Positions 1-64,000 are shown, counted from the first letter of the stretch. The stretch is DNA of 64,000 bases from Collinsella sp. An268 (GCF_002159765.1 NZ_NFJH01000006.1:1-64000), one strand, 5' to 3'. A program made the numbers and translations. The notes: generated from the sequence alone by a model not told the origin.

Positions 1-2
1 CA

Positions 3-683
3 GCATGTTTCTTTTCTCGACAATCAGAATCATACCGGGGCGGGCCGTGCCCTCCTTCCTATCTGGACGCTATTCCGCTGTCAAAGTGCGCAAGAAATTG
101 TACGTTACCGCGCTCTTGGGAGGTTGCCGACGGCGAGCTTGCCATCACCACGGAGCCCGGGACCGACCTGTGGCAGCGCACCTACTATCACTTTCGCAAC
201 GACAACGCGCCGGTGCTGCAGCTCGAGGTTGCCGAGCGCTTTTTCTCGCTCGTCGTGCGCACGGATTTCTCCGGCGCGCACCATCGCTTCGACCAGTGTG
301 GTGTCGCGCTCTACCTTGACGCCGAGAACTGGATCAAGGCGTCGGTTGAGTACGAGAACGAGGAGTACCAGCATCTGGGGAGCGTCGTTACCAACCACGG
401 GTGGTCCGACTGGGCGACGACCGAGATCCCCGCGTCTACGCGGCAGATGTGGTATCGCCTGAGCCGCCGCGAAGGCGACTTCCGTATCGAGTGCTCCGGT
501 GACGGCGCAAGTTGGCAGCAGATGCGCATCTGCCATCTGCACGAGGCTGCTGGCGTGGTGCGCGTGGGCGTGTATGCGGCATCGCCGGAAGACTCGTCGT
601 TCACGGCGCGGTTCAGCGACATCTCGCTCGGCCCCTGCGCATGGGCGGCGCACGACGGCCAGGCGCCCGACGAGGACTGCTGA
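3..683 (+). CDS. DUF1349-family protein, 5' end unresolved
   Basis: The clearly protein-like part begins near position 117 (W-E-V-A-D-G-E-L) and has the DUF1349 pattern: a TDLWQRTYYHF segment (a TDfW..T.Y.F-like motif), a GVALYLDAENWIKASVEYEN stretch and a final beta-rich part ending TARFSDISLG. The family is a small jelly-roll fold related to concanavalin-like lectins; its biochemical role is not established. The frame is open to the window edge, but no ATG, GTG or TTG occurs in frame before the conserved part; CTG at 78 is the only near-start. The first 25 codons do not look like protein, so the true start may be CTG, or the 5' end may be frameshifted or lie outside the window. The family call is fairly sure; the start is not. 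Confidence 0.7.
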   Translation, partial: ACFFSRQSESYRGGPCPPSYLDAIPLSKCARNCTLPRSWEVADGELAITTEPGTDLWQRTYYHFRNDNAPVLQLEVAERFFSLVVRTDFSGAHHRFDQCGVALYLDAENWIKASVEYENEEYQHLGSVVTNHGWSDWATTEIPASTRQMWYRLSRREGDFRIECSGDGASWQQMRICHLHEAAGVVRVGVYAASPEDSSFTARFSDISLGPCAWAAHDGQAPDEDC

Positions 684-763
684 GACGGGCATCCGGGGAG
701 AAGACGGGCAAGCGGCGTGCTGCCGGGCCGCGTGGCGGGGCGGACCGTGGAGGTGCGAAACGG

Positions 764-1150
764 GTGGCGAGCATCATGAGAGATGGGGAAGAGGAGCTGG
801 CCGCACCCGATCTGTGGCTGACGGAGGACATGCTGGCGCCAGATGGCGAGCGTGAGCCGGGCGACGAAGGCACATGTGATGCGGGAGCACCTGACGAGCG
901 CGCCCGCACGCCGTTTGAGCTGCCCGCGGCGGCGTATTCGTCGATGGAGCGCTACCGGGAGTTCGTCGACGGGTGTTTTGGCAGGCGGGGAGGGTTCAAC
1001 CCGCAGGATCCCGTGCACTGTCAGCTTAGGATCATGCTGGTGAGCGGGGCGGTGATCTATACCCTTGCCGACGGCAGGGAGGTCGTCGTTCCGGCACCCG
1101 AGGTGCTCACGGCAGTGTTTCCCGGCAAGGACTTCTCGCCGCGGTCATAG
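764..1150 (+). CDS. Hypothetical protein (128 aa)
   Basis: I do not recognise this protein. The GTG start at 764 is preceded by GGAGG at 749-753 with a 10-base spacer; ATG at 776 is an alternative. The N-terminal half is acidic and low in complexity (D-G-E-E-E-L, E-P-G-D-E-G). The C-terminal half looks folded: a MERYREFVDGCFG helix, then a strand-rich stretch with ADGREVVVPAPEV and the ending FPGKDFSPRS. There is no signal peptide or membrane segment. It lies 80 bases after the DUF1349 gene on the same strand and about 100 bases before the rsgA promoter, so it may be the last gene of an upstream operon. Confidence 0.6.
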   Translation: MASIMRDGEEELAAPDLWLTEDMLAPDGEREPGDEGTCDAGAPDERARTPFELPAAAYSSMERYREFVDGCFGRRGGFNPQDPVHCQLRIMLVSGAVIYTLADGREVVVPAPEVLTAVFPGKDFSPRS

Positions 1151-1228
1151 CTGCGCAGTGCCATGCCGCAGCATGCCGTTGAAGCCCCGCGCGGGTGCAA
1201 GGCGGCAGATTGCCGGTTTTGGAGCCTC

Positions 1229-1259
1229 TTGGTTAGCCCAGACAAGACGCTGCTATAAT
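1229..1259 (+). promoter_or_regulatory. Promoter of rsgA
   Basis: A perfect TATAAT -10 hexamer lies at 1254-1259, preceded by TGC (an extended -10, TGn). A partial -35, TTGGTT, lies at 1229-1234 with a long 19-base spacer. Transcription would begin near 1266, about 20 bases before the rsgA ATG. Confidence 0.75.
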
Positions 1260-1286
1260 CTCCGCAGGTAGCTTGCGGAGGTGTGC

Positions 1287-2450
1287 ATGGCAAAGAAAGC
1301 TCGAAAGAAGACGGGTTCGCGCGCCGGCGCTCGGCGGCGCGCAGGGGCGGATGCGGCCCTGGATGCCGCGGCGATCGCATCGCTGCCCTCCGGCGCAGCC
1401 CTGGCCGATGCCCCGTCGTTCGACGACCTCCGTGTGGACGATGCGCAGCGCGCGGCCTTTGAGGCGTTTCGGGTGGGGAGCGAAGCCCCCGACGAGATGC
1501 ACCTCGGGTTTGTGATCAGGCTCGACCGGGGGTTTCCCCTGGTGACGACGGCGGAGGCGACGTTTCGCGCCGAGCACGCCGTGGGTTTTGCCAAGCGCGA
1601 CCGCGAGCGCGACGAGGGGCTGTTGCCCGCCATCGGCGACGCGGTGGCGGTTCGTCTCGCCCCAGGGCACGACATGGGCGTGATTGAGCGCGTGCTGCCA
1701 CGGCGCAACGCCTTTGAGCGTTGGCGCGGCAAGAACCGCGGCGAGCGGCAGGTGCTCTGCGCCAACGTTGACCGCGTGCTCGTGGTGGCGGCGCTCGGTG
1801 CGGGCGAGGTGCTGCTCGACCGCATCGCGCGTTCCCTTGTGCTCGCGGCGGATTGCGGCGCGGCGGCGACCGTGGTGCTCACCAAGGCCGATCGCTGCAC
1901 GCCGGACGAGCTCGAGCATGAGCTTGGGCGCGTGCGGCGGCTGGTGGGCTCGGGCGTTGACGTGGTGGTGACCTCGTCGGCAGAGGGCGAGGGCGTAGAC
2001 GCGGTGCGCGAGCGTGTGCCGGCGGGGACGTGCGCCATGATTCTGGGAGAATCGGGTGCGGGTAAGTCCACCCTGCTCAACGCGTTGCTTGGGCATGAGG
2101 TGCTGGCCACGAGTGCCGTGCGCGAGCGCGACGACGCGGGCAGGCACACCACGGTTGCGCGCGTGATGGTCTCGCTCCCCGGTGGCGGGGTGGTTGCCGA
2201 TGCGCCGGGTCTTAGGAGCTTGCCCCTGGTGGGGCATGAGCGCGGGCTGGCGCGCGTCTTTCCCGAGGTGGTGGAGGCGGCGCATGGCTGCCGCTTTAAC
2301 GATTGCACGCATACGCATGAGCCGGGTTGCGCCGTGCGCGAGGCCGAGGCCGCGGGCGAGCTCGACTCGGTGCGGCTCGAGGCGTGCCTGACCTTGGCGC
2401 GGGCGATGCGCGTGAGCGCCCAGAGTCTCGATCCGGACGTAAAGCTGTAG
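1287..2450 (+). CDS. rsgA: Ribosome small-subunit-dependent GTPase RsgA
   Basis: RsgA is a late 30S-subunit assembly GTPase; hydrolysis on the immature subunit promotes its maturation. The sequence shows the circularly permuted GTPase order: an OB-fold-like N-terminal part, then the G4 motif TKAD, G1 GESGAGKST, a switch region with GRHTT, G3 DAPG and a C-terminal zinc finger with C-x(4)-C-x-H-x(5)-C spacing (CRFNDCTHTHEPGC). At 387 aa it is slightly long because of a basic N-terminal tail (AKKARKKTG), plausibly for rRNA contact. ATG 1287 is chosen because GGAGG at 1277-1281 is 5 bases upstream; GTG 1281 overlaps that site. It has its own promoter and is followed by an insertion sequence. Confidence 0.97.
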   Translation: MAKKARKKTGSRAGARRRAGADAALDAAAIASLPSGAALADAPSFDDLRVDDAQRAAFEAFRVGSEAPDEMHLGFVIRLDRGFPLVTTAEATFRAEHAVGFAKRDRERDEGLLPAIGDAVAVRLAPGHDMGVIERVLPRRNAFERWRGKNRGERQVLCANVDRVLVVAALGAGEVLLDRIARSLVLAADCGAAATVVLTKADRCTPDELEHELGRVRRLVGSGVDVVVTSSAEGEGVDAVRERVPAGTCAMILGESGAGKSTLLNALLGHEVLATSAVRERDDAGRHTTVARVMVSLPGGGVVADAPGLRSLPLVGHERGLARVFPEVVEAAHGCRFNDCTHTHEPGCAVREAEAAGELDSVRLEACLTLARAMRVSAQSLDPDVKL

Positions 2451-2518
2451 CGGATACGCTGCCGGCGCCGTTGGGTGCCGGGGTGCTGTGCGGCGCGCGC
2501 AGCGCGTCGCGCAAAAAC

Positions 2519-2537
2519 CCACCCGCTAGGCGGGCGG
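2519..2537 (+). repeat. IS200 left-end hairpin
   Basis: CCCGC (2522-2526) pairs with GCGGG (2530-2534) around a TAG loop. The stem continues after one A/C mismatch with CC (2519-2520) and GG (2536-2537). An imperfect subterminal hairpin of this type is what IS200/IS605 transposases bind. Confidence 0.65.
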
Positions 2538-2629
2538 ACAACGGCCTGCTTTACGAGACCACCCTCCCGCCGGACACTTGCGATTGTTCGGGCCGCAGGC
2601 AATCCGAGTCGGAAGGGCGGTGGTGGCGT

Positions 2630-3103
2630 ATGGCCCAGAAGGCCTGCAGCCTGTCGCACACGAAGTGGCCGTGCAGGTACCGCATCGTGTTCACGCCGAA
2701 GTATAGAAGGAAAGTCATCTACAACCAAACCAGGTCCGACCTGGGGGAGATATTCAGGAAGCTCTGCCAGTACAAGGGGATCGAGATCATCGAGGGGCAC
2801 CTGATGCCCGACCACGCGCACATGCTGCTGGCGATACCGCCGAAGTGCAGCGTCGCGAGCGTGATGGGCTACCTGAAGGGGAAAAGCCCGCTGATGACAT
2901 TCGACCGGCACGCGAACATGAAGTGCAAGTTCGGCAACAGGAAGTTCTGGTCGGCGGGTTACTACGTGTCGACCGTCGGGCTGAACGAGGCGACGGCCGC
3001 GAAGTGCATACGCGAGCAGGAGAAGGCGGACATCGCGCTGGACCGGCTGAGCGTCAAGGAGCACGGGGACCCGTTCTCGAGGGGTCCCAAGAAGAGGGGC
3101 TAG
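2630..3103 (+). CDS. tnpA: IS200-family Y1 transposase TnpA
   Basis: The 157-aa product has the expected length and landmarks of IS200/IS605 TnpA, an HUH single-strand transposase. The metal-binding HUH motif is seen as MPDHAHMLLAIPP near residue 64 and the catalytic tyrosine lies in the segment AGYYVSTVG near residue 105. The N-terminal YRIVFTPKYRRKVIY and the C-terminal IREQEKADIALDRL are typical of the family. The frame is intact from ATG 2630 to TAG, so the copy may be functional. It acts as a dimer on hairpins at the element ends, cutting one strand through a 5'-phosphotyrosine link. A short open extension upstream of ATG 2630 runs through the left-end hairpin and is not part of the protein. 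Confidence 0.95.
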   Translation: MAQKACSLSHTKWPCRYRIVFTPKYRRKVIYNQTRSDLGEIFRKLCQYKGIEIIEGHLMPDHAHMLLAIPPKCSVASVMGYLKGKSPLMTFDRHANMKCKFGNRKFWSAGYYVSTVGLNEATAAKCIREQEKADIALDRLSVKEHGDPFSRGPKKRG

Positions 3104-3442
3104 CGCCGGTTTGACCGGCTGGCCGCGAGTCAAGATGCCGTGCGGCCTGAACAGCGTGAAGGCCGGCGCCTTTAGACGCGGGCCGGCATTCCGAGGGTTA
3201 TACCCTAAGAGCAAACCACCCCTTTTAGGGGTGGTTCTGATTGCGCACCGCAATTGAACTGCTTCACTTTTTATCCAACCGGTTTTGGGCGACTTTCCCG
3301 CTGAATCTGTCGCAAACCTGACCGGCGTGTCAGATCTGCGCACAGCGATTGGTTGGATGCCGCACCGACTTTCTGAGATTGTGCCCAAGAGCACGCACAT
3401 CCGCTCTGAGAATGAAGCCAGGGGAGCCGGACGGAGGCTCGG
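3104..3442 (+). other. Intergenic region: IS right end and leader of the Tad operon
   Basis: No gene is visible. The first 135 bases are the GC-rich right end of the IS200 element, closing with the hairpin at 3214-3236. The rest (3241-3442) is less GC-rich and must hold the Tad operon promoter, but I see no convincing -35/-10 pair. An 8-base inverted repeat, ATCCAACC (3273-3280) and GGTTGGAT (3351-3358), is present with no clear meaning. Confidence 0.5.
3214..3236 (+). repeat. IS200 right-end hairpin
   Basis: AACCACCCC (3214-3222) and GGGGTGGTT (3228-3236) form a perfect 9-bp stem with a 5-base loop, TTTTA. It lies 111 bases after the transposase stop and is the probable right-end recognition hairpin. 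It could also stop transcription running out of the element, although it lacks a good T-run. Confidence 0.7.
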
Positions 3443-4207
3443 GTGCGGGAAAGGCGGGTGCGAAGCGTGAGACGAACCACCAAATTGCTGCTGAGCGTTG
3501 CTTCGGGAGTGCTCGCTTGCGTCGTGGCCCTCTGGTACGGCTCCTCGGTGCGCGCGGAAGCGGAGCAGATGCGGCAGGAGGCCCTCGCGGCTTACGGGGG
3601 CGATCTGGTGAGCGTGTGCGTCGCGACGCGCGACGTCGATGCCGGCGAGGTGTTGAGCGAGGCGAATGTTCATGTCGAGGAGTGGGTGGCGAGTCTGCTT
3701 CCGGAAGATGCGGAAACCTCGCTCGACAACCTCGTCGGCGAGCGCGCGACATCGGCTATCCCGGCCCGTGCGGTTATCAGCCCCGTTTATCTCGAGCGGG
3801 GCGACGGCGCCATCGAGGTGCCGGCGGGCACGGTGGCGGTTTCTGTCGCGGTGGACGAGGAGCATGCCGTGGGCGGCGCCTTGGCCGCGGGCGATGCGGT
3901 GGACGTGTACGTCTCCACCAACGGCGTCGCGGACCGCCTGTGCCGGGCGACGGTTATCGCGACGAGCGCCGAGGGCAGCGAGGCGGGTGGGGCGGCGATC
4001 AGCTGGGCCACGCTCGCCGTCGAGCCGGAGCGCGTGAGCGAGGTTCTTGCAGCGACGGCGCGCGGCTCGGTGAGTCTGACGCTGCCCGATGCGAAGCTGC
4101 CCGACGAGACGGATGCGGCGCCCGACGAGAGCGTCCCGGCGTCGGATGACGAGGCAGTGGAGGACGGCGGGGCGGCCGCTCCAGCCGATGAGGAAGGGGC
4201 TTCCTGA
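3443..4207 (+). CDS. cpaB: Flp pilus assembly protein CpaB/RcpC-like (SAF domain)
   Basis: A 254-aa protein with one N-terminal membrane anchor (about residues 12-32, LLLSVASGVLACVVALWYG), an SAF-like domain with the typical V-x-T-R-D-V-D-A-G-E-V-L core near residue 60 and a second domain around VAVDEEHAVGG...GDAVDVYVS. CpaB/RcpC proteins are periplasmic or extracytoplasmic parts of the Tad secretion machine. The C-terminus is an acidic disordered tail. GTG 3443 is chosen because GGAGG at 3433-3437 is 5 bases upstream; GTG 3458 and 3467 are in-frame alternatives. It is the first gene of the Tad operon, and its stop overlaps the next start (TGATGG). Confidence 0.88.
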   Translation: MRERRVRSVRRTTKLLLSVASGVLACVVALWYGSSVRAEAEQMRQEALAAYGGDLVSVCVATRDVDAGEVLSEANVHVEEWVASLLPEDAETSLDNLVGERATSAIPARAVISPVYLERGDGAIEVPAGTVAVSVAVDEEHAVGGALAAGDAVDVYVSTNGVADRLCRATVIATSAEGSEAGGAAISWATLAVEPERVSEVLAATARGSVSLTLPDAKLPDETDAAPDESVPASDDEAVEDGGAAAPADEEGAS

Positions 4208-5676
4208 TGGAAACGATTTGGCTTGCCTGCTGTGCGTGCGAGGCCTACCCCCAGATTCAGCGCGAGATCGCGGCGCGCTCTCCTCAGGCGAAGATCATGC
4301 GGGTCGACGGCGCCGCGTCGCTCGCGACGGTGGTCTTGGCGTTCGCGCAGGCGGAAACAGAGGTCGGCGTGGCGGTTGCGGCATCGGGCGCGCGGGTGCT
4401 GGAGGCACTTGAGGCACTGCCCCGGGATACACCGGTGTGCCAGGTCATCGCGCTTTGCCCCGAGACGGACGCCGCGCTCGCCGCGCGGTTGTTCCAGGCG
4501 GGTGCAACCGAGGTCATCGCGGGAGCGAGGGCGCTTCCAGACGATAGCGAGGAAGAGGAACGTGCGGAGACGGAGCGCGTCGCAGGCGCGCCCGCGCGGC
4601 CGCGCGCCTGCGATGAGGAAGCGTTCGGGGCGCCCCATGGTGACATGCGGATGGCTTCTCCTCCGGAGGAGGCCGTCGCGGAGGCGGTGCCCCGGGCGCT
4701 GGCCGGTGCGGGTTCCTTTGCGGATGATTTGGACGAACCGGAGCGGACGGGGGTTGCCGAGCCGGTTGTCGCCGAGGTGATACCCCGCCGGGGGCACGCG
4801 ACCCGTTGCGAGGATGTTCCCTCCACGGAGGAGAGCGCTCCTGCGGCGCCGTTGGTGACGCTCATCTCGGGGCGCGGCGGATGCGGCAAGACCACGCTGG
4901 CGGGCGCGATGGCGCTCAGGGCCAGTGCGCGGGGCCTGCGGTGCGCGCTCATCGATCTCGACCTCATGTTTGGCAACCTCTACGCGCTCTTGGGGGTTGA
5001 GGAGCCCCGCGATGCAGCGCCGCTGGCAGCCGCTGTCTCCCTGGGGGCCCTGACCGAGGGCGAGCTGGTGCGCGCCTCCATGCGGGTGGGGCCCGGCCTC
5101 ACGCTCTGGGGTCCCGTGCAGGCGCCCGAGCAGGCGGAGCTTATGGGGCCCGTGGTAGACGAGCTCATACCCCTGCTGCGCCGAGAGGCAGACCTCATCA
5201 TCGTGGACACGTCGGTCACGTGGACCGATGCCGTGGCGGCGTCGGTTGCCGCCTGCGACCGGTGCCTGGTGGTGGGCGACGACAGGGTGGGTGCGACGGC
5301 GGCCGCCGAGCGCGCGATCGATCTGGCGGCACGCATCGGCGTCTCCCGCACCAAGATGGTGAGCGTCTTCAACCGGTGCTCGTCGCGCGAGGGCGCCGAG
5401 GATGCCGCCGCGCGCTTCGAGTTTACGACGGCGCTCGGCATGAAGGCGCGTATCGACGAAGGGGGTTCGGATTTGCCGGGGCTCGCAGCGGTCGGACGGC
5501 TCGACCGGGTGCTCGCTCAGCCCGGGGCGTTTCAGGCGAGCGTGTGCGCCCTCACCGACACCCTGCTCGGCGAGCTCGGCTGCGTCGGCGCGGCGGACGA
5601 TGCGCCGGCCGCTCCCGCCGAGCCGCGCGTGCGCATCCGCCTTCCCTGGAAGCGGGGAGGGGGATGGGAGCCATGA
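4207..5676 (+). CDS. tadZ: Tad pilus ATPase TadZ/CpaE-like (MinD/ParA family)
   Basis: The 489-aa protein has an N-terminal receiver-like region without an obvious phosphoacceptor, a long acidic Ala/Pro/Glu-rich linker (about residues 115-215) and a MinD/ParA-type P-loop domain with the deviant Walker A GRGGCGKTT near residue 222. DLDLMFGNLYALLGVEE and IIVDTSVTWTDAVA (Walker B and switch regions) follow. TadZ/CpaE proteins localise the Tad machine to the cell pole or to specific sites. It starts at the stop of cpaB and its end overlaps tadA by four bases, so the genes are translationally coupled. The family call is firm; the localising role is inferred from homologues. Confidence 0.93.
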   Translation: METIWLACCACEAYPQIQREIAARSPQAKIMRVDGAASLATVVLAFAQAETEVGVAVAASGARVLEALEALPRDTPVCQVIALCPETDAALAARLFQAGATEVIAGARALPDDSEEEERAETERVAGAPARPRACDEEAFGAPHGDMRMASPPEEAVAEAVPRALAGAGSFADDLDEPERTGVAEPVVAEVIPRRGHATRCEDVPSTEESAPAAPLVTLISGRGGCGKTTLAGAMALRASARGLRCALIDLDLMFGNLYALLGVEEPRDAAPLAAAVSLGALTEGELVRASMRVGPGLTLWGPVQAPEQAELMGPVVDELIPLLRREADLIIVDTSVTWTDAVAASVAACDRCLVVGDDRVGATAAAERAIDLAARIGVSRTKMVSVFNRCSSREGAEDAAARFEFTTALGMKARIDEGGSDLPGLAAVGRLDRVLAQPGAFQASVCALTDTLLGELGCVGAADDAPAAPAEPRVRIRLPWKRGGGWEP

Positions 5677-7010
5677 GCGTGCGGGAACGTATGCGCCGCG
5701 CGGCAGAGGGCTCGCCGCGCCAGGCGGGTCGATCTCAGGCGGTGGTGCAGCGCCGTGCGCTCGTGAGCGCTGTCAAGCGCGACGCCATCGCCCGCGTGGG
5801 CTTTGACGAGATGGTGCGCATCGTGGGCGGCGACGAGCCCGAGCGCTCGCGAGCCGAGCTGCGCCCCGCCGTCGAGGCGATGGTGAACGCGCAGGGCCTC
5901 TTCGAGTTCGACCGCGCTCTGCGCGGGCGGGTTATAGAGGGCGTCATCGACGATATCGTCGGGTTGGGTCCGCTCCAGCCCCTGCTCGACGACGATACGG
6001 TGAGCGAGATCATGGTCAACGGGTGCCGTTCCGCCTTCTTCGAGCGCCGCGGTGTGCTGTACCCCATGGAGAGCCTGTTTGAGAGCGACGAGCAGATCCG
6101 CATCCTTATCGACCGCATCGTCGCTCCGCTCGGGCGCCGCCTCGACGAGCGGAGTCCGCTCGTGAACGCGCGCCTCAAGAGCGGGTATCGCGTCAACGCG
6201 GTTATTCCGCCCATCGCCCTCGACGGCCCGATTCTCACCATCAGGAAGTTCTCCGATCGCATCACATCGCTTCGCGAACTCGTGCGCCTGGGCTCGCTTC
6301 CGGAGTGGTATGCCTGCCTGCTCTCGTGCGCGGTGTCGCTCAGGCAGGATCTTGCCGTGGTGGGGGGCACCGGTTCGGGTAAGACGACGCTTCTCAACGC
6401 GCTGTCGAGCGAGATTCCCACAGGGGAGCGCATCATCACCATCGAGGACGCAGCCGAGCTCAAGTTCTCGCGGCACCCCCATGTGGTGCGTCTCGAGGCG
6501 CGCGAGGCATCGATCGAGGGCGAGGGCGCGGTCACCATCCGCGACCTGGTGGCCAACGCGCTGCGCATGCGGCCCGACCGTATCGTGGTTGGCGAGGTGC
6601 GCGGCGGCGAGGCGATCGACATGCTGAGCGCCATGCAGACGGGTCACGACGGCTCGCTCACCACGCTGCACGCGGGGAGCGAAGAGGAGGCGGTGGTGCG
6701 CCTGACGCTTTTGGCACGCTACGGCATCAACCTGCCGTCGGAGCTCATCGAGGAGCAGATCGCCCTTGCGCTCGACGGCATCGTCATGTCCGAGCGCCGC
6801 CCCGATGGCCGCCGGTTCGTATCGACCTATTCGGGCGTGTCACGCGCACCCGGCGGGGGCGTCGCGCTCGAGCGCTACGTCTCCTTCGACCGTGCCACGG
6901 CGACATGGCGCCTTGAGCGCGAGCCGCCGTTTATCGCGCGGGCACTCGAGGCGGGCACGCTGAGCGAGGAGGAGGTGGCGCAATGGAGGAGCTCATGCCC
7001 TGGGGAGTAG
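5673..7010 (+). CDS. tadA: Tad pilus assembly ATPase TadA/CpaF
   Basis: This is the secretion ATPase that powers assembly of the Flp pilus as a cytoplasmic hexamer. Of its 445 aa, the N-terminal part (about residues 20-150) is the CpaF-type all-alpha and N2 region with GLGPLQPLLDDDTVSEIMVN. The C-terminal RecA-like domain has Walker A GGTGSGKTT near residue 229, an Asp box (IEDAAEL), Walker B RIVVGEVRGGEA near residue 300 and a His box (TTLHAGS). ATG 5673 overlaps the tadZ stop (ATGA) and has GGGAGG 12 bases upstream; ATG 5664 is the alternative. It overlaps tadB by 28 bases. Confidence 0.97.
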   Translation: MSVRERMRRAAEGSPRQAGRSQAVVQRRALVSAVKRDAIARVGFDEMVRIVGGDEPERSRAELRPAVEAMVNAQGLFEFDRALRGRVIEGVIDDIVGLGPLQPLLDDDTVSEIMVNGCRSAFFERRGVLYPMESLFESDEQIRILIDRIVAPLGRRLDERSPLVNARLKSGYRVNAVIPPIALDGPILTIRKFSDRITSLRELVRLGSLPEWYACLLSCAVSLRQDLAVVGGTGSGKTTLLNALSSEIPTGERIITIEDAAELKFSRHPHVVRLEAREASIEGEGAVTIRDLVANALRMRPDRIVVGEVRGGEAIDMLSAMQTGHDGSLTTLHAGSEEEAVVRLTLLARYGINLPSELIEEQIALALDGIVMSERRPDGRRFVSTYSGVSRAPGGGVALERYVSFDRATATWRLEREPPFIARALEAGTLSEEEVAQWRSSCPGE

Positions 7011-7933
7011 GGGCGCTGACCGCCGTCTCCGTGCGCGCTGCACTCGACATCGCCTCGCCCGCAGGCTCCCGCCGCGGTGAGGGGAGGGTGCACTCCGACG
7101 TGCTGCGTCTGCGCGCGCTTGCGCTCGCCCGGCGCCTGGGCGGATGGGTGCACGTGCCGGCGCGGGTCGAGCGGGTGGTGGACGCGTGGGCCGCTGAGGC
7201 CGCGCATCTGGCGGCGCCGCTTGTAGGGCCGGCCGCGCGCGAGCGCACCGCTGCGCGCGGAACGCTCTACCTGCAGGTGGCCGCGGGGGCGCTTCTGGGC
7301 TTTGTCGTCGCGCTCTCGCCCTGGGGTCTTCTGGTGGGGGCGGTTGCCCCCGCGGCGGTCTGCGCCTCCCGCGCGGCGCGCCGTGCGCGCGAGACTGCCC
7401 GGCGCGTCGAGGCGGCCATGCCCGAGGCCTTCCAAGCGCTCGCCATCTCGCTGGGGTCGGGGCATTCTCTGGCGCAGGCGCTGCGCTTCGTGGGGGCGCA
7501 CGCCGAGGAGCCTCTTCGGTCGGCGTTTCTCGAGGCCTCGCTCGAGATCACGTGCGGCGTGCCCGCGCATGAGGCCCTGCAGGAGCTGCTGCGCCGCCTG
7601 CCGGCGCCGGGGCTCGGCCTCGTGACGACGGCGCTCGCGGTCTCGCAGCGCACGGGCGCCCCCTTGCGCGATCTGCTCGGCCGTGCCGCCGGCATGGTGG
7701 GGGAGCGCATTGAGCTTGCGCGCCGGTTGGAGGTCAAGACCGCGCAGGCACGTCTCTCGGCACGGCTCGTGACGGCGATGCCCGTGGTGCTCATGGGCGC
7801 CCTGACGCTGCTCTCGCCGGATTTCCGGGCGGGCATCGCGTCTGTCGCCGGGGCGCTTTCCGTGGTGGTCGCGCTGGCGCTCGATGCCGTCGCGTGGCTC
7901 ATCATCCGCAAGATCATGGAGGTGAAGGTGTGA
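6983..7933 (+). CDS. tadB: Tad pilus inner-membrane protein TadB (GspF-like)
   Basis: A 316-aa integral membrane protein with the type II secretion F domain: EAFQALAISLGSGHSLAQAL near residues 148-167 and the second helix bundle with LARRLEVKTAQARLSARLV. Hydrophobic segments occur near residues 88-120, 263-280 and 290-310. With TadC it forms the inner-membrane platform on which TadA acts. The start overlaps the end of tadA, and the stop TGA 7931-7933 overlaps the tadC ATG. Only the order TadA, TadB, TadC separates it from TadC by name; the two are distant paralogues. Confidence 0.93.
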   Translation: MEELMPWGVGALTAVSVRAALDIASPAGSRRGEGRVHSDVLRLRALALARRLGGWVHVPARVERVVDAWAAEAAHLAAPLVGPAARERTAARGTLYLQVAAGALLGFVVALSPWGLLVGAVAPAAVCASRAARRARETARRVEAAMPEAFQALAISLGSGHSLAQALRFVGAHAEEPLRSAFLEASLEITCGVPAHEALQELLRRLPAPGLGLVTTALAVSQRTGAPLRDLLGRAAGMVGERIELARRLEVKTAQARLSARLVTAMPVVLMGALTLLSPDFRAGIASVAGALSVVVALALDAVAWLIIRKIMEVKV

Positions 7934-8568
7934 TGGCAGGGCTGTTGTGGGGAGCCGCGGCGGTGGGCGCGGGCACCTCGGCCGCTGTGGGGGCATGGCT
8001 GTCGTGGCGGGCGGACGAGCTGCGGTGGCTGGGCCATCGCGTCCGCGACGAGCTCCGTGTGCTCGGGGCGCTGCTCGAGCGCACGGCACATCGTCTGGCG
8101 CGCCCCCAAGACCCCGATGATGCCCGGGTGTCCCTCTCAGAGGTCTCCGAGATGATCGATGTTGTCAATCTGGGGCTCTCCGCGGGGCTCTCGTTCGATG
8201 CGGCGCTCGAGCTCTACGGCGCTTCGCGGCACACCCCGCTTGCCAGGGAGATGATGCGCGCGCTTTTGCTGTGGCGCATCGGGGCGGGGACGCGCGAGGA
8301 GGAGCTGACGGCGGTTGCGCGCCGCGTTCATATGAAGGTGCTGGAATCGTTTGCCGTGGCCGTCTCAGAGGCCATCGCGCTCGGCGCGCCCCTGGCGGAG
8401 ACGCTCGCCGCCCAAGGGCGCGAGATTCGCGCGGCGCATCGTGCGGAGATCGAGCGCGCTATCGAGCAGGCGCCGGTAAAGCTCCTGATACCTACCGGCA
8501 CGCTTATCCTGCCGGCGCTGCTGCTGTCCATATTGGGGCCGTTCGTCGCGGCGAGCGGCATGTGGTGA
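7933..8568 (+). CDS. tadC: Tad pilus inner-membrane protein TadC (GspF-like)
   Basis: The 211-aa product is the second GspF-type platform protein. An N-terminal membrane helix (about residues 3-22) is followed by an amphipathic region, then the conserved EMIDVVNLGLSAGLSFDAALELYG block and a C-terminal hydrophobic hairpin (LLIPTGTLILPALLLSILGP). It is shorter than TadB and has no long cytoplasmic N-terminus, as is common in TadC. ATG 7933 overlaps the TadB stop, so translation is coupled. GTG 7930 is in frame but is a poorer fit. Confidence 0.93.
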   Translation: MAGLLWGAAAVGAGTSAAVGAWLSWRADELRWLGHRVRDELRVLGALLERTAHRLARPQDPDDARVSLSEVSEMIDVVNLGLSAGLSFDAALELYGASRHTPLAREMMRALLLWRIGAGTREEELTAVARRVHMKVLESFAVAVSEAIALGAPLAETLAAQGREIRAAHRAEIERAIEQAPVKLLIPTGTLILPALLLSILGPFVAASGMW

Positions 8569-8579
8569 GGAGGTCAACC

Positions 8580-8825
8580 ATGGGAAGAGGATCTATGTAT
8601 GTCGGTCGATATCTTGAGGGCTGGGCGCAGCGCTTCCGTACGGGGGTGGCGCGCGTCCGGGAAGATGCGTGTCGGCTCGCGCGGGAGGAGAGCGCACAGG
8701 GGACCACAGAGTACGCCATCCTCGTCGGCGTGCTCGTCGTGATCGCCATCATCGCCATCGTCGCCTTCCGCGACCGCGTGAGCGAGCTGTGGCAGGCGAT
8801 CTCGGACGGCATCAACAGCTTGTGA
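8580..8825 (+). CDS. flp: Flp-like type IVb pilin (81 aa)
   Basis: This is a small prepilin. A 40-residue basic/acidic leader ends in A-Q-G-T-T-E-Y, followed by a strongly hydrophobic helix AILVGVLVVIAIIAIVAF and a short tail. In Flp pilins the prepilin peptidase cuts so that Glu is at mature position +5; here that places the cut after Ala (A|QGTTEY). GAGGAGGTC lies a few bases upstream of ATG 8580. It is the best candidate for the major pilus subunit because it directly follows tadC, but the second small pilin at 9408 has equal claim. The leader is longer than usual for Flp (commonly 10-25 residues). The stop overlaps the next gene. Confidence 0.85.
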   Translation: MGRGSMYVGRYLEGWAQRFRTGVARVREDACRLAREESAQGTTEYAILVGVLVVIAIIAIVAFRDRVSELWQAISDGINSL

Positions 8826-9379
8826 GGCGCTGCCGGCGTCTGGCCCGTCTGCTGCTGCCCGCAACGATCACCCTGGCCCTGATGGGTGCAACGGCGCTCG
8901 CCATGAGAGGGGGCGGCGCTGGGCCGCGCCCCTCTGCCGCCGGGGGAGAGGGGGATGCGCCGGCGGCTGAATATCCCGATGGGACAAGGGGACAGGGGAT
9001 TCCGCTGGTAGAGGGGGGAGCCGACGAGTCGGCTGCGGACGAGCAAGAGGAGGATGCCACGGGCGGAGCGTCGCTCGACACGTTTGACGATGCGCTCGAG
9101 AGGGGGCGCGCGGCAGGAGAGAATCCAGCGACGGTGTCTTGGGAGGAGGACCGGGATCTCGTCGGCGCCGCCTCCGCCCTCCTCGACGCCTATCGGGCTC
9201 AGGGCTTGAGCGAGCTTGCGACCAGCGGATACGTCGACCTTGCGGGCGATGTCTGGGGCGCTCTGCTCGTCGATGCGCGGGGATGGGTCGACATGGTGAC
9301 GGTGACGGGCGCCGCCGATGACGCGACCGCCCGGGTGCAGGTGGTCCGCTTCTGGGCGGAGGACGATGCCGCCTCGTAG
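8822..9379 (+). CDS. Unknown secreted or anchored Tad-locus protein (185 aa)
   Basis: I do not recognise the family. GTG 8822 overlaps the pilin stop (GTGA). The product begins with Arg-rich residues (M-R-R-C-R-R) and a hydrophobic stretch LLLPATITLALMGATALAM, suggesting a signal anchor. A low-complexity linker rich in Gly, Ala, Glu and Asp (about residues 30-85) leads to a C-terminal folded part with helices (AASALLDAYRAQGLSEL) and beta strands (WVDMVTVTGAADDATARVQV). Its position between two pilin genes in a tightly coupled operon suggests an exported accessory to the pilus. Nothing in the sequence identifies the activity. Confidence 0.75.
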   Translation: MRRCRRLARLLLPATITLALMGATALAMRGGGAGPRPSAAGGEGDAPAAEYPDGTRGQGIPLVEGGADESAADEQEEDATGGASLDTFDDALERGRAAGENPATVSWEEDRDLVGAASALLDAYRAQGLSELATSGYVDLAGDVWGALLVDARGWVDMVTVTGAADDATARVQVVRFWAEDDAAS

Positions 9380-9407
9380 AGGACGGGGAGATGATGGAGG
9401 TGCAGGG

Positions 9408-9659
9408 ATGGTTGCGGCAGCCGGGGGCGCACGCGCGCGGCGCGTGCCGGGCGGCGGCGCCCTGGAGGCGCTCTGGGGCGAGGAGCGCGCTCAGGGGACG
9501 GTGGAGTACGCGGTGGTCACGGTGGCGCTTCTCGCCATCGTGGTGGCGCTCGCCCTTCTCTGGCGCGCGGGAGAGGAGGGGGCCTTGGTGGGGCTTGCGC
9601 AAGACGCGGCGTCTCACCAGCTGGACGGTACGGGGGCGCTGGATATCGCCCTGTACTGA
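9408..9659 (+). CDS. Second small Flp/TadE-like pilin (83 aa)
   Basis: ATG 9408 has GGAGG 7 bases upstream. A 27-residue leader ending E-E-R-A-Q-G-T-V-E-Y is followed by a hydrophobic helix (AVVTVALLAIVVALALLW) and a 30-residue tail. As in the pilin at 8580, cleavage after Ala would put Glu at +5. The longer soluble tail makes it either a minor pilin or an alternative major pilin. The 3' end overlaps the next gene by about 65 bases if that gene starts at TTG 9595. Confidence 0.8.
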   Translation: MVAAAGGARARRVPGGGALEALWGEERAQGTVEYAVVTVALLAIVVALALLWRAGEEGALVGLAQDAASHQLDGTGALDIALY

Positions 9660-10137
9660 GGCCGCGGGGGAGACACGGGCCCAAGCGACGGTCGAGGCCG
9701 CGTTTCTGCTCCCCGTGTTCCTCACGGTGCTGCTTTTGGCTCTGCAGCCGGTGTGTCTTCTGTACACGCGGGCGGTGATGGAGGGCGCCGCGGGGCAGAC
9801 GGCGCGCCTCATGATCACGAGCGAGCAACCGGATGCGGCGGGTTACCGCGCCTTTGCGCTGCGACGGCTCGCCGCCGTGCCCGATGTCGCGATCTTTCAC
9901 GCGGGAGGCCCGCTCGCCTGGGACATCACCTGCGAGGCGGCCGCGGCGGGCGCAGGGTCGGTGCGCGTGACGGTGACCGGTGCGGTGGAGCCGCTGCCGG
10001 TGCTCGGCGCCTTCGCGGGCCTTTGGGGGACGCGCAACGCCCAGGGGGACATCGAGCTTGCGGTCGAGGTCGCGTACGAGGGGAGGCCGTCATGGTTGGA
10101 GGGGGATTATGAGACGTGGACGGCGGTTTGGGATTGA
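9595..10137 (+). CDS. TadE-like pseudopilin, start codon uncertain
   Basis: The conserved part begins around 9670 with R-A-Q-A-T-V-E-A-A-F and a hydrophobic helix (LLPVFLTVLLLALQPVCLLY), the TadE signature. About 130 residues of predicted exported domain follow. TadE proteins are pseudopilins processed by the prepilin peptidase. No ATG or GTG lies in frame near the expected start; TTG 9595, with a purine-rich stretch GAGAGGAGGGGG ending about 12 bases upstream, is the only reasonable codon and makes the gene overlap the preceding pilin by 65 bases. Translation may instead be reinitiated by a rare codon near 9650. The coding assignment is strong; the start is weak. Confidence 0.8.
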   Translation: MRKTRRLTSWTVRGRWISPCTEAAGETRAQATVEAAFLLPVFLTVLLLALQPVCLLYTRAVMEGAAGQTARLMITSEQPDAAGYRAFALRRLAAVPDVAIFHAGGPLAWDITCEAAAAGAGSVRVTVTGAVEPLPVLGAFAGLWGTRNAQGDIELAVEVAYEGRPSWLEGDYETWTAVWD

Positions 10138-12145
10138 CTGCTTTCTCGAGGAGGGGGCCTATACCACCTTGGCGTCTGCCGTGGCGCTGCTCGTGGTGCT
10201 GACCCTCCTGTTTTCTTCGGTGACGGCGATATGGAGCGCCGCCCGGTCCGGAGAGGTTCAGGCGAGCGCCGATGCCACGGCGCTCGCGGGGTCGAACGTG
10301 GTGGCGTCGTATCGCACGGCGGCTACGGTGGTAGATGCGGCGGTGCTGAGCATGGGGCTCGCAGGTCTCTGCATGACGGGGGCGGGGCTCGTGGCGACCC
10401 TCATCCCCGGCGCCCAGGCCGCTGCGGCGGAAACCGTGGAGGCGGGAATCCGAATGCTCGACCTCAGGAACGATCTTGCCGCGTCCGCGTCTGAGGGCCT
10501 CTCGCGGCTCGAGGGCGCCCTGCCCTACTTGGTCGCCGCCAACGGCGCGAGGGTCTGCGCCGCCCAGGGCACGGAGGAGATTGCCTACACCGGGACGGCT
10601 CTCGCCGCGCCGCGCGATTCCGCATCGCGCTTCCCCGCCCTGGAGGGGGAGGGCATTCCCACCGAGGAGCTGACGGCCACGGCGGACGAGCTCGATGAGG
10701 CGGCGCGCGCCCTTTCTGCCGCGGCGGAGCAGGCGGAGGATGCCAAGCGCGCGGCGTGGCTTGCCGATTGCGGGAGCGAGGGGGCGAACATGCAGGAGCG
10801 CGCCGGGCGCCTCTCTGGCCTGACCGCGGCGGAGAACCCCGACTTCGCCTCGAGCATCACCTGGGAGCCACAGGTGGCGCTCGACCGGGCGCGCGCCTAT
10901 TATCGTTGGCGCCTCGCCCACAACGCGCCGGAAGGACCGGGAGTCGAGGCTGCCGCCGACGCTGCCGCACGCGATGCGTTCTACGCCTATGCCCTGCAGG
11001 AGCTGGAGGGGGCGCGCATCGAGGAGGTGGACGGACGCATGGTGTCGACCTTGGAACTGCTCCCCCGCAACACCGATGAGGTGCGGGGCACGGCGCTGTA
11101 TTCCGATGCGCGCTGGCCCTCTACGGTCGAGGCCGAAGGTCTCACTCTGCACTACGGGAGCGGTTGCCCGGGTGCGACCGGGGCGGCGGGGCCGCTGCTC
11201 GCCCTCGCGGCGACGGAGAGCGGCGCGGCGCGCGAGTGCCCGGTGTGCCGTTTTGGCGTTGGGGATGTGGGCAAGACCCCCGCTGCATCCACCTCGATCG
11301 ACAGCGGGTTCGAATACCACCTGCGGGCGTTCACCCAGGCACTTGACGAATACGTTGTCCGCAGGAACGAGGAGCTTGCCCTGGAGGGGGCGGCGCGAGA
11401 GGCGGCGGACGCCTCGGCCGGCGCCTTCGAGGAGGCGTTGGGCACCTTGGCGGGAAAGAGACCGCGTATCGCCCCGCCGGGACGCTACGGGTGCATCGGC
11501 GTCGCGGTGACCGGAGAGAGCGCCACGCCGGAGGAGCTCTCGCAGGCGTTTGCGCCGGGGTCGGTTCTCGCCGCGCGCGGGGCGCTCTCCGCATCGGCGC
11601 TCGCGCCCGAGGCGGCGACGTCATCGCACAACGTGCTGTCCGAGTTCTTTGCCCGCGTCTCCGAGGAGACGGGAGGCGGCGCTATAGGGCTCGTGGACGA
11701 TGTGATGGGGCTCTGGGGCAGCCTGCTGATGTCCTACGGCGAGGCGGCGGGCGGTCTTGCCTCGGCATTCGACGGGATGACAGAGGGGCTCTCATCGCTG
11801 GGGATGGGACCGGTGGCGTCATGGCTGAACGACCGTATCGACGGCGCCGCGTCGGCGCTCGATTTGGAGCCGGTCGACCTGTCGCTGGTAAAGCCGGTGC
11901 TCACCGACACCTCTCATGTGATCGCGCGCTCCGGCATGAGCGGGCTCGCCGACGCGCAGGAGCTGATGCGCTCGCTTCCCGTCGGAGCGACCGACCCCGA
12001 GGCGCTGCTCGCGGCGCTGGGATACGGGGCGGTCGAGACCATCGACGAGCTCACCTTCACCTTGGCAGAGATCCCGCTCCCCGGCGGGGGCTCCCTGCCG
12101 TTGACGATCCGGTTGCGCGACCTGGTGAGAGGAGGGGCGTCATGA
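10109..12145 (+). CDS. Large TadG-like Flp pilus-assembly protein (678 aa)
   Basis: One N-terminal membrane helix (about residues 21-43, ASAVALLVVLTLLFSSVTAI) is followed by S-G-E-V-Q-A-S-A-D-A-T-A-L-A-G, the pattern found at the N-terminus of TadG/TadE-like proteins. The rest is a long, alanine-rich, mainly helical exported domain with scattered Cys (for example CPVCRFG near residue 375) and no recognised enzyme motif. Typical TadG proteins carry a von Willebrand A domain; I see no MIDAS motif (DxSxS), so the function could differ. ATG 10109 has GGAGGGGG just upstream and overlaps the preceding gene. It ends with an ATGA overlap to the next TadE. Confidence 0.8.
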   Translation: MRRGRRFGIDCFLEEGAYTTLASAVALLVVLTLLFSSVTAIWSAARSGEVQASADATALAGSNVVASYRTAATVVDAAVLSMGLAGLCMTGAGLVATLIPGAQAAAAETVEAGIRMLDLRNDLAASASEGLSRLEGALPYLVAANGARVCAAQGTEEIAYTGTALAAPRDSASRFPALEGEGIPTEELTATADELDEAARALSAAAEQAEDAKRAAWLADCGSEGANMQERAGRLSGLTAAENPDFASSITWEPQVALDRARAYYRWRLAHNAPEGPGVEAAADAAARDAFYAYALQELEGARIEEVDGRMVSTLELLPRNTDEVRGTALYSDARWPSTVEAEGLTLHYGSGCPGATGAAGPLLALAATESGAARECPVCRFGVGDVGKTPAASTSIDSGFEYHLRAFTQALDEYVVRRNEELALEGAAREAADASAGAFEEALGTLAGKRPRIAPPGRYGCIGVAVTGESATPEELSQAFAPGSVLAARGALSASALAPEAATSSHNVLSEFFARVSEETGGGAIGLVDDVMGLWGSLLMSYGEAAGGLASAFDGMTEGLSSLGMGPVASWLNDRIDGAASALDLEPVDLSLVKPVLTDTSHVIARSGMSGLADAQELMRSLPVGATDPEALLAALGYGAVETIDELTFTLAEIPLPGGGSLPLTIRLRDLVRGGAS

Positions 12146-12603
12146 GGGGCATCGTATGCGAGGGGCGCGCCCAGGCAACCGTCGAGATGGCGGTCGTCTT
12201 GCCGGTGCTCCTCGTGGTGGCGCTCATCGTCTACAACCTGATGCAGTTTGCGGCGGCGACGGCGCGCTTCGACCACATCGTTGCCGACATCGTGATGGCG
12301 GAGGCTGTCTCGCCGGCGGGCGGGGAGGCAACGGCCGATACGGTGGAGAACGTGAGGAGCGCGCTCGCCCGCGCGATGGAGGGATATGGGGTCGAAGTCG
12401 CCGTCGCGTGCGAGCAGGGCGAGGGCGAGGCATCGACGGTGCTCTCGCTCATCGGCGCGCTGCACACCTATCGCTGCACGATGCGCTTCACCGTGTGGCC
12501 CGGTCCCCTGAGCATCGCAGGGGTGTCCTTGGGCGCGCCGGCGGAGCTCGTGCATGAGCGCAGCGTGACGATCGACCCGTGGCGGTCGGGGGTGGTGGTA
12601 TGA
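12142..12603 (+). CDS. TadE-like pseudopilin (153 aa)
   Basis: The short leader M-R-G-I-V-C-E-G-R-A-Q-A-T-V-E-M and the helix AVVLPVLLVVALIVYNLMQF give a clear TadE N-terminus, with Glu at +5 if cut after Ala. About 115 residues of exported domain with two Cys (VAVACEQ and TYRCTMRF) follow, which could form a disulfide. The start ATGA overlaps the preceding stop and the end overlaps the DUF192 gene the same way. It is the fourth protein in this locus with the same A-Q-x-T-x-E processing motif. Confidence 0.85.
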   Translation: MRGIVCEGRAQATVEMAVVLPVLLVVALIVYNLMQFAAATARFDHIVADIVMAEAVSPAGGEATADTVENVRSALARAMEGYGVEVAVACEQGEGEASTVLSLIGALHTYRCTMRFTVWPGPLSIAGVSLGAPAELVHERSVTIDPWRSGVVV

Positions 12604-13019
12604 GAGGCAGGTGCAAGAAGATGCGCGTAACGGTTCCGTGGCGCAGGGGCGGGGCCCGGCGGGGTCTCGACCCGTATGGTTTTCGACGAGCGGCGCGGGC
12701 GTTGGGATGGGACTGCCGCGTGCTCCTCATTGCCGAGCGCTTTGGACAGCGGCTGCGCGGCATGATGGGGCGCGACGCTCGCGCTGCCGTGCGCTCCGGG
12801 CTTGTTATGGGCTTTCCCCGTTGCTCTGCGGTGCACACCATCGGTATGGGCTGCGCGCTCGACATCGCGTTTCTCGATGCGACGGGCGGGGTCCTCACCG
12901 TTTACGAAGGTGTGGCGCCGGGGCGGTTTGTGCGCTGCGCCGACGCTTGCGCCGTGATGGAGCGCGTGTCGGGCACCGAACCCTTCGGCTATTGGGCGTT
13001 GGGTGGAATTGTTTGCTGA
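12600..13019 (+). CDS. DUF192 family protein
   Basis: A 139-aa protein with the DUF192 layout: RLRGMMGR near residue 55, LVMGFPRCSAVHTIGMGCAL in place of the usual M-W-M-K-N-T block, then DIAFLDATGGVLTVYE and a C-terminal G-T-E-P-F-G. DUF192 domains are small beta-rich proteins of unknown function, often secreted; this copy has no signal peptide but a very basic N-terminus. ATG 12600 overlaps the TadE stop (ATGA), so it is the last coupled gene of the pilus operon. Similar genes are seen next to Tad loci in other Actinobacteria, but I cannot derive a role. Confidence 0.85.
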   Translation: MRGRCKKMRVTVPWRRGGARRGLDPYGFRRAARALGWDCRVLLIAERFGQRLRGMMGRDARAAVRSGLVMGFPRCSAVHTIGMGCALDIAFLDATGGVLTVYEGVAPGRFVRCADACAVMERVSGTEPFGYWALGGIVC

Positions 13020-14013
13020 TGGATAGTGTCGAGAAGTACACAGTATGGAGCATTGACGACGGCGCGCGTGACGCGGTTTCCATCAAGCTGATAACGACTC
13101 CTGAGCAGCAGGTTGAGCTGCTCAAGGGCAAGGGCGTCACATTCGAGCGCTGTGCGGAGGACCGTGCGCTTGACATTCTTACGAGCGGCGAGACTTATTT
13201 GCATCTCTCCGCTTATCGGTGCTTTTCCAGCGCCATGAGGACGGCTCCCATGCTGGGAAGTTCGTGAACCTCGACTTCGGGGACCTCCTGGACGTGAGCT
13301 GTCTCGACGACGCACTCCGTGAGACGTTTCGCCTCCTGGCGAAAGATGTTGAGCGCACGATCAGGGCGCGGCTCGTGTCCGAGGCCGCCGGACGCGGGGA
13401 GGACGGTTATGGAATCGTCGCCGACTTCGCATCCTCCCTGCCGCGTCGTTTTCGCGAGGGACTGAGGCGCGAACTCATATCGCGCTCCCAAGCGGATGAG
13501 TACGCGGGGTCGCTGATAGATCACTACCGGGACGCCATGCCCGTGTGGGTCCTACTGGAAGTGGTGCCGTTTGGGACGCTGCTTGCCTTTTACCTTTTCT
13601 GCGTCGAGCGCTGGGACGAGGAGAGTCGGCGGGAGATTCACTATGCCCTGAAGGATGTGAAGGCCGTCCGCAACTGCGCGAGCCACGCGGGCTGTCTCTG
13701 CAACGGCTTCCTGCCCGACCGCGAGACGAGGCACGCCACCTCCGGGGTCGTGTTCGAGTGGCTGAACGCCCATGGGATCCGCAACAGCAAGGGTCGCCGC
13801 GCTAAGCTGCGCAACCGTCGCACGCAGCAGCTCGTGACCACCGTCGCCCTGCACGACACGCTCGCAGGCGATAATGCCGCCCCGGCGGCACTCGACGCGG
13901 TCGCCGGCCTCCGCCCTCTGATGGATGAGGCGATGTCGCGCTATGGAACGCAGAACCCTCTCGTGTCGCATCTTGTGTTTCTCGCGAGGGTTCTTGATGC
14001 GGCGCGGCACTGA
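13019..14013 (+). pseudogene. Abi_2 (AbiD/AbiF-type) abortive-infection gene, frameshifted
   Basis: Two overlapping frames together encode one Abi_2 protein. Frame 1 (13019-13267) gives the N-terminal T-T-P-E-Q-Q-V-E-L-L-K-G-K-G and HLSAYRCF; frame 2 continues from about 13219 with FQRHEDGSHAGKFVNLDFGD and runs to 14013. The junction is the short run GCTTTTCC at 13218-13225; one extra T, or a -1 ribosomal shift, would give a single 331-aa protein. The C-terminal part carries the HEPN ribonuclease motif R-N-C-A-S-H (R-x4-H) followed by GCLCN. Abi_2 proteins stop phage growth by killing or arresting the infected cell. The break could be decay, a sequencing error or programmed. The ATG overlaps the DUF192 stop (TGATG). 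Confidence 0.8.
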
Positions 14014-14035
14014 TGTCATGATGTGCACAGATGCA

Positions 14036-14056
14036 AAAACCTTCGAGGTTTTGTAA
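14036..14056 (+). terminator. Rho-independent terminator-like hairpin after the Abi gene
   Basis: AAAACCT (14036-14042) pairs with AGGTTTT (14046-14052) around TCG, so the stem ends in a T-run. The stem is AT-rich and weak, and is symmetric enough to work in both directions. It lies 22 bases after the Abi_2 stop. Confidence 0.5.
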
Positions 14057-14151
14057 GGGCCGGTCCTTTCGGGGACTGGCTCTAGTTGTTTATAGGTCCT
14101 AAGCGGGCTGAAGAAACGGGCTCTAGCCCCGACGGCGCGTGAGGTACGCCG
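14057..14151 (+). other. Structured non-coding stretch beside the Abi gene
   Basis: Three further hairpins follow in succession. The first is a 10-bp stem with two G-U pairs (14057-14066 with 14073-14082, loop TTTCGG). The second is GGGCT (14118-14122, or alternatively 14105-14109) with AGCCC (14125-14129). The third is CGGCG (14133-14137) with CGCCG (14147-14151). No reading frame fits. It may be a small RNA, a set of terminators or an RNA partner of the Abi protein. Confidence 0.4.
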
Positions 14152-14186
14152 CGGGCGATGTGTTTTCGGATGTCTACATGGAAGCT

Positions 14187-14221
14187 GAAAACAAAAGGTC
14201 CGTAGGTAAACCTACGGACCT
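14187..14221 (-). terminator. Rho-independent terminator of tRNA-Phe
   Basis: An 11-bp perfect stem (14196-14206 with 14211-14221, loop TAAA) is followed, read on the minus strand, by TTTTGTTTTC. It begins 14 bases after the mature tRNA end. This is a textbook intrinsic terminator. Confidence 0.92.
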
Positions 14222-14234
14222 AGCAGTCAAAGGG

Positions 14235-14307
<73 letters not shown>

Positions 14308-14333
14308 GGGTCTGTCTCAAGGACAGCTTGTTA

Positions 14334-14361
14334 AATATACCAAAATCTCTTAGGGGGTCAA
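14334..14361 (-). promoter_or_regulatory. Promoter of tRNA-Phe
   Basis: On the minus strand TTGACC (14361-14356) and TATATT (14339-14334) are separated by 16 bases. The predicted start near 14327 lies about 20 bases before the mature tRNA 5' end. Confidence 0.88.
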
Positions 14362-14471
14362 GAGGAAATTGGCATTTTCTTTCGCATGGAGCGTTTACCG
14401 GGGCGGGCGAGGGGTATCGGCTATACTCAGGTGCACGGTAGCGTCAGTTGCGCAATGAGGATGGAGCGAGC

Positions 14472-15536
14472 ATGGCGGAGCGAATTCGTGGCGTCAACCT
14501 TTCCGGATGGTTTATCCCCGAGCCGTGGGTCACGCCCTCCCTGTTTGCCGCAACGGGTGCCTCAAACGCCTCGGAGCTGCAGGCGGCCCTCGGTGCGACC
14601 GCCTATAACGAGCGCATCCGTCAGCATCTCGAGACCTTTATCACCGAGGCGGACTTCCGCCGCATCGCCGCCATCGGTCTTAACGCCGTGCGGTTGCCGG
14701 TTCCCTGGTACGCCTTCGGCTCGCAGGGCGAGTCCGAGGTCTACATCCCCTTGGTCGACTATATCGACCGCGCCTTCGAGTGGGCGGAGAAGTACGGCAT
14801 GGGGGTGCTGCTCGATCTTGCCACCGTCCCCGGCGGCCAGGGGGATTCGAACGCCTCTCCGAGTACGCCCGAATCCACGGCGGCTTGGCACTCCTCGACC
14901 AACGGGCGCCACATCGCTCTGAATGTGCTCGAGCGCCTCTCCAGCCGCTACGGCGACAGGGCGGGGCTTCTCGGTCTCGAACTGCTCGATTCCCCCGTCA
15001 TGAGCCGCCGCGTGAACCTGTTTACCACCACCGACGGCATCCCCCGTCATTACCTGCGCAACTTCTATCGCGATGCGTACGAGCTCGTGCGCACCCATAT
15101 GCCCGAGGACAAGCTCGTGGTCTTTTCCGCCTCGGGCGACCCGGGCGCGTGGAAGCGCTTCATGAGCGGTGACAAGTACCAGAACGTCGTTATGGATGTG
15201 CATCTTTACCACTACCGCGACGAGACGGCCCAGGACATCACGAGCCCGCGCGGCCTTTCGGCGGCGATCGCGCGCAACCGTCGCCTCATCAAGGAGGCGC
15301 GCGATGCGGGCTTCCCCGTGATCGTGGGGGAGTGGTCGGGTGCGGCGGTGTTCGCAAACGCCTCCACCACGCCCGAGGGGCATGCCGCGTACGCCCGCGT
15401 CTTCATCTCAAACCAGCTCGCCTCGTTTGCGGACGCCCGCGGCTGGTTCTTCCAGACGTGGAAGACCGAGAAGCGCATCGTCGCTTGGGATGCCCGCGTG
15501 GCACTCGGCTCGCTCGAGCGCGCGATGCTCGACTAG
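14472..15536 (+). CDS. Glycoside hydrolase family 5-like protein with altered acid/base site
   Basis: The 354-aa product follows the GH5 (exo-beta-1,3-glucanase-like) TIM-barrel: RGVNLSGWFIPEPW at the N-terminus, the F-R-R-I-A-A-I-G-L-N-A-V-R-L-P-V-P-W strand near residue 65, MDVHLYHY, and the nucleophile segment V-I-V-G-E-W-S-G near residue 285. The acid/base segment usually reads N-E-P; here it is G-L-E-L-L-D-S-P, so the catalytic Glu is replaced by Ser. No signal peptide is visible, so it would be cytoplasmic. ATG 14472 has GGAG 5 bases upstream; TTG 14448 is an in-frame alternative. A TATACT at 14422-14427 may be its -10. The fold call is good; activity is doubtful. Confidence 0.85.
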   Translation: MAERIRGVNLSGWFIPEPWVTPSLFAATGASNASELQAALGATAYNERIRQHLETFITEADFRRIAAIGLNAVRLPVPWYAFGSQGESEVYIPLVDYIDRAFEWAEKYGMGVLLDLATVPGGQGDSNASPSTPESTAAWHSSTNGRHIALNVLERLSSRYGDRAGLLGLELLDSPVMSRRVNLFTTTDGIPRHYLRNFYRDAYELVRTHMPEDKLVVFSASGDPGAWKRFMSGDKYQNVVMDVHLYHYRDETAQDITSPRGLSAAIARNRRLIKEARDAGFPVIVGEWSGAAVFANASTTPEGHAAYARVFISNQLASFADARGWFFQTWKTEKRIVAWDARVALGSLERAMLD

Positions 15537-15572
15537 AGGACGGCGCCGGTGTTGTCGGAGCGTGAGGGCGGT

Positions 15573-16490
15573 ATGGCCGCAGGCAAGCTGTATGTGGTGG
15601 GCACGCCCATCGGCAACAGGGGCGATCTATCGCCGCGCGCGCGGGAGACGTTTGCCGCGGCGGACGCCGTGCTCTGCGAGGACACGCGGGTGACGGGCAA
15701 GCTTCTGGCGTATGCCGGGGTGCGCAAGCCGCTCGTGCGCTGCGATGAGAACGTCATCGCGCAGCGGGCGCAGGGGCTCGTCGAGCGGATGCGCGCCGGC
15801 GAGGTCTTCGCCTTCGCGTCCGATGCGGGCATGCCCGGGGTCTCCGATCCGGGTCAGGTGCTCGTCGACGCCGCGCGGGCGGCAGATGTCGCCGTCGAGG
15901 TCATCCCGGGCCCCACCGCCTGCATCACGGCGCTCGTGAGCTCGGGCATCGCCTGCGACCATTTCTTCTTCGAGGGCTTTTTGCCGCGCAAGGCGCCGGC
16001 GCGGGCGCGCCGTCTGGCGGAGCTCGCTCCGGTGCCGGGGGCGCTTCTGCTGTACGAATCGCCGCATCGGGTGGGCGACACGCTCGACGCCCTGGCCGAG
16101 GCTTATCCCGCGCGCGAGGTGGCACTCTGTCGCGAGCTCACCAAGCTGCACGAGGAGGTCCTGCGCGCCCCGGCGCCGGAGCTTGCGCGGACGGTGCGCG
16201 AGCGGGGCGAGCTCAAGGGCGAGATGGTCGTTGTGGTCGCACCTCCCGATGAGGAGGAGCTCGCGCGCCGCTGCGCCCCGTGGGCCCAGGCTGAGGGCGG
16301 CGAGGGGGACGCGGGGACAGATCCGGACGCGGCGCTCGCCGCGGCGATCAGGCGGGCGCTGGCAGAGGGCGAGGCGGCGTCCTCCGCAGCCAAGCGGCTC
16401 TCACAGCGCTTCTCGCGCAAGCGGCGCGACGTGTACGCTCTCATCCTCGCGATGGCAGAGGAGGCCGAGGCGGGGGCTGGCCAAGCGTAA
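15573..16490 (+). CDS. rsmI: 16S rRNA (cytidine-1402-2'-O)-methyltransferase RsmI
   Basis: RsmI methylates the 2'-OH of C1402 in the decoding centre of 16S rRNA, using SAM. The 305-aa sequence has the tetrapyrrole-methylase fold motifs: LYVVGTPIGNRGDLSPRA at the N-terminus, LCEDTRVTGKL, FASDAGMPGVSDPG near residue 80 and VEVIPGPTACITALVSSG. The C-terminal helical tail (SSAAKRLSQRFSRKRRDVY) is also typical. ATG 15573 is chosen; GTG 15549 would add eight residues. It follows the GH5-like gene by 36 bases and is probably co-transcribed with it. Confidence 0.96.
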   Translation: MAAGKLYVVGTPIGNRGDLSPRARETFAAADAVLCEDTRVTGKLLAYAGVRKPLVRCDENVIAQRAQGLVERMRAGEVFAFASDAGMPGVSDPGQVLVDAARAADVAVEVIPGPTACITALVSSGIACDHFFFEGFLPRKAPARARRLAELAPVPGALLLYESPHRVGDTLDALAEAYPAREVALCRELTKLHEEVLRAPAPELARTVRERGELKGEMVVVVAPPDEEELARRCAPWAQAEGGEGDAGTDPDAALAAAIRRALAEGEAASSAAKRLSQRFSRKRRDVYALILAMAEEAEAGAGQA

Positions 16491-16622
16491 ACGACGGAAG
16501 CACCGGCGCGGGGAGACATCGTAGAGGCGCATGTCGCCGGCGGTGTGCGGGCCGTTTGCGGTAGAATTGCTCCTTAGTCAAAGGTCGTCCGGCCCTGCGC
16601 CGCATCGGAAAGGAACCGCGGT

Positions 16623-18242
16623 ATGGAGCACACCAAGCCGTCGTATTACATAACCACGCCCATCTATTACGTGAACGCCCGCCCGCACCTGGGCACGGCC
16701 TACTGCACGATCATGGCCGACGTCGAGGCCCGCTTCCAGCGCGCCTGCGGCCGTGACGTCAAGTTCCTGACCGGTATGGACGAGCACGGCGAGAAGGTGG
16801 CTGAGGCCGCCGAGAAGAACGGCTTCGCCTCGCCGCAGGCCTGGTGCGACTCCATGGAGCCGGCGTTTCGCGATCTGTGGCAGACGCTCAACATCTCCAA
16901 CGACGACTTCATCCGCACCACGCAGCCGCGCCATATCGCCGGCGTGCAGAAGTTTCTGCAGGTTCTGCTCGACCGCGGCTACATCTACAAGGACGCCTAC
17001 GATGGCTGGTACTGCCGTCCGGACGAGACGTACTTCACCGAGACGCAGGTGCGCCATCACGAGGAGGCGCGCCGCGCCGCCGGGGAGGAGCCGGCCGATC
17101 CCGAGCACCCGCTCTGCCCGGACTGCGACCGTCCGCTCGAGCGCATCCAGGAGGAGAGCTGGTTCTTCAAGCTCTCTGCCTTTGAGCAGCCGCTGCTCGA
17201 TTTCTACGAGGCGAACCCCGGCTTCATCCAGCCCGAGACGCGCAAGAACGAGGTCGTCTCGTTTGTGAAGGGCGGCCTCAAGGACCTCTCGATCAGCCGC
17301 TCGACCTTCGATTGGGGCGTACCGTTCCCGTTTGACGAGAAGCACGTCGCCTATGTGTGGGTCGATGCCCTCATCAACTACCTCACCGCGCTCGGGTACG
17401 GCTCGGACGACGAGTCCGAGTTTAGCTACCGCTGGCCCGCTCAGGTGCACGTCGTGGGCAAGGACATCATCCGCTTCCACTGCGTCATCTGGCCGGCGCT
17501 CCTCATGGCGGCGGGTCTCCCGCTGCCGGAGAAGGTCTTCGTGCACGGTTTTCTCACCGTGCGCAACGAGGAGACCGGCAAGGTCGAGAAGATGAGCAAG
17601 AGCCGCGGCAACGCCATCGCGCCCGAGGAGGTGCTCGAGCTTCTCGGCGTCGACGCCTACCGGTACTACTTCATGAGCGACGTCGTGCACGGTACCGACG
17701 CGCCCATCAGCTGGGGCCGCATGCGCCAGGTGTACAACGCCGATTTGGCCAACAGCTGGGGGAACCTCGTCTCGCGCACTCTCAACATGAGTGCGAAGTA
17801 TTTCGACGGCTGCGCGCCGGAGCGCCCCGCCTCGTGGAGCGAGCCCTCGGCGCTGCGCGATGCGTGCGACGGCATTTTTGAGCGCTACGCCGCGTGCATG
17901 CAGACGATGGACTACAGCGGGGCCGCCGCCGAGGTGCTCGCCATCGTGTCTGCTGCGAACCACTATATCGAGGACATGGCGCCCTGGGCGCTCGCCAAGG
18001 ACCCGGAGAAGGCCGACGAGCTCGCGCTTGTCATCTGGAACCTGCTGGAGGTCATCCGTATCGCCGCCGAGCTCTACGATCCCTTTATGCCGAGCATCTC
18101 GGCCGAGGTGCGCCGCCGCCTGTCGCTCGACCCCGCGCCCACCCGCGATCTTGAGGCCGCGTGCCGCTGGGGCGGCCTTGCAGGCGGCGCGCCCGTCGAG
18201 AAGGGCGACCCGCTGTTCCCGCGTCTGGTGGACGAGAAGTAG
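16623..18242 (+). CDS. metG: Methionyl-tRNA synthetase
   Basis: A class Ia synthetase of 539 aa charging tRNA-Met. The HIGH-like motif appears as ARPHLGTAY near residue 19 and the KMSKS motif as VEKMSKSRGN near residue 320. A zinc-knuckle-like CPDC (LCPDCDRPLER) sits in the connective domain. YYITTPIYYVN at the start and WVDALINYLTALGY are strongly conserved. The length corresponds to the form without the C-terminal EMAPII-like tRNA-binding domain. AAAGGA lies 8 bases before ATG. It is followed by a strong terminator and then rsmA. Confidence 0.98.
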   Translation: MEHTKPSYYITTPIYYVNARPHLGTAYCTIMADVEARFQRACGRDVKFLTGMDEHGEKVAEAAEKNGFASPQAWCDSMEPAFRDLWQTLNISNDDFIRTTQPRHIAGVQKFLQVLLDRGYIYKDAYDGWYCRPDETYFTETQVRHHEEARRAAGEEPADPEHPLCPDCDRPLERIQEESWFFKLSAFEQPLLDFYEANPGFIQPETRKNEVVSFVKGGLKDLSISRSTFDWGVPFPFDEKHVAYVWVDALINYLTALGYGSDDESEFSYRWPAQVHVVGKDIIRFHCVIWPALLMAAGLPLPEKVFVHGFLTVRNEETGKVEKMSKSRGNAIAPEEVLELLGVDAYRYYFMSDVVHGTDAPISWGRMRQVYNADLANSWGNLVSRTLNMSAKYFDGCAPERPASWSEPSALRDACDGIFERYAACMQTMDYSGAAAEVLAIVSAANHYIEDMAPWALAKDPEKADELALVIWNLLEVIRIAAELYDPFMPSISAEVRRRLSLDPAPTRDLEAACRWGGLAGGAPVEKGDPLFPRLVDEK

Positions 18243-18303
18243 TCCCCTTAGCGCAATCGCGCTCTCACCGGCCGGCGCCTTGGGGTGCATGCTTGTCTTA
18301 CGT

Positions 18304-18330
18304 GCGGCTCCCCGCGGGGGAGCCGCTTTT
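18304..18330 (+). terminator. Intrinsic terminator after metG
   Basis: GCGGCTCCCC (18304-18313) pairs perfectly with GGGGAGCCGC (18317-18326), loop GCG, followed by TTTT. The rsmA start is only 14 bases further on, so the hairpin either attenuates read-through or rsmA has a promoter inside the metG end. Confidence 0.9.
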
Positions 18331-18343
18331 AGAAAGGAACCCT

Positions 18344-19294
18344 GTGACCACCTCCCCGCTTGCGAACCCCACCGCCACGCGCGAGCTTCTCGAGGCGTTC
18401 GGCTTGGCGACGAAGCACCGTCTGGGTCAGAACTTTCTGATCGATAACCATGTGATCGAGCGCATCATGGCGCTCGCGGAGCTTACCGGAGACGAGCGGG
18501 TGCTCGAGGTGGGGCCGGGCATCGGCACGCTCACGCTGGCCCTCATCGAGGACGCCGGCCGCGTCGTGTCGATTGAGATGGACCGCGAGCTCGAGCCCGT
18601 GCTCGCGGCGCATGCGGTGGCGCACGGCAACTTCCGCTACCTGATGGGCGATGCGCTCAAGGTGCCGCTCTCCCTAGTGGAGGAGGCGGCGGACGGCGCG
18701 CCGACGGTGTTTGTCGCCAATTTGCCGTACAACGTGGCGGCGACGATCATCCTCGACTTCTTTGAGCGGATGCCCGCCCTCGCGCGCGCCGTCGTGATGG
18801 TGCAGAAGGAGGTCGCCGACCGCATCGCCGCGCGCCCGGGCACGAAGGCCTACGGCGCCTATACGGCTAAGCTCGCGCTCTTTGCCGAGGTAACAGGTCG
18901 GTTCGAGGTACCGCCGCGCTGCTTTTTGCCGGCGCCGCACGTGGACTCGGCGGTGGTGCGCCTCGACCGTTGGGGTGCGGGCACAGGTCCGCTCACGCAG
19001 ATGACCGCGGCGGACGATGCGCCGGCCGCGTTGACTGCGGGCGACGGCTCTGCTGGACCCTCAGGCGCCGCGGAGGCTCCGGATGCCGATCAGGTTTGCC
19101 GTGTTATCGACGCCGCCTTCGCCCAGCGCCGCAAGACCATTCGCAACTCCATGGCGGCATGCGGGTTTGACAAGGCGGCGCTCGATAGCGCCTACGCGGC
19201 TGCCGGCATCGCGCCCACGGCGCGCGCCGAGACGCTCGTGCCGGCAGATTTCGTGCGGCTGACCTGTGCACTCAAGGGCGCGGGGGCGCTCTGA
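18344..19294 (+). CDS. rsmA: 16S rRNA dimethyladenosine transferase RsmA (KsgA)
   Basis: RsmA dimethylates A1518 and A1519 in helix 45 of 16S rRNA. The 316-aa sequence shows H-R-L-G-Q-N-F-L-I-D near residue 26, the SAM motif EVGPGIGTLT, the catalytic N-L-P-Y-N-V motif near residue 127 and Q-R-R-K-T-I-R-N-S in the C-terminal domain. A Thr/Ala/Asp-rich insertion (about residues 220-250) is longer than in E. coli. GTG 18344 has AAAGGA 6 bases upstream. The stop overlaps the tatD start. Confidence 0.96.
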   Translation: MTTSPLANPTATRELLEAFGLATKHRLGQNFLIDNHVIERIMALAELTGDERVLEVGPGIGTLTLALIEDAGRVVSIEMDRELEPVLAAHAVAHGNFRYLMGDALKVPLSLVEEAADGAPTVFVANLPYNVAATIILDFFERMPALARAVVMVQKEVADRIAARPGTKAYGAYTAKLALFAEVTGRFEVPPRCFLPAPHVDSAVVRLDRWGAGTGPLTQMTAADDAPAALTAGDGSAGPSGAAEAPDADQVCRVIDAAFAQRRKTIRNSMAACGFDKAALDSAYAAAGIAPTARAETLVPADFVRLTCALKGAGAL

Positions 19295-20274
19295 TGGGGT
19301 CGTCGACTGCGGCCAATGCCGCGCGCTCCACGGCTGCGTGCGCCACTCCGCTCGTCTTTACCAAGCACACCAAGCGCGGCGACAAGACCTACGCCGCGCC
19401 GGTCCTCAGCGCCCCGCTCTTCGATACGCATGCGCACCTCACGTGTTTCTGGACCAAGGACCCGGTCGAGGTCCTCATGCGCGCGGAGGCCGCGGGTGTG
19501 ACGGCGCTGGTGACGCTCTTCGATCCTTTGGGCGACGACATGCGGCTCGCGGCGTATCGGGAGCAGCTGCGCGGGTGGCTCGACAGCGCGCGGGCTGCGG
19601 GGTCGACGCTTGCCGACCGGGTGCGCTATCTGGTTGGTGCCCATCCCTACGGAGCGCCCGATTACACCGATGCCACCCACGCGGTGCTCGAGGAGGCGCT
19701 CGCGGACCCGCTCTGTGCGGGCATCGGCGAGATCGGGCTCGACTACCACTACGATGCGGACGACGATATCGCGGCCGCCCCGCATGACGTGCAGATGGCC
19801 GTCATGGCGCGCCAGCTCGCGCTCGCGGTTGCGCGCGATGTGCCCGTCGAGCTACACCTGCGCAACGATGCGGGCGATGAGGCGCGCGCGGCCCATGCGG
19901 ACGCCTATAGGGTACTCGCGCAGGTGGGCGTGCCCCGAGCGGGCTGCGTCCTACATTGCTTTGGCGAGGACCGCGCCACGATGGAGCGCTTTCTCGAGTT
20001 GGGCTGCCATATCGCCTTCGGCGGGGCGGCGACGTTCAAGCGCAACGAGCATATCCGGGAGGCGTTTGCGGCGTGCCCGCGGGAGCGGCTGCTGTTTGAG
20101 ACCGACTGCCCCTATATGGCTCCCGAGCCCATCCGCGGCCTGGAGTGCGAGCCCGCGATGATCGCGTTTACGGCCGACGCCCTCGCGCGCGATCGCGCAA
20201 CGCGTACGGGTGAGGATCCAGACATCATTGTGCGGGCAGCTTGGGATAACGCCTGCCGTCTGTTTTTTCGCTAA
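19294..20274 (+). CDS. tatD: TatD-family metal-dependent deoxyribonuclease
   Basis: A 326-aa TIM-barrel hydrolase. The metal ligands are seen as FDTHAHL near residue 44, IGEIGLDYHY near residue 148, VELHLRN, VLHCFGEDR and ETDCPYMAPEP near residue 268. TatD proteins are Mg2+-dependent exonucleases linked to DNA repair and turnover. An N-terminal extension of about 35 residues with a T-K-H-T-K-R-G-D-K segment is unusual. ATG 19294 overlaps the rsmA stop, so the two are translationally coupled. Confidence 0.93.
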   Translation: MGSSTAANAARSTAACATPLVFTKHTKRGDKTYAAPVLSAPLFDTHAHLTCFWTKDPVEVLMRAEAAGVTALVTLFDPLGDDMRLAAYREQLRGWLDSARAAGSTLADRVRYLVGAHPYGAPDYTDATHAVLEEALADPLCAGIGEIGLDYHYDADDDIAAAPHDVQMAVMARQLALAVARDVPVELHLRNDAGDEARAAHADAYRVLAQVGVPRAGCVLHCFGEDRATMERFLELGCHIAFGGAATFKRNEHIREAFAACPRERLLFETDCPYMAPEPIRGLECEPAMIAFTADALARDRATRTGEDPDIIVRAAWDNACRLFFR

Positions 20275-20361
20275 CACGGGCCGCCCGCGGGCTGACGGTG
20301 GGCAGACAAAAATCCTTACGCGCGCGGTTCAGGGGCACCGTCTGACAACAAATCATTACTG

Positions 20362-20388
20362 AGGGGGCGCTTTGCGGGCGCCCTTTTT
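20362..20388 (+). terminator. Intrinsic terminator after tatD
   Basis: GGGCGC (20365-20370) pairs with GCGCCC (20378-20383), followed by TTTTT (20384-20388). It separates the rRNA-methylase/tatD unit from the phosphonate operon. Confidence 0.88.
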
Positions 20389-20650
20389 ACGTTGCGGTGC
20401 TCTGCGCGGCCGATTTGCTTACCCGCCGTGGGACCGTTCTTTACCGGAGGGCCGCTTGGCAAGCGAGGTGTAATTAAAACCGCGCGGATGCCGTCAGGCT
20501 TCGTCACCGGTTGGCAAGGGATGGTCGATGCGGCCCGATCTGCCGCCGCGGGCACCCTACTATCGTCTCCGGTTTGGCGGCCGCAAGGGTGCGGACCGCT
20601 CGAGTGGTGTCGTCGTGCCATGGGGGTGCGACGCGCGAAAGGAGACAAAG
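20389..20650 (+). promoter_or_regulatory. Long leader and promoter region of the phn operon
   Basis: This 260-base stretch has no gene. It contains a closing stem GCGGCC (20406-20411) with GGCCGC (20450-20455), a small hairpin CGCTT/AAGCG (20453-20465) and a stem near 20578-20600 (GGCCGCA with TGCGGACC). CTTACC (20418) and TTTACC (20440) are 22 bases apart, which is twice the 11-base period of the candidate Pho box at 50116, so phosphate control is possible. No clear -35/-10 pair is seen; TACTAT at 20558-20563 is one possible -10. Confidence 0.4.
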
Positions 20651-21754
20651 GTGAAGAACGTCACCAATACCCAGATTTCCCGTCGTTCCTTCCTCGGTAT
20701 TGTTGGCGCCGGCGCTGTCGTCGCGGGCCTCGGCCTCGCGGGTTGCGGCAACGATGCCGGCAAGGGCGGCGCCGCCACCGATGGTTCCGCCGAGGCGGGC
20801 ACCGCGACCCTCGACAAGATCACCATGGTGTGGCTCCCCAACGAGTCCGCCGCCGAGTTCGATGCTGGCCGTGAGGAGTTTGGCAGCGTCCTCTCCGAGT
20901 ACGCCGGTGTCGAGGTCGAGCTCATGACCACCACCGACTACAACGTCGCCATCGAGGCCATCGCCTCCGGCAAGGCCCAGATGGCCAACCTCGGCGCCGA
21001 GGGCTACATCCAGGCTCAGGAGAAGAACGAGAACGTTCACGCCCTCTTCACCACCTCCGATACCGAGGGCACGCTCGACGGCGCCAAGTACTACAGCCGC
21101 ATCGCCGTTCCGGCCGATCAGATGGCCGAGTACGAGGACGCCGAGTCCGCAACCGGCTACTCCATCAAGAACATCAAGGGCAAGCGCATGAGCTTCGTGT
21201 CGCAGACCTCGACCTCCGGCTTCAAGGTTCCCTGCAACGCCATCATGACCGAGTTCCCTGATGAGGTCACCTCGACCGACGAGCTCGCCCAGCCCGGCTT
21301 CTTCAGCCAGGTGCTCTTTGGCAACTCGCACCCCGGTAGCTGCGTCAACCTGCTCCAGGGCGACGCCGACGTGGCCGCCTTCGACGACATCGACGTCGAC
21401 ATGTACCTCGCGGTGCCCGAGGGCGAGCGCGACGCCGTGAACCAGCCCGGCTCCGTCTACGGTGTGGCCGAGGGTGCCGCGCAGCCCTTCGACCGCGTTC
21501 AGGGCAAGGAGTTCGGCATCATCCAGTCCACGCCCGTGTTGAACGGCCCCATCGTCTACAACGCCGACGTGCTGCCCGAGGACATCAAGGACAAGATCCT
21601 CGAGGGCATGACCTCCGCCGAGGTGGCCGAGAACGAGCAGCTCTTCGCCCCGGAGGACGCCGAGGGTACGGGCGCCATCTGGAGCCTCGGCGACACCGCC
21701 GGCTTCATCGCGGTCGACGACGAGTGGTACGACCCCATCCGCGAGCTTGCGTAA
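20651..21754 (+). CDS. phnD: Phosphonate ABC transporter substrate-binding lipoprotein
   Basis: A 367-aa periplasmic-type binding protein. The N-terminus has a twin-arginine SRRSFLG, a hydrophobic core and the lipobox LAGC (about residue 33), so it is exported and lipid-anchored, possibly by the Tat route. The mature part shows the PhnD layout: ITMVWLPNES at the first strand, AIASGKAQMANLGAEGYIQA, SFVSQTSTSGFKVPCNAIM and a late ADVAAFDDIDVDMY. It would deliver phosphonates, or possibly phosphite or phosphate, to PhnC/PhnE. GTG 20651 has AGGAGAC upstream. It is separated from phnC by a strong hairpin, which is usual for highly expressed binding proteins. Confidence 0.93.
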   Translation: MKNVTNTQISRRSFLGIVGAGAVVAGLGLAGCGNDAGKGGAATDGSAEAGTATLDKITMVWLPNESAAEFDAGREEFGSVLSEYAGVEVELMTTTDYNVAIEAIASGKAQMANLGAEGYIQAQEKNENVHALFTTSDTEGTLDGAKYYSRIAVPADQMAEYEDAESATGYSIKNIKGKRMSFVSQTSTSGFKVPCNAIMTEFPDEVTSTDELAQPGFFSQVLFGNSHPGSCVNLLQGDADVAAFDDIDVDMYLAVPEGERDAVNQPGSVYGVAEGAAQPFDRVQGKEFGIIQSTPVLNGPIVYNADVLPEDIKDKILEGMTSAEVAENEQLFAPEDAEGTGAIWSLGDTAGFIAVDDEWYDPIRELA

Positions 21755-21776
21755 GTGCGCATATAGCGTGGGTTTG

Positions 21777-21811
21777 AGCGGTCCGCCGCAGGTCGGCGGG
21801 CCGCTTGTGTT
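21777..21811 (+). terminator. Hairpin between phnD and phnC
   Basis: A 12-bp stem with one T-G pair (21777-21788 with 21794-21805, loop CAGGT) is followed by TGTGTT. It probably acts as a leaky terminator or an RNA-stabilising element, lowering transporter expression relative to the binding protein. Confidence 0.7.
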
Positions 21812-21826
21812 CGAAGGGACACGGTA

Positions 21827-22732
21827 TTGAGCATGAGTGAGAGACAGATGCTGCTCGAGGTGAGCGACCTCGGCAAAAACTACGACGCGTCGCGCCGCCG
21901 CGGGAAGGTCGCGGGCAACGCGGCCGCGGGCACCCCGCGCGCCCTCTCGGGCGTGAGCTTCACCGCGGGACAGGGTGAGTTCATCACGGTCATCGGCCCG
22001 TCGGGCGCCGGCAAATCGACGCTGCTGCGCTGTCTGAACCGTCTGATCGAGCCGACGGACGGCGCCATCACCTTCGATGGGCGCGACATCGCACACCTGC
22101 CCGGTAGCCGCCTGCGCGAGGTGCGGCGCGAGATCGCCATGATCTTCCAGAACTACAACCTCGTGTACCGCCTGACGGCGATCCAAAACGTGCTGCACGG
22201 GCGCCTCGGGTACAAAAACGCGCTCGCCGGCAGCCTCGGCCTCTATACGGAGGACGAAAAGGCCCGCGCCTTTGAGCTCTTGGACGAGGTGGGTCTGGGT
22301 GAGTTTGCCTACCGCCGCGCCGATCAGCTCTCCGGTGGGCAGAAGCAGCGCGTGGGCATCGCCCGTTCGCTCATGCAGGACCCCAAGGTCATGCTCTGCG
22401 ACGAGCCCATCGCGAGCCTCGACCCCAAGAGCTCGCGCATGGTGATGGAGACGCTGCGCCGCCTCACGCGCGAGCGCGGCATCACGTGCATCGTGAACCT
22501 CCACCAGGTCGACTTCGCACTCGAGTTCTCGGACCGCATCATCGGCCTCCGCGCCGGCGAGAAGGTCTTCGAGGGCGCGCCGGAGGAGGCGACCTCCGCC
22601 GTCATCCGCCGCATCTACGAGGGCGATGCCGAGACCATGGTCGATGTTCCCGTCGAGGTGCCCGAAGCCGCACCGGCCGCTGGCGCCCCCGGGGCATTTG
22701 CCGTCGAGCCCGTTGCCGGAGGTGTCCAGTGA
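21827..22732 (+). CDS. phnC: Phosphonate ABC transporter ATP-binding protein
   Basis: A 301-aa ABC ATPase with Walker A GPSGAGKST near residue 63, Q-loop IFQNYNLV, signature LSGGQKQRV near residue 167 and Walker B VMLCDEPIASLDP. The QNYNLVYRLTAIQNVLHGRLG block is characteristic of PhnC. A short basic insertion precedes the first strand (ASRRRGKVAG) and an Ala/Pro-rich tail ends the protein. TTG 21827 is favoured because AAGGGA at 21814-21819 is 7 bases upstream; ATG 21833 would lie 13 bases away. It overlaps phnE by four bases (GTGA). Confidence 0.94.
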   Translation: MSMSERQMLLEVSDLGKNYDASRRRGKVAGNAAAGTPRALSGVSFTAGQGEFITVIGPSGAGKSTLLRCLNRLIEPTDGAITFDGRDIAHLPGSRLREVRREIAMIFQNYNLVYRLTAIQNVLHGRLGYKNALAGSLGLYTEDEKARAFELLDEVGLGEFAYRRADQLSGGQKQRVGIARSLMQDPKVMLCDEPIASLDPKSSRMVMETLRRLTRERGITCIVNLHQVDFALEFSDRIIGLRAGEKVFEGAPEEATSAVIRRIYEGDAETMVDVPVEVPEAAPAAGAPGAFAVEPVAGGVQ

Positions 22733-23571
22733 GCGCCGCCGCGCCGGCAGCGCCCGCGGCGGGCACGGGGCGCGCCCGCGCCGTCGACCTCACTTGGTTT
22801 CGCCGCCGGCAGCTCCGGACCCTTATGGGCGTGGTCGCGGTCGTGGTGGCGTTCCAGCTCTGCTCGATGGTCTGCAACTTCAGCCTCACCTACGCCTTGG
22901 GCTCGGTGCCCGCGGCGTTTGTCTGGATGTTTCAGAACTTCGTCCCCACGGCGGAGTCGCTGGCCAACTTTCCGCTGGTGATCACGCAGACCGTCTCGAC
23001 GGCGCTCGACTCCGCCGCGGCGACCGTCATCGCCGCCATCGCAGGTATCGTGCTCTCCGTCCTCGGCTCCTCCACCATCGGCGTGTCGTGGGCGCCGGTG
23101 CGCGGCGCGATCCGCGCCATCGCGAGCGTCTTTCGCAACATCCCCATGATCGCATGGGCGCTTCTGCTTCTGCTCTCGTTCAAGCAGAACGAGTTCACAG
23201 GGTTCCTCGCGCTCTTCCTTACCGCCTTTGGGCAGCTCACGCGCTTTTTCCTCGATACGTTCGATGAGATTCCCACCGGGCCCGTCGAGGCGCTCAAGAG
23301 CTGCGGCGCGGGCTACTGGCAGATCGTGTTCCAGGCAGGGTTGCCGCTCGCGGTCGCCGACCTTATGAGCTGGATGCTCTACATGGTGGAGACCAACATC
23401 CGCTCTGCCACGCTCATAGGCCTGCTTACGGGCACGGGCATCGGTTTTGTGTTCAACCTGTACTACACGTCGTTCCGCTACGACACCGCCGGCCTCGTCA
23501 TCATTGTCACCATCGTGTTCGTGCTCGTGATCGAGGCGGTTTCCAACGTAGCGAGGAGGTCGATGATCTGA
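22729..23571 (+). CDS. phnE: Phosphonate ABC transporter permease (first PhnE)
   Basis: A 280-aa inner-membrane permease with about six membrane segments and the binding-protein-dependent permease (EAA) loop, seen as GPVEALKSCGAGYWQIVFQA near residue 185. FRNIPMIAWALLLLLSF precedes it. GTG 22729 overlaps the phnC stop and has GGAGG 6 bases upstream. Operons with two phnE genes are known; the two products would form a heterodimeric channel with PhnC. Confidence 0.93.
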   Translation: MSAAAPAAPAAGTGRARAVDLTWFRRRQLRTLMGVVAVVVAFQLCSMVCNFSLTYALGSVPAAFVWMFQNFVPTAESLANFPLVITQTVSTALDSAAATVIAAIAGIVLSVLGSSTIGVSWAPVRGAIRAIASVFRNIPMIAWALLLLLSFKQNEFTGFLALFLTAFGQLTRFFLDTFDEIPTGPVEALKSCGAGYWQIVFQAGLPLAVADLMSWMLYMVETNIRSATLIGLLTGTGIGFVFNLYYTSFRYDTAGLVIIVTIVFVLVIEAVSNVARRSMI

Positions 23572-24449
23572 TGACGTCCGTATCGCTTTCCGAGCGCACC
23601 GCCGCCACGCTGGAGCGCGACTTCGCGGGGCGCATCCGCCTGACGGCGCGCGCGGGGCGCAATATTTCTGTGCAGCTCACGCTCGTCGTGCTCGTGGTGC
23701 TCACGTTTGTGACGTTCGCGCGCATGGGGTACGGCACGGTCGACCTTATGGAGGCGGCCCGTCAGGCGCTGGCCGACTTTGGCGCCATGATGCTCCAGCC
23801 GGCGCTCGACCCGCCGCTCGGCGCGGGCCACTTTACGTGGGCGACGGTTGCCGAGAGCATGCTCATCACCATCGCCGTCACCGCGCTCTGCACCGTCATC
23901 TCGGCCATCGTGTCGTTCTTCCTCGCGCTCGCCGCGTCGGAGAACCTCTCGAGCTCTGCCGTCTCCAACGTGGTCAAGGGCATCGTCGCGATCATCCGCT
24001 CCATCCCCACGATCTTGTGGGTGCTCGTCTTCACCGTCGCGATCGGCCTCGGTTCCGAGGCGGCCGTGCTCGGCATCTCGTTTCACTCCATCGCCTACCT
24101 CACCAAGAGCTACTCGGAGAGCTTCGAGGAGATCGACGAGGGCGTGATCGAGGCCCTGCGCGCGAGCGGGGCAAGCTTCTGGCAGATCGTGTTCCAGGCG
24201 ATCGTGCCGGCGACCATCACCAAGCTGCTCTCGTGGACGTTCATCCGCCTCGAGATCAACTTCACCAACGCGGTGGCGGTGGGCGCCTTCGCGGGGGCGG
24301 GCGGCATCGGCTTCCAGCTCTATCAGGCGGGCAGTCGCTACTACAACCTGCACGAGGTGGGCGTCATCGTGTATGCGTGCCTCATCGCCGCCTTCGTGCT
24401 CGAGTACGTGAGCGTGCAGCTGCGTCGCCGCTACATCTTGCAAGACTAA
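23571..24449 (+). CDS. phnE: Phosphonate ABC transporter permease (second PhnE)
   Basis: The 292-aa paralogue of the preceding permease, with a longer cytoplasmic N-terminus (about 40 residues), membrane segments near residues 32-52, 85-115 and 130-165, and the EAA loop EGVIEALRASGASFWQIVFQA near residue 187. RSIPTILWVLVFTVAIGLG matches the same block in the first PhnE. ATG 23571 overlaps the upstream stop (TGATG). It is followed by a 170-base structured gap before phnG. Confidence 0.93.
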   Translation: MTSVSLSERTAATLERDFAGRIRLTARAGRNISVQLTLVVLVVLTFVTFARMGYGTVDLMEAARQALADFGAMMLQPALDPPLGAGHFTWATVAESMLITIAVTALCTVISAIVSFFLALAASENLSSSAVSNVVKGIVAIIRSIPTILWVLVFTVAIGLGSEAAVLGISFHSIAYLTKSYSESFEEIDEGVIEALRASGASFWQIVFQAIVPATITKLLSWTFIRLEINFTNAVAVGAFAGAGGIGFQLYQAGSRYYNLHEVGVIVYACLIAAFVLEYVSVQLRRRYILQD

Positions 24450-24619
24450 CGCCCCGCCGGGCGGTCGGTGTCCCTGTGCCTGCGCGGATTGGGAGAGGGT
24501 GGCGCGTCGCGCGTCCTCCCCGCGCCGGGCTTGCCATCGACCGCCCCCCAAGCGGGCTTCGGTAGCTCTTATTTTTTTCCCGAGGCACTGACCCCCGGGG
24601 GATACGAGAAAGGAATGTC
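24450..24619 (+). other. Structured intergenic region between import and C-P lyase genes
   Basis: A 12-bp stem with one G-U pair (24459-24470 with 24535-24546) encloses a smaller stem GCGCGG/CCGCGC (24482-24487 with 24520-24525) and a GGGAG/CTCCC pairing (24491-24495 with 24516-24520). A T-run (TTATTTTTTT, 24569-24578) follows. It could be a terminator, or a cis-acting RNA controlling phnG onwards. I see no match to a known riboswitch class. A promoter for phnG may also be here but is not evident. Confidence 0.45.
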
Positions 24620-25081
24620 ATGGTTACGAGACGGGCGAGGACCGAGGTCCTCGTGGAGAGCGGCCCTGCGCTCGCGCATGAGCTCGCGGGGCTTATCGAG
24701 GCGGCATGTCCGGTGCGCGTCGTAGTACCGCCCCGCCAGGGCCTGGTGATGAACCAGGTGCGCGAGACGGCGCGCATGAGCCGCTTCTATCTGGGTGAGG
24801 CCCTTATGAGTGAGTGCCGGGTGCGCATCGGGGACGCCGAGGGCATTGGCGTCGTGCTCGGGGCGGACGGCGCGTTTGCCCGCAGCCTCGCGGTTATCGA
24901 CGCCGCGTATGCGGCCGACCCCGCGCCCGTACCGCTCGCCGAGGTGGACGAGCGCATCCAGGCTGCCGGACGCGTGCTTGAGCGCAAGCGGGCCGCCGCG
25001 GCGGCGCGCATCCAGCGCTCGCGCGTCGACTTCGACGAGATGGGCGGACAGGACATGAGCGTGCAGGCGGTGGTCAAATGA
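24620..25081 (+). CDS. phnG: C-P lyase core subunit PhnG
   Basis: The 153-aa PhnG is part of the PhnGHIJ core complex that breaks the carbon-phosphorus bond of phosphonates. Family features include PRQGLVMNQVRETARMSRFY near residues 38-57, the strand block LGEALMSECRVRIGDAEGIG and a C-terminal helix with RSRVDFDEMGGQDM. AGAAAGGA lies before ATG 24620. The stop overlaps phnH by four bases. Confidence 0.95.
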   Translation: MVTRRARTEVLVESGPALAHELAGLIEAACPVRVVVPPRQGLVMNQVRETARMSRFYLGEALMSECRVRIGDAEGIGVVLGADGAFARSLAVIDAAYAADPAPVPLAEVDERIQAAGRVLERKRAAAAARIQRSRVDFDEMGGQDMSVQAVVK

Positions 25082-25794
25082 CGGACGAGATCTTCGCGCG
25101 CGACGCCGAGGCCGATGCGCGCGCCTTCTATCTGCAGCGCGCCTTCCGCGCCGTGCTCGACGCCATGGCGCGTCCCGGCGAGGTGACCGAGATCGAGCCG
25201 GTGGCTCAGGGCGACCCTGCTGACGCCGCGGCGGCGGGGCTCACGTCGGCGGCGCTCGTGGTGGGCGACGTCGTGCTCGATGCCGCCACCACGGTCGCGG
25301 TTGCGGGACCTGCGGGTGCGCGCGCGGCCTCCGTCATCGCGCGCCGCACGCATGCAAGGCCCCGCGCCTTGGCCCAGGCGGCCTTCTGCTTTGTGCCGGA
25401 GGATGTGCGCGGCTCCGCGGCGGCCGAGGCCATCTGCGCCCTCAATCCGGGGACGCTTATCGACCCGCAGCTCGGCGCCACGGCCATCGTCGGTTGCCGC
25501 ACGCTTATGGGGCTCGACCGCGCGGGCGTGCGCACCGGTGCCGTCGCCGGCGCCGACGAGGCGAGCACGTGGGAGCTCACGGGCCCCGGCATCAAGGACC
25601 GCGCGCTCATCACGCTCGACCGCACCGACGTGATGGACGCCCGCGCCGCACGCGGCGACGAGTTTCCCTGCGGTATCGATTGCATCCTGGTGGACGGTGC
25701 GGGCCATCTCATCGCCCTGCCGCGCACCACGCGCGCACGGCGGGTGGACGGGGCGTCCGCCATGGCAGAAGGAGGTTTAGCATGGGCTATGTAG
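25078..25794 (+). CDS. phnH: C-P lyase core subunit PhnH
   Basis: A 238-aa subunit of the PhnGHIJ complex. F-R-A-V-L-D-A-M-A-R-P-G-E near residue 25 is the family hallmark, with DPQLGATAIVGC in the middle and TWELTGPGIKDRALITLD and DEFPCGIDCILVDGAGHLIALPRTTR towards the end. PhnH has no catalytic residues of its own but is essential to the complex. It overlaps phnG (ATGA) and ends inside the start of phnI. Confidence 0.95.
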   Translation: MTDEIFARDAEADARAFYLQRAFRAVLDAMARPGEVTEIEPVAQGDPADAAAAGLTSAALVVGDVVLDAATTVAVAGPAGARAASVIARRTHARPRALAQAAFCFVPEDVRGSAAAEAICALNPGTLIDPQLGATAIVGCRTLMGLDRAGVRTGAVAGADEASTWELTGPGIKDRALITLDRTDVMDARAARGDEFPCGIDCILVDGAGHLIALPRTTRARRVDGASAMAEGGLAWAM

Positions 25795-26915
25795 CCGTTT
25801 CCGGCGGCGAGCAGGCCATCGCCGCCTCGCTCGACCTGACGGAGCTCAAACGCGTCGGCGCAGGGCGCTCGATCGAGGTCGAGACCATCTTGGCCGCGCT
25901 TCCCGAGCTCGTGGAGCAGGTGGAGTCCGAGGGGTCGCTCTGGGCGCCCGAGGTCGCCGCCACGGCCGTCAAGCAGGCGCAGGGCTCGGTCGAAGAGGCC
26001 GTCTTCCTCATGCGCGCCTACCGGTCCACGCTTGAGCGCCTCTACACCTCGCGGGTGATCGATACCGATACGATGCGCGTCGACCGCCGCATCTCCGCCG
26101 CGTTCAAGGACATCGCGGGCGGCCAGATCCTCGGCGCCACGCGCGACTACTCCCATCGCCTGATCGAGTTCGAGCTCGCCGACGAGACGCCCGCCGACGT
26201 GCGCGAGCGCGCCGCCGAGCTCGAGCGGGCGCTTGCCGCCGAGCCGCAGGCAGAAGCGGCGGCCGCCCAGACCAGGGTGCCCCGCGTCCTCACGTACCTG
26301 CGCGAGATCGATATGGTGAGGTCCTATCCCCTCGACGACACCGAGCCGGTCGACATCACCAAGACCCCGCTCGCGTTCCCCGCACCCCGCAGCGTCATCC
26401 TGCAGGCGCTCTCGCGCGGGCTCACCCAGGCTGTTATCGCTATCGGCTACGCCGCCATCCGCGGCTTCGGGCTCAGCCACCCCACGGTGGGCGAGCTCAG
26501 GCACGGCACCGTCGCCGTGACCATCGACGCGCCGGGCTCCGACGCCCCTACCGAGGACGATGCCTACTACCTGGGCGCCATCCCGGTGACCGAGGTGGAG
26601 AGCCTCATCGTGTCCGACGAGGTCGACGACCGCGGCAACCACCGCAGCGCCCTCGACGTGGGCTACGGCCTTGTGGTGGGCGACGACGAGAGCAAGGCGA
26701 TCGCCATGAGCGTGCTCGATCACAGCCTGCGCGCCGACGACGTGCGCTATCCCACCCAGGACCAGGAGTTTGTCCTCTACCACATCGACGGCGTCGAGGC
26801 CACGGGCTTCATCAGCCATCTCAAGCTCCCGCATTACGTGACGTTCCAGAGCAAGCTCGACGCGGCGCTTCGCTCCATCGCGGAGCCCGAGAAGGGAGGC
26901 GAGGCAGATGCGTAA
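25782..26915 (+). CDS. phnI: C-P lyase core subunit PhnI (nucleosidase)
   Basis: PhnI, with PhnG, PhnH and PhnL, replaces the adenine of ATP or GTP by the phosphonate to give alpha-D-ribose-1-methylphosphonate 5-triphosphate. The 377-aa sequence begins with G-Y-V-A-V-S-G-G-E-Q-A-I, a block shared by all PhnI, and contains TRDYSHRLIEFE and LSHPTVGELRHGTVAV, DEVDDRGNHRSALDVGYG and EFVLYHIDGVEATGFISHLKLPHY split by short insertions. ATG 25782 has GGAGG 6 bases upstream. It overlaps phnJ by eight bases. Confidence 0.96.
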   Translation: MGYVAVSGGEQAIAASLDLTELKRVGAGRSIEVETILAALPELVEQVESEGSLWAPEVAATAVKQAQGSVEEAVFLMRAYRSTLERLYTSRVIDTDTMRVDRRISAAFKDIAGGQILGATRDYSHRLIEFELADETPADVRERAAELERALAAEPQAEAAAAQTRVPRVLTYLREIDMVRSYPLDDTEPVDITKTPLAFPAPRSVILQALSRGLTQAVIAIGYAAIRGFGLSHPTVGELRHGTVAVTIDAPGSDAPTEDDAYYLGAIPVTEVESLIVSDEVDDRGNHRSALDVGYGLVVGDDESKAIAMSVLDHSLRADDVRYPTQDQEFVLYHIDGVEATGFISHLKLPHYVTFQSKLDAALRSIAEPEKGGEADA

Positions 26916-27783
26916 GAACTACAACTTCGCCTTCCTCGACGAGGGCTCCAAGCGCGAGATCAGGCGCGCCATCTTAAAGGGTGTGGCCATCCCCGGCTAC
27001 CAGGTGCCCTTTGCCAGCCGCGAGATGCCCATCGGGCGCGGCTGGGGCACGGGCGGCCTGCAGCTCACGCTCTCGTGCATCGGGCCCGACGATACCCTGA
27101 AGGTCATCGACCAGGGTTCGGACGCGAGCGTCAACGCCGTCTCCATCCGCGGGCTCGTGCGCGAGACCACCGGCGTCGAGACGACGACCGTGACCCAGGA
27201 GGCGACGCTCATCCAGAGCCGCCACCGCATCCCCGAGCATCCGCTCACGCGCGACCAGCTGCTGGTGCTGCAGGTGCCCACACCGGAGCCACTGCGCACG
27301 TACGAGGCGCGCGAGACCGTGACGAAGCGCCTGCATGCCGAGGCGGAGTACACAGGAGCCTACCTTGAGCTTTTTGAGCAGATCGTGCGCTACGGCACCA
27401 CGACGACGGGCGCCGACCACCCCGTGATGGTCGAGGACCGCTACGTGATGGCCCCGAGCCCCATCCCGCGCTACGACAACGCGAAGCTCAACATGGCCGA
27501 GAACCTCACGCTTCTGGGCGCCGGCCGCGAGAAGAAGATCTACGCCGTGCCGCCCTACACGCACGTGGCGTCGCTCGCCTTCGATGACTACCCGTTTGTG
27601 ACCGAAGAGTTCGAGGGCGCGCGCTGCCATCGCTGCGGTGCCACGGGCGTGTACCTCACCCAGACGGTCGACCCCGCCACGGGTGCGCAGATCTGGATGT
27701 GCTCCGATACCGATTATTGCGACCAGCGCGTGGAGGCGGCGCGTGCTGCCGCGACCGCGCGGAAGGGAGGCGACGCCCGATGA
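26908..27783 (+). CDS. phnJ: Carbon-phosphorus lyase PhnJ (radical SAM)
   Basis: PhnJ is the catalytic radical-SAM subunit that cleaves the C-P bond of ribose-1-phosphonate-5-phosphate, giving the alkane and a 1,2-cyclic phosphate. The 291-aa sequence opens with YNFAFLDEGSKREIRRAILK and carries the conserved cysteines near its end: C-H-R-C followed 20 or so residues later by M-C-S-D-T-D-Y-C. This non-canonical Cys arrangement is specific to PhnJ; three of the four hold the Fe4S4 cluster and the fourth takes part in catalysis. The gene overlaps both neighbours. Confidence 0.97.
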   Translation: MRKNYNFAFLDEGSKREIRRAILKGVAIPGYQVPFASREMPIGRGWGTGGLQLTLSCIGPDDTLKVIDQGSDASVNAVSIRGLVRETTGVETTTVTQEATLIQSRHRIPEHPLTRDQLLVLQVPTPEPLRTYEARETVTKRLHAEAEYTGAYLELFEQIVRYGTTTTGADHPVMVEDRYVMAPSPIPRYDNAKLNMAENLTLLGAGREKKIYAVPPYTHVASLAFDDYPFVTEEFEGARCHRCGATGVYLTQTVDPATGAQIWMCSDTDYCDQRVEAARAAATARKGGDAR

Positions 27784-28676
27784 GCGACGCGACCGCAACC
27801 GCAGATGAGACGCTGCCCCGTCCCGTCAGCCATACCTACGTGGACGATGCACCGGTGCTGAAGGTCACCGGCCTATCCAAGCGCTTCGGTGCCGGTTGCC
27901 CGTACTGCGCGGACCCCGACGCCCGGCTCGAGCGCAACATCTGCCCGGTCTGCGGCACGGTGCACGCCGTCCGCAACGTATCGCTCGAGGTGCACCCCGC
28001 AGAGATCTTAGGGATCGTGGGCGAGTCCGGCTCCGGCAAGTCCACCCTCATGCAGTGCCTCTACTTCGACCAGGATCCCACCGAGGGCGACATGCGCGTC
28101 GCCGCGTTCGACGGCGGCGCCGAGAACTGCTTTACGGTCTCGCGCCAGCAGCAGCGCTACATCCGCGACCGCATCTTTGGCATGGTGTACCAAAACCCCT
28201 ACCTCGGCCTCCGCATGAACTTCTCGAGCCTCTCCAACATCGCCGAGAAGCAGATCGCGGCCGGGGTGCGCAACGTGCACCAGATGGTCGACCGCGGCGA
28301 GGAGCTGCTCGAGCGCGTCAAGATCCCGCTGCGCCGCAAGCAGGACCCGCCGCGCGCGTTCTCGGGCGGCATGCAGCAGCGCGTGCAGATCGCCAAGGCC
28401 CTCTCCAACGAGCCGCCCGTGCTCTTCTTGGACGAGGTCACCACGGGGCTCGACCTCTCGGTGCAGGCCCGCGTGCTCGACCTCATCCTGCAGCTCCGCC
28501 GCGACCTCGGCGTCTCGATGGTGGTCGTCTCGCACGACCTCGGCGTCATCCGGCTTCTGGCCGACCGCACCATCGTCATGCTCGACGGTCAGGTGATCGA
28601 GCACGGCCTCACCGATCAGATCATGCAAGATCCGCAGCACGCCTACACCCAGGAGCTCGTCTACTCGCTCCTCTAG
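27780..28676 (+). CDS. phnK: C-P lyase ATP-binding protein PhnK
   Basis: A 298-aa ABC-type protein that docks on the PhnGHIJ core. Features: the PhnK-specific insertion between the first strands with two C-x2-C pairs (CPYC and CPVC), Walker A GESGSGKST near residue 80, a MVYQNPYLGLRMNFSS Q-loop region, signature FSGGMQQRVQ and Walker B VLFLDEVTTGLD. The extra Cys pairs may bind zinc. ATG 27780 overlaps the phnJ stop. A 39-base gap follows before phnM. Confidence 0.96.
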   Translation: MSDATATADETLPRPVSHTYVDDAPVLKVTGLSKRFGAGCPYCADPDARLERNICPVCGTVHAVRNVSLEVHPAEILGIVGESGSGKSTLMQCLYFDQDPTEGDMRVAAFDGGAENCFTVSRQQQRYIRDRIFGMVYQNPYLGLRMNFSSLSNIAEKQIAAGVRNVHQMVDRGEELLERVKIPLRRKQDPPRAFSGGMQQRVQIAKALSNEPPVLFLDEVTTGLDLSVQARVLDLILQLRRDLGVSMVVVSHDLGVIRLLADRTIVMLDGQVIEHGLTDQIMQDPQHAYTQELVYSLL

Positions 28677-28715
28677 CGCGCGAACCGGCATCTTTCCCAG
28701 TGATTGGAGACTTTC

Positions 28716-29987
28716 TTGTACGTCATCAGGAACGGCATCATCGTCCAGCCCGACCGGCTGCTCTTTGGCTACGAGCTCGTGGTCGAGGGCGACCGCATCG
28801 CGGCCATCCAGCGCCAGGGCACGCTCGACGCCGAGGCCCGCGGTTTCGGCATCATCGATGCGCACGGTGGGTATGTTACGCCCGGCCTCATCGACATCCA
28901 CTCGGATTACATCGAGACTGTCATCTCGCCCCGGCCGACCGTCCTTATGGACTTCCCCACAGCGCTCTTCGAGGCCGAGCGCGAGCTTCTGGCCCACGGC
29001 ATCACCACCATGTTCCACTCCCTTTCCGCCTACGCGCACGACCTCATGGACGTCAAGCCCGTGCGCCAGTGGGACAACACCGAGAAGATCATCGCGCTCA
29101 TCGCCGCAGCCAAGAAGACCGAAGGGCGCAACGCCCACCTCATCCGGCACCGGCTGCACCTGCGCCTCGAGATCGACAACGTGCACTTGGTGGAGCAAGT
29201 CGAGCGGCACCTGCGCGCCGGCGAGATCGACGAGCTCAGCTTTATGGACCACACGCCCGGCCAGGGCCAGTACCGCGACATCGAGATCTGGCGGAAGTCG
29301 TTCCGCGGCGACATCACGCGCGAGGAGGCCGAGCGCATGCTCGCCGAGCAGCAGGCGGCGCCCAAGCTCTCGTTCGAGCAGCTCGACTACCTCGCCGGCG
29401 TCGCGCGCGAGCAGGGCATCGCGCTCGCGAGCCACGATGACGACTCCTTGGAGAAGCTCGAACTCATGCGCGAGCTCGGCTGCACCATCTCGGAGTTCCC
29501 CATCTCGCAGGAGGTGGCCGCCGCCGCGGTGGAGCGCGGCATGGCGACCGTCATGGGCACGCCCAACATCCTGTTGGGCAAGAGCCACTCGGGCAACCTC
29601 TCTGCCCGTGACGCGGTGCGCGCCGGCGTGGCGACGTGCCTCTGCTCGGACTATTACCCCACCGCGATGCTCCAGAGCGCGTTTGTCCTGCACCGTGAGT
29701 TCAAGCTGCCGCTCGAGCAGGCCTTTGCCATGCTCACCATCAACCCGGCGCGCGCGGTAAAGATCGACCGCGAGCTCGGCAGCCTCGAGGAGGGCAAGAA
29801 GGCCGACATCCTCGTGGTGCGCGAGGTGGCCGAGGGGCAGCGGAGCTACCCCGTCATCACCGCGACACTCGTGGACGGCCGCGTGGTCTCGCGCATGTGG
29901 TACCCGGCGCTGCCGAGCATGTCGGCGCGCTTCGCGACCGACGCCGCCACGCTTGCCGAGACGCTTGCCGACGAGGAGGTGCGCTAA
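28716..29987 (+). CDS. phnM: Alpha-D-ribose-1-methylphosphonate 5-triphosphate diphosphatase PhnM
   Basis: PhnM is an amidohydrolase-fold enzyme that removes pyrophosphate from the ribose triphosphate intermediate. The 423-aa sequence shows the metal-binding DIHSDYIE near residue 65, SHDDDSLEKLE near residue 245, SEFPIS and the late CSDYYPTAML. TTG 28716 is preferred because GGAGA lies 5 bases upstream; TTG 28704 would add four residues. In E. coli phnM follows phnL; here it precedes it, with one base between its stop and the next start. Confidence 0.95.
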   Translation: MYVIRNGIIVQPDRLLFGYELVVEGDRIAAIQRQGTLDAEARGFGIIDAHGGYVTPGLIDIHSDYIETVISPRPTVLMDFPTALFEAERELLAHGITTMFHSLSAYAHDLMDVKPVRQWDNTEKIIALIAAAKKTEGRNAHLIRHRLHLRLEIDNVHLVEQVERHLRAGEIDELSFMDHTPGQGQYRDIEIWRKSFRGDITREEAERMLAEQQAAPKLSFEQLDYLAGVAREQGIALASHDDDSLEKLELMRELGCTISEFPISQEVAAAAVERGMATVMGTPNILLGKSHSGNLSARDAVRAGVATCLCSDYYPTAMLQSAFVLHREFKLPLEQAFAMLTINPARAVKIDRELGSLEEGKKADILVVREVAEGQRSYPVITATLVDGRVVSRMWYPALPSMSARFATDAATLAETLADEEVR

Positions 29988-29988
29988 C

Positions 29989-30699
29989 ATGGCCGAGACT
30001 TCGCGCCCCCTGCTCGAGATCCGCGACCTCAGCAAGGGCTTTACCCTGCATGCCGCCAACCGCCGCGTGCGCGGCTGCGAGCACATCTCGCTCAAGGTGA
30101 TGCCGGGCGAGTTTGTGGGCATCACGGGCCGCTCCGGTTCGGGAAAGTCCACCATCCTGAAGTGCCTCTTTCGCACCAACCTGCCCGAGTCGGGCGAGAT
30201 ATGGTACGACTCGGCCGCCTTCGGCCCCATCGACCTCGCCACGCTCGATGAGCGGCGCGTCATCTACCTGCGCAATTACGAGATCGGGTACATCTCGCAG
30301 TTTTTGGACGTCGTCCCGCGCACCACGGCGCGCGAGATCGTGCGCGCCAGCGCCGCCGAGGCGTTTGAGGACGAGGCGGACATCGAGGCGGAGACCACGC
30401 GCATGCTCGAGCACTTCGATTTTCCGCGGCCGCTGTGGGACCTCTATCCCAACACGTTCTCGGGCGGCGAGAAGCTGCGCCTCAACATCGCCCGCGCCAT
30501 GGTGCGCCGGCCGCGCCTCCTGCTGCTCGACGAGCCCACGGCATCGCTCGACAACGCGAGCAAGCGCAAGGTGCGCGACCTCATCGAGCAGCTCAAGGCG
30601 GGCGGCACCACGATGCTCGGCATCTTCCACGACCTCGAGTTCATGGAAGGCGTCTGCGACCGCGAGTACAACATGCAGGCCGGCGGGTTTGTGGCGTGA
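29989..30699 (+). CDS. phnL: C-P lyase ATP-binding protein PhnL
   Basis: The second ABC-type protein of the C-P lyase system, 236 aa, with Walker A GRSGSGKST near residue 46, ISQFLDVVPRTTA in the Q-loop region, signature FSGGEKLRLNIARAM and Walker B LLLLDEPTASLD. The phrases GFTLHAANRRVRGC and FLDVVPR are PhnL-like. GAGGAGGTG lies about 10 bases upstream. The stop overlaps phnO. Confidence 0.95.
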   Translation: MAETSRPLLEIRDLSKGFTLHAANRRVRGCEHISLKVMPGEFVGITGRSGSGKSTILKCLFRTNLPESGEIWYDSAAFGPIDLATLDERRVIYLRNYEIGYISQFLDVVPRTTAREIVRASAAEAFEDEADIEAETTRMLEHFDFPRPLWDLYPNTFSGGEKLRLNIARAMVRRPRLLLLDEPTASLDNASKRKVRDLIEQLKAGGTTMLGIFHDLEFMEGVCDREYNMQAGGFVA

Positions 30700-31142
30700 G
30701 CGCGGCGCAGCCAGGCGTCCGCATCCGGCCCGCTGCGGCGGCGGATGCGGACGCGCTCTGGGCGCTCGTGTGCGCGCTGGAGGACACGGTGTTTGACCGG
30801 GCGGCGTTTGCCGAGCGTTTGGCGGTGCAGCTCGCCGACGAGCGCTATACCTGCCTGGTGGCAGAGGACGGCGGCCGGATTCTCGGCATGCTGAACCTGC
30901 GCATCGAGGTGCAGCTTCACCACGAGCGCCCCGCAGCGGAGATCATGGAGCTCGTCGTCGACGAGCCGGCGCGGGCGCACGGGCTCGGGGCCCGTCTGGT
31001 CGAGGAGGCCCGCGCTTGCGCCCGCGCGGCGGGCTGCGAGGTGTATGAGGTCACCTCGAGCTTCTACCGCACGCGGGCGCACCGCTTCTACGAGCGCGCC
31101 GGCCTCGCGAAGTCGCATTACCGTCTGAGTCAGCGCTTGTAG
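30696..31142 (+). CDS. phnO: Aminoalkylphosphonate N-acetyltransferase PhnO
   Basis: A 148-aa GNAT acetyltransferase resembling enterobacterial PhnO along its length: the N-terminal IRPA(A)AADADALWALVCALE, the distinctive LQF/HLHH-like segment seen here as V-Q-L-H-H-E-R, the acetyl-CoA loop R-A-H-G-L-G-A-R-L and the ending A-H-R-F-Y-E-R-A-G-L-A-K-S-H-Y-R. PhnO acetylates aminoalkylphosphonates, allowing their use or detoxifying them. GTG 30696 overlaps the phnL stop, so it belongs to the operon. Confidence 0.88.
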   Translation: MSAAQPGVRIRPAAAADADALWALVCALEDTVFDRAAFAERLAVQLADERYTCLVAEDGGRILGMLNLRIEVQLHHERPAAEIMELVVDEPARAHGLGARLVEEARACARAAGCEVYEVTSSFYRTRAHRFYERAGLAKSHYRLSQRL

Positions 31143-31203
31143 CTTTGCATGTCCCTACGCGCGGGTATCATGAGGCCAACCGTCACGGCTGAGGAGGCGC
31201 GCC

Positions 31204-32238
31204 ATGGGCAAGAAGCAGCGGAGCGAGGGCAAGGTAAACACAGAGAAGAAGGATAAGAAGGAGAAGAAGCGCATGAAGGAGCAGAAGCGGACGGCCGCGC
31301 AGAAGGTCGCCGCGCGGCCGATGGCGCCGCAGGACGCGCCGTGCCCGTCCAGTGCGCGCACGGTCGTGGGCGCCTGGGACCTCCACAGCCATTCGACGTT
31401 TTCCGATGGCTCCGCCTCGGTGGACGAGCTCATCGCCGAGGCGCGTGCGTTCGGCCTTGCCGCCCTCGCCGTCACCGATCACGACAGCCTGCGGCAGCTC
31501 TCCCCGGTGCGCGCCCTGGCCCGCCGGGAGGGCTTCCCCGTGCTTGCGGGGACCGAGGTCTCGGCGCGCGATTACACGACGGGCAGAAACGTCCACATCC
31601 TCGCCTTCGGGCTCGAGGCCACGCCGGACGGCTCCGGCCCCCTCGAGCGCATCGTCGACGACACCCTCCGCCAGCGCACGGCAAACACGCTCTGGCAGGC
31701 ATGGCTCCTCCGCCGGCGCGGCGCGGAGTTCTCGGGGCGCTACATCTCGCTCGACGAGGTAGTCGTCACCGCGGGCGCGAGCCTCGGCGTCTACAAGCAG
31801 CACGTGATGGAGGCGCTCACGCACCGCCATCACGAGGACCCCGATTACCAGTTCTTCTACCAGTGCCAGTTCAAAGGTGAGAGCCCCGCCAACCACGACA
31901 TCGTCTATCCGGCGGCGGCAGACGCGGTGCGCGCCATCTGCGAGCAGGGCGGCGTCGCCGTGCTCGCGCACCCGGGGCAGATGAACTCCTGGGCGTCGCT
32001 TCCCGAGCTCGTGGCCGCGGGTCTTGCGGGTATCGAGGCCTACCACCCCGATCACGGCCCCGTGGATACATCGCTCGCCTTTGAGGCGGCTGCGCGCTAT
32101 GGGTTGTTTGTCACGGGCGGAAGCGATTACCATGGCAAGTACGGCGCGCCGGCATCGCTCGGCGAGGCCTTTGTCATGCCCGACGAGGCGGGTCCGCGCG
32201 TTGAGGAGCTGTTCGCACGCGAGGTGCGCCTCTCGTAA
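31204..32238 (+). CDS. PHP-family phosphoesterase, candidate PhnPP
   Basis: A 344-aa PHP-domain hydrolase: the metal motif D-L-H-S-H-S-T-F-S-D-G near residue 59, V-T-D-H-D-S, GTEVSARD, VLAHPGQM and the last motif G-S-D-Y-H-G-K near residue 315. The first 50 residues are a highly basic, lysine-rich tail. A PHP-family cyclic phosphate dihydrolase described from Eggerthella lenta (PhnPP) turns the PhnJ product, 5-phosphoribosyl 1,2-cyclic phosphate, into ribose 5-phosphate and phosphate. Location directly after phnO and absence of phnN and phnP support the same role here. Spacing (61 bases) allows its own promoter: TTGCAT 31145, TATCAT 31166. Confidence 0.85.
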   Translation: MGKKQRSEGKVNTEKKDKKEKKRMKEQKRTAAQKVAARPMAPQDAPCPSSARTVVGAWDLHSHSTFSDGSASVDELIAEARAFGLAALAVTDHDSLRQLSPVRALARREGFPVLAGTEVSARDYTTGRNVHILAFGLEATPDGSGPLERIVDDTLRQRTANTLWQAWLLRRRGAEFSGRYISLDEVVVTAGASLGVYKQHVMEALTHRHHEDPDYQFFYQCQFKGESPANHDIVYPAAADAVRAICEQGGVAVLAHPGQMNSWASLPELVAAGLAGIEAYHPDHGPVDTSLAFEAAARYGLFVTGGSDYHGKYGAPASLGEAFVMPDEAGPRVEELFAREVRLS

Positions 32239-32253
32239 GGTAGGGAGCGCGGC

Positions 32254-32922
32254 GTGGGGACCAAACCGTTTGCGGGATATGCGCACGTTGTGGAGCGGAT
32301 GGGCGATCGGCTGGGTGCCGAGGGGCTCGTGCGCCTGTTGACGGAGGGTGAGGCCGAGGTTTCTCGCAACGCCTTTGCGCACCTCGAGCTAGCGGGCGTC
32401 TCGACCGAAGACGCCACGTTTGAGCAGGTGGTGTTTCACGATTGTGCCTTTGAGGACGTCGACTTCTCGGGCAGCACGCTCACCGACGTGCGCTTTGAGG
32501 GCTGCCGCTTCATCTCCTGCCGTATGGAGCGTTGCTGGCTCAACCGGGTCGATTTTCGCTCGTGCTCCGCGCCGGGACTGAGCTTTCTCAAGAGCCGTCT
32601 CACGAGCGTCTCGGCAACCGATTGCCAACTGCGCTACGCCGACGTCTCCGAGGCAACGGTGCGCGGACTCCGCTTGCGCGCCTGCAACCTCGCGGAGAGC
32701 TCGTGGCATGCGACGGGTCTCAAAAGCGTCGCCCTGGTCGATTGCGACCTCACGCGCGCAGAGTTTGTGCGCACGCCGCTCGCGGGCATCGACCTCACCA
32801 CGTGCCGTATCGGCGGGTTTACCGTTTCGAGCGATTACCGCGAGCTGCGGGGCTGCGTGATCGCGCCCGATCAGGCCGTCGACCTCATCGGCCTTCTGGG
32901 CGTGCGCATCGCCGAGGACTGA
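32254..32922 (+). CDS. Pentapeptide-repeat protein (222 aa)
   Basis: After about 45 residues, the protein is a run of five-residue repeats of the A(D/N)LXX type: FEQVVFHDCAFEDVDFSGST, LTDVRFEGCRFISCRMERCW and several more, ending near residue 190. Such repeats fold as a right-handed beta helix. Some members (Qnr, MfpA) shield DNA gyrase; most have no known role, and nothing here shows a gyrase link. GTG 32254 lies 15 bases after the PHP gene with GGGAG upstream, so the two may be co-transcribed. The middle is Cys-rich, as in many Qnr-like proteins. Confidence 0.85.
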   Translation: MGTKPFAGYAHVVERMGDRLGAEGLVRLLTEGEAEVSRNAFAHLELAGVSTEDATFEQVVFHDCAFEDVDFSGSTLTDVRFEGCRFISCRMERCWLNRVDFRSCSAPGLSFLKSRLTSVSATDCQLRYADVSEATVRGLRLRACNLAESSWHATGLKSVALVDCDLTRAEFVRTPLAGIDLTTCRIGGFTVSSDYRELRGCVIAPDQAVDLIGLLGVRIAED

Positions 32923-32972
32923 GGGGCGCCGGCGCTTCCCGTCGATGCTTCCCGTCGGCGCTCCGTGCGCGC

Positions 32973-34025
32973 TTACACGGTTGCGCCCGGGTGCTGAACC
33001 GCGCTGTCGCGCGGAGGGAAGGCCGCGCGGATGGCATCGAGAAGTTCCGCCGTGCGGATGCTCGCGGCAAGCGGGACGACGGGCGACTCGGTGGCACCGG
33101 CGCGCACAAGCGCGCAGAAGTGGTCGATCTGCCCAAAGAAGTCATCGACCTCGTACGGGAGGCAAATCTCCTCCGGCGCGGCGCCCTGCCGCATGAGGAC
33201 CGCATGCTCGGGCCGGTGAAGGTCGTCTACCACTATCTCGCCCTCGGTGCCGACAAGGCGCGCCTGCCGGGGGAGCTCGGCGGTGTCGCCGGCGGCGATG
33301 AGGCGGCCGGTCGCACGGGGGTAGACAAGCTCGGCGTCGACGAAGCTGTCGACAGCTCCCTCATAGCGCGTCCGGCAGCTGGCGACCTCGGGCGTGCCGG
33401 CCAAAAAGTCCTCCAGCCAACCGGCGCAGTAGATGCCCGTGTCGAGCAGCACGCCGCCTTGGCGCGGGTCGGACATATAGTCGTTGCCCGCGGCGATGCG
33501 CCCTCCCATATCGTTTTCGAGGGCGCACTCCACGCGCACGATCTCGCCGATGGCGCCCGCGTCCACGAGGGCGCGCACGCGCCGGTAGCACGGGGTAAAG
33601 CGCGTCTTCAAGGCTTCCATGAAAAGGACGCCGCCCGCCCGCGCCGCCTGCGCGACCTCCCGCATCTCGCGGGCGTCGAGCATGGCGGGCTTCTCGCAGA
33701 GGACGGCCTTGCCCTGGGCGATGGCGCGCATCGCCCACGGGTAGTGCAGGCCATGGGGGAGGGCGAGGTAGATGGCGTCGATGTCATCGCGGGCAAGCAG
33801 CGCCTCGTGCGCCGCCCCCGGCTCGTTACCGAGGGCCTCGTCCGAGAGCGCGCCCGTGGCATCCACGCCAAACGCCGCGCCAAAAGCGGCCGCCTTGGCG
33901 GCGGTCCGGCAGCTCAGGGCAACAAGGCGCGCGTCGGGCACGTGCGCCAGGCTCGCGGCGAAGCGGTGCGCGATGCGCCCGGCGCCGAGGATGCCCCAAC
34001 GGACGGTCTTCTCTGGTGCGGTCAT
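32973..34025 (-). CDS. Gfo/Idh/MocA-family NAD(P)-dependent oxidoreductase
   Basis: The 350-aa product has a Rossmann fold start W-G-I-L-G-A-G-R-I-A-H-R-F-A, the family motif E-K-P-A near residue 97, and a C-terminal alpha/beta domain (GIYCAGWLEDFLAG). A D-T-G-I-Y-C segment contributes the usual catalytic region. These enzymes oxidise or reduce sugars, inositol or related polyols, or diols (dihydrodiol dehydrogenase branch); the substrate cannot be told. ATG 34025 has AAGGAAC upstream on the minus strand. It is the last of a minus-strand group with the thioesterase and tautomerase genes. Confidence 0.9.
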   Translation of the reverse strand: MTAPEKTVRWGILGAGRIAHRFAASLAHVPDARLVALSCRTAAKAAAFGAAFGVDATGALSDEALGNEPGAAHEALLARDDIDAIYLALPHGLHYPWAMRAIAQGKAVLCEKPAMLDAREMREVAQAARAGGVLFMEALKTRFTPCYRRVRALVDAGAIGEIVRVECALENDMGGRIAAGNDYMSDPRQGGVLLDTGIYCAGWLEDFLAGTPEVASCRTRYEGAVDSFVDAELVYPRATGRLIAAGDTAELPRQARLVGTEGEIVVDDLHRPEHAVLMRQGAAPEEICLPYEVDDFFGQIDHFCALVRAGATESPVVPLAASIRTAELLDAIRAAFPPRDSAVQHPGATV

Positions 34026-34106
34026 GGTGTGTTCCTTCTGGTCGGGGTTGTCCGCATGAACCCGCCCGGGCGCCTCAGCGTCGGCGCGCACGGCGGCGGC
34101 TCAGCG

Positions 34107-34883
34107 CTAGCGCAGCTCGACGACGGCAAAGACGCCGCCCTCGGCATCGGTGAGGGAGACGACCGCCCGGTCGCCGTCGATGACGGCGTGCGGGTAGATG
34201 GTGTCGCCCAGCACGGCGGCGCGGCGATAGTCGACGCGCACGTGGCGCGCCCCGCGCTCGCGCACGTCTCGGGGGAGGTCCTCGCGGGCGATCTGCTCAA
34301 AGGCCATCTGCACATAATGGCAGTTGTTGACATGCTCGTTGGTGTCGATGAGGCTCGGCCCCACGGAGATGGGCGCGCACATCCTCAGGTGTTCGGGCAC
34401 CGCGATGCGCCTGCCCTCGGCGGGCATCTCGAGGGGTGCGCCCTCTCCGTACGGCGCGACGTGCTCCGGCGCGGGCCGGCAGGGACGCATGGCGGCGAGG
34501 TCCATAAACGCCCACGAGGAATCGGCGCGCACGATGAGGCGGCCCGCCTCATCGCGCAGGTAGAAGTTGCGCTTGGCGGTAAAACCGTGGAAGTGCGTGG
34601 CAAAGGTGCCCGCCGTCACGGGCTCGCAGAGCGAGGGGTAGCGGTCGATGACGATGTGCCAGTGCGTGAGGACCCAGGCGCGCTGCTCGTTTCTGAGCCA
34701 TGCCAGCCCTACGCCGAGGGATTCAGATTGAAAGGTGCTCACATCTTGAAAAGCGTTGATGAGGGCGGGCAGCGTCATAAGGCCGCGGCGCCCCACCTCG
34801 CTGTAGCGGACGTGGTAGGTGTACTCGAAGGCGTTGGGCGAGGGGGCGCCGCCTGCGGTGCTGGTTTCGAGGGTGTCGGTCAT
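34107..34883 (-). CDS. Acyl-ACP thioesterase
   Basis: A 258-aa double hot-dog protein of the FatA/FatB-like bacterial family. VRYSEVGRRGLMTLPALINA and SLGVGLAWLRNEQRAWVLTHW define the first hot dog; the second has the catalytic D-T-N-E-H-V-N-N-C-H-Y segment near residue 195. It releases fatty acids from acyl carrier protein in the cytoplasm. It is 81 bases upstream of the oxidoreductase gene on the same strand; no functional link between the two is obvious. Confidence 0.92.
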   Translation of the reverse strand: MTDTLETSTAGGAPSPNAFEYTYHVRYSEVGRRGLMTLPALINAFQDVSTFQSESLGVGLAWLRNEQRAWVLTHWHIVIDRYPSLCEPVTAGTFATHFHGFTAKRNFYLRDEAGRLIVRADSSWAFMDLAAMRPCRPAPEHVAPYGEGAPLEMPAEGRRIAVPEHLRMCAPISVGPSLIDTNEHVNNCHYVQMAFEQIAREDLPRDVRERGARHVRVDYRRAAVLGDTIYPHAVIDGDRAVVSLTDAEGGVFAVVELR

Positions 34884-34972
34884 GTAGGGCTCCTTGCGTC
34901 GCTAAACGATGGGGGTTATACCCGAAGCGTGCAAGAAGGAACGGGAGACGCGACGCCCCGGCGGAACCTCGG

Positions 34973-35323
34973 CTAGAACGTCGTCCCGTTCCAGCCAAAG
35001 TTGGGGGTGGACGAGCAGCTCACATAGATGCGCGCCGGGTCGATGCCGAGCGTCTCGGCGACGGCGGGCGTCACGGCGGCGGTGAGCGCCTCCCATGCAC
35101 TCGCCGGAACCTCGCCCCGCGCGAACACCCCGACCTCGATCAGGGCGCTCGCCTCGCTATCGTCGCCCCCGAAGTAGATGGGCGCGTTCTCGTCGAAGAG
35201 GCACATGAGCCATTGCTCGGACTTACCGGGGATGTTCTCGATGGCTTGGCCGAAGGCGGCCTTGAGGGCGTGCTGGGCGGTCTCGGGGATGGGTGTGGTC
35301 GCGTGCGTCTTGATTACGGGCAT
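34973..35323 (-). CDS. MIF/phenylpyruvate-tautomerase family protein
   Basis: A 116-aa protein with the macrophage migration inhibitory factor fold: M-P-V-I-K-T at the N-terminus gives the catalytic Pro-1 after Met removal, and SEQWLMCLFDENAPIYFGGD and ARIYVSCSSTPNFGWNGTTF fill the conserved strands. The end NFGWNGTTF closely resembles eukaryotic MIF and D-dopachrome tautomerase. ATG 35323 is chosen so that Pro follows Met; an upstream ATG would bury it. Related bacterial proteins are tautomerases of unknown natural substrate. Confidence 0.92.
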   Translation of the reverse strand: MPVIKTHATTPIPETAQHALKAAFGQAIENIPGKSEQWLMCLFDENAPIYFGGDDSEASALIEVGVFARGEVPASAWEALTAAVTPAVAETLGIDPARIYVSCSSTPNFGWNGTTF

Positions 35324-35425
35324 GGCGGGACTCCTATCAGGGGTATCGGACAGATACCTCGGTTGTACCCGCAACGCGCCGCTGCCGCACGGACAGCCGA
35401 CGCCCTCCTGGCGTCACGGGCGTTG

Positions 35426-35489
35426 CCGTGTGCGGATTTGCCACTCTGGGCGCATGAAAAAGGGTAGGAAGTGGCAAATCCGCACACGG
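35426..35489. repeat. Perfect 20-bp inverted repeat
   Basis: A 20-base arm at 35426-35445 (beginning CCGTGTGCGGATTT) is exactly repeated in reverse complement at 35470-35489, with a 24-base spacer. It lies between the MscS and tautomerase genes. No T-run follows either arm, so it is not a standard terminator. Its CGGATT core recalls the units at 48103-48343. Confidence 0.8.
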
Positions 35490-35559
35490 GAACTTCGGGG
35501 TGGTGAGAGGCGCGCTTCGGCGGGGCCGGATGCTGGCGGGTGAGCGGCGCGCGGCGGCG

Positions 35560-36330
35560 TTAGCGGGTGAGCGGCGCGATGGCGCGCACGGCGGCATCGA
35601 TGGCGGCTGCTACCAGCGCAGGGTCCTCGATGGTCGCGATAGCTTTGCCGCGGAAGCCGTATTCGGTGATGTCGGAGAAGAGCACCTTGACGGGCGGGTC
35701 GGAGATGATGGGCGAGACGGCGGCAACGGCGGTCTCGGTCGCTTGGGCGATGCGCTCGGCGTCCTCGGCAAGCGGCGCGCCGGTGGAGGTGACGGCAAAC
35801 GGTACGACCACGAGGTTTGCCGGCGGCAGTTTGGTGAGCGACGTTTTGGAGAGCACCGAGTTGGGGATGATGACGGTCTGCCCGCTCGCGTTCTCGATGG
35901 TGGTGTGCCGAAGGCCCACGTCGGTCACCACGCCCTGGTCCGAGCCGACGCGGATGTGGTCGCCCGGCACCACCACGCGCATGAGGGTGAGCTGAAGCCC
36001 GCCGATAAGGTTGGAGAGCGTGTCCTGAAAGCCGAGGGAGACGGCGATGCCGCCGACGCCGAGCGCGGCGATGACGGTGCTGATGTTGACGTTGAAGCAC
36101 GTGTCGAGAATGATGCTCCCGCCGATGAGCCAGATGGTGCCGCGTGCGATGTTTACGATAATCGACGACGCCGGCAGGGGGTTCTCGTCGCTGTGAAGGG
36201 CGCGGCGCAGCACGTGTGCGCAGGTGCGCGAGCAGGCAAAAGTGACGATGAGAATGATGAGAAACCATGCGACGAAACGCATCCAACCTGCGGGGAGGAT
36301 CGAGAAGAGCTGGTTCAGAAACGGTTCCAT
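35560..36330 (-). CDS. Small-conductance mechanosensitive channel (MscS family)
   Basis: A 256-aa membrane channel. Three hydrophobic segments are visible: residues 16-41, 60-80, and the pore helix TM3 ISTVIAALGVGGIAVSLGFQ (about 86-105) with its Gly/Ala pattern, followed by D-T-L-S-N-L-I-G-G. The beta domain has VVVPGDHIRVG and IENASGQTVIIPNS, as in all MscS. It opens under membrane tension in hypo-osmotic shock. ATG 36330 starts M-E-P-F-L-N-Q-L-F just before the first helix; an open extension upstream is Pro/Arg-rich and unlikely to be translated. Confidence 0.94.
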   Translation of the reverse strand: MEPFLNQLFSILPAGWMRFVAWFLIILIVTFACSRTCAHVLRRALHSDENPLPASSIIVNIARGTIWLIGGSIILDTCFNVNISTVIAALGVGGIAVSLGFQDTLSNLIGGLQLTLMRVVVPGDHIRVGSDQGVVTDVGLRHTTIENASGQTVIIPNSVLSKTSLTKLPPANLVVVPFAVTSTGAPLAEDAERIAQATETAVAAVSPIISDPPVKVLFSDITEYGFRGKAIATIEDPALVAAAIDAAVRAIAPLTR

Positions 36331-36479
36331 AAGGCGGCCTATCGTGTCTTCGGTATCTTTTGCCCATGGTATACCCCATTCTCTATCCGGCAAAAACGGA
36401 GCGGGCGCGGGCGAAACATGGCGCCGCTGCGGGCGTGCGCGTATACTTTCGTCCATATGACGCAAGAGAAGGGGTACCC

Positions 36480-37430
36480 ATGGCACGGGAGCGCACGGTG
36501 ATAATGACGCCGACGGGCAGGACGTTTACCGTGGGAGAGCCCCTGGTGGAGACGCCCGCGCCGGCGCCCTCGCTCGGGGCGGACTCGACCGGCGTGGTGT
36601 TTGAGGGCGGAGGCATGCGCGGGCTGTTTACCGCGGGCGTCATCGACGTGTGGATGGAGCAGGGCATCACCGCGACGGCTGCCGTGGGCGTGTCGGCGGG
36701 CGCCACGTTTGGCTGCAACTTCAAGTCGCTGCAGATCGGTCGTCCGCGCCGCTATAACGAGCGGTTTTGCGCCGACCCGCGGTACGCGAGCCTAAGGAAC
36801 CTTCTCACCACCGGAGACCTGTACAGCCGTGACTTCGCCTACGGTGAGCTGCCCTGGGAGATCGACCCCTTTGATCTTGCGGCCTTTGAGCGCAACCCCA
36901 TGCGCTTCTACACCGTCTCGACCGATCTTGCCACGGGCGGCGCCGTCTACCACGAGCTCACCGGTTCGGGTGCCGAGGTCATCGAGTGGATTCGCTCCTC
37001 GGCATCTATCCCCGTGCTCGCGCGCCCCGTCGAGCTCGACGGCATGCGTCTGCTCGACGGCGGGGTGGCAGATTCCATTCCGCTCGACTGGATGCTCGCG
37101 CAAGGGTTTGCGAAGACGGTGGTCGTGCTCACGCAGCCCGCGGGCTACCAAAAAGAGCCCAACAGCCTTATGCCGCTGTTGCGCCTGTGGTTTCGCCGCT
37201 ATCCGCGCTTTGTGGCCGCGCTTGCCGATCGCCACGAGCGCTATAACGCCACGCTCGACAAGATCGCGCGCCTCGAGCGCGAGGGCCGCATCTTTGTGGT
37301 GCGCCCGTCCGCTTCGGTCAAGACGCCCGCCATGGTGCGCGACCCGGCGCTGCTTGAGGAGATATACCAGCGCGGCCGCGCGGACGCCGAGGCGGCGCTC
37401 CCTGCGCTCGAGGCCTATTTGCGCGCCTGA
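36480..37430 (+). CDS. Patatin-like phospholipase family protein
   Basis: A 316-aa acyl hydrolase. It has the oxyanion loop F-E-G-G-G-M-R-G near residue 42, the nucleophile elbow G-V-S-A-G near residue 71 and the catalytic Asp in L-L-D-G-G-V-A-D-S-I near residue 196, giving a complete Ser-Asp dyad. Bacterial patatins hydrolyse membrane lipids or storage lipids; no secretion signal is seen. ATG 36480 has AAGG about 9 bases upstream. TATACT at 36442-36447 may be the -10, without a clear -35. The 150-base gap to mscS is divergent. Confidence 0.92.
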   Translation: MARERTVIMTPTGRTFTVGEPLVETPAPAPSLGADSTGVVFEGGGMRGLFTAGVIDVWMEQGITATAAVGVSAGATFGCNFKSLQIGRPRRYNERFCADPRYASLRNLLTTGDLYSRDFAYGELPWEIDPFDLAAFERNPMRFYTVSTDLATGGAVYHELTGSGAEVIEWIRSSASIPVLARPVELDGMRLLDGGVADSIPLDWMLAQGFAKTVVVLTQPAGYQKEPNSLMPLLRLWFRRYPRFVAALADRHERYNATLDKIARLEREGRIFVVRPSASVKTPAMVRDPALLEEIYQRGRADAEAALPALEAYLRA

Positions 37431-37637
37431 GGGCTTGGGGCGGGGCGCCGGCGTTCAAGGAAAAACTATGCAGTTGCGCGCCGGTGACGATTAGGTACCG
37501 TAGGGTAGAGGTATCAGAGGTACAGACCGCTGCTGCCGGCTTCCCCTCGCGGTGGGACCGGTGTGTGTTTGCCCGGCGCAAGCGCGCGTCGGGCGCTGTT
37601 GATCCCCTTTTCGCTCCCGTCTACCCGAGAGGACCCT

Positions 37638-39653
37638 ATGCACGGTGACACCATTTTGCTCATGACGTTTGTGTTCGCGCTGGTCGCCGCCTTTGTCGGC
37701 GGACTCGTCGCCCGTGCGCTCCGCCTGCCGCCCATCGTGGGCTATCTTCTGGGCGGCTTTGCCGTGGGCCCTTTCACCCCGGGCTTCATCGGCGACTCGC
37801 ATGCGATGAGTCAGCTTTCCGAGATCGGCGTCATGTTCATGATGTTCGGCGTGGGCATGCACTTCTCGCTCAAGGACCTGCTGGCCGTCAAGGGCGTCGC
37901 CATTCCCGGCGCCGTGCTGCAGATCGCGCTCGGGACGCTCGCCGGCACGGGGCTGGCGCTCGCGCTCGGCTGGTCGATCGAGGCGGGCGTCATGCTCGGC
38001 CTCTCGGTGAGCATCGCCTCGACCGTCGTCCTCATCCGCAACCTCACCGATGCCGGCAGGTATCAGAGCACAGGGGGTCGCATCGCCACCGGGTGGCTGA
38101 TTGTCGAGGACCTTGCGACCATCGTCATCCTTGTCATCCTGCCGGTCGTGTTTGGGCCGGGCGAGGTGGCGGGGCCCGCGCTAGCGCTTCAGATCGCCGA
38201 GGCGCTCGTGCTCACCGCGGTCTTCGTGGCGCTCATGCTCGTGGTGGGCACCCGCGCGCTGCCCTGGCTGCTCGTGCGCATCGCGCGCTTCTGCCCGCGT
38301 GAGCTGTTCCAGCTCGCGGTGGTGGTCGTCGCACTCGGCGTGGCCATGGTCGCCTCGCTCGTGTTCAACGTCTCGGTGGCACTCGGTGCGTTTCTGGCAG
38401 GCGTGGTGGTGAGCGGCTCGGCCCTCTCTCACCGCATCGCCGCGGAGGCCGTACCCTTTCAGGACCTGTTCTCCATCATCTTCTTCGCGTCCGTGGGCAT
38501 GATGGTCGACCCCTTCACGCTCGCCGCGCACCTGCCCGAGCTCCTTGCCATCGTCGCCCTCATCATGGTGGGCAAATGGCTCATCAACATGGTGCTCGGC
38601 ATTGTGCTTTCCGCGGGGCTCGGCACGACGCTCACCGTGGCGGCCGGCCTTTCGCAGATCGGCGAGTTCTCGTTCATCATCGGGCAGCTCGGCATGTCGC
38701 TCGGCGTGCTTACGGCCGAGCAGTACAGCCTCATCCTGGGCGGTGCCGTCATCTCGATCGCCCTCAATTCGTTTGTATTCAAGACGGTGGACCCGTTCGA
38801 GCGCGCGCTCGGCGCGCGCCTCCTGTTCCGGCATCTGTACGACCGTCATGTGCGCACCGTGGCGAGCCCCGAGGCGGAGACGCTCAGCGACCATGTGGTC
38901 GTGGTGGGCTACGGGCATGCGGGCCGCTGCGTGGCCGATGTGCTGGCGCGCCTCTCGGTACCGTGCCTTGTGGTGGAGCGCGACCTCGCGGCGGCCGAGG
39001 AGGCGGAGGCGGCGGGGCTCTGCGTGCTGCAGGGGGATGCGGCCAACTCCACCATCTTGGAGCACGCGCACCTCGCGCAGGCCCGTCTCATGGTCATCGC
39101 CGTCGGCGAGGAGACCTCGGCCGAGGTCATGGCGCACGAGGCGCGCGAGCTTGCACCGGGTCTTAGCATCGTGGCCCGCGCCGATTCCGACGAGGCGGTC
39201 TCCGAGCTCGTGGCGGCGGGCGCGGCCGATGTTGTGCGCCCCGAGCTCGAGGGCGGCGTCGAGCTCATGCGCCATGCCCTCCTGCGTCTCGGGTACCGTC
39301 CCCAGCAAATCCAGGGCTATGCCAACGATCTGCGCGCCAGCGGCTACGAGGCCTTGGGCGACGGCGCGCAGCTGAGCCGCGTGCGGGCCATCGAGCGCTT
39401 CATGGGCGCGATGCGTGGGCTCGAGCTCGATTGGGTCCAGGTGGGCGAGGGCAGCTCGCTGGCGGGCAAGACCTTGGCCGAGAGCGACCTGCGCGCCCGT
39501 ACCGGGGCGCAGGTGGTGGCGCGCCGGCGCGGGGACGACGTCGCCCTCGTGGTGGCGCCCGACGAGCGGGTCGAGGTGGGCGACGTGCTCGGTCTGGTGG
39601 CCACGCCCGAGGGCATCGCCGCGGCGGAGCGCGAGCTCGCTCCGGGCGCCTAG
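37638..39653 (+). CDS. KefB-like monovalent cation:proton antiporter
   Basis: A 671-aa protein in three parts: a CPA2 transporter domain with about 12 membrane segments (residues 1-390), a TrkA-N (RCK) nucleotide-binding domain (SDHVVVVGYGHAGRCVADVL, near 415) and a TrkA-C domain (near 590-665). GYLLGGFAVGPFTPGF and SQIGEFSFIIGQLG are CPA2 hallmarks. It probably exports K+ or Na+ in exchange for protons, gated by NAD(H) or a nucleotide at the RCK domain. GAGAGGA lies just upstream of ATG 37638. The 207-base gap before it has no gene. Confidence 0.93.
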   Translation: MHGDTILLMTFVFALVAAFVGGLVARALRLPPIVGYLLGGFAVGPFTPGFIGDSHAMSQLSEIGVMFMMFGVGMHFSLKDLLAVKGVAIPGAVLQIALGTLAGTGLALALGWSIEAGVMLGLSVSIASTVVLIRNLTDAGRYQSTGGRIATGWLIVEDLATIVILVILPVVFGPGEVAGPALALQIAEALVLTAVFVALMLVVGTRALPWLLVRIARFCPRELFQLAVVVVALGVAMVASLVFNVSVALGAFLAGVVVSGSALSHRIAAEAVPFQDLFSIIFFASVGMMVDPFTLAAHLPELLAIVALIMVGKWLINMVLGIVLSAGLGTTLTVAAGLSQIGEFSFIIGQLGMSLGVLTAEQYSLILGGAVISIALNSFVFKTVDPFERALGARLLFRHLYDRHVRTVASPEAETLSDHVVVVGYGHAGRCVADVLARLSVPCLVVERDLAAAEEAEAAGLCVLQGDAANSTILEHAHLAQARLMVIAVGEETSAEVMAHEARELAPGLSIVARADSDEAVSELVAAGAADVVRPELEGGVELMRHALLRLGYRPQQIQGYANDLRASGYEALGDGAQLSRVRAIERFMGAMRGLELDWVQVGEGSSLAGKTLAESDLRARTGAQVVARRRGDDVALVVAPDERVEVGDVLGLVATPEGIAAAERELAPGA

Positions 39654-39764
39654 CGTGCGCCCCGCGCAAGCGTGGGACTTTCGTGCGCGCCCCTTAACGC
39701 GGCCATTTGGGGACGGGGTCAAAGTATGCAATGGCGCGCGGGCGCGGGCGGCGCGACCGTGATG

Positions 39765-40778
39765 CTATGCGGCGGGCAGTGCAACGGTGATGGTGAGCGT
39801 GCCGTCTGCCGCTTGGGCGGCAACGGTGCCGCCCATGGCTTCTACCAAGCGCGCTACGATGGCGAGGCCGAGCCCCGTCCCCTCTCCCGTGCGCGCGGCG
39901 TTGCCGCGATAGAAGCGGTCGAAGAGCCGCTCCGCATCGATGCGTGAGGCATCCGCCACCGGGTTTGCGAACCGTATCGTCACGCTACCTGCGGGCAAGA
40001 CCGCGCTTGCGGTGTGGGCGGTGCCCGCGGCCCCGTTGCGTGCGGCCGTGCCGGCGCCTGCTGGCGTTACGGGGGAGGCTGTCTCGCGTGCCACCTCCAC
40101 CGTGGGTGCGCCCATGCCGTGCCTGAGGGCATTGACCGTAAGGTTCATGAGGACGCGCCCGAGCGCCTCACGGTTGGCGAGCGTGCAGACGCCCGCGTCG
40201 GCCTCCGCGCAGAGGACGCGCGGCTCCCAGCCACGGGCGTTGAGGTCGGGGTAGAACGTAAGAAGCGCCTCGGAAAGCGCGGGCATGACCTCCACCGGCT
40301 CGAGCTCTAGAGCAAAGTCTGGGTCGCTTGCCCGCGCGTAATCGAACAGGCCGTCCACCAGCTCGCGCATGGTGGCAAGCCGCTCGGTCGCCTGCGCGCG
40401 AAAGCGCGCGGCCGCCTCCGCGTCCTCGGTGCGCTCCGCAAGCTGCAGGTACCCTTGGGCGCCGGCGAGCGGCGTGCGGATATCGTGGCTGAGCGATGCT
40501 AGGTCCTGCTGGAAGGCGCCATGAGCGCGTTCGGCAGCGATGCGCGCCTCCTCGGTGCGATCAAACTCGGCGTTCAGCGCCTGCGCGAGCCGCGTAAGGC
40601 CGGCGCTACGCACGTGCAACATAATGCGCGCGTTGTCGAGCCCCTGCTCGGCCCGTGCCTCGATAGCGCAGGCGATGCGCCCAAGCTCGCGCTCGCGTGC
40701 AAGAAGAACGAGGGCGCAGAGTGCGCCCGCCGCGCCGAGGACTATCACGCATATCAGAAGAATGGTCTGGGCAGCCAT
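39765..40778 (-). CDS. Sensor histidine kinase of a peptide-resistance system
   Basis: A 337-aa kinase: one N-terminal membrane helix (residues 5-27), an AEFDRTEEARIAAERAHGAF coiled region, the H-box L-S-H-D-I-R-T-P-L-A near residue 118, an N-box LMNLTVNALRHG and G-box GTGLGLAIVARLVEAMGG. A Gly/Ala/Thr-rich insertion splits the ATPase domain (about 235-265). With one helix and no external domain it cannot bind a ligand outside the cell directly, so it may read the state of the adjacent ABC transporter. It is the last gene of the minus-strand operon from 44484. Confidence 0.92.
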   Translation of the reverse strand: MAAQTILLICVIVLGAAGALCALVLLARERELGRIACAIEARAEQGLDNARIMLHVRSAGLTRLAQALNAEFDRTEEARIAAERAHGAFQQDLASLSHDIRTPLAGAQGYLQLAERTEDAEAAARFRAQATERLATMRELVDGLFDYARASDPDFALELEPVEVMPALSEALLTFYPDLNARGWEPRVLCAEADAGVCTLANREALGRVLMNLTVNALRHGMGAPTVEVARETASPVTPAGAGTAARNGAAGTAHTASAVLPAGSVTIRFANPVADASRIDAERLFDRFYRGNAARTGEGTGLGLAIVARLVEAMGGTVAAQAADGTLTITVALPAA

Positions 40779-40861
40779 GCGCCCTCCTCAGGTAACCCTG
40801 CCGGCCTTAGTCGTTTTCAGCCGCTGTTTCCATAAAGCTGAGGCGGAAAGCTCGTTTTGTA

Positions 40862-41641
40862 TTATCCAAGCGTAGCACGCCGCCATACCGTTTTGACGAG
40901 CAAGCCGGATGCGCCCACCCAGCCCGCAGAGACAGCGAAGGGGTACAGTGCGCTCGTCGCATTGCCCAAGAGCATGGCAGGATTCTCGAGCGCGGTGGCA
41001 ACCGAGCTGAGCTGTATCTGCGCGATGAGCGTATAAAGCCCGGCCGCCATAGGGAACATGTTCGCCAGCAGATCCATAACCCATGCAACAGATCCTCCCG
41101 GCAACGAGAGCCCCATAAGGGTGGCAAAACACATGCTGATGGTTTTTACGGGTATGGTTGCCGCTACCATGAGCGAAAGGGATGCCACGGCTGTTGTGTA
41201 GAAGACAAAGCCTGCAAATCCGTAGCACCATGCAGCCACGCTTGCCTCTTCGATGGAAACGCCGGTTGCCGCTGAGAAGACGATGCCCTCCGCCATGACA
41301 AGGGAGACTGAGACGAGGGAGATGAGGAAAAGCGTCGCCAGCGCAGCATACGTGTGAGCGCGCCGGTACCCCGCACAGATAAACGACCGAGTTGCCCCGT
41401 GCTCGGAAGAAAGGAGATCGGCGATGATGATGCTCGAGAAAAGCGCGCAGATGCCGTAAAAGCCACGGCTGTTGGGGGCAACCACTATGGTGAAGTCGCC
41501 TAACGTGCCATTTGCGATGTGCACGAGGTAAGCGAAAAGTTGTGGGGCGAGGGGGACGAGTACGCAGCAGGCAAGGCAGATCCAAAACGTGGGGGAGCGG
41601 CGTAGGCGAAAGCGGTTCGCGCGCACGATGTTGATGAACAT
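40862..41641 (-). CDS. ABC transporter permease (LanG/EpiG-like)
   Basis: A 259-aa membrane protein with about six hydrophobic segments. N-terminal F-I-N-I-V-R-A-N-R-F-R-L-R-R-S-P-T-F-W is typical of type-2 ABC exporters of the lantibiotic-immunity/bacitracin family. Base composition is lower in GC than in the surrounding genes, suggesting transfer or relaxed selection. It pairs with the neighbouring permease (41720-42523). Which antimicrobial peptide, if any, is removed cannot be read from the sequence. Confidence 0.85.
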   Translation of the reverse strand: MFINIVRANRFRLRRSPTFWICLACCVLVPLAPQLFAYLVHIANGTLGDFTIVVAPNSRGFYGICALFSSIIIADLLSSEHGATRSFICAGYRRAHTYAALATLFLISLVSVSLVMAEGIVFSAATGVSIEEASVAAWCYGFAGFVFYTTAVASLSLMVAATIPVKTISMCFATLMGLSLPGGSVAWVMDLLANMFPMAAGLYTLIAQIQLSSVATALENPAMLLGNATSALYPFAVSAGWVGASGLLVKTVWRRATLG

Positions 41642-41719
41642 GGGCGGCCTTTCTCGGCGTTTCCAACGGTGCCGTCCGCCCGGACCGATGGGCTCTGGAC
41701 GGACGGCGCAAAATGATGG

Positions 41720-42523
41720 CTACAGCGTCTTGCGGCGGAAGACGATCCAGCCGAGCGCGCCTGCCGCGACCGCCCAGCCCACGGCGACGAGCGCCGTATG
41801 CACGAGCGTGCCCGCATCTTGGGTGACAAAGGACGCGCCGTTGCCGAGCGTCATGGCCTGCGCGTAGAGCAGGTTGTCGATAGCAATCTGCGCGAAACCG
41901 GTCGCCGGTGGCAGAAACGCCGCGACCATGCCAAAGAGCAGCATGAAGCCGTTGCCCACGATGCCGAGGCCCACGAACATGGTGCTCACCCAGGCGAGCG
42001 TCTCCCCGCGGGAGAGGATGGCGCAAAGGGTGCAGACGACGGTGTAGGCAAACCCAACGAGTGAGGCCAGACCCCACCACATGAGTAGCTGTGATGCGCT
42101 CGCGACACTCTCGATGTGCATGCCGAGCAACCAGGGGACAAGCCCGAAGCAAGCAAGCATGACACCCGGTATCACCAGCGTAAACAGCGCCCCCACCGCA
42201 ACCTTGGAGGCAGCGTATCCGCTTCGGGCGCCGCTGCCAGCGAGCACGGTCTTGAACCCGCCCGCCTTCCAGTCGCTCGCGATCAGGTAGGTGGGCGCAT
42301 AGGAGGCGAACAGCGGCAGAAAGCCGGATAAGAACGATATCTCTGCCGTGGTGTCAAGGGCGTTAGGGAAATCCACCCCAGAGATCGGTTCGCCCGCGCT
42401 GAGGGCGATAACGACGTTCATCCCTATGAAGAACAGGCAGAACCCGACGATAAAGAGCAAAACGCCCGCCGCCACGCCCGAGCGGCGCAAACGGTAGAGG
42501 TCGGCGCGCAGATAGTTCAGCAT
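41720..42523 (-). CDS. ABC transporter permease (LanE/EpiE-like)
   Basis: A 267-aa permease with about six membrane segments; M-L-N-Y-L-R-A-D-L-Y-R-L-R-R-S-G at the start resembles the first 15 residues of the partner permease, and S-D-W-K-A-G-G-F-K-T-V-L-A-G marks the first cytoplasmic loop. It lies 6 bases after the ATPase gene, so translation is likely coupled. Together they make an LanFEG-type exporter of three proteins. Confidence 0.87.
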   Translation of the reverse strand: MLNYLRADLYRLRRSGVAAGVLLFIVGFCLFFIGMNVVIALSAGEPISGVDFPNALDTTAEISFLSGFLPLFASYAPTYLIASDWKAGGFKTVLAGSGARSGYAASKVAVGALFTLVIPGVMLACFGLVPWLLGMHIESVASASQLLMWWGLASLVGFAYTVVCTLCAILSRGETLAWVSTMFVGLGIVGNGFMLLFGMVAAFLPPATGFAQIAIDNLLYAQAMTLGNGASFVTQDAGTLVHTALVAVGWAVAAGALGWIVFRRKTL

Positions 42524-42529
42524 CGTCCA

Positions 42530-43507
42530 TCACCTGCCTCTCCGGGAGAAGCGGCCGGTGGCGCGACCCGCACCGGCGCCGGGTGCGGTGCCGGCGTCGT
42601 CCACGTCGTGCCCGCCCATGAGCTCCACAAAGAACGCCTCGCGGTCTCCTTCCGTGCGGTGCAGGTCAGAAAGCGCGATACCCTCGCTCATGAGGACCTC
42701 GCCCACGCGTGCGGTGTCCACCTCGCCGTCGATGCGCAGGGTGTCGTCCGGCATCATCTGGATGCGCGCGCCGCGGACGCGCTCGGTGAGCGTGGCGAGA
42801 GCCCGCTCGGGCTCGGCGCAGCTGAGGGCGAGGTAGCTCGCGCACTCCTCCTCAACGGCGGCAGCAGTCAACTCGCGCACCATATGGCCGTCGCGGATGA
42901 TGCCGTAGCAGGTGCACATACGCTCGAGCTGGTCGAGCACGTGCGAGCTGATGAGCACCGTCACGCCGCGCTCGTGGTTGAGGCGCACGATAAGCGTGCG
43001 GATGGCGCGCGCCGCATCCGGGTCGAGGCCGTTCAAGGGCTCGTCCAACATGAGCACGCTCGGGTTGCCCATGAGGGCGAGTGCGATGCCTAAGCGCTGC
43101 TTCATGCCCATGGAGAAGCGCTTGGCCTTCTGGCGGCCGGTGTCGGCGAGGCCCACGGCGTCAAGCAGCTCCTGGCAGGTGCGCTTGGCGTCTACGAGCC
43201 CTAAGGTGAGCGCCTTCACCATGAGGTTGTCGTACGCAGAGAGACTGGGGTAGATGCCCGGGCTCTCGATGAGCGTACCCACCGCCGGATGAGCCTCGCA
43301 GGGTGCGAGCGCGGCGCCGAGCACGTGCACCTCGCCTGCGGTTGCCGGCATGAGCCCCGCCACGATCTTCATGGTGGTGGACTTGCCCGAGCCGTTTTTG
43401 CCAATGAATCCGTAGATCTCGCCGCGTCCCACGGTAAGGTTGAGGTCGCGGAGGGCCCGCTTGCCGCGGAACTTCTTCTCGAGCGCGTGCGTCTCGATGG
43501 CGTTCAT
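42530..43507 (-). CDS. ABC transporter ATPase (LanF/bacitracin-resistance type)
   Basis: A 325-aa ABC ATPase with Walker A GKNGSGKST near residue 38, signature F-S-M-G-M-K-Q-R-L-G near residue 133 and Walker B VLMLDEPLNGLDP. SFDNL-like S-A-Y-D-N-L and a C-terminal extension beyond the ABC domain are usual in lantibiotic-immunity ATPases. ATG 43507 has AGGAGACC 10 bases upstream on the minus strand. A repeat-rich operator lies 60-100 bases upstream, so the transporter may be induced by the response regulator encoded just before it. Confidence 0.92.
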   Translation of the reverse strand: MNAIETHALEKKFRGKRALRDLNLTVGRGEIYGFIGKNGSGKSTTMKIVAGLMPATAGEVHVLGAALAPCEAHPAVGTLIESPGIYPSLSAYDNLMVKALTLGLVDAKRTCQELLDAVGLADTGRQKAKRFSMGMKQRLGIALALMGNPSVLMLDEPLNGLDPDAARAIRTLIVRLNHERGVTVLISSHVLDQLERMCTCYGIIRDGHMVRELTAAAVEEECASYLALSCAEPERALATLTERVRGARIQMMPDDTLRIDGEVDTARVGEVLMSEGIALSDLHRTEGDREAFFVELMGGHDVDDAGTAPGAGAGRATGRFSRRGR

Positions 43508-43564
43508 GCTCCGGTCTCCTTTCGTCTGGCCTTCATCTTGGCATAGAAGATACGGGGCGCCCTG

Positions 43565-43605
43565 CAAGAAGGCGCCAGCAAAGCTGCAAGATTGTTACAA
43601 GATTG
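43565..43605 (-). promoter_or_regulatory. Candidate response-regulator operator and promoter of the ABC genes
   Basis: On the plus strand CAAGATTG occurs at 43587-43594 and 43598-43605, an 11-base period. A related CAAGAAGG lies at 43565-43572, exactly 22 bases from the first. OmpR-type regulators bind direct repeats with this period. On the minus strand TTGCAG and TATGCC, 16 bases apart, lie at the downstream end and could form the promoter. Confidence 0.6.
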
Positions 43606-43728
43606 CCCGCGTCGCCGCGCTGCCGCCCGCGACGCGCTTTCGCCCGGGCACGGTGCCGTCGCGCCGCCCGGGTGGCGCCGGAGGGCCATGCTGCGCGGGC
43701 GCCGCGCCGTGCCCGCGCCGACGGCGGC

Positions 43729-44484
43729 CTACCGCCGCAGCTTGAAGCCGATGCCCCACACGGTCTCGAGGTACCCGTCGGTGCCCAACGCCTTGAGTTT
43801 GGCGCGCAGGTTCCCCATATGGGTGACCACGGTCTTCTCGTCCGCGACGGTGGGGGTGAGGGCCGCGTCGTCGGTGCACGCGAGCACATAGAGCTCACGC
43901 TTGGTGAAGACGCGGTCGGGGTGCGCCATCAGCGTGGCGAGAAGGTCGAACTCCGTGCGGGTGAGCCTGACGGGCGCGCCCGCCACCGTGAACGTGCGCG
44001 TCTCGGGCGAGAGCCGCCAGGTGCCGAAGGCAAGCGCGTCCTCGGTCTCTGACCGCCCCTCCTCGGCGCCGGCGCCGCCGTTCACCGGGCGCGCTGCGCG
44101 CCGCAGTAGCGCCTCGGCGCGGGCGAGGAGTTCGTCGAGATCGAAGGGCTTGACCAGGTAATCGTCGGCGCCGGTGCGCAGCAGCGCCACGCGGTCGGAC
44201 ACGGCCCCCTTGGCCGAGGTCACGATGATGGGCACGGCGCCGAGCCGGTCGCGCACGAGCGGCACCAGCTTCTCACCGGGCATGCCGGGGAGCATGAGGT
44301 CGGTGATGATGAGGTCGAAGCCCGGTCCGGCCGCGCGGTCCCGGCCCGCGCCCTCGATCACGAGGCGCGCCTCGCTTCCCGAGAAGACGGGCGTGCAGAC
44401 ATAGCCCTCCTGGCCGAGGAAGGTGCACACGATCTCATTCAGGCTGGCATCGTCTTCCACCACGAGCGCGCGTCTGGGCATCAT
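43729..44484 (-). CDS. OmpR-family response regulator
   Basis: A 251-aa regulator. The receiver has the acidic pair E-D-D, phosphoacceptor D-L-I-I-T-D-L-M-L-P (Asp near residue 60), conserved Thr/Ser in VTSAKG and Lys in LVKPFDLDE. A linker of about 25 residues leads to a winged-helix domain (LTRTEFDLLATLMAHPDRVFTK, GYLETVWGIGFKL). It is the first gene of the minus-strand operon, 221 bases before the ABC ATPase, with the kinase at the far end. M-M at the start leaves two possible ATG codons. Confidence 0.94.
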   Translation of the reverse strand: MMPRRALVVEDDASLNEIVCTFLGQEGYVCTPVFSGSEARLVIEGAGRDRAAGPGFDLIITDLMLPGMPGEKLVPLVRDRLGAVPIIVTSAKGAVSDRVALLRTGADDYLVKPFDLDELLARAEALLRRAARPVNGGAGAEEGRSETEDALAFGTWRLSPETRTFTVAGAPVRLTRTEFDLLATLMAHPDRVFTKRELYVLACTDDAALTPTVADEKTVVTHMGNLRAKLKALGTDGYLETVWGIGFKLRR

Positions 44485-44596
44485 GCCTCCCGTTGCAGGT
44501 CATCCGACAGAGGGTTTACAGGCGACGGCATCATGCTAGCACGTCGCCGTCCCGCCCGCCGTGCCCGGGCGCTTTTGCGCATCTGACGGGGCTTGC

Positions 44597-44655
44597 CTTA
44601 ACGCCCGCTTAATTTCTGAAAACGGTTGGCCCCGCTCCCGCGCGCTGGGCATAAT
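44597..44655 (+). promoter_or_regulatory. Promoter and operator of the VanR/S-like operon
   Basis: TTGGCC (44626-44631) and CATAAT (44650-44655) are 18 bases apart. Upstream, CTTAA occurs at 44597-44601 and 44608-44612, an 11-base period typical of OmpR/PhoB-type binding. This suggests autoregulation. Confidence 0.55.
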
Positions 44656-44678
44656 GAGACCTCAGGGAAGGAGTGCCC

Positions 44679-45386
44679 GTGGATACTGCACACGCACCGC
44701 GCGTCCTCGTCGTAGACGACGAGCGCGCTATCACCGACCTCGTCGGCATCTATCTCAAAAACGAGGGCTATGAGGTGACGCTCGCCTACAACGGGGCGGA
44801 CGCCGCCCGCGCCATTCTCATGCAGGATTTCGATCTGGCGATTCTCGATATCATGCTGCCGGATATCGATGGCTTCGAGCTTCTGCGCACCATTCGCGCC
44901 AACCACACCTACCCCGTCATCATGCTCACGGCGCGCGACGCCCAGTCCGACAAGATCGAAGGGCTGACGCTCGGGGCAGATGACTACGTGGTCAAGCCCT
45001 TCCGTCCGCTTGAGCTCGTGGCGCGTGTCAAGGCGCAGCTGAGGCGCTACACGAGCTATGGCACGCGCGATCAGGCGGAGGATGCCGAGGTCTCGGTCAA
45101 CGGCCTCACCATCAACCGCGATGCGCGTCAGGTGACGGTGGACGAGAAGCCGGTCCGCACGACTCCGCTCGAGTACGCCATCCTCCTCTACCTGGTGGAG
45201 CACCGCGGCAAGGTGGTGCCGGTGGAGGAGCTCTTCCGGGCGGTGTGGAACGAGGAGTTCATGGCGGGTTCCAACAACACCGTTATGGTGCACATCCGCC
45301 ATCTACGCGAGAAGATAGGCGACGATGCCGCCAACCCGCGCTTCATCAGAAACATATGGGGCGTGGGCTATACCATCGACGCATAA
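44679..45386 (+). CDS. OmpR-family response regulator (VanR-like)
   Basis: A 235-aa regulator: receiver with V-V-D-D-E, phosphoacceptor D-L-A-I-L-D-I-M-L-P (Asp near residue 54), MLTARD and V-V-K-P-F-R-P-L-E-L; winged helix with TPLEYAILLYLVEHRGKVV and N-T-V-M-V-H-I-R-H-L-R-E-K-I. The helix wording is close to VanR and related Firmicutes regulators. GTG 44679 has AAGGAG 5 bases upstream; GTG 44673 overlaps that site. No vanHAX genes are in the window, so a role in vancomycin resistance is not implied. Confidence 0.94.
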   Translation: MDTAHAPRVLVVDDERAITDLVGIYLKNEGYEVTLAYNGADAARAILMQDFDLAILDIMLPDIDGFELLRTIRANHTYPVIMLTARDAQSDKIEGLTLGADDYVVKPFRPLELVARVKAQLRRYTSYGTRDQAEDAEVSVNGLTINRDARQVTVDEKPVRTTPLEYAILLYLVEHRGKVVPVEELFRAVWNEEFMAGSNNTVMVHIRHLREKIGDDAANPRFIRNIWGVGYTIDA

Positions 45387-45432
45387 GCGCGTCTTGGGAG
45401 ATTTGCTGCAGCGCAATACGGGGGTGGAGCGC

Positions 45433-46863
45433 ATGGCGATACAGCACAAGGGGGTGCGCCGCGAGGCACATGCCCCCATCAATCCGTTGACGGGTGTGGC
45501 CCGTCCGGTTTCTGCGGCCGAGGGAGACGCCGTCGAGCCGGAGCCATCGTTTTGGGACGCCGACGAACCCGCCCGCGCCGTCCGCGACGCACCGGGCTTG
45601 GATGCGTCCATCCCCTTTATCACCGACGAGGGGGCTCCCGAGGAGCCCCGGCCCCTGCCCGAGCGCCTCGGCGCTCTTCTGGACAACCGTGCGTTTGCCA
45701 TCTCGATGCTCTTTGTGCTGTTGATCGCCGTGGTGGGTCCGCAGCAGCTCTTGCTCTTTGTGCTGTTGCTCTTTGTGGGCTATCTTCTGATCGATCGGTT
45801 TCCGCCCGCGCGGCGCTGCGCCATCTTGGGCGGCGCTGCGTGGCTTTTCACCCTCCTGGTGGGCACTATCGTCACCGGAAGCGTGACGGCCCCTCTTGTC
45901 TTTGGGCTCGATCACCTCTTTATGTGGGGCGGCTTTTTGCTCGCCGTCGCCGTGTGCGGCTCCTACTTTGCGGGCCGCTCCATGTTCAGGCTCGGCTATG
46001 CGCGCGGCCAGGAGGAGGCCGACCACGTCATCGCCTCCCATCTTGTCGACCGCCTGATCGACCACCGCAACAACTGGGAGGGCCTCGACGGCGACTACCT
46101 CGAGGTGGAGAGCGCCCTCAACCGCGTGCGCGAGCGCGAGCGCCGCGCCGAGCAGGCCCTGCGCGACGAGGCGGGCCGCAAAGACGACCTCGTCACCTAC
46201 CTCGCCCACGACCTCAAGACGCCGCTCGCGAGCGTGGTGGGCTATCTCTCGCTTCTCGAGGAGGCTCCCGACCTCCCGGTGGAGCAGCGCGCCCGCTTTA
46301 CCGGCATCGCGCTCGAGAAGGCGCATCGCCTGGATGAGCTCATCGAGGAGTTCTTCGACATCACGCGCTTCGACTTTCACGATATCGTGCTCACGCGGGG
46401 CTACGTGGACCTGGCGCTTATGCTCGCGCAGGTGGCGGACGAGTTCTACCCCACGCTGTCCGCCCAGCACAAAGAGGCGGCGATCGACGTCCCCGAGGGC
46501 CTCACGGTCCTCATCGACGGCGACAAGATGGCCCGCGTCTTCAACAACGTGATGAAAAACGCGATCGCCTACAGCTACGAGCATTCCGTCATCCGGGTGC
46601 GGGCGCGCAGGCTCGCGGCGGAGGGGGATGCCGAGGGGTTGGTCGAGATCCGCTTCGAGAACCAGGGCGACCCCATTCCCGCCCCCAAGCTCAAGTTGAT
46701 TTTTGAGAAGTTCTACCGGCTGGATGCCGCGCGGGCCACCAACCGCGGCGGCGCGGGTCTGGGCCTTGCCATCGCGCGGGAGATCGTGAGTGCGCACGGG
46801 GGTACCATTACGTGTGAGTCGACGCCGGAGCATACGGTCTTCATCATCACGCTGCCCGCTTAA
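45433..46863 (+). CDS. Sensor histidine kinase (VanS-like)
   Basis: A 476-aa kinase. After a disordered acidic N-terminus of about 85 residues there are three or four membrane segments between residues 90 and 185, then a coiled stretch, the H-box Y-L-A-H-D-L-K-T-P-L near residue 257, an N-box VFNNVMKNAIAYS and a G-box GGAGLGLAIAREIVSAHGG. The start is uncertain: ATG 45433, GTG 45424 or TTG 45394 are all in frame. The multi-span, loop-poor sensor region suggests it senses within the membrane. It forms a pair with the upstream regulator. Confidence 0.92.
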   Translation: MAIQHKGVRREAHAPINPLTGVARPVSAAEGDAVEPEPSFWDADEPARAVRDAPGLDASIPFITDEGAPEEPRPLPERLGALLDNRAFAISMLFVLLIAVVGPQQLLLFVLLLFVGYLLIDRFPPARRCAILGGAAWLFTLLVGTIVTGSVTAPLVFGLDHLFMWGGFLLAVAVCGSYFAGRSMFRLGYARGQEEADHVIASHLVDRLIDHRNNWEGLDGDYLEVESALNRVRERERRAEQALRDEAGRKDDLVTYLAHDLKTPLASVVGYLSLLEEAPDLPVEQRARFTGIALEKAHRLDELIEEFFDITRFDFHDIVLTRGYVDLALMLAQVADEFYPTLSAQHKEAAIDVPEGLTVLIDGDKMARVFNNVMKNAIAYSYEHSVIRVRARRLAAEGDAEGLVEIRFENQGDPIPAPKLKLIFEKFYRLDAARATNRGGAGLGLAIAREIVSAHGGTITCESTPEHTVFIITLPA

Positions 46864-46878
46864 AAGGAGGTTCGCCTC

Positions 46879-48036
46879 GTGGCCAACCTATTTGAATACT
46901 TGGGATACGAGCTCGCCCCGTTTGACGAGCGCGAGGTCAACGCCATCGATGCCGCCATCTTTTCGCAGGCGTGCATGATCGACGGTGCGGGCATCGTGCC
47001 CGCCGCGCCCAGGCGCCCCTCGGCGCTCTCGCGCCTGCGCGCCCTCGTGGCGCCGGGCAGCATGCGGAGCGCGTGTTTTGCCGACCTCGCGCGCGCTGAG
47101 CGCTTCGACACCATGTTTTTGGGCTTCGTGCCCGGCGACCTCAAGGAGATGCTGCTCCGGCTTGTGGCGAGCCCGCGGTATCGCGACGTGCGCCTCGTGG
47201 GGTACCAGGCGGTGTTTGACGAGACGACGCACACCCAGTTTGCGGCGACAACGTATGTGTGGCGTGACGCCTTCGCCTTTATCGCGTTTCGGGGGACGGA
47301 CACGTCGCTCGTCGGCTGGCGCGAGAACTTCGATATGGCGTACAAGCCCGTGGTGCGTGCCCAGCGCCTCGCCAAGGCGTATCTGGAGACGATGGCGGCG
47401 CATCTGGCGTGCCCGCTCATGGTGGGCGGCCACTCCAAGGGCGGCAACCTTGCGCTCTTCGCGGCTCTCACGGCGGCGCCGCGCGTGCAGGAGCGCATCG
47501 CGCACGTGTGGGCGCTCGACGCCCCCGGCTTCAAGGCGGGGCGGTTCGGAGAAGAGGACTATCGGCCGCTCGAGGGGCGCATCACGCGCATCGTGCCCGA
47601 TGATTCCATCGTGGGCATGTTGCTCGAGCACCACGGTCCCGAGCGCACGGTCGAGAGCTTTGCCACCGGTCTCGACGCGCACTCGGCGTTCTCGTGGGAG
47701 GTGGCGGGCGACGACTTTGTGGGGCGCGACCGTCCCAACGACGCCTCGCTGGGGCTGCGCGCCGTGGCGGCCGAATGGCTCGCCGGTATGGATGACGCCC
47801 GCAAGGAGCAGGTGATCGACGCCCTCTTTGCCGCCATCGCCGCGAGCGGAGTCCCCGATGCGCGGGCCGTCTTTGCCGGCGGTCCGGAGATCGGCCGTGC
47901 AGCGATGGAGGCGATGCGCGCGCTCGATGCCGACGAGCGGGACCTCATCACGCGCGAGCTCGGCAACCTGGCGGCCATCGTCGCCCGCCGCGTGGGGCAG
48001 GACGTGGCGGGCGCGCTCTTCGGGTGGCTCGGCTAG
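46879..48036 (+). CDS. DUF2974 (Mbeg1-like) alpha/beta-hydrolase fold protein
   Basis: A 385-aa protein of the DUF2974 family. It has a lipase-like core: FAFIAFRGTDTSLVGWRENF near residue 135, the nucleophile elbow G-G-H-S-K-G-G-N-L near residue 180, then VWALDAPGF and a late acidic/His region (IVPDDSIVGMLLEHH). Members are predicted lipases or esterases of unknown substrate in Gram-positive bacteria. GTG 46879 has AAAGGAGG 9 bases upstream, only 15 bases after the kinase stop, so it belongs to the same operon. Confidence 0.88.
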   Translation: MANLFEYLGYELAPFDEREVNAIDAAIFSQACMIDGAGIVPAAPRRPSALSRLRALVAPGSMRSACFADLARAERFDTMFLGFVPGDLKEMLLRLVASPRYRDVRLVGYQAVFDETTHTQFAATTYVWRDAFAFIAFRGTDTSLVGWRENFDMAYKPVVRAQRLAKAYLETMAAHLACPLMVGGHSKGGNLALFAALTAAPRVQERIAHVWALDAPGFKAGRFGEEDYRPLEGRITRIVPDDSIVGMLLEHHGPERTVESFATGLDAHSAFSWEVAGDDFVGRDRPNDASLGLRAVAAEWLAGMDDARKEQVIDALFAAIAASGVPDARAVFAGGPEIGRAAMEAMRALDADERDLITRELGNLAAIVARRVGQDVAGALFGWLG

Positions 48037-48102
48037 AGGAACGCTGCCCCGTCCCGTTCGCGTAACTGCCGACACCTCTTCGGACGCGGGGATAAAACCG
48101 CC

Positions 48103-48343
48103 AGATTGCATCTCCGCAAGAGCAGGGGAGAGAAGCGGCGGATTGTATGGTTTTTGGGGAAAGAACGGGCGGATTGCATCTTTCTATACAATCCGCCCAT
48201 TCTTTGCACGGCGCTGAGCTGGGCTTTCGTCGCATTGGAATCGCGACATGCAATCTGGCTATACAATCCGCGGGTTTTCTCCCCTCAGGGGTCCGGACAT
48301 ACCATCCGCCGCATAACTTCCGCGGGAACCGCCCATACCATCT
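48103..48343. repeat. Array of eight 9-bp repeats forming hairpins
   Basis: The 9-mer ATRCMATCY occurs eight times in 241 bases: reversed at 48103, 48140 and 48171, forward at 48186, 48248, 48261, 48299 and 48335. Most copies are followed by GCGG/GCCC-type bases and TT. Units 3 and 4 form a 20-bp hairpin (48160-48179 with 48186-48205); its two mismatches become G-U pairs if read on the minus strand. The array fills the gap (48037-48449) between two convergent genes. No gene is visible there. Confidence 0.75.
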
Positions 48344-48449
48344 GCGGACGTTCTTCTCCAGGGCCCGGGCGTAGCGTCCGCCCGACTCCTCCGCCGCCCG
48401 GGACCTTCCCAAAAACCAGACGCCTGCCGGCGTTATCCTGCCGTACCCG

Positions 48450-49925
48450 TCATCGCTCCCGCACGCGCCCGTCGCGCACCTCCCAGGTGCGCGCGGTCGC
48501 CGCGGCGAGAAATGTCGGATCGTGGCTGACCAGCACGAGCGCTCCGGGAAAGGCCGCGAGCGCCTGCTCGAGCGCCTCGGTCGAATGCAGGTCGAGGTGG
48601 TTGGTGGGCTCGTCCATCAAGATGAGGACGGGGCGATCGAGCATGCCGAGCGCGAGCATGAGCTTGCGGAGCTCGCCGGGGCTCACACGCTCGCCGGCAA
48701 GTATGCGGTCGGGGTCGGAGTTGAGCTGCGCCACGGTAGAGAGGACCCGTCCGCGCGCGGCGGCGTCGAGCGCGCGCACGCGGGCGAGCACCTCGGCGCG
48801 CACAGCGGGGGAGGGCTCTTGCGGGATGTCGAGCACGCGTAGGCCGGGTGCGAGCAGCCCGCGCAGGTGCGCCAAAAGCGTGCTTTTGCCGGCGCCGTTG
48901 GGGCCCACGATGCCGATGTGGTCGGTGTTGCCCACAAAGAGCGACGGTATGGCGAGGGTGCCCGCGCCGCAGGGAATGCGCCCCTCGGCGAGGTGCGCGA
49001 GCGTCTTGCGGGGGCTCGGCTCGGCGTCGAGCCAGAGGTCGCCGTCGTAGCGTTTTGCCACAAAGGCGGCGGCGACGCGCTTCTGCGCCGCCTCGGTGCG
49101 GGCGCCCATCTGCGCGGAGAGCCGCCCGCGCGCCCCGTCCTGCCCCGTGTAGACGGCGAGGTCGATTTTGGCCTTGGCCGACTTGTCCTTGGGATCGATG
49201 TGGCGCTTGCTGCGGCGCGCGCCGGCACGCGCCGCCTCGCGGGCGCGCCGGTCCTGCTCGGCGGCAAGGCGGGCGAGCTCGCTTTTTGCCGCCTGCCGCT
49301 CGGCGATGAGGGCCCCGCGCTCGCGGTCCGCCTCGGCATGCGCCTGCGTGTAGCCGCCGGGACGCACCACCACGTCGCCGTTCTCAAAGGAGACGCAGCG
49401 CTCGGCGAGGGCGTCGAGCAGCTCACGATCGTGGCTCACCACGATGCCGATGCCGCGAAACGACTCGAGTGCGCGGGCGAGCTCGCTGCGTGCGTCATGG
49501 TCGAGGTGGTTGGTCGGCTCATCGGCCACCAGCACGTCCGGTCGGCGCCACAGGGCCACGGCGATCTGCAGCTTCTTGCGCTCGCCGCATGAGAGTTCGT
49601 CGAACCGCCAGGCCATATCGTCCTCAAGGTGAAAGATGCGCCTCAGCTCGCGTGCCTCGCGGCTAAAGTCGAGGGCAAAGTCGGCAAGTCCCTCCGGCGG
49701 ATCGTCGACCTCCTGGGTGCACAATATCCCCATGAGAGCGGGGCTGACGGTGCCTCGGTCGGGTGCGAGGTCGCCCACGGCGATGCGGGCGAGGGTGGTC
49801 TTGCCGCAGCCGTTGTCGCCCAGCACCCCCGTCCATCCGGCCGGAAAGGCAACGGAAACGTCGTGGAGGATAGGCGCGGTGGCAGAGGGATAGGTGTAGG
49901 TCACCTGCGAGAGGGTGAGTTGCAT
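48450..49925 (-). CDS. ABC-F family ATPase
   Basis: A 491-aa protein with two ABC domains and no membrane part. Domain 1 has Walker A GDNGCGKTT, signature L-S-C-G-E-R-K-K-L-Q and Walker B VLVADEPTNHLD; domain 2 has GPNGAGKST, V-S-P-G-E-L-R-K-L-M and LILMDEPTNHLD. Between them is a charged coiled linker (about residues 190-250). ABC-F proteins act on the ribosome as translation factors or antibiotic-protection proteins; which applies here is unknown. ATG 49925 has GAGGAGA upstream on the minus strand. It faces the DUF2974 gene across the repeat array. Confidence 0.93.
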   Translation of the reverse strand: MQLTLSQVTYTYPSATAPILHDVSVAFPAGWTGVLGDNGCGKTTLARIAVGDLAPDRGTVSPALMGILCTQEVDDPPEGLADFALDFSREARELRRIFHLEDDMAWRFDELSCGERKKLQIAVALWRRPDVLVADEPTNHLDHDARSELARALESFRGIGIVVSHDRELLDALAERCVSFENGDVVVRPGGYTQAHAEADRERGALIAERQAAKSELARLAAEQDRRAREAARAGARRSKRHIDPKDKSAKAKIDLAVYTGQDGARGRLSAQMGARTEAAQKRVAAAFVAKRYDGDLWLDAEPSPRKTLAHLAEGRIPCGAGTLAIPSLFVGNTDHIGIVGPNGAGKSTLLAHLRGLLAPGLRVLDIPQEPSPAVRAEVLARVRALDAAARGRVLSTVAQLNSDPDRILAGERVSPGELRKLMLALGMLDRPVLILMDEPTNHLDLHSTEALEQALAAFPGALVLVSHDPTFLAAATARTWEVRDGRVRER

Positions 49926-50115
49926 GGGTTGTCTCCTCGGGTTAGGCAGCCGCCGCGCTTGCGCGGGGCGGCCCCGGCGACGCATGCGACGCCGAAAGCG
50001 TGCGGAACGTTTGAGAACGTTAGCGAATACGCACCCGAGAAACCCTTTCTCATCGTAGTGCCCGCGTGTCGCATACGCGGCTGTGCATAACGCAGTATAG
50101 CGCACCGTCGCGCGC

Positions 50116-50143
50116 CTTACACTCCCCTAACATGTCTCTTTCA
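50116..50143 (+). promoter_or_regulatory. Candidate Pho box before pstB
   Basis: CTTACA (50116), CTAACA (50127) and CTTTCA (50138) are three related hexamers with an exact 11-base period. This is the form of PhoB/PhoP binding sites, and the operon encodes its own PhoB-like regulator. A weak -10, TACCAT, lies at 50164-50169. Confidence 0.65.
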
Positions 50144-50232
50144 GCTGCATGAAGTCGAGCGCGTACCATCTGGTGAGCTATCACGTACGATGCACGCAGA
50201 CTCGGGTGCGCTAAACATTGGGAGGTACTGAG

Positions 50233-51078
50233 GTGGATACAGCTGATCAGAGCTGGGCGGCACAGGTAGAGGCGGCGCAGGCGCGCGAGATGGGGGCGCC
50301 GGATGCTGCTGCGCCCGCGTCCGAGCACCCGGTGCGTCTGGCCGTTCAGAACCTCGACCTCTACTACGGGGACTTCCACGCCCTGAAGAACGTCTCGATC
50401 GACATCCGCGACCGCGAGGTGACCTCGTTCATCGGCCCGTCCGGCTGCGGCAAGTCCACGCTGCTGCGCACGCTGAACCGCATGAACGACCTCGTCAAGG
50501 ACTGCCGCATCGAAGGCAAGATCACGCTTGACGGCGAGGACATCTACCAGGACTACAACGTTACGCGCCTGCGTCAGCGCGTGGGCATGGTGTTCCAGCG
50601 CCCCAACCCGTTCCCCATGAGCATCTTCGATAACGTCGCCTACGGGCCGCGCGGCATGGGCATCAAGAGCAAAAGCGAGCTCGAGGGCATCGTTGAGGAG
50701 TCCCTGCGCCGCGCCGCCCTCTGGGACGAGGTCAAGGACAAGCTCAAGAGCTCGGGCATGGGCCTCTCGGGCGGCCAGCAGCAGCGCCTGTGCATCGCGC
50801 GCGCCATCGCCGTCCAGCCCGAGGTGCTGCTCATGGACGAGCCGACGTCGGCCCTCGACCCCATCTCTACGCAGATGGTCGAGCAGCTGGCGCTCGAGCT
50901 CAAGGAGCATTACACGCTCGTCGTGGTGACCCACAACATGCAGCAGGCGTCGCGCATCTCCGATTCGGTGGCGTTCTTCCTGCTCGGCGAGCTCGTGGAG
51001 CACGCGCCCACCCAGCAGCTCTTCTCGACGCCCCAGGATCAGCGCACGGCCGACTACCTCACCGGACGCTTTGGCTGA
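50233..51078 (+). CDS. pstB: Phosphate ABC transporter ATP-binding protein PstB
   Basis: A 281-aa ATPase, slightly longer than E. coli PstB because of a 30-residue N-terminal tail. [12 protein letters not shown], Walker [10 protein letters not shown] near residue 73, [12 protein letters not shown] in the Q-loop region, signature LSGGQQQRL and Walker [14 protein letters not shown] identify it as PstB. GTG 50233 has GGAGG 7 bases upstream. The pstS, pstC, pstA and phoU genes are not adjacent; instead the two-component genes follow. Confidence 0.95.
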
Positions 51079-51148
51079 TACGGTGTAAGATGGAGCCGGT
51101 ACGGTGCGCGCGGGCGCGCCGTCAGTGGTTGTAGAGTAAGGGTGACGC

Positions 51149-51829
51149 ATGATCTATTACGTTGAGGATGACGACAACATCCGCGGTCTCACGCTCTATG
51201 CGCTGCATCAGCAGGGTATCGAGGCGGAGGGATTTGCCTCCGACAGCGAGTTCAAGGCGGCGGTTGCCCGGCGCGTTCCCGACGCCGTCCTGCTCGACAT
51301 CATGCTGCCCGATACCGACGGGCTCGAGATCTTGCGTCGCCTGCGCGCCGACCAGGAGACGGCGACGGTGCCCATCATGATGCTTACCGCCAAGGACACC
51401 GAGCTCGACAAGGTGGTCGCACTCGACGGAGGTGCGGACGACTACCTCACCAAGCCCTTCTCGCTCATGGAGCTCACCAGCCGTTGCCGCGCGCTTCTGC
51501 GCCGCGGCGGCATGACCAAGAAGGTCTCCGACGTGCTCTCCTCGGGCGGCATCGTGCTCTCGCCGAGCCACCGCGAGGTGCGCGTCGACGGCGAGGAGGT
51601 CAAGCTGACGCTCCGCGAGTTCGACCTGCTCGAGTACCTCATGCGCAAGCCCGGTGTCGTCTTTAGCCGCGAGGCGCTCCTCCAGAGCGTCTGGGGCTGG
51701 GACTTCGACGGCGGTTCGCGCACGGTAGACGTGCACGTGCAGACGCTGCGCCAGAAGCTCGGCGACCACGCGAGCTGCATCGAGACGGTGCGCGGCGTCG
51801 GCTACCGGTTTGCCGACCGCACCGAGTAG
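51149..51829 (+). CDS. phoB: Phosphate-response regulator PhoB-like
   Basis: A 226-aa OmpR-family regulator: receiver with Y-V-E-D-D-D, phosphoacceptor D-A-V-L-L-D-I-M-L-P (Asp near residue 50), MLTAKD and Y-L-T-K-P-F-S; winged helix with VKLTLREFDLLEYLMRKPGVVFS and T-V-D-V-H-V-Q-T-L-R-Q-K-L. The assignment to phosphate control rests on position between pstB and a PhoR-type kinase and on the Pho-box-like repeats upstream of the operon. Confidence 0.88.
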   Translation: MIYYVEDDDNIRGLTLYALHQQGIEAEGFASDSEFKAAVARRVPDAVLLDIMLPDTDGLEILRRLRADQETATVPIMMLTAKDTELDKVVALDGGADDYLTKPFSLMELTSRCRALLRRGGMTKKVSDVLSSGGIVLSPSHREVRVDGEEVKLTLREFDLLEYLMRKPGVVFSREALLQSVWGWDFDGGSRTVDVHVQTLRQKLGDHASCIETVRGVGYRFADRTE

Positions 51830-51856
51830 CGCCGGCCTCCTCCCGGCTGATCGTCC

Positions 51857-53299
51857 ATGAGCCCCTTTGGATCGAAACACACCCTTTCGCGCCGCGTCTT
51901 CGGCACGGTCTTTACCGTGGCGTTTGCCGCCATCGCCGTCTTCACGGTGGTGGGATCGGCGTTTCTGCAGTCCAATCTGGCGGCGGTGACGCGCAGCGAG
52001 CTGCACGACGAGGCGGAGATCGTGGCGGCGGCGCTCGATAGCACCACCAACGACATCGCCGTGCTGCAGCGCGTCGAGATCGAGAACACGCGCCTCACCC
52101 TTATTGCAGAGGACGGCGCCGTCATCTACGACAACCAGGAGCCGGCGGCGACCATGGAGAATCACGGGCAGCGCCCCGAGGTGCTCCAGGCGCGCGAGAC
52201 GGGGCACGGCTCAGACGAGCGCGACTCCACCACCATCGGCGAGGTCATGCTCTACGAGGCGGTGCTGCTCGATAACGGGCAGGTCATCCGCATCGCGCAG
52301 GCGCAGGCGGGGGTGCTCTCCATCCTGCTGTCGTTCGTGGGGCCGCTCCTCATCATCGCCGCGATGGTGATCGTCGTCTCGTTCTTCGCGGCGCGCCGCG
52401 AGTCGCGCGCCATCATCGCGCCCCTGCTCGACGTCGACCTCGACCACCCCAAGCGCAACATGGAGGGCGCCTACGCCGAGATGGTGCCCATGCTCGAGCG
52501 CATCGAGAGCCAGCGCCAGGAGCTCAAGCAGCAGGTGCGCGTGCTCGCCGACAACGATCGCATGCGGCGCGAGTTCACGGCAAACATCACCCATGAGCTC
52601 AAGACGCCGCTTACGGCCATCTCGGGCTACGCGGAGCTCATCTCGTCTGACATGGTGGTCGACGAGGCCGATGTGAAGGATTTTGCGAGCCGCATCTACC
52701 GCGAGGCGGGGCGCCTGACGGCCCTTGTGAACGACATTCTCACCCTCTCGAACCTCGACGAGGCGGAGCGGTCGGAATCCGATGAGGCGGCGGGCGTACT
52801 CGGTTCGACGGAACCCATCGACCTGCCGCGCATGCTCGAGACCGTACAGCAGCGTTTGGAGCACGTAGCGCTCAAAGCCGAGGTCGCCCTCTTCTTGGAC
52901 GAGCACCCCGCCATGGTCATCGGCGTGCCGCGCCTGCTCGACGAGCTCGCCTACAACCTCGCCTCAAACGCCATCCGCTACAACCGCCCCGGCGGTTCGG
53001 TGGTGCTCGCCTGCGGTATCGACGATGACGGCAGGCCGTTTATCCGCGTGGAGGATACGGGTATCGGTATCGCGCGCGAGGAGCAGGCAAAGATTTTCGA
53101 GCGCTTCTACCGGGTGGACAAGAGCCGCTCCAAGGCGCGCGGCGGCACGGGGCTCGGCCTGGCGATCGTCAAGCACGCGGCTGCGTTCCATGGGGCGACG
53201 ATCTCGCTCGACAGCGAGCCGGATTGCGGCACGCGCATCGTAGTGACCTTCCCCGTGCAGGTGTTGCCGAGCGTTGCGGTGCCGACGGATGCGCGCTAG
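51857..53299 (+). CDS. phoR: Sensor histidine kinase PhoR-like
   Basis: A 480-aa kinase with two membrane helices (about residues 12-35 and 150-178) framing an external domain of about 115 residues that starts A-A-V-T-R-S-E-L-H-D-E-A-E-I-V. The H-box I-T-H-E-L-K-T-P-L-T is near residue 250, N-box YNLASNAIRYN, and G-boxes VEDTGIGIA and GGTGLGLAIVKHAAAFHGA. It lies 28 bases after the regulator. The external domain plus short cytoplasmic linker fits PhoR/WalK-like kinases; a PAS domain is not evident. Confidence 0.9.
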   Translation: MSPFGSKHTLSRRVFGTVFTVAFAAIAVFTVVGSAFLQSNLAAVTRSELHDEAEIVAAALDSTTNDIAVLQRVEIENTRLTLIAEDGAVIYDNQEPAATMENHGQRPEVLQARETGHGSDERDSTTIGEVMLYEAVLLDNGQVIRIAQAQAGVLSILLSFVGPLLIIAAMVIVVSFFAARRESRAIIAPLLDVDLDHPKRNMEGAYAEMVPMLERIESQRQELKQQVRVLADNDRMRREFTANITHELKTPLTAISGYAELISSDMVVDEADVKDFASRIYREAGRLTALVNDILTLSNLDEAERSESDEAAGVLGSTEPIDLPRMLETVQQRLEHVALKAEVALFLDEHPAMVIGVPRLLDELAYNLASNAIRYNRPGGSVVLACGIDDDGRPFIRVEDTGIGIAREEQAKIFERFYRVDKSRSKARGGTGLGLAIVKHAAAFHGATISLDSEPDCGTRIVVTFPVQVLPSVAVPTDAR

Positions 53300-53374
53300 C
53301 GCGACGCGCACCGGTAGGCCGCGCAACGTTGGGGAGCCCGCGGTCCCTTATGTGTGCGGGAAAGCGCATATTAC

Positions 53375-53570
53375 TAACCCCCTGTGGCCAAAAACCGCAT
53401 CGAAATAATGATTAGCGCTCTGAATGCATGAAGAAAACGGGGCCTCGGACCCGCTTTATGATCTATTTGGGGGTCAAAGAACACAGAATCGCGTCTTCAG
53501 GGCTCCTCAAGGACGCAAAAGCTGGGGGGTCAGTTATTATTTCGCTACGGTTTTTGGCCATAGGGGGTTA
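53375..53570. repeat. Long inverted repeat, 37-base arms
   Basis: Arms at 53375-53411 and 53534-53570 match in 33 of 37 positions (common core TAACCCCCT then TGGCCAAAAACCG, then CGAAATAAT). A 122-base centre separates them. It occupies most of the 520-base gap between phoR and htpG. Short open frames overlapping it have no ribosome-binding sites or protein-like composition, so I call no gene here. TATCAT at 53754-53759 may be the htpG -10. Confidence 0.85.
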
Positions 53571-53820
53571 TTACATAACGGTCTGCGCCGGTTTGTCTCG
53601 AGCGAACGTCGCGGAACAGCTCAGATGAAGCCTTCTGTGGATTGGGCATCGCACCGATAGCGTTCGACGCGCATCGCTCTCGCGCACTTGCGCATGACTC
53701 ATGAAAATAATCTAAGTCTTTAGCGCTTAGGTTTTATGCGTGAGCAAGGTGGGTATCATCATGCGCGGTAGGTAGAACAGGTGCGGGGATATTCCGCAGC
53801 CTCGAAAGGAACGGTAGCGT

Positions 53821-55851
53821 ATGCGTCAGTTCAAGACAGAGAGCAAAAAGCTTCTCGATCTTATGATCAACTCGATCTACACCAACAAGGAGATTTTCCT
53901 CCGCGAGCTCATCTCCAACGCGTCGGACGCCGTCGACAAGCTCAACTTCAAGAGTCTGACCGACGACAGCATGCATGTGGAGCAGGGCGATCTTGCCATC
54001 CGCATCGCGTTTGACCGCGATGCCCGCACCATCACCATTTCCGACAACGGCATTGGCATGACGGCCGACGAGCTCGAGCGCAACCTCGGCACCATCGCGC
54101 ACTCCGGCAGCGAGGAGTTTAAGACCGAAAACGCCGAGAGCCAGGGCGACGCCATCGACATCATCGGCCAGTTTGGAGTGGGCTTCTACTCCGCCTTCAT
54201 GGTGGCGAAGCGCGTGCGCGTCGTGTCGCGCGCGTTTGGCGCGGACGAGGCCAACGTGTGGGAGTCCGACGGTCTCGAGGGTTACACCATCGAGCCCGGC
54301 GAGCGCGCCGACCACGGTACCGACGTGATTCTAACGCTGCGCGACGACGTCGCGGGCGAGAACGGCGAGGAGGGCGAGAACTACAGCCGCTACCTCTCCG
54401 AGTGGGCGCTCAAGGACCTCGTCAAGCGCTACAGCAACTACGTGCGCTACCCGATTCAGATGATGGTCACCAAGTCCCGCCAGAAGCCCAAGCCCGAGGA
54501 CGCGGGCGACGACTACCAGCCCGAGTACGAGGACTACCAAGAGCTCGAGACCGTCAACTCCATGACGCCCATCTGGAAGAAGCGCCGCGAGGACGTGGAG
54601 GACGCCGACTACCACGAGTTCTACAAGGCAACGTTCCACGATTTCGAGGACCCGGCCCGCACCATCAGCTTCCATGCCGAGGGCGCGCTCGAGTACGATG
54701 CGCTGCTCTTTATCCCCGGCCGCGCGCCGTTTGACCTCTATAGCAAGGATTACGAGAAGGGTCTCGCGCTCTACAGTTCCAACGTGATGATTATGGAGAA
54801 GTGCGCCGACCTCGTGCCCGACTACTACAACTTTGTCCGCGGCGTGGTGGATTCAGCCGATGTCTCGCTCAACATCAGCCGCGAGACGCTCCAGCAGAAC
54901 CGTCAGCTCCGCGCCATCGCCCGCCGGATCGAGAAGCGCATCACCTCCGACTTGGAGGACATGCGCGACAACGACCGCGAGGCGTACGAGAAGTTCTTCG
55001 AGAGCTTTGGTCGCGGCCTTAAGTACGGCATCTACGCGAGCTACGGCGCCAAGGCGGGCGAGCTCGCGGACCTGCTGCTCTTCTGGAGCGCCAAGGAGCA
55101 GAAGATGGTCACGCTCGCCGAGTACGTCAAGGCGATGCCGGAGGACCAGAAGGCGATCTATTACGCCGCGGGCGACGATCGCGAGCGCCTCGCCAAGATG
55201 CCCGTGGTGACGGGCGTGCTGGCGCGCGGCTACGACGTGCTGCTGCTCACGCAGGACGTCGATGAGTTCACGTTCCAGTCCATGCGCGAGTACGTAGCGA
55301 AGGACTGCCCCAAGGTCTACGAGGACGAGGCGGCGCGCGAGGCGGCGGCGAAGGCCGTGGCCGATGGCGCCGAGCCCGAGCTCGAGGACCGTCATCTTGA
55401 GCTCAAGAACGTTGCGACCGGCGACCTCGACCTCGCGAGCGAAGACGAGAAGAAGGAGGCCGAGGAGGCGACGCGCGAGCACAGCGACCTCTTCGACGCG
55501 ATGAAGGAGGCGCTCGGCGGCAACGTGCAGAAAGTCGCCGTGTCGGCGCGCCTGGGCGAGAACGACACGCCGGCCGTCATCACTACGGAGGGTCCGCTGT
55601 CGCTTGAGATGGAGAAGGTGCTGAAGCGCGGTCCCGAGGGCGATGTGGAGGGTATGCCGACGGCGCAGCGCGTGCTCGAGCTCAACGGCAAGAGCCCGGT
55701 CTTTGGGAAGCTCGTTGCCGCGCAGGAGGCGGGCGACGCCGATAAGGTGAAGCTCTACACGGGGCTTCTCTACGACCAGGCGCTGCTGGTCGAGGGCATC
55801 CTGCCGGAGGATCCGGTCGCCTTCGCGAAGAACGTGTGCGAGCTGATGTAG
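53821..55851 (+). CDS. htpG: Molecular chaperone HtpG (Hsp90)
   Basis: A 676-aa Hsp90: the GHKL ATPase domain with SIYTNKEIFLRELISNASDA, DNGIGM and GQFGVGFYSAFMV, the middle domain with SRETLQQNRQLRAIARRIEK, and a C-terminal dimerisation domain with a divergent Glu/Ala-rich stretch near residues 500-560. It folds client proteins in the cytoplasm with ATP. GAAAGGAACG lies just before ATG 53821. A CTAAG-N9-CTTAG palindrome at 53712-53730 could be a heat-shock operator, but it does not match CIRCE or HAIR. Confidence 0.97.
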   Translation: MRQFKTESKKLLDLMINSIYTNKEIFLRELISNASDAVDKLNFKSLTDDSMHVEQGDLAIRIAFDRDARTITISDNGIGMTADELERNLGTIAHSGSEEFKTENAESQGDAIDIIGQFGVGFYSAFMVAKRVRVVSRAFGADEANVWESDGLEGYTIEPGERADHGTDVILTLRDDVAGENGEEGENYSRYLSEWALKDLVKRYSNYVRYPIQMMVTKSRQKPKPEDAGDDYQPEYEDYQELETVNSMTPIWKKRREDVEDADYHEFYKATFHDFEDPARTISFHAEGALEYDALLFIPGRAPFDLYSKDYEKGLALYSSNVMIMEKCADLVPDYYNFVRGVVDSADVSLNISRETLQQNRQLRAIARRIEKRITSDLEDMRDNDREAYEKFFESFGRGLKYGIYASYGAKAGELADLLLFWSAKEQKMVTLAEYVKAMPEDQKAIYYAAGDDRERLAKMPVVTGVLARGYDVLLLTQDVDEFTFQSMREYVAKDCPKVYEDEAAREAAAKAVADGAEPELEDRHLELKNVATGDLDLASEDEKKEAEEATREHSDLFDAMKEALGGNVQKVAVSARLGENDTPAVITTEGPLSLEMEKVLKRGPEGDVEGMPTAQRVLELNGKSPVFGKLVAAQEAGDADKVKLYTGLLYDQALLVEGILPEDPVAFAKNVCELM

Positions 55852-55879
55852 GCGGCTTACGGTATAGCGTGGAGCTTTG

Positions 55880-55908
55880 GGCCCCGGGATCAGGTTCCCG
55901 GGGCCTTT
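55880..55908 (+). terminator. Intrinsic terminator after htpG
   Basis: GGCCCCGGGA (55880-55889) pairs perfectly with TCCCGGGGCC (55896-55905), loop TCAGGT, followed by TTT. It lies 28 bases after the stop codon. Confidence 0.9.
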
Positions 55909-56055
55909 GCCCTATCTGGGGCAACGCGGCGGCAGCGTGGGGTGGAGCGGTGCGGCAGCCCTGCCTGCGCAATCGTGCCGCGGGGAAATCTCGGTTGTAG
56001 GAGGGGCCGTTTCAGGTTGCGGTGAAGGATTTCTCCCGATTGACGGGGCATCGTA

Positions 56056-56208
56056 GGGGGGTTAATCATTCTAGTGCCTAGTTCCACGGGCACCCTTGAA
56101 GTAGCCAGGGTGGGGCGTGAAAGAAAAAGGGCAGGTCAGCGAGCTGGCGGTTGCCGTGGCTACTCGCAGGGCACGCCATAAAATAGGCACTAGAATGAAT
56201 AACCCCCC
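56056..56208. repeat. Long inverted repeat, 25-base arms
   Basis: Arms 56056-56080 and 56184-56208 pair in 24 of 25 positions (GGGGGGTTA, one mismatch, TCATTCTAGTGCCTA). Inside, similarity continues for about 30 more bases (GTAGCCA on the left matches TGGCTAC on the right). No gene fits; the gap 55909-56540 holds nothing else recognisable. GGGGGTTA is also the end motif of the repeat at 53375, in reverse polarity. Confidence 0.85.
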
Positions 56209-56540
56209 AATGGTTGGGCGAGCGGCTGAGATATTGCTCCAGTCGATTGCGCTCTCGCGGCGCGGCGCGGACCTCTTGCCGGGGCCGTGCCAGATTGTTG
56301 GCGGAGGTTCATATCCTCGCCATATGAGGGTCCCCTACGCGCTCGCGCTGGTATGGAAAACGGGGGACCAATGGGCAAAACCACAGATAAACAGGCATCC
56401 ATAAAGGCTTCAAAGCGATGTAAGTAAGTCTTCATTTGACCATAAGTTTTGCCTGAGGTTCCTCGGTCATACTGACATCGACGCATCGGAAACGCAGCAG
56501 CCGATGCGCGCAGCTATGGCGGACGAGCGAGGAGGCCGCG

Positions 56541-56759
56541 ATGCATTGCTCCCAACATGCAGCACAGGCGCGGCAGCTGCACCGCAGCGAGGCCAGCGCC
56601 GACTACCTCTCCTTCCCCCCAACACAGAGACCAGGTCTCCTCGCCACCCCGTCCGCCCAGGACCGTTCGCGCGATCAGGTAGCGAACTTCCTGCACTCGA
56701 GCCATGAGCTGCTTGACGCGCTCAACGTGCAGCCTTTGGCGCACGCGGCGGCGCTGTAG
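56541..56759 (+). CDS. Possible small protein (72 aa)
   Basis: ATG 56541 has GAGGAGG with a 5-base spacer, and a strong hairpin follows 50 bases after the stop, which argues for a real transcript. The product has no membrane segment: a His/Gln/Ala-rich start, a Pro-rich middle and an amphipathic C-terminal helix (V-A-N-F-L-H-S-S-H-E-L-L-D-A-L). I do not recognise it. Codon usage is not strongly coding, so it may be spurious. Confidence 0.4.
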   Translation: MHCSQHAAQARQLHRSEASADYLSFPPTQRPGLLATPSAQDRSRDQVANFLHSSHELLDALNVQPLAHAAAL

Positions 56760-56810
56760 GGCGCGGCCGGCACATCAGGCGCCTTTGAGCGCAACTCCTT
56801 TTCAGCGACT

Positions 56811-56840
56811 CGCGATACCGGCCTTCGGGCCGGTATCGCG
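56811..56840 (+). terminator. Perfect hairpin with TTCG loop
   Basis: A 13-bp perfect stem (56811-56823 with 56828-56840) closes on a TTCG tetraloop. It is followed by TTATACG, not by a long T-run, so it is a possible terminator or transcript-stabilising element for the small open frame upstream. Confidence 0.7.
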
Positions 56841-56958
56841 TTATACGTATGATCGTCCCGCGTTGCGGCGTAGGGCCTGCGCAAGCTGTCGCGCGGAGAC
56901 GGGCGCGATGCTGTCCCCAAGACGATGGGCGCGCAGCGTTCGTACGTGAGATTGCATC

Positions 56959-57035
56959 GTTTGCGACATCAGAGCCATCGCTTGTTACCACAAGCGTTTC
57001 AAGCGCGTTTCCACGGGACTGCCCGATGGTACGAT
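56959..57035 (+). promoter_or_regulatory. Candidate LytTR operator and promoter of the sensor operon
   Basis: GTTTGCGAC (56959-56967) and GCTTGTTAC (56980-56988) are related 9-mers with starts exactly 21 bases apart, the spacing used by LytTR/AgrA regulators. A promoter TTTCCA (57008-57013), 16 bases, TACGAT (57030-57035) follows, about 54 bases before the regulator ATG. The same kind of pair occurs at 61079. Confidence 0.6.
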
Positions 57036-57088
57036 GAAAACGCCACGGTAGGCAATGCATGCCGCTAGCGCGGGGGAGGGGGCCATCG

Positions 57089-57898
57089 ATGTACTCTGTT
57101 GCGGTTATCGAGAACGATGAGCGCGCCGCCGCCGAGCTCGTCCGTATGATCGAAGCGTCTTCCCTGGCGTCGCGGTTGACGTTTGCGGGCATGCGCCATG
57201 TTACGAGCACCGCATCCGGCGCTTCGTCTGCCGCGGCGGATGCGCCCGGCTCCGAGACTTCTGTGCGTGTTGAGTCCGGTCCTATCCCCGGCGGGGGCAG
57301 TGCCTCCGATGCCGCGCCGCTTCGGGTAACCGATCTCCCCGATATCCTCTTTGTGGACGTCAAGCTCGACCACGGCGCCAACGGCATCGAGCTCATTCAC
57401 CGCCTCATCCCGGCTGCAGCACCCGTGCAGGTTATCTACGTCTCGGCCTACCTCGAGTATGCTCCCGCCGCGTACCATACGCGCCACACGTGGTTTCTCT
57501 CCAAGCCCGTCAACCCCGCAGAGCTCGATGCGGCGCTCACCCGCGCCGTGGCGGCGCTCGATGCCGAGCGCTCTGAGCCGCTGCTTGTCCACCAGGGGTC
57601 GGCGCTCGTGCGCATCGCCCCGCATCAGGTGCGCTACGTGGAGAGCGACCGGCGCAAGGTGCGCATTCACGAACGCGACCGTGTGATCGAGACGTACGCG
57701 CGCATCTCCGACCTCGAGGCGCGTTTGCCCAAGCAGTTCGCCCGTTGCCACAAGAGCTTCCTCGTTAACCTCGCTTTTGTCTCCGAGCTGCACGGCCGCG
57801 AGCTCATCCTCGCGAGCGGCGAGCGCCTGCCGGTGAGCCAGCGCTGCCGCAAGTCTCTTGCCGACCGCCTTGTCGCCTTCATCGGGCGCTCGCTCTAG
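57089..57898 (+). CDS. LytTR-family response regulator (AgrA-like)
   Basis: A 269-aa regulator. The receiver begins Y-S-V-A-V-I-E-N-D-E with phosphoacceptor I-L-F-V-D-V-K-L near residue 90; an insertion rich in Ser/Ala/Gly (about 35-75) lengthens it. F-L-S-K-P-V-N supplies the conserved Lys. The C-terminal LytTR DNA-binding domain has RIAPHQVRYVESDRRKVRIH, F-A-R-C-H-K-S-F-L-V-N and LPVSQRCRKSL. ATG 57089 has GGGGGAGGGGG upstream. It is the first gene of the four-gene sensor operon; the next gene starts 12 bases later. Confidence 0.94.
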   Translation: MYSVAVIENDERAAAELVRMIEASSLASRLTFAGMRHVTSTASGASSAAADAPGSETSVRVESGPIPGGGSASDAAPLRVTDLPDILFVDVKLDHGANGIELIHRLIPAAAPVQVIYVSAYLEYAPAAYHTRHTWFLSKPVNPAELDAALTRAVAALDAERSEPLLVHQGSALVRIAPHQVRYVESDRRKVRIHERDRVIETYARISDLEARLPKQFARCHKSFLVNLAFVSELHGRELILASGERLPVSQRCRKSLADRLVAFIGRSL

Positions 57899-57909
57899 GG
57901 CCGGGGCAG

Positions 57910-58959
57910 ATGAACGGCGGGGTAGAGCAGGTTCTGGAGGCCATAAGCACGCTGGTGAGCGTGGCCATCACGCTCACGTTCGAAACCAACCTCGCGTACA
58001 CGTTGCCCATGCGTGGACGGCGTGCCTACCTGGTTGTGGCCTATCTTGGTGCGGTTGCGGTAATCGCGGTGAGAAGCGTGCTGCCACTGCTGAGTCAGCT
58101 CCACTTTGTCGTCTGTGCATTGCTGCTGCCGCTCGTGCTGCTGCGCGGCTCGCGCGGTCAGCGGCTCGTGGCGATCGCGTTGAATCTGGGGTTGCTCTTC
58201 ATGGGAGAGTTCCTCACGGCGGCGATGGTGCTGATCTTCGCCGGTGGGATGCCGTATACCTCGTTTGCTCATGAGCATGTGGTGGTCATGCTTGTCTTCC
58301 GGACGGTGTATTTGATGATGATGGTGGCGGGCGGACTTGGCATCCGGGCGTTTGTCGCACGGTGGACGCGTGGCGAACGGATCGACTTCGTGCTGCCCCG
58401 TTTTGCGCTGGGTGTTCTTCTGCATGTGTGCCTCGCTATCGGGTTCTACTACATACTGACTCTGCTCGCGATACCCGCTTCCGACCCGCTCTGCGTGGTG
58501 GGGATGCTGCTTTCCGTCTTTGCAGTGCCGCTCGACGCAGGCCTCCTCTGGAGCCTCGAACGGGCGCGTCGGGCGGCGGCCGCCGACGCGCGCGCACGCG
58601 TGGCGGGCGAGCGGCTGGAGGCGTGCCTCGCCCGCTACGGCCGTGTCTCGCGGGCGACGGTGCGCACGGCGCAGCTCCGCCACGACGCCCGGGCCCACCT
58701 GCAGGCCGTCGCCGCGCTCGTGGCAGAGGGAGACCCCGAGCGCGCCGGGGGCTACGCCCGCGAGATGGCGGCGCTCCTGCGCGCCGACGACTACGGCGCG
58801 TACGGCCTCTGGGACGAGGGCGGGGACGCGGAGGGCGAGCTGCCTCATGAGTCTGCCGTGGCTGGCGAGGAGAAGAGTAAGGTGACGGCCTTGTCGCCCG
58901 GCACGCACAAGGCCGATGGCCCCTCTCCTGAGCCGCAAGGCGGTGGCGGACCATGCTAG
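57910..58959 (+). CDS. Membrane sensor with AgrC-type His helix but no ATPase domain (A)
   Basis: A 349-aa protein. Residues 1-210 hold about six membrane segments with F-E-T-N-L-A-Y-T-L-P-M near the first loop. A coiled stretch (LERARRAAAADARARVAGER) and the dimerisation/phosphoacceptor helix Q-L-R-H-D-A-R-A-H-L-Q-A-V follow (His near residue 257), as in AgrC-type kinases (R-H-D-x-x-N-H-L). The protein then ends in an acidic, Ser/Pro-rich tail where the ATPase domain would be. It could receive phosphate from another kinase. The next gene overlaps it by seven bases and encodes a close paralogue. Confidence 0.85.
   Translation: MNGGVEQVLEAISTLVSVAITLTFETNLAYTLPMRGRRAYLVVAYLGAVAVIAVRSVLPLLSQLHFVVCALLLPLVLLRGSRGQRLVAIALNLGLLFMGEFLTAAMVLIFAGGMPYTSFAHEHVVVMLVFRTVYLMMMVAGGLGIRAFVARWTRGERIDFVLPRFALGVLLHVCLAIGFYYILTLLAIPASDPLCVVGMLLSVFAVPLDAGLLWSLERARRAAAADARARVAGERLEACLARYGRVSRATVRTAQLRHDARAHLQAVAALVAEGDPERAGGYAREMAALLRADDYGAYGLWDEGGDAEGELPHESAVAGEEKSKVTALSPGTHKADGPSPEPQGGGGPC
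58525..58839 (+). repeat. Direct repeat copy 1 (cytoplasmic module)
   Basis: This stretch is repeated at 59559-59873 (offset 1034 bases) without insertions or deletions and with about nine in ten bases identical by eye. It encodes the coiled coil and His helix of the two tandem sensors. The membrane-coding parts upstream are much less alike. Confidence 0.9.
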
Positions 58960-59978
58960 ATGACCTGTTGCAAGTGGCGAGCCTGTTGACGGGCACCCTC
59001 ATCGTCCTTGCGTGCGAGATCAATATCGCCACGGTGCTGCCCATGCGGCATCGGAGCGCTTACCTGGTACTCACCGGTGCGGGCGCATTCGTGGTGGCGG
59101 CTCTCACCGGGGTGGCGCCGCGGTTGGCGCAGGTCCATTTTGTGGTCTGCGGGCTGGTCTGCCCCTTCATGCTTCTCGAAGGCGCGGTGGGTGAGCGGTT
59201 CATCGGCATGGCGCTGTGCGTGGGATTGCTGTTTGCGGGCGAGTTTGCGGTGACGCTCGCTATGGTTCCCGTCGCCATTCAGCTGTCGTTTGCGGAGGTG
59301 ACGAGGGAGTGGGCAGCGCTGACGCTTGGCTGTCGCATATTTGACTTAGCGTTCAACATATGCGGCGGGTTCGCTGTCCGCGCGTTCATGAGGCACCACC
59401 TACGCGGGGACCAGATAGAGACCGTGGTTCCTCGATTCGCGCTCGCGACGCTGCTGGGCGTCGGCCTTGCCGCCGGGCTGTTCTACATCATCGTGATGGA
59501 GGGGTTAGTTGCTTCCGACCCCCTGAGCGTGATGAGCATCGCCCTCGCATCGTTGGTTGTCCCGCTGGACGCGGGCCTCCTCTGGAGCCTCGAGCGGGCG
59601 CGCCGAGCAGCGGCGGCCGACGCGCACGCACGCGTGGCGGGCGAGCGGCTGGAGGCGTGTCTCGCGCGGTACGGCCGGGTCTCGCGGGCGACGGTGCGCA
59701 CGGCGCAGCTCCGTCACGACGCCCGGGCCCACCTGCAGGCAGTCTCCGCCCTCGTGGCAGAGGGCGACCACGCCCGCGCAGAGGGCTACGCCCGCGAGAT
59801 GGCGGCGCTCCTACGCGCCGACGACTACGGCGCGTTCGGCCTCTGGGACGCGGACGGGGACGCGGCGGGCGAGGCGACGGTTTCGCCTGGTTCGCGCGCG
59901 GAGGACCTCCACGCTTCTGCCGACGCGGGTACAACTTCGAACAAGGATGGTGATACGGCATGCTCGTCGCAAGCCTAG
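58953..59978 (+). CDS. Membrane sensor with AgrC-type His helix but no ATPase domain (B)
   Basis: The 341-aa paralogue of the preceding protein with the same plan: six membrane segments (residues 1-205) starting L-A-C-E-I-N-I-A-T-V-L-P-M, then an almost identical coiled and His-helix module (Q-L-R-H-D-A-R-A-H-L-Q-A-V, His near residue 250) and a short Ser/Thr/Asp-rich tail without an ATPase. The membrane part has diverged strongly from copy A while keeping the same spacing, which suggests the two sense different signals or form a heterodimer. It overlaps copy A by seven and the next gene by 19 bases. Confidence 0.85.
   Translation: MLDDLLQVASLLTGTLIVLACEINIATVLPMRHRSAYLVLTGAGAFVVAALTGVAPRLAQVHFVVCGLVCPFMLLEGAVGERFIGMALCVGLLFAGEFAVTLAMVPVAIQLSFAEVTREWAALTLGCRIFDLAFNICGGFAVRAFMRHHLRGDQIETVVPRFALATLLGVGLAAGLFYIIVMEGLVASDPLSVMSIALASLVVPLDAGLLWSLERARRAAAADAHARVAGERLEACLARYGRVSRATVRTAQLRHDARAHLQAVSALVAEGDHARAEGYAREMAALLRADDYGAFGLWDADGDAAGEATVSPGSRAEDLHASADAGTTSNKDGDTACSSQA
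59559..59873 (+). repeat. Direct repeat copy 2 (cytoplasmic module)
   Basis: Second copy of the segment at 58525-58839. Differences are mostly third-position changes plus a cluster of about seven changes around 59765-59790. The identity falls off sharply upstream of 59559, as expected of gene conversion or of strong selection on this module only. Confidence 0.9.
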
Positions 59979-60964
59979 TGCTGGTTGCTGTGGCGATGGC
60001 GGCGGTTGCCGTTACCGCCGTGCCGCTCGCGCGCGGCCGCTACCAGCTGCCGCCTGCGCGCCGTGCGCTCGTGGCGCTCATTCCGCTGTGGCAGGTCGCG
60101 ATGATGGGCGTGAGCTTTGCTGCGGGGGCGTTGCGCGGTGCGGGCGTTGCGTGGGTTCCCCTCTGCGAGGTCATAGTGGCCGGCGTGGGGTTTGCCTGCG
60201 CGGCGTTTAACCCGCGGCTCTTCGCAGGTATCGAGCAGGCAGGCGCTCAGGACGTGGCGGCAGCTCGCGCGCAGGCGCTCGAGGAGCAGGTGGGCGTGCA
60301 GCAGGCCTATCTCGAGCAGGCGGAGCGCGCAGCCGTTGAGGCGGTGCGGAGCCGTCACGTGTATGCCGATGAGTTCGAGCGTATCGCCGAGGCGCTCGCG
60401 GCGGGAGACGTGCCCGGTGCCCTGGTGGCGGTTGAACGCACCGACGCGATGATTCCGCGCTCGGGCGGGAGGCTTTGCCAGCACCCCGTGGCGGACGCGC
60501 TGCTCAAAGCCAAGATGGCGCAGGCCGCGGGCGAGGACGTGGATCTTCAGGTGCATGCCGACGTGCCCTATGAGCTCGAGTTGTCCGACGCCGAGCTCTG
60601 CGCGGTGGTGTCCAACCTCGTCAACAATGCGATCGCGGCAGCGGCACGGGTGGCGGAAGCTGCAAGGAATCGCGATGCGGAAGATCTCGTACCGCCTCAG
60701 GTCGCCGTGACGATTGGCACGACGCGGGGGTATCTTGCGGTGCGCGTCGAGAACCCCTATCTCCCGGAGGAGGACGCAACCCTGCGGGAGCTTGCCGCGC
60801 CGCGTCGCACGCTGCGCCCGACGGAGCGCGTGCACAATCTGCCTCAGCACGGGTGGGGGCTCTCCATTGTGCGCGAGCTTGCCGAGCTGCGCCAAGGCTC
60901 GCTCAAGCTCGAGGTGGCGGACGGTCGCTTTCGGGCGGTCGCGCTGCTCAAGCTGGGGAAGTAG
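59960..60964 (+). CDS. GHKL sensor kinase with ATPase domain (AgrC-like)
   Basis: A 334-aa protein with three short membrane helices (residues 2-24, 35-60, 63-84), a coiled coil (95-130), an altered His helix (S-R-H-V-Y-A-D-E-F, no Asp after His), the helper motif HPVADALLKAKMAQAAGED and an HATPase_c domain: N-box ELCAVVSNLVNNAIAAA near residue 210 and G-box G-W-G-L-S-I-V-R-E-L near residue 297. It is the only gene of the three with an ATPase, so it may phosphorylate the His helices of sensors A and B in trans. It ends the operon. Confidence 0.9.
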   Translation: MLVASLVLVAVAMAAVAVTAVPLARGRYQLPPARRALVALIPLWQVAMMGVSFAAGALRGAGVAWVPLCEVIVAGVGFACAAFNPRLFAGIEQAGAQDVAAARAQALEEQVGVQQAYLEQAERAAVEAVRSRHVYADEFERIAEALAAGDVPGALVAVERTDAMIPRSGGRLCQHPVADALLKAKMAQAAGEDVDLQVHADVPYELELSDAELCAVVSNLVNNAIAAAARVAEAARNRDAEDLVPPQVAVTIGTTRGYLAVRVENPYLPEEDATLRELAAPRRTLRPTERVHNLPQHGWGLSIVRELAELRQGSLKLEVADGRFRAVALLKLGK

Positions 60965-61078
60965 CCGCAGCGTCGCCCTTTGCGTATCAGACGCTGCCGA
61001 CCCGCGGGTTTGCGGGACGTGCGGCGCGCGCTGTGGGCATTCCCAAGGTCTTGCGCGCCGTCTCTTTATCTCGTTGAC

Positions 61079-61107
61079 GATTTGTGACCCCGGGTGCTGC
61101 GTTTGTG
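61079..61107 (+). promoter_or_regulatory. Candidate LytTR operator of the LPXTG gene
   Basis: TTTGTGAC occurs at 61079-61086 and again at 61100-61107, starts 21 bases apart, the LytTR spacing. The sequences resemble the pair at 56959. A weak promoter TGGGAA (61115-61120), 17 bases, CAGAAT (61138-61143) follows. Confidence 0.7.
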
Positions 61108-61194
61108 ACAAATCGCTGGGAATCGACGGTGCTCCCGCGCAGAATGGACGCATTGCGCGTTGTCACGTGCCCATTGCTGCTTGGGAGGATGCAT

Positions 61195-62547
61195 ATGGCT
61201 GCTCATCGTTACGTTAAACCGTTCATTGTCGCCGGGCTCACCGGCGCCCTGTCGCTCGGCGCCCCCATGGCCGCGTTCGCTGAGGATGCCGTTGCTGCGG
61301 ATAATACCTCCGCGCCTGTGGTTGCCACCGCAACGCAGGAGGACGTGCTTTATGAGATCTGGGGCGTTTACAACGAGGCGGGCGCGTGCGTTGTTTACAG
61401 CAACACAGAGTGGCCATTGGGCGCCAATGATTATATGTTCCAGCTTCACCGGGTCGAGGGGTATGAGGACACCGTTATCACTGAAGGGGTGACCTTCTCC
61501 TCTGATAACGAGGACGTACTCTGGGTGGATCCTGAGGGCCTCAGCATGAGGACGGGCCCTGCCGGCTCTGCGCGGGTAACTGCTTATCTCAACGAAGTGG
61601 AGGTCGCGCATCTCGACTACACCGTCATCGACTATGTACCTGAGGATGCTGTGGGCTATGCCTTTAGCGGGTACGTGAGCGATTCGCGCGATGCGCTCAC
61701 GTTCTCGCCCGGTTCGCGCTACGAGCTGCAGTATTTCAAGGTCGCTCCAGCAAACGCCGCGGGCGAGGTTGTGGGCGATGAGGTCTCCAACAAGGTCGTC
61801 TACAGCTCGAGCGATAGCTCCGTGTTCCGCGTCAATGAGGCGTACGGTTACATCGAGGCGCTCAAACCCGGCACGGCGGACCTCATCGCCACGGTGTATG
61901 ACGAAGACGGAACGACCGTCTTGGGCACTGCTACGCTTTCCTACACCGTACGCAGCTATGAAAGTCTCATTGATGAGTCGATGGTGTTCGATCATTCAAT
62001 TCCTGGCGTGTCCGAAGATGTGCAATATACGTATGATGATCGCGGCAACGTAACAGGCATCTCCTACGATATGGCTAACGGTGCCGGTTCGTGCGCTGTT
62101 TTTCTGTGGACCGGCGCTAATGCCGAGGGCTCAAACGTTTCCTATTTGGGTTGCACCACCTCGTCAAGCAACGAAGCTGTGGTGAAGGTTACACGGGACG
62201 ATACTTACGGAGTCGACCGTCTTGAGTTCGTGGGAGTCGGAACGGCTACGGTGACCTTGGTGGGTACCTTCTCCGTCGATAACGGTGTGACTCGAAGCGG
62301 CTCAAGTGAAACGCGAACCGTGACGCGCACCATTGCGGTTACGGTGACCGATTCCTCTGCGCCGGCTGAGACCGAGCAGCCGAAGGACGAGCAGAAGCCC
62401 CAGGATACGACGGACAACAAGAACAAGTCCGATGGCGAGGGGCTGCCCGAGACGGGTGACCCGGCATTTGTCGCGATGGGGATCGCCGGCCTCGCGGGCG
62501 TCGGTGCCGTGGCTGCGGGCGTGCGCTCGCGCCGTCGTGAGGACTAG
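61195..62547 (+). CDS. LPXTG-anchored surface protein with Ig-like repeats
   Basis: A 450-aa cell-wall protein. Signal peptide residues 1-27 (K-P-F-I-V-A-G-L-T-G-A-L-S-L, cut after A-A-F-A). The mature part holds three beta-rich Big_2/bacterial-Ig-like units (VTFSSDNEDVLWVDPEGLSM, VVYSSSDSSVFRVNEAYGYI, LGCTTSSSNEAVVKVTRDDT). A Pro/Glu/Lys-rich linker leads to the sortase signal L-P-E-T-G near residue 415, a membrane helix and the tail R-S-R-R-R-E-D. ATG 61195 has GGGAGG 6 bases upstream; ATG 61189 is too close. Its AT content is higher than the neighbours'. It is probably controlled by the LytTR system just upstream. No sortase gene is in the window. Confidence 0.93.
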   Translation: MAAHRYVKPFIVAGLTGALSLGAPMAAFAEDAVAADNTSAPVVATATQEDVLYEIWGVYNEAGACVVYSNTEWPLGANDYMFQLHRVEGYEDTVITEGVTFSSDNEDVLWVDPEGLSMRTGPAGSARVTAYLNEVEVAHLDYTVIDYVPEDAVGYAFSGYVSDSRDALTFSPGSRYELQYFKVAPANAAGEVVGDEVSNKVVYSSSDSSVFRVNEAYGYIEALKPGTADLIATVYDEDGTTVLGTATLSYTVRSYESLIDESMVFDHSIPGVSEDVQYTYDDRGNVTGISYDMANGAGSCAVFLWTGANAEGSNVSYLGCTTSSSNEAVVKVTRDDTYGVDRLEFVGVGTATVTLVGTFSVDNGVTRSGSSETRTVTRTIAVTVTDSSAPAETEQPKDEQKPQDTTDNKNKSDGEGLPETGDPAFVAMGIAGLAGVGAVAAGVRSRRRED

Positions 62548-62633
62548 CGCGGTCGCATAACGCGCAGGCAAGTCTGCATCGGGTGGGGTTCCGGGTAACC
62601 GGGCCCCGCCTGTTCGCTACCGAGTCGTCTTTG

Positions 62634-63476
62634 CTACCACGCCGCGCGAACCTGCTCGAGCACGCGCTCCATCGTCTCGTCGATCTTCTTGCGCTTGAGC
62701 TCGCACTCCCAGATGGTGATAACGGCCCATCCGGCTTCCTCGAGCGCCGCGACCGCCGCCTTGTCGCGCTCGACGTTGCGGCGGAACTTCGCCTCCCAAA
62801 ACTCGGTGTTGCGCTTGGGGACGCTCGGGTGGCAGTGGGGGCACCGATGCCAGAAGCAGCCGTTGATGAAGATCGCTATCTTGCGTCCGGGAAAGGCGAT
62901 GTCGGGGCGTCCCGGCGCCTTGGCCCACTGTAGGCGGTAGCCAGTGTATCCGGCGGCGCGTAGGCGCTGACGCACCAGAAGCTCGGGCTTGGTGTTGGCA
63001 CGCTTGTTGCCCTGCATGGACTTGCGGATGGCAGCCCGGCGACGCACCAGCTCCGCTTCGTCATCGTGCGCGGGAGCCGCGGCCAACGCCTCGACCAGCC
63101 CCTCGTCTGCCGGCATCCAGGCAAGACTTAAGAGCTCCCCGCGACCGACCCAGCGCAGGTCGAGCTGGCGGTCGGAGCGGGTGGGCTCGCCTGTGGCGAG
63201 GCGGCAGAAGAAGCACTCCATCGAGAGGTGGAAATCGGGATAGTCGTATTCGACGGTATAGAAGGCGCGGAGGTGCTCGACCGTGATACCGAGCTCCTCG
63301 GCGAGCTCGCGCTGGCAGGCGTCCTCGGCGGTCTCGCCGCGCTCGACCTTACCCCCGGGAAACTCCCAGAGACCGCGCATGTCACCGTAGCCGCGCTGCA
63401 CCGCAAGCACCTCGCCGGTGGCTGTGCCATCTTCCATGCGGCGGATGATGCCCGCTGCCACATGTACGGTTTTCAA
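62634..63476 (-). CDS. Fusion of Nudix hydrolase and Vsr-type endonuclease
   Basis: One 280-aa frame joins two repair domains. Residues 1-135 are a MutT-like Nudix hydrolase with the box G-G-K-V-E-R-G-E-T-A-E-D-A-C-Q-R-E-L-A-E (followed by E-L-G-I), complete for catalysis. Residues 150-280 are a very-short-patch-repair (Vsr) endonuclease: S-M-Q-G-N-K-R-A-N-T-K-P-E, G-R-P-D-I-A-F (metal-binding Asp) and N-G-C-F-W-H-R-C-P-H-C-H, then FWEAKFRRNVERD. MutT-type enzymes hydrolyse oxidised nucleotides; Vsr nicks at T:G mismatches. TTG 63476 has GGGAGG 7 bases upstream on the minus strand. No cytosine methylase gene is nearby. Confidence 0.92.
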   Translation of the reverse strand: MKTVHVAAGIIRRMEDGTATGEVLAVQRGYGDMRGLWEFPGGKVERGETAEDACQRELAEELGITVEHLRAFYTVEYDYPDFHLSMECFFCRLATGEPTRSDRQLDLRWVGRGELLSLAWMPADEGLVEALAAAPAHDDEAELVRRRAAIRKSMQGNKRANTKPELLVRQRLRAAGYTGYRLQWAKAPGRPDIAFPGRKIAIFINGCFWHRCPHCHPSVPKRNTEFWEAKFRRNVERDKAAVAALEEAGWAVITIWECELKRKKIDETMERVLEQVRAAW

Positions 63477-63706
63477 GGCGCACCTCCCATGCCGTGCGAC
63501 CGCCGCCGCAATCCGTCCGTCTCGCGTGCGCGCACGCCTCGCCTCACGCCGCATAGCTGTCCGCGCCCGCCAGCGCACTATGCTAGCAAAAGCACAAGCC
63601 AACGTTCAGGTTTTCTGTCCGGGCGAACCGGTATGATAGGGCGTAGACATTTCTGTGGCGTCGGCGCTGCTGGGGCGCCCGGCGCCTCTGCGAGAAAGGC
63701 TACGCG

Positions 63707-64000
63707 ATGGCTGCGCAAGAAAAGAAGCTCCCCCTGGTTTGCCATGCCATGCATCTCGATCCTCTGCCGCTGCAGGCGGCAGGCGCGCGCTATGCCGTGT
63801 GCTGGGGCGGCGGCATGCCCGAGCCCGAGGGGAGCTTGGGCTACCTCATCTCGTTTACCGGCAAGCGCACAGGGTACGTGATTGGTTGGGTGCGCGACGG
63901 CGGGTATGTCTACGCTTGCGACGATTATCTGACCGACGTTCCCTCAGACGCCCCCATTATCTCCGCCGCACGGTGGAGCGATAACCCCACGGCAGGTCGC
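63707..64000 (+). CDS. Unknown protein, runs off the window
   Basis: ATG 63707 has GAAAGG about 9 bases upstream, and 98 codons are open to the window edge. The visible part reads M-A-A-Q-E-K-K-L-P-L-V-C-H-A-M-H, then Y-A-V-C-W-G-G-G-M-P-E-P and a strand-rich GYVIGWVRDGGYVYACDDYL. No signal peptide or membrane segment. I do not recognise the family. TATGAT at 63632-63637 may be the -10, without a clear -35. Confidence 0.7.
   Translation, partial: MAAQEKKLPLVCHAMHLDPLPLQAAGARYAVCWGGGMPEPEGSLGYLISFTGKRTGYVIGWVRDGGYVYACDDYLTDVPSDAPIISAARWSDNPTAGR

Follow-up and report, generated by a model that had tools for sequence, protein, structure and literature searches.

A putative split AgrC-type histidine kinase with two receptor subunits and a LytTR regulator in Collinsella sp. 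An268 and other Coriobacteriia

Gene content of the operon

We analyzed a 64,000-nucleotide stretch of DNA from Collinsella sp. An268 (NZ_NFJH01000006.1:1-64000; hereafter, the window), which has a GC content of approximately 67% and belongs to a genome of 2.37 Mb. ORF calling identified five genes, designated RR, A, B, C and S, all of them on the plus strand and at the positions first described in a sequence-only reading made without database searches (Table 1). RR and A are separated by 11 bp, A and B overlap by 7 bp and B and C by 19 bp, and 230 bp lie between C and S, for which the probable ATG start at 61195 is preceded by GGGAGG. The nearest named relatives of the C gene are found in ‘Collinsella’ sp. 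An7 and An307, uncultured Collinsella and Coriobacteriaceae, and Candidatus Coprousia avicola.

Table 1. Genes, domains and candidate operators of the operon, with positions counted from the first nucleotide of the window
Feature	Position	Strand	Basis or remark
Direct repeat TTTGCGAC-N13-CTTGTTAC, 21-bp period, candidate LytTR operator upstream of RR	56960..56988	+	
RR, REC-LytTR response regulator, 269 aa	57089..57898	+	Pfam LytTR 1.3e-20; REC 8e-7, just below cut-off
A, sensor subunit: about 7 TM helices, coil and DHp hairpin, no CA domain	57910..58959	+	
A, acceptor His258 codon	58681-58683	+	RHD invariant in sensor alignment
B, second sensor subunit, architecture as A, no CA domain	58953..59978	+	
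B, acceptor His255 codon	59715-59717	+	RHD invariant in sensor alignment
C, kinase subunit: 3 TM helices, coil, degenerate DHp and HATPase_c_5	59960..60964	+	Pfam
C, degenerate DHp	about 60272-60451	+	hhalign to A family over TM-coil-DHp
C, HATPase_c_5	about 60455-60961	+	Pfam; N-box Asn223 codon 60626-60628
Direct repeat TTTGTGAC-N13-TTTGTGAC, 21-bp period, candidate LytTR operator upstream of S	61081..61109	+	
S, secreted LPETG-anchored surface protein, candidate target gene	61195..62547	+	

It had been proposed from the sequence alone that A and B carry the histidine helix of AgrC-type kinases and then stop before the ATPase domain, and the ORFs, the Pfam scan and the stop points of their relatives all agree with this. 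The motif RHDARAHLQAV occurs in A and RHDARAHLQAVS in B, with the histidine at residues 258 and 255, respectively; the AgrC-type helix of both proteins reads LRHDARAHLQAV, and a short disordered tail then ends each of them. The Pfam scan matched no domain in either A or B, and among the operon proteins HATPase_c and HATPase_c_5 were matched in C alone (HATPase_c_5: E 4.3e-6, 27 bits against a cut-off of 22). The spacings of +11, -7 and -19 bp leave no space for a hidden ATPase after A or B, and the relatives of these proteins stop at the same point; a frameshift that conceals such a domain, which would have refuted the proposal, can therefore be ruled out. An assembly artefact was also ruled out, given that the same set recurs at a second locus of this genome and in dozens of others. 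C had been described as having a full HATPase domain, a shorter membrane part and an altered histidine helix, and this description is confirmed by the Pfam match, by the residues RHVYADEF at the place of the acceptor histidine, and by its predicted structure.

The structures of A and C were predicted as single chains with AlphaFold from alignments of 12-15 sequences (mean pLDDT 81-82). The model of A contains seven membrane-length helices, the last of which runs into the coil and DHp (193-272), followed by 276-302 and then disorder. The model of C contains helices 2-24, 32-58 and 65-147 (three of membrane length, the third being continuous with 65-147), and continues with a hairpin helix (151-164) and an alpha/beta CA fold. 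In a Foldseek search, the best solved match of C was the kinase module of Staphylococcus aureus AgrC (6e95 / 6e52), and nothing significant was obtained for A either by Foldseek or by a sequence search of the PDB. The predicted architectures of both proteins agree with the reading of their sequences; as single-chain models, they do not address pairing.

Distribution of the split set and complementary losses in its subunits

We then surveyed 350 genomes of the class, together with loci at the family level; the locus counts are lower bounds, only a few candidates having been scored per genome. At least 58 C-type proteins and at least five sensor-kinase fusions were annotated in 51 Coriobacteriia genomes representing three families. 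One to three DHp-only proteins lie adjacent to 54 of the 58 C-type proteins, most of which also adjoin a LytTR regulator; 52 of these cases were scored automatically and two (L184 and L186) were added on reading the ORFs. The remaining C-type genes comprise three at contig ends (L026, L037 and L119) and one orphan beside purN (L027). At the family level, a C-type gene was present in 12 of 67 genomes, and the sensor profile matched 11 genomes, each of which also has a C-type gene. The neighbour count that had been suggested for the sensors thus yields near-strict co-occurrence, and the split set is not a local accident. Most loci contain a single sensor, two sensors together with a regulator adjoin 12 C-type proteins in the automatic count, one locus (L124) has three sensors and one C-type protein, and another (L115) has four sensors and two C-type proteins. 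In the class of Flavonifractor (Clostridia; 291 genomes), no C-type protein was found among the matches read, which were either intact kinases (mostly 425-490 aa) or soluble DHp+CA kinases of approximately 220 aa, all of them with the acceptor histidine.

The second locus of the An268 genome (C24, L006) has the order RR'-A'-C'-B'-LPXTG surface protein, with the labour divided in the same way. Across this genome there are exactly two HATPase_c_5 proteins above threshold, C and C', and exactly four A-type sensors, all of which adjoin C or C'.

In the alignment of the A/B sensor family (A2), R-H-D is invariant. The A/B relatives terminate 34-110 aa past this motif, mostly at 34-54 aa, where the second DHp helix ends, and the early stop is therefore a feature of the family. 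Truncated proteins are common products of decay, and with one isolated C-type gene in existence (L027) it is conceivable that A and B represent decoys or truncated kinases in decay, within an AgrC system that has degenerated. However, the same truncation point and a conserved RHD are found in about 70 proteins from three families, the overlapping reading frames are intact, and the kinase subunits constitute one clade, so that we give decay next to no credence.

Next, we compared the residues of the two active sites. In the acceptor column, all 47 intact AgrC-like kinases, which come from Coriobacteriia and Clostridia, carry histidine. It occurs in only three of the 58 C-type proteins (C of the window, its 97% identical copy and L122) and in none of the five fusions, for which the second hairpin was considered; elsewhere among the C-type proteins, this column holds E, A, R, D, T and other residues. 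The residue that follows is acidic (D or E) in every one of the 47 intact kinases, whereas it is unconserved in the C-type proteins and Val in C. The N-box Asn and the nucleotide-lid (G-box) Gly are invariant in all C-type proteins. The Asn at H+4 is kept in 65 of 68 relatives, and is Ala in A and B of the window, a point that weighs against the split-kinase reading. In addition, an hhalign comparison matched residues 11-165 of C to the sensors over their last membrane segments, the coil and the DHp (probability 97, E 5e-11). Given that nearly all C-type proteins are without the histidine, that the sensors are without a CA domain and that C can be aligned with the sensors in this way, the subunits look, from these comparisons, like complementary halves of duplicated AgrC-like kinases: the sensor half appears to have lost the CA domain, and the C half the first membrane helices and the histidine.

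We also considered the possibility that C alone is the kinase, either autophosphorylating His133 or feeding the regulator directly, with A and B modulating it as activators or in a phosphatase-like manner. C of the window does retain an RH pair at the acceptor place (RHV) along with a full CA domain, and residual autophosphorylation of C is therefore not excluded. However, the rarity of the histidine among C-type proteins, the Val that replaces the acidic residue next to it, and the invariance of RHD in the sensors instead make this possibility improbable.

In five loci (L095, L112, L113, L117 and L123), a single chain combines the sensor with the kinase subunit in the architecture 6TM-DHp-3TM-CA, in which the RHD hairpin comes first and a His-less hairpin precedes the terminal CA domain. 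Fusion of separate proteins is standard evidence of their joint action. When CA domains were placed in a maximum-likelihood tree, those of the five fusions and of the 58 C-type proteins formed one group apart from the intact kinases, with an SH-aLRT support of 92, which is below the 95 mark, and the fusions were nested within the split clade. Because the C-type CA domains group together with the fusions inside, the split seems to go back to one ancient event, with re-fusion afterwards, probably more than once.

A proposed shared kinase subunit and its comparison with known systems

Taken with the second locus, the co-occurrence and the loss of the histidine, these fusions strongly support the earlier claim that the ATPase of C must serve the histidine of A or B, and so does the finding that C and C' are the sole above-threshold HATPase_c_5 proteins of the genome; the phosphotransfer itself is inferred. 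We consider it likely that the operon encodes an obligately split, HPK10-like kinase of the AgrC type, a proposal that draws on parts, conservation, co-occurrence, complementary losses, fusions and repeats documented at the sequence level. A and B would serve as two receptors with separate membrane input domains, each of them also contributing a coil and an acceptor-His DHp hairpin, and C would be a shared kinase subunit consisting of a short membrane anchor, a DHp-like hairpin without acceptor-His chemistry and an intact CA domain. Through their DHp helices, C and either A or B would form a mixed four-helix bundle (A:C or B:C), and upon a signal sensed by A or B, the CA domain of C would phosphorylate the histidine of that partner in trans. 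The phosphate would then pass to the Asp of the LytTR regulator, which would bind the repeats of 21-bp period that precede its own operon and the LPXTG gene S, and would activate or repress both. The physical complex, the phosphotransfer and its direction are inferences made without biochemistry.

Alternatively, A and B may be relays. In that case no stable mixed DHp bundle would form, and the CA domain of C would phosphorylate homodimers of A or of B, as CheA4 does with CheA3. Both proteins have complete hairpins and could homodimerise, and split CheA operates in this way (PMC3591291). However, C retains a homologous TM-coil-DHp segment rather than being a free CA domain, and the fusions hold both hairpins in one chain, which indicates pairing through the hairpins. 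A relay thus seems unlikely, although it carries more weight than the other alternatives, and the mixed bundle of C with A or B remains our preferred reading.

A and B are about 90% identical over the coil and DHp versus 30-47% over the membrane part, and at fourfold-degenerate sites 56 of 74 codons agree in the former versus 20 of 52 in the latter, a similarity of the coil and DHp such as gene conversion would leave. In the other pairs of sensors that were compared, protein identity showed this contrast too, though less strongly in some. This pattern fits receptors that sense different things yet must suit the same partner and regulator, the difference in signals being inferred. Because the membrane parts diverge, the DHp module is kept and one locus has three sensors with one C-type protein, the comparison supports the notion that two or more receptors can share one ATPase and one regulator. 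The sequence-only reading had suggested just such a convergence of two inputs on one ATPase; the hetero-oligomer that it envisaged is still an inference. A broader proposal is that a single pseudo-DHp CA subunit forms interchangeable heterodimers with one to three His receptors throughout the class, from a single origin, and that inputs are combined according to which receptor captures the ATPase; we regard this as about equally likely to be right or wrong.

Orthodox membrane sensor kinases are viewed as homodimers in which each chain has both the histidine and the ATPase, and complementation between half-dead kinase mutants is a classic laboratory trick. Such complementation has seemingly become fixed in nature throughout an order of gut bacteria, where several receptors go with one engine and re-fusions occur, and it offers a clean system in which to probe trans autophosphorylation, heterodimer specificity and the sharing of one kinase by several inputs. 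In the literature that we searched on split, bipartite or heterodimeric histidine kinases and on LytTR or AgrC in Coriobacteriia or Eggerthella, which largely left out subscription papers, the set is undescribed, as had been presumed from the sequence alone. It has been suggested from database counts that HisKA/HATPase splits might exist, and none was described in that 2013 report (PMC3591291). The criterion for a split kinase, namely that the acceptor histidine and the ATPase lie on separate proteins, is met here. Moreover, sensors of the A/B type escape annotation because neither Pfam nor NCBIfam gives a significant match.

The closest known case is split CheA, represented by CheA3/CheA4 of Rhodobacter sphaeroides (PMC3591291); Hik36/Hik43 of Synechocystis is likewise a split CheA-type kinase (PMC7656254). 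As in split CheA, the acceptor histidine and the ATPase are on different proteins, one of which phosphorylates the other, and the latter hands the phosphate to a regulator, a sequence of events that is inferred in our case. However, the histidine of CheA3/CheA4 and Hik36/Hik43 is on an HPt (P1) domain, whereas here it is of the AgrC type and on the DHp dimerisation helix, and the Pfam scan detected neither an HPt/P1 nor a CheW-like P5 domain in the operon proteins. CheA3/CheA4 are also cytoplasmic, whereas the His subunits of the present set are membrane receptors, possibly several per ATPase. The set resembles AgrC/HPK10 in its multi-TM receptor, RHDxxN helix, HATPase_c_5-type CA domain and LytTR regulator. 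AgrC/HPK10 is a single polypeptide, whereas two or three are involved here, and the earlier statement that no agrB-like gene is adjacent can be extended to the whole genome, in which AgrB (PF04647) had no match above the cut-off. Since sensor, DHp and CA are not in one polypeptide, the set may work like AgrC but is no ordinary member of that group. The network of the sensor kinases GacS, RetS and LadS (PMC5992135, PMC12189002) is similar in that different sensor kinases hetero-interact, which is inferred for the present set; those proteins are separate hybrid kinases that modulate each other, whereas here the histidine and the ATPase are divided and neither subunit is a complete kinase. The histidine kinase as such is familiar; an AgrC-type receptor that is stably divided into subunits which can be interchanged is not.

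The regulator, the operator-like repeats and the surface protein

The receiver Asp, Ser/Thr and Lys are conserved in all 48 aligned relatives of RR. The pattern YTTGYKAC-N13-YTTGYKAC has only two exact matches in the 2.37-Mb genome, upstream of RR and of S; because it was derived from these two sites, this count is a measure of specificity and not a discovery. A 9-12-9 geometry of direct repeats has been reported for LytTR proteins (PMC6193735), and the candidate operators of RR and S share this spacing. Among 40 non-redundant promoters of relatives, an offset of 21 was the best, but only modestly so, with 12 and 24 being nearly as frequent. We do not claim a one-mismatch site at C24:23939-23967, which is reversed and falls within the control count. 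RR probably controls its own operon and S, although this is inferred without binding data.

The LytTR Regulatory Systems (PMC6193735) likewise have a LytTR regulator beside a membrane protein and 9-12-9 repeats at the operon promoter, and these shared features, with repeats of the autoregulatory type, raise the possibility that the set acts without phosphotransfer, a membrane protein binding and inhibiting the LytTR regulator. However, those systems work without a receiver and a kinase, whereas here a kinase is present with its ATP site, the acceptor histidine is conserved, and the catalytic residues of REC are all present throughout the aligned relatives. There is thus only a very slight chance that phosphotransfer is absent, and the split kinase remains the preferred explanation.

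Finally, we examined the genes that follow related loci. A strict sortase-type gene was found downstream of just 11 of the 60 loci, which rules out the surface protein as a universal part of the set; a secreted or sortase-type gene follows roughly a third of them.

Residue at position His+4

In both A and B, the membrane sensor subunits that carry an acceptor His but no CA domain, His+4 is Ala (motif RHDARAH), whereas Asn occupies this position in 65 of the 68 DHp-only relatives. If the role of this Asn lies in phosphatase activity, as it does in other kinases, both subunits may be kinase-only receptors.

Sensors and kinases at other loci

The same genome carries a second complete split-kinase locus (RR'-A'-C'-B'-LPXTG protein), in which the gene order is rearranged relative to the window locus and the candidate repeat upstream of the regulator gene RR' differs from the window's. 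At L115, the DHp-only sensors number four and the C-type kinases (relatives of the kinase subunit C) two, but only a single LytTR regulator was detected. We also observed an orphan C-type gene (64% identity to the window's C) adjoining purN, with neither sensor nor regulator near it on this MAG contig. In Clostridia (L143, L151, L154, L155 and L160), soluble kinases of about 220 aa comprise an RHDYRN hairpin and a CA domain but have no membrane part; input would need another protein.

Operator-like site and neighboring ORF

The candidate LytTR operator pattern recurs with one mismatch, in reversed orientation; this copy may be a chance occurrence. It lies directly upstream of a long protein (995+ aa) that is predicted to be secreted and, by eye, looks LRR/BspA-like. 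Just downstream of the surface protein gene S, a single ORF appears by eye to join two domains, one NUDIX/MutT-like and the other resembling the Vsr (very short patch repair) endonuclease.

Locations of the features described
Feature	Locus	Position
Region with Ala at His+4, A	window	58678-58695
Region with Ala at His+4, B	window	59712-59729
ORF downstream of S	window	62634-63602 (-)
Second split-kinase locus	L006 (G000:C24)	2725-8753
Operator-like site	L191	5940-5968 (G000:C24:23939-23967)
Multi-sensor cluster	L115	G235:C16:10600-26800
Orphan C-type gene	L027/L072 (G001:C7)
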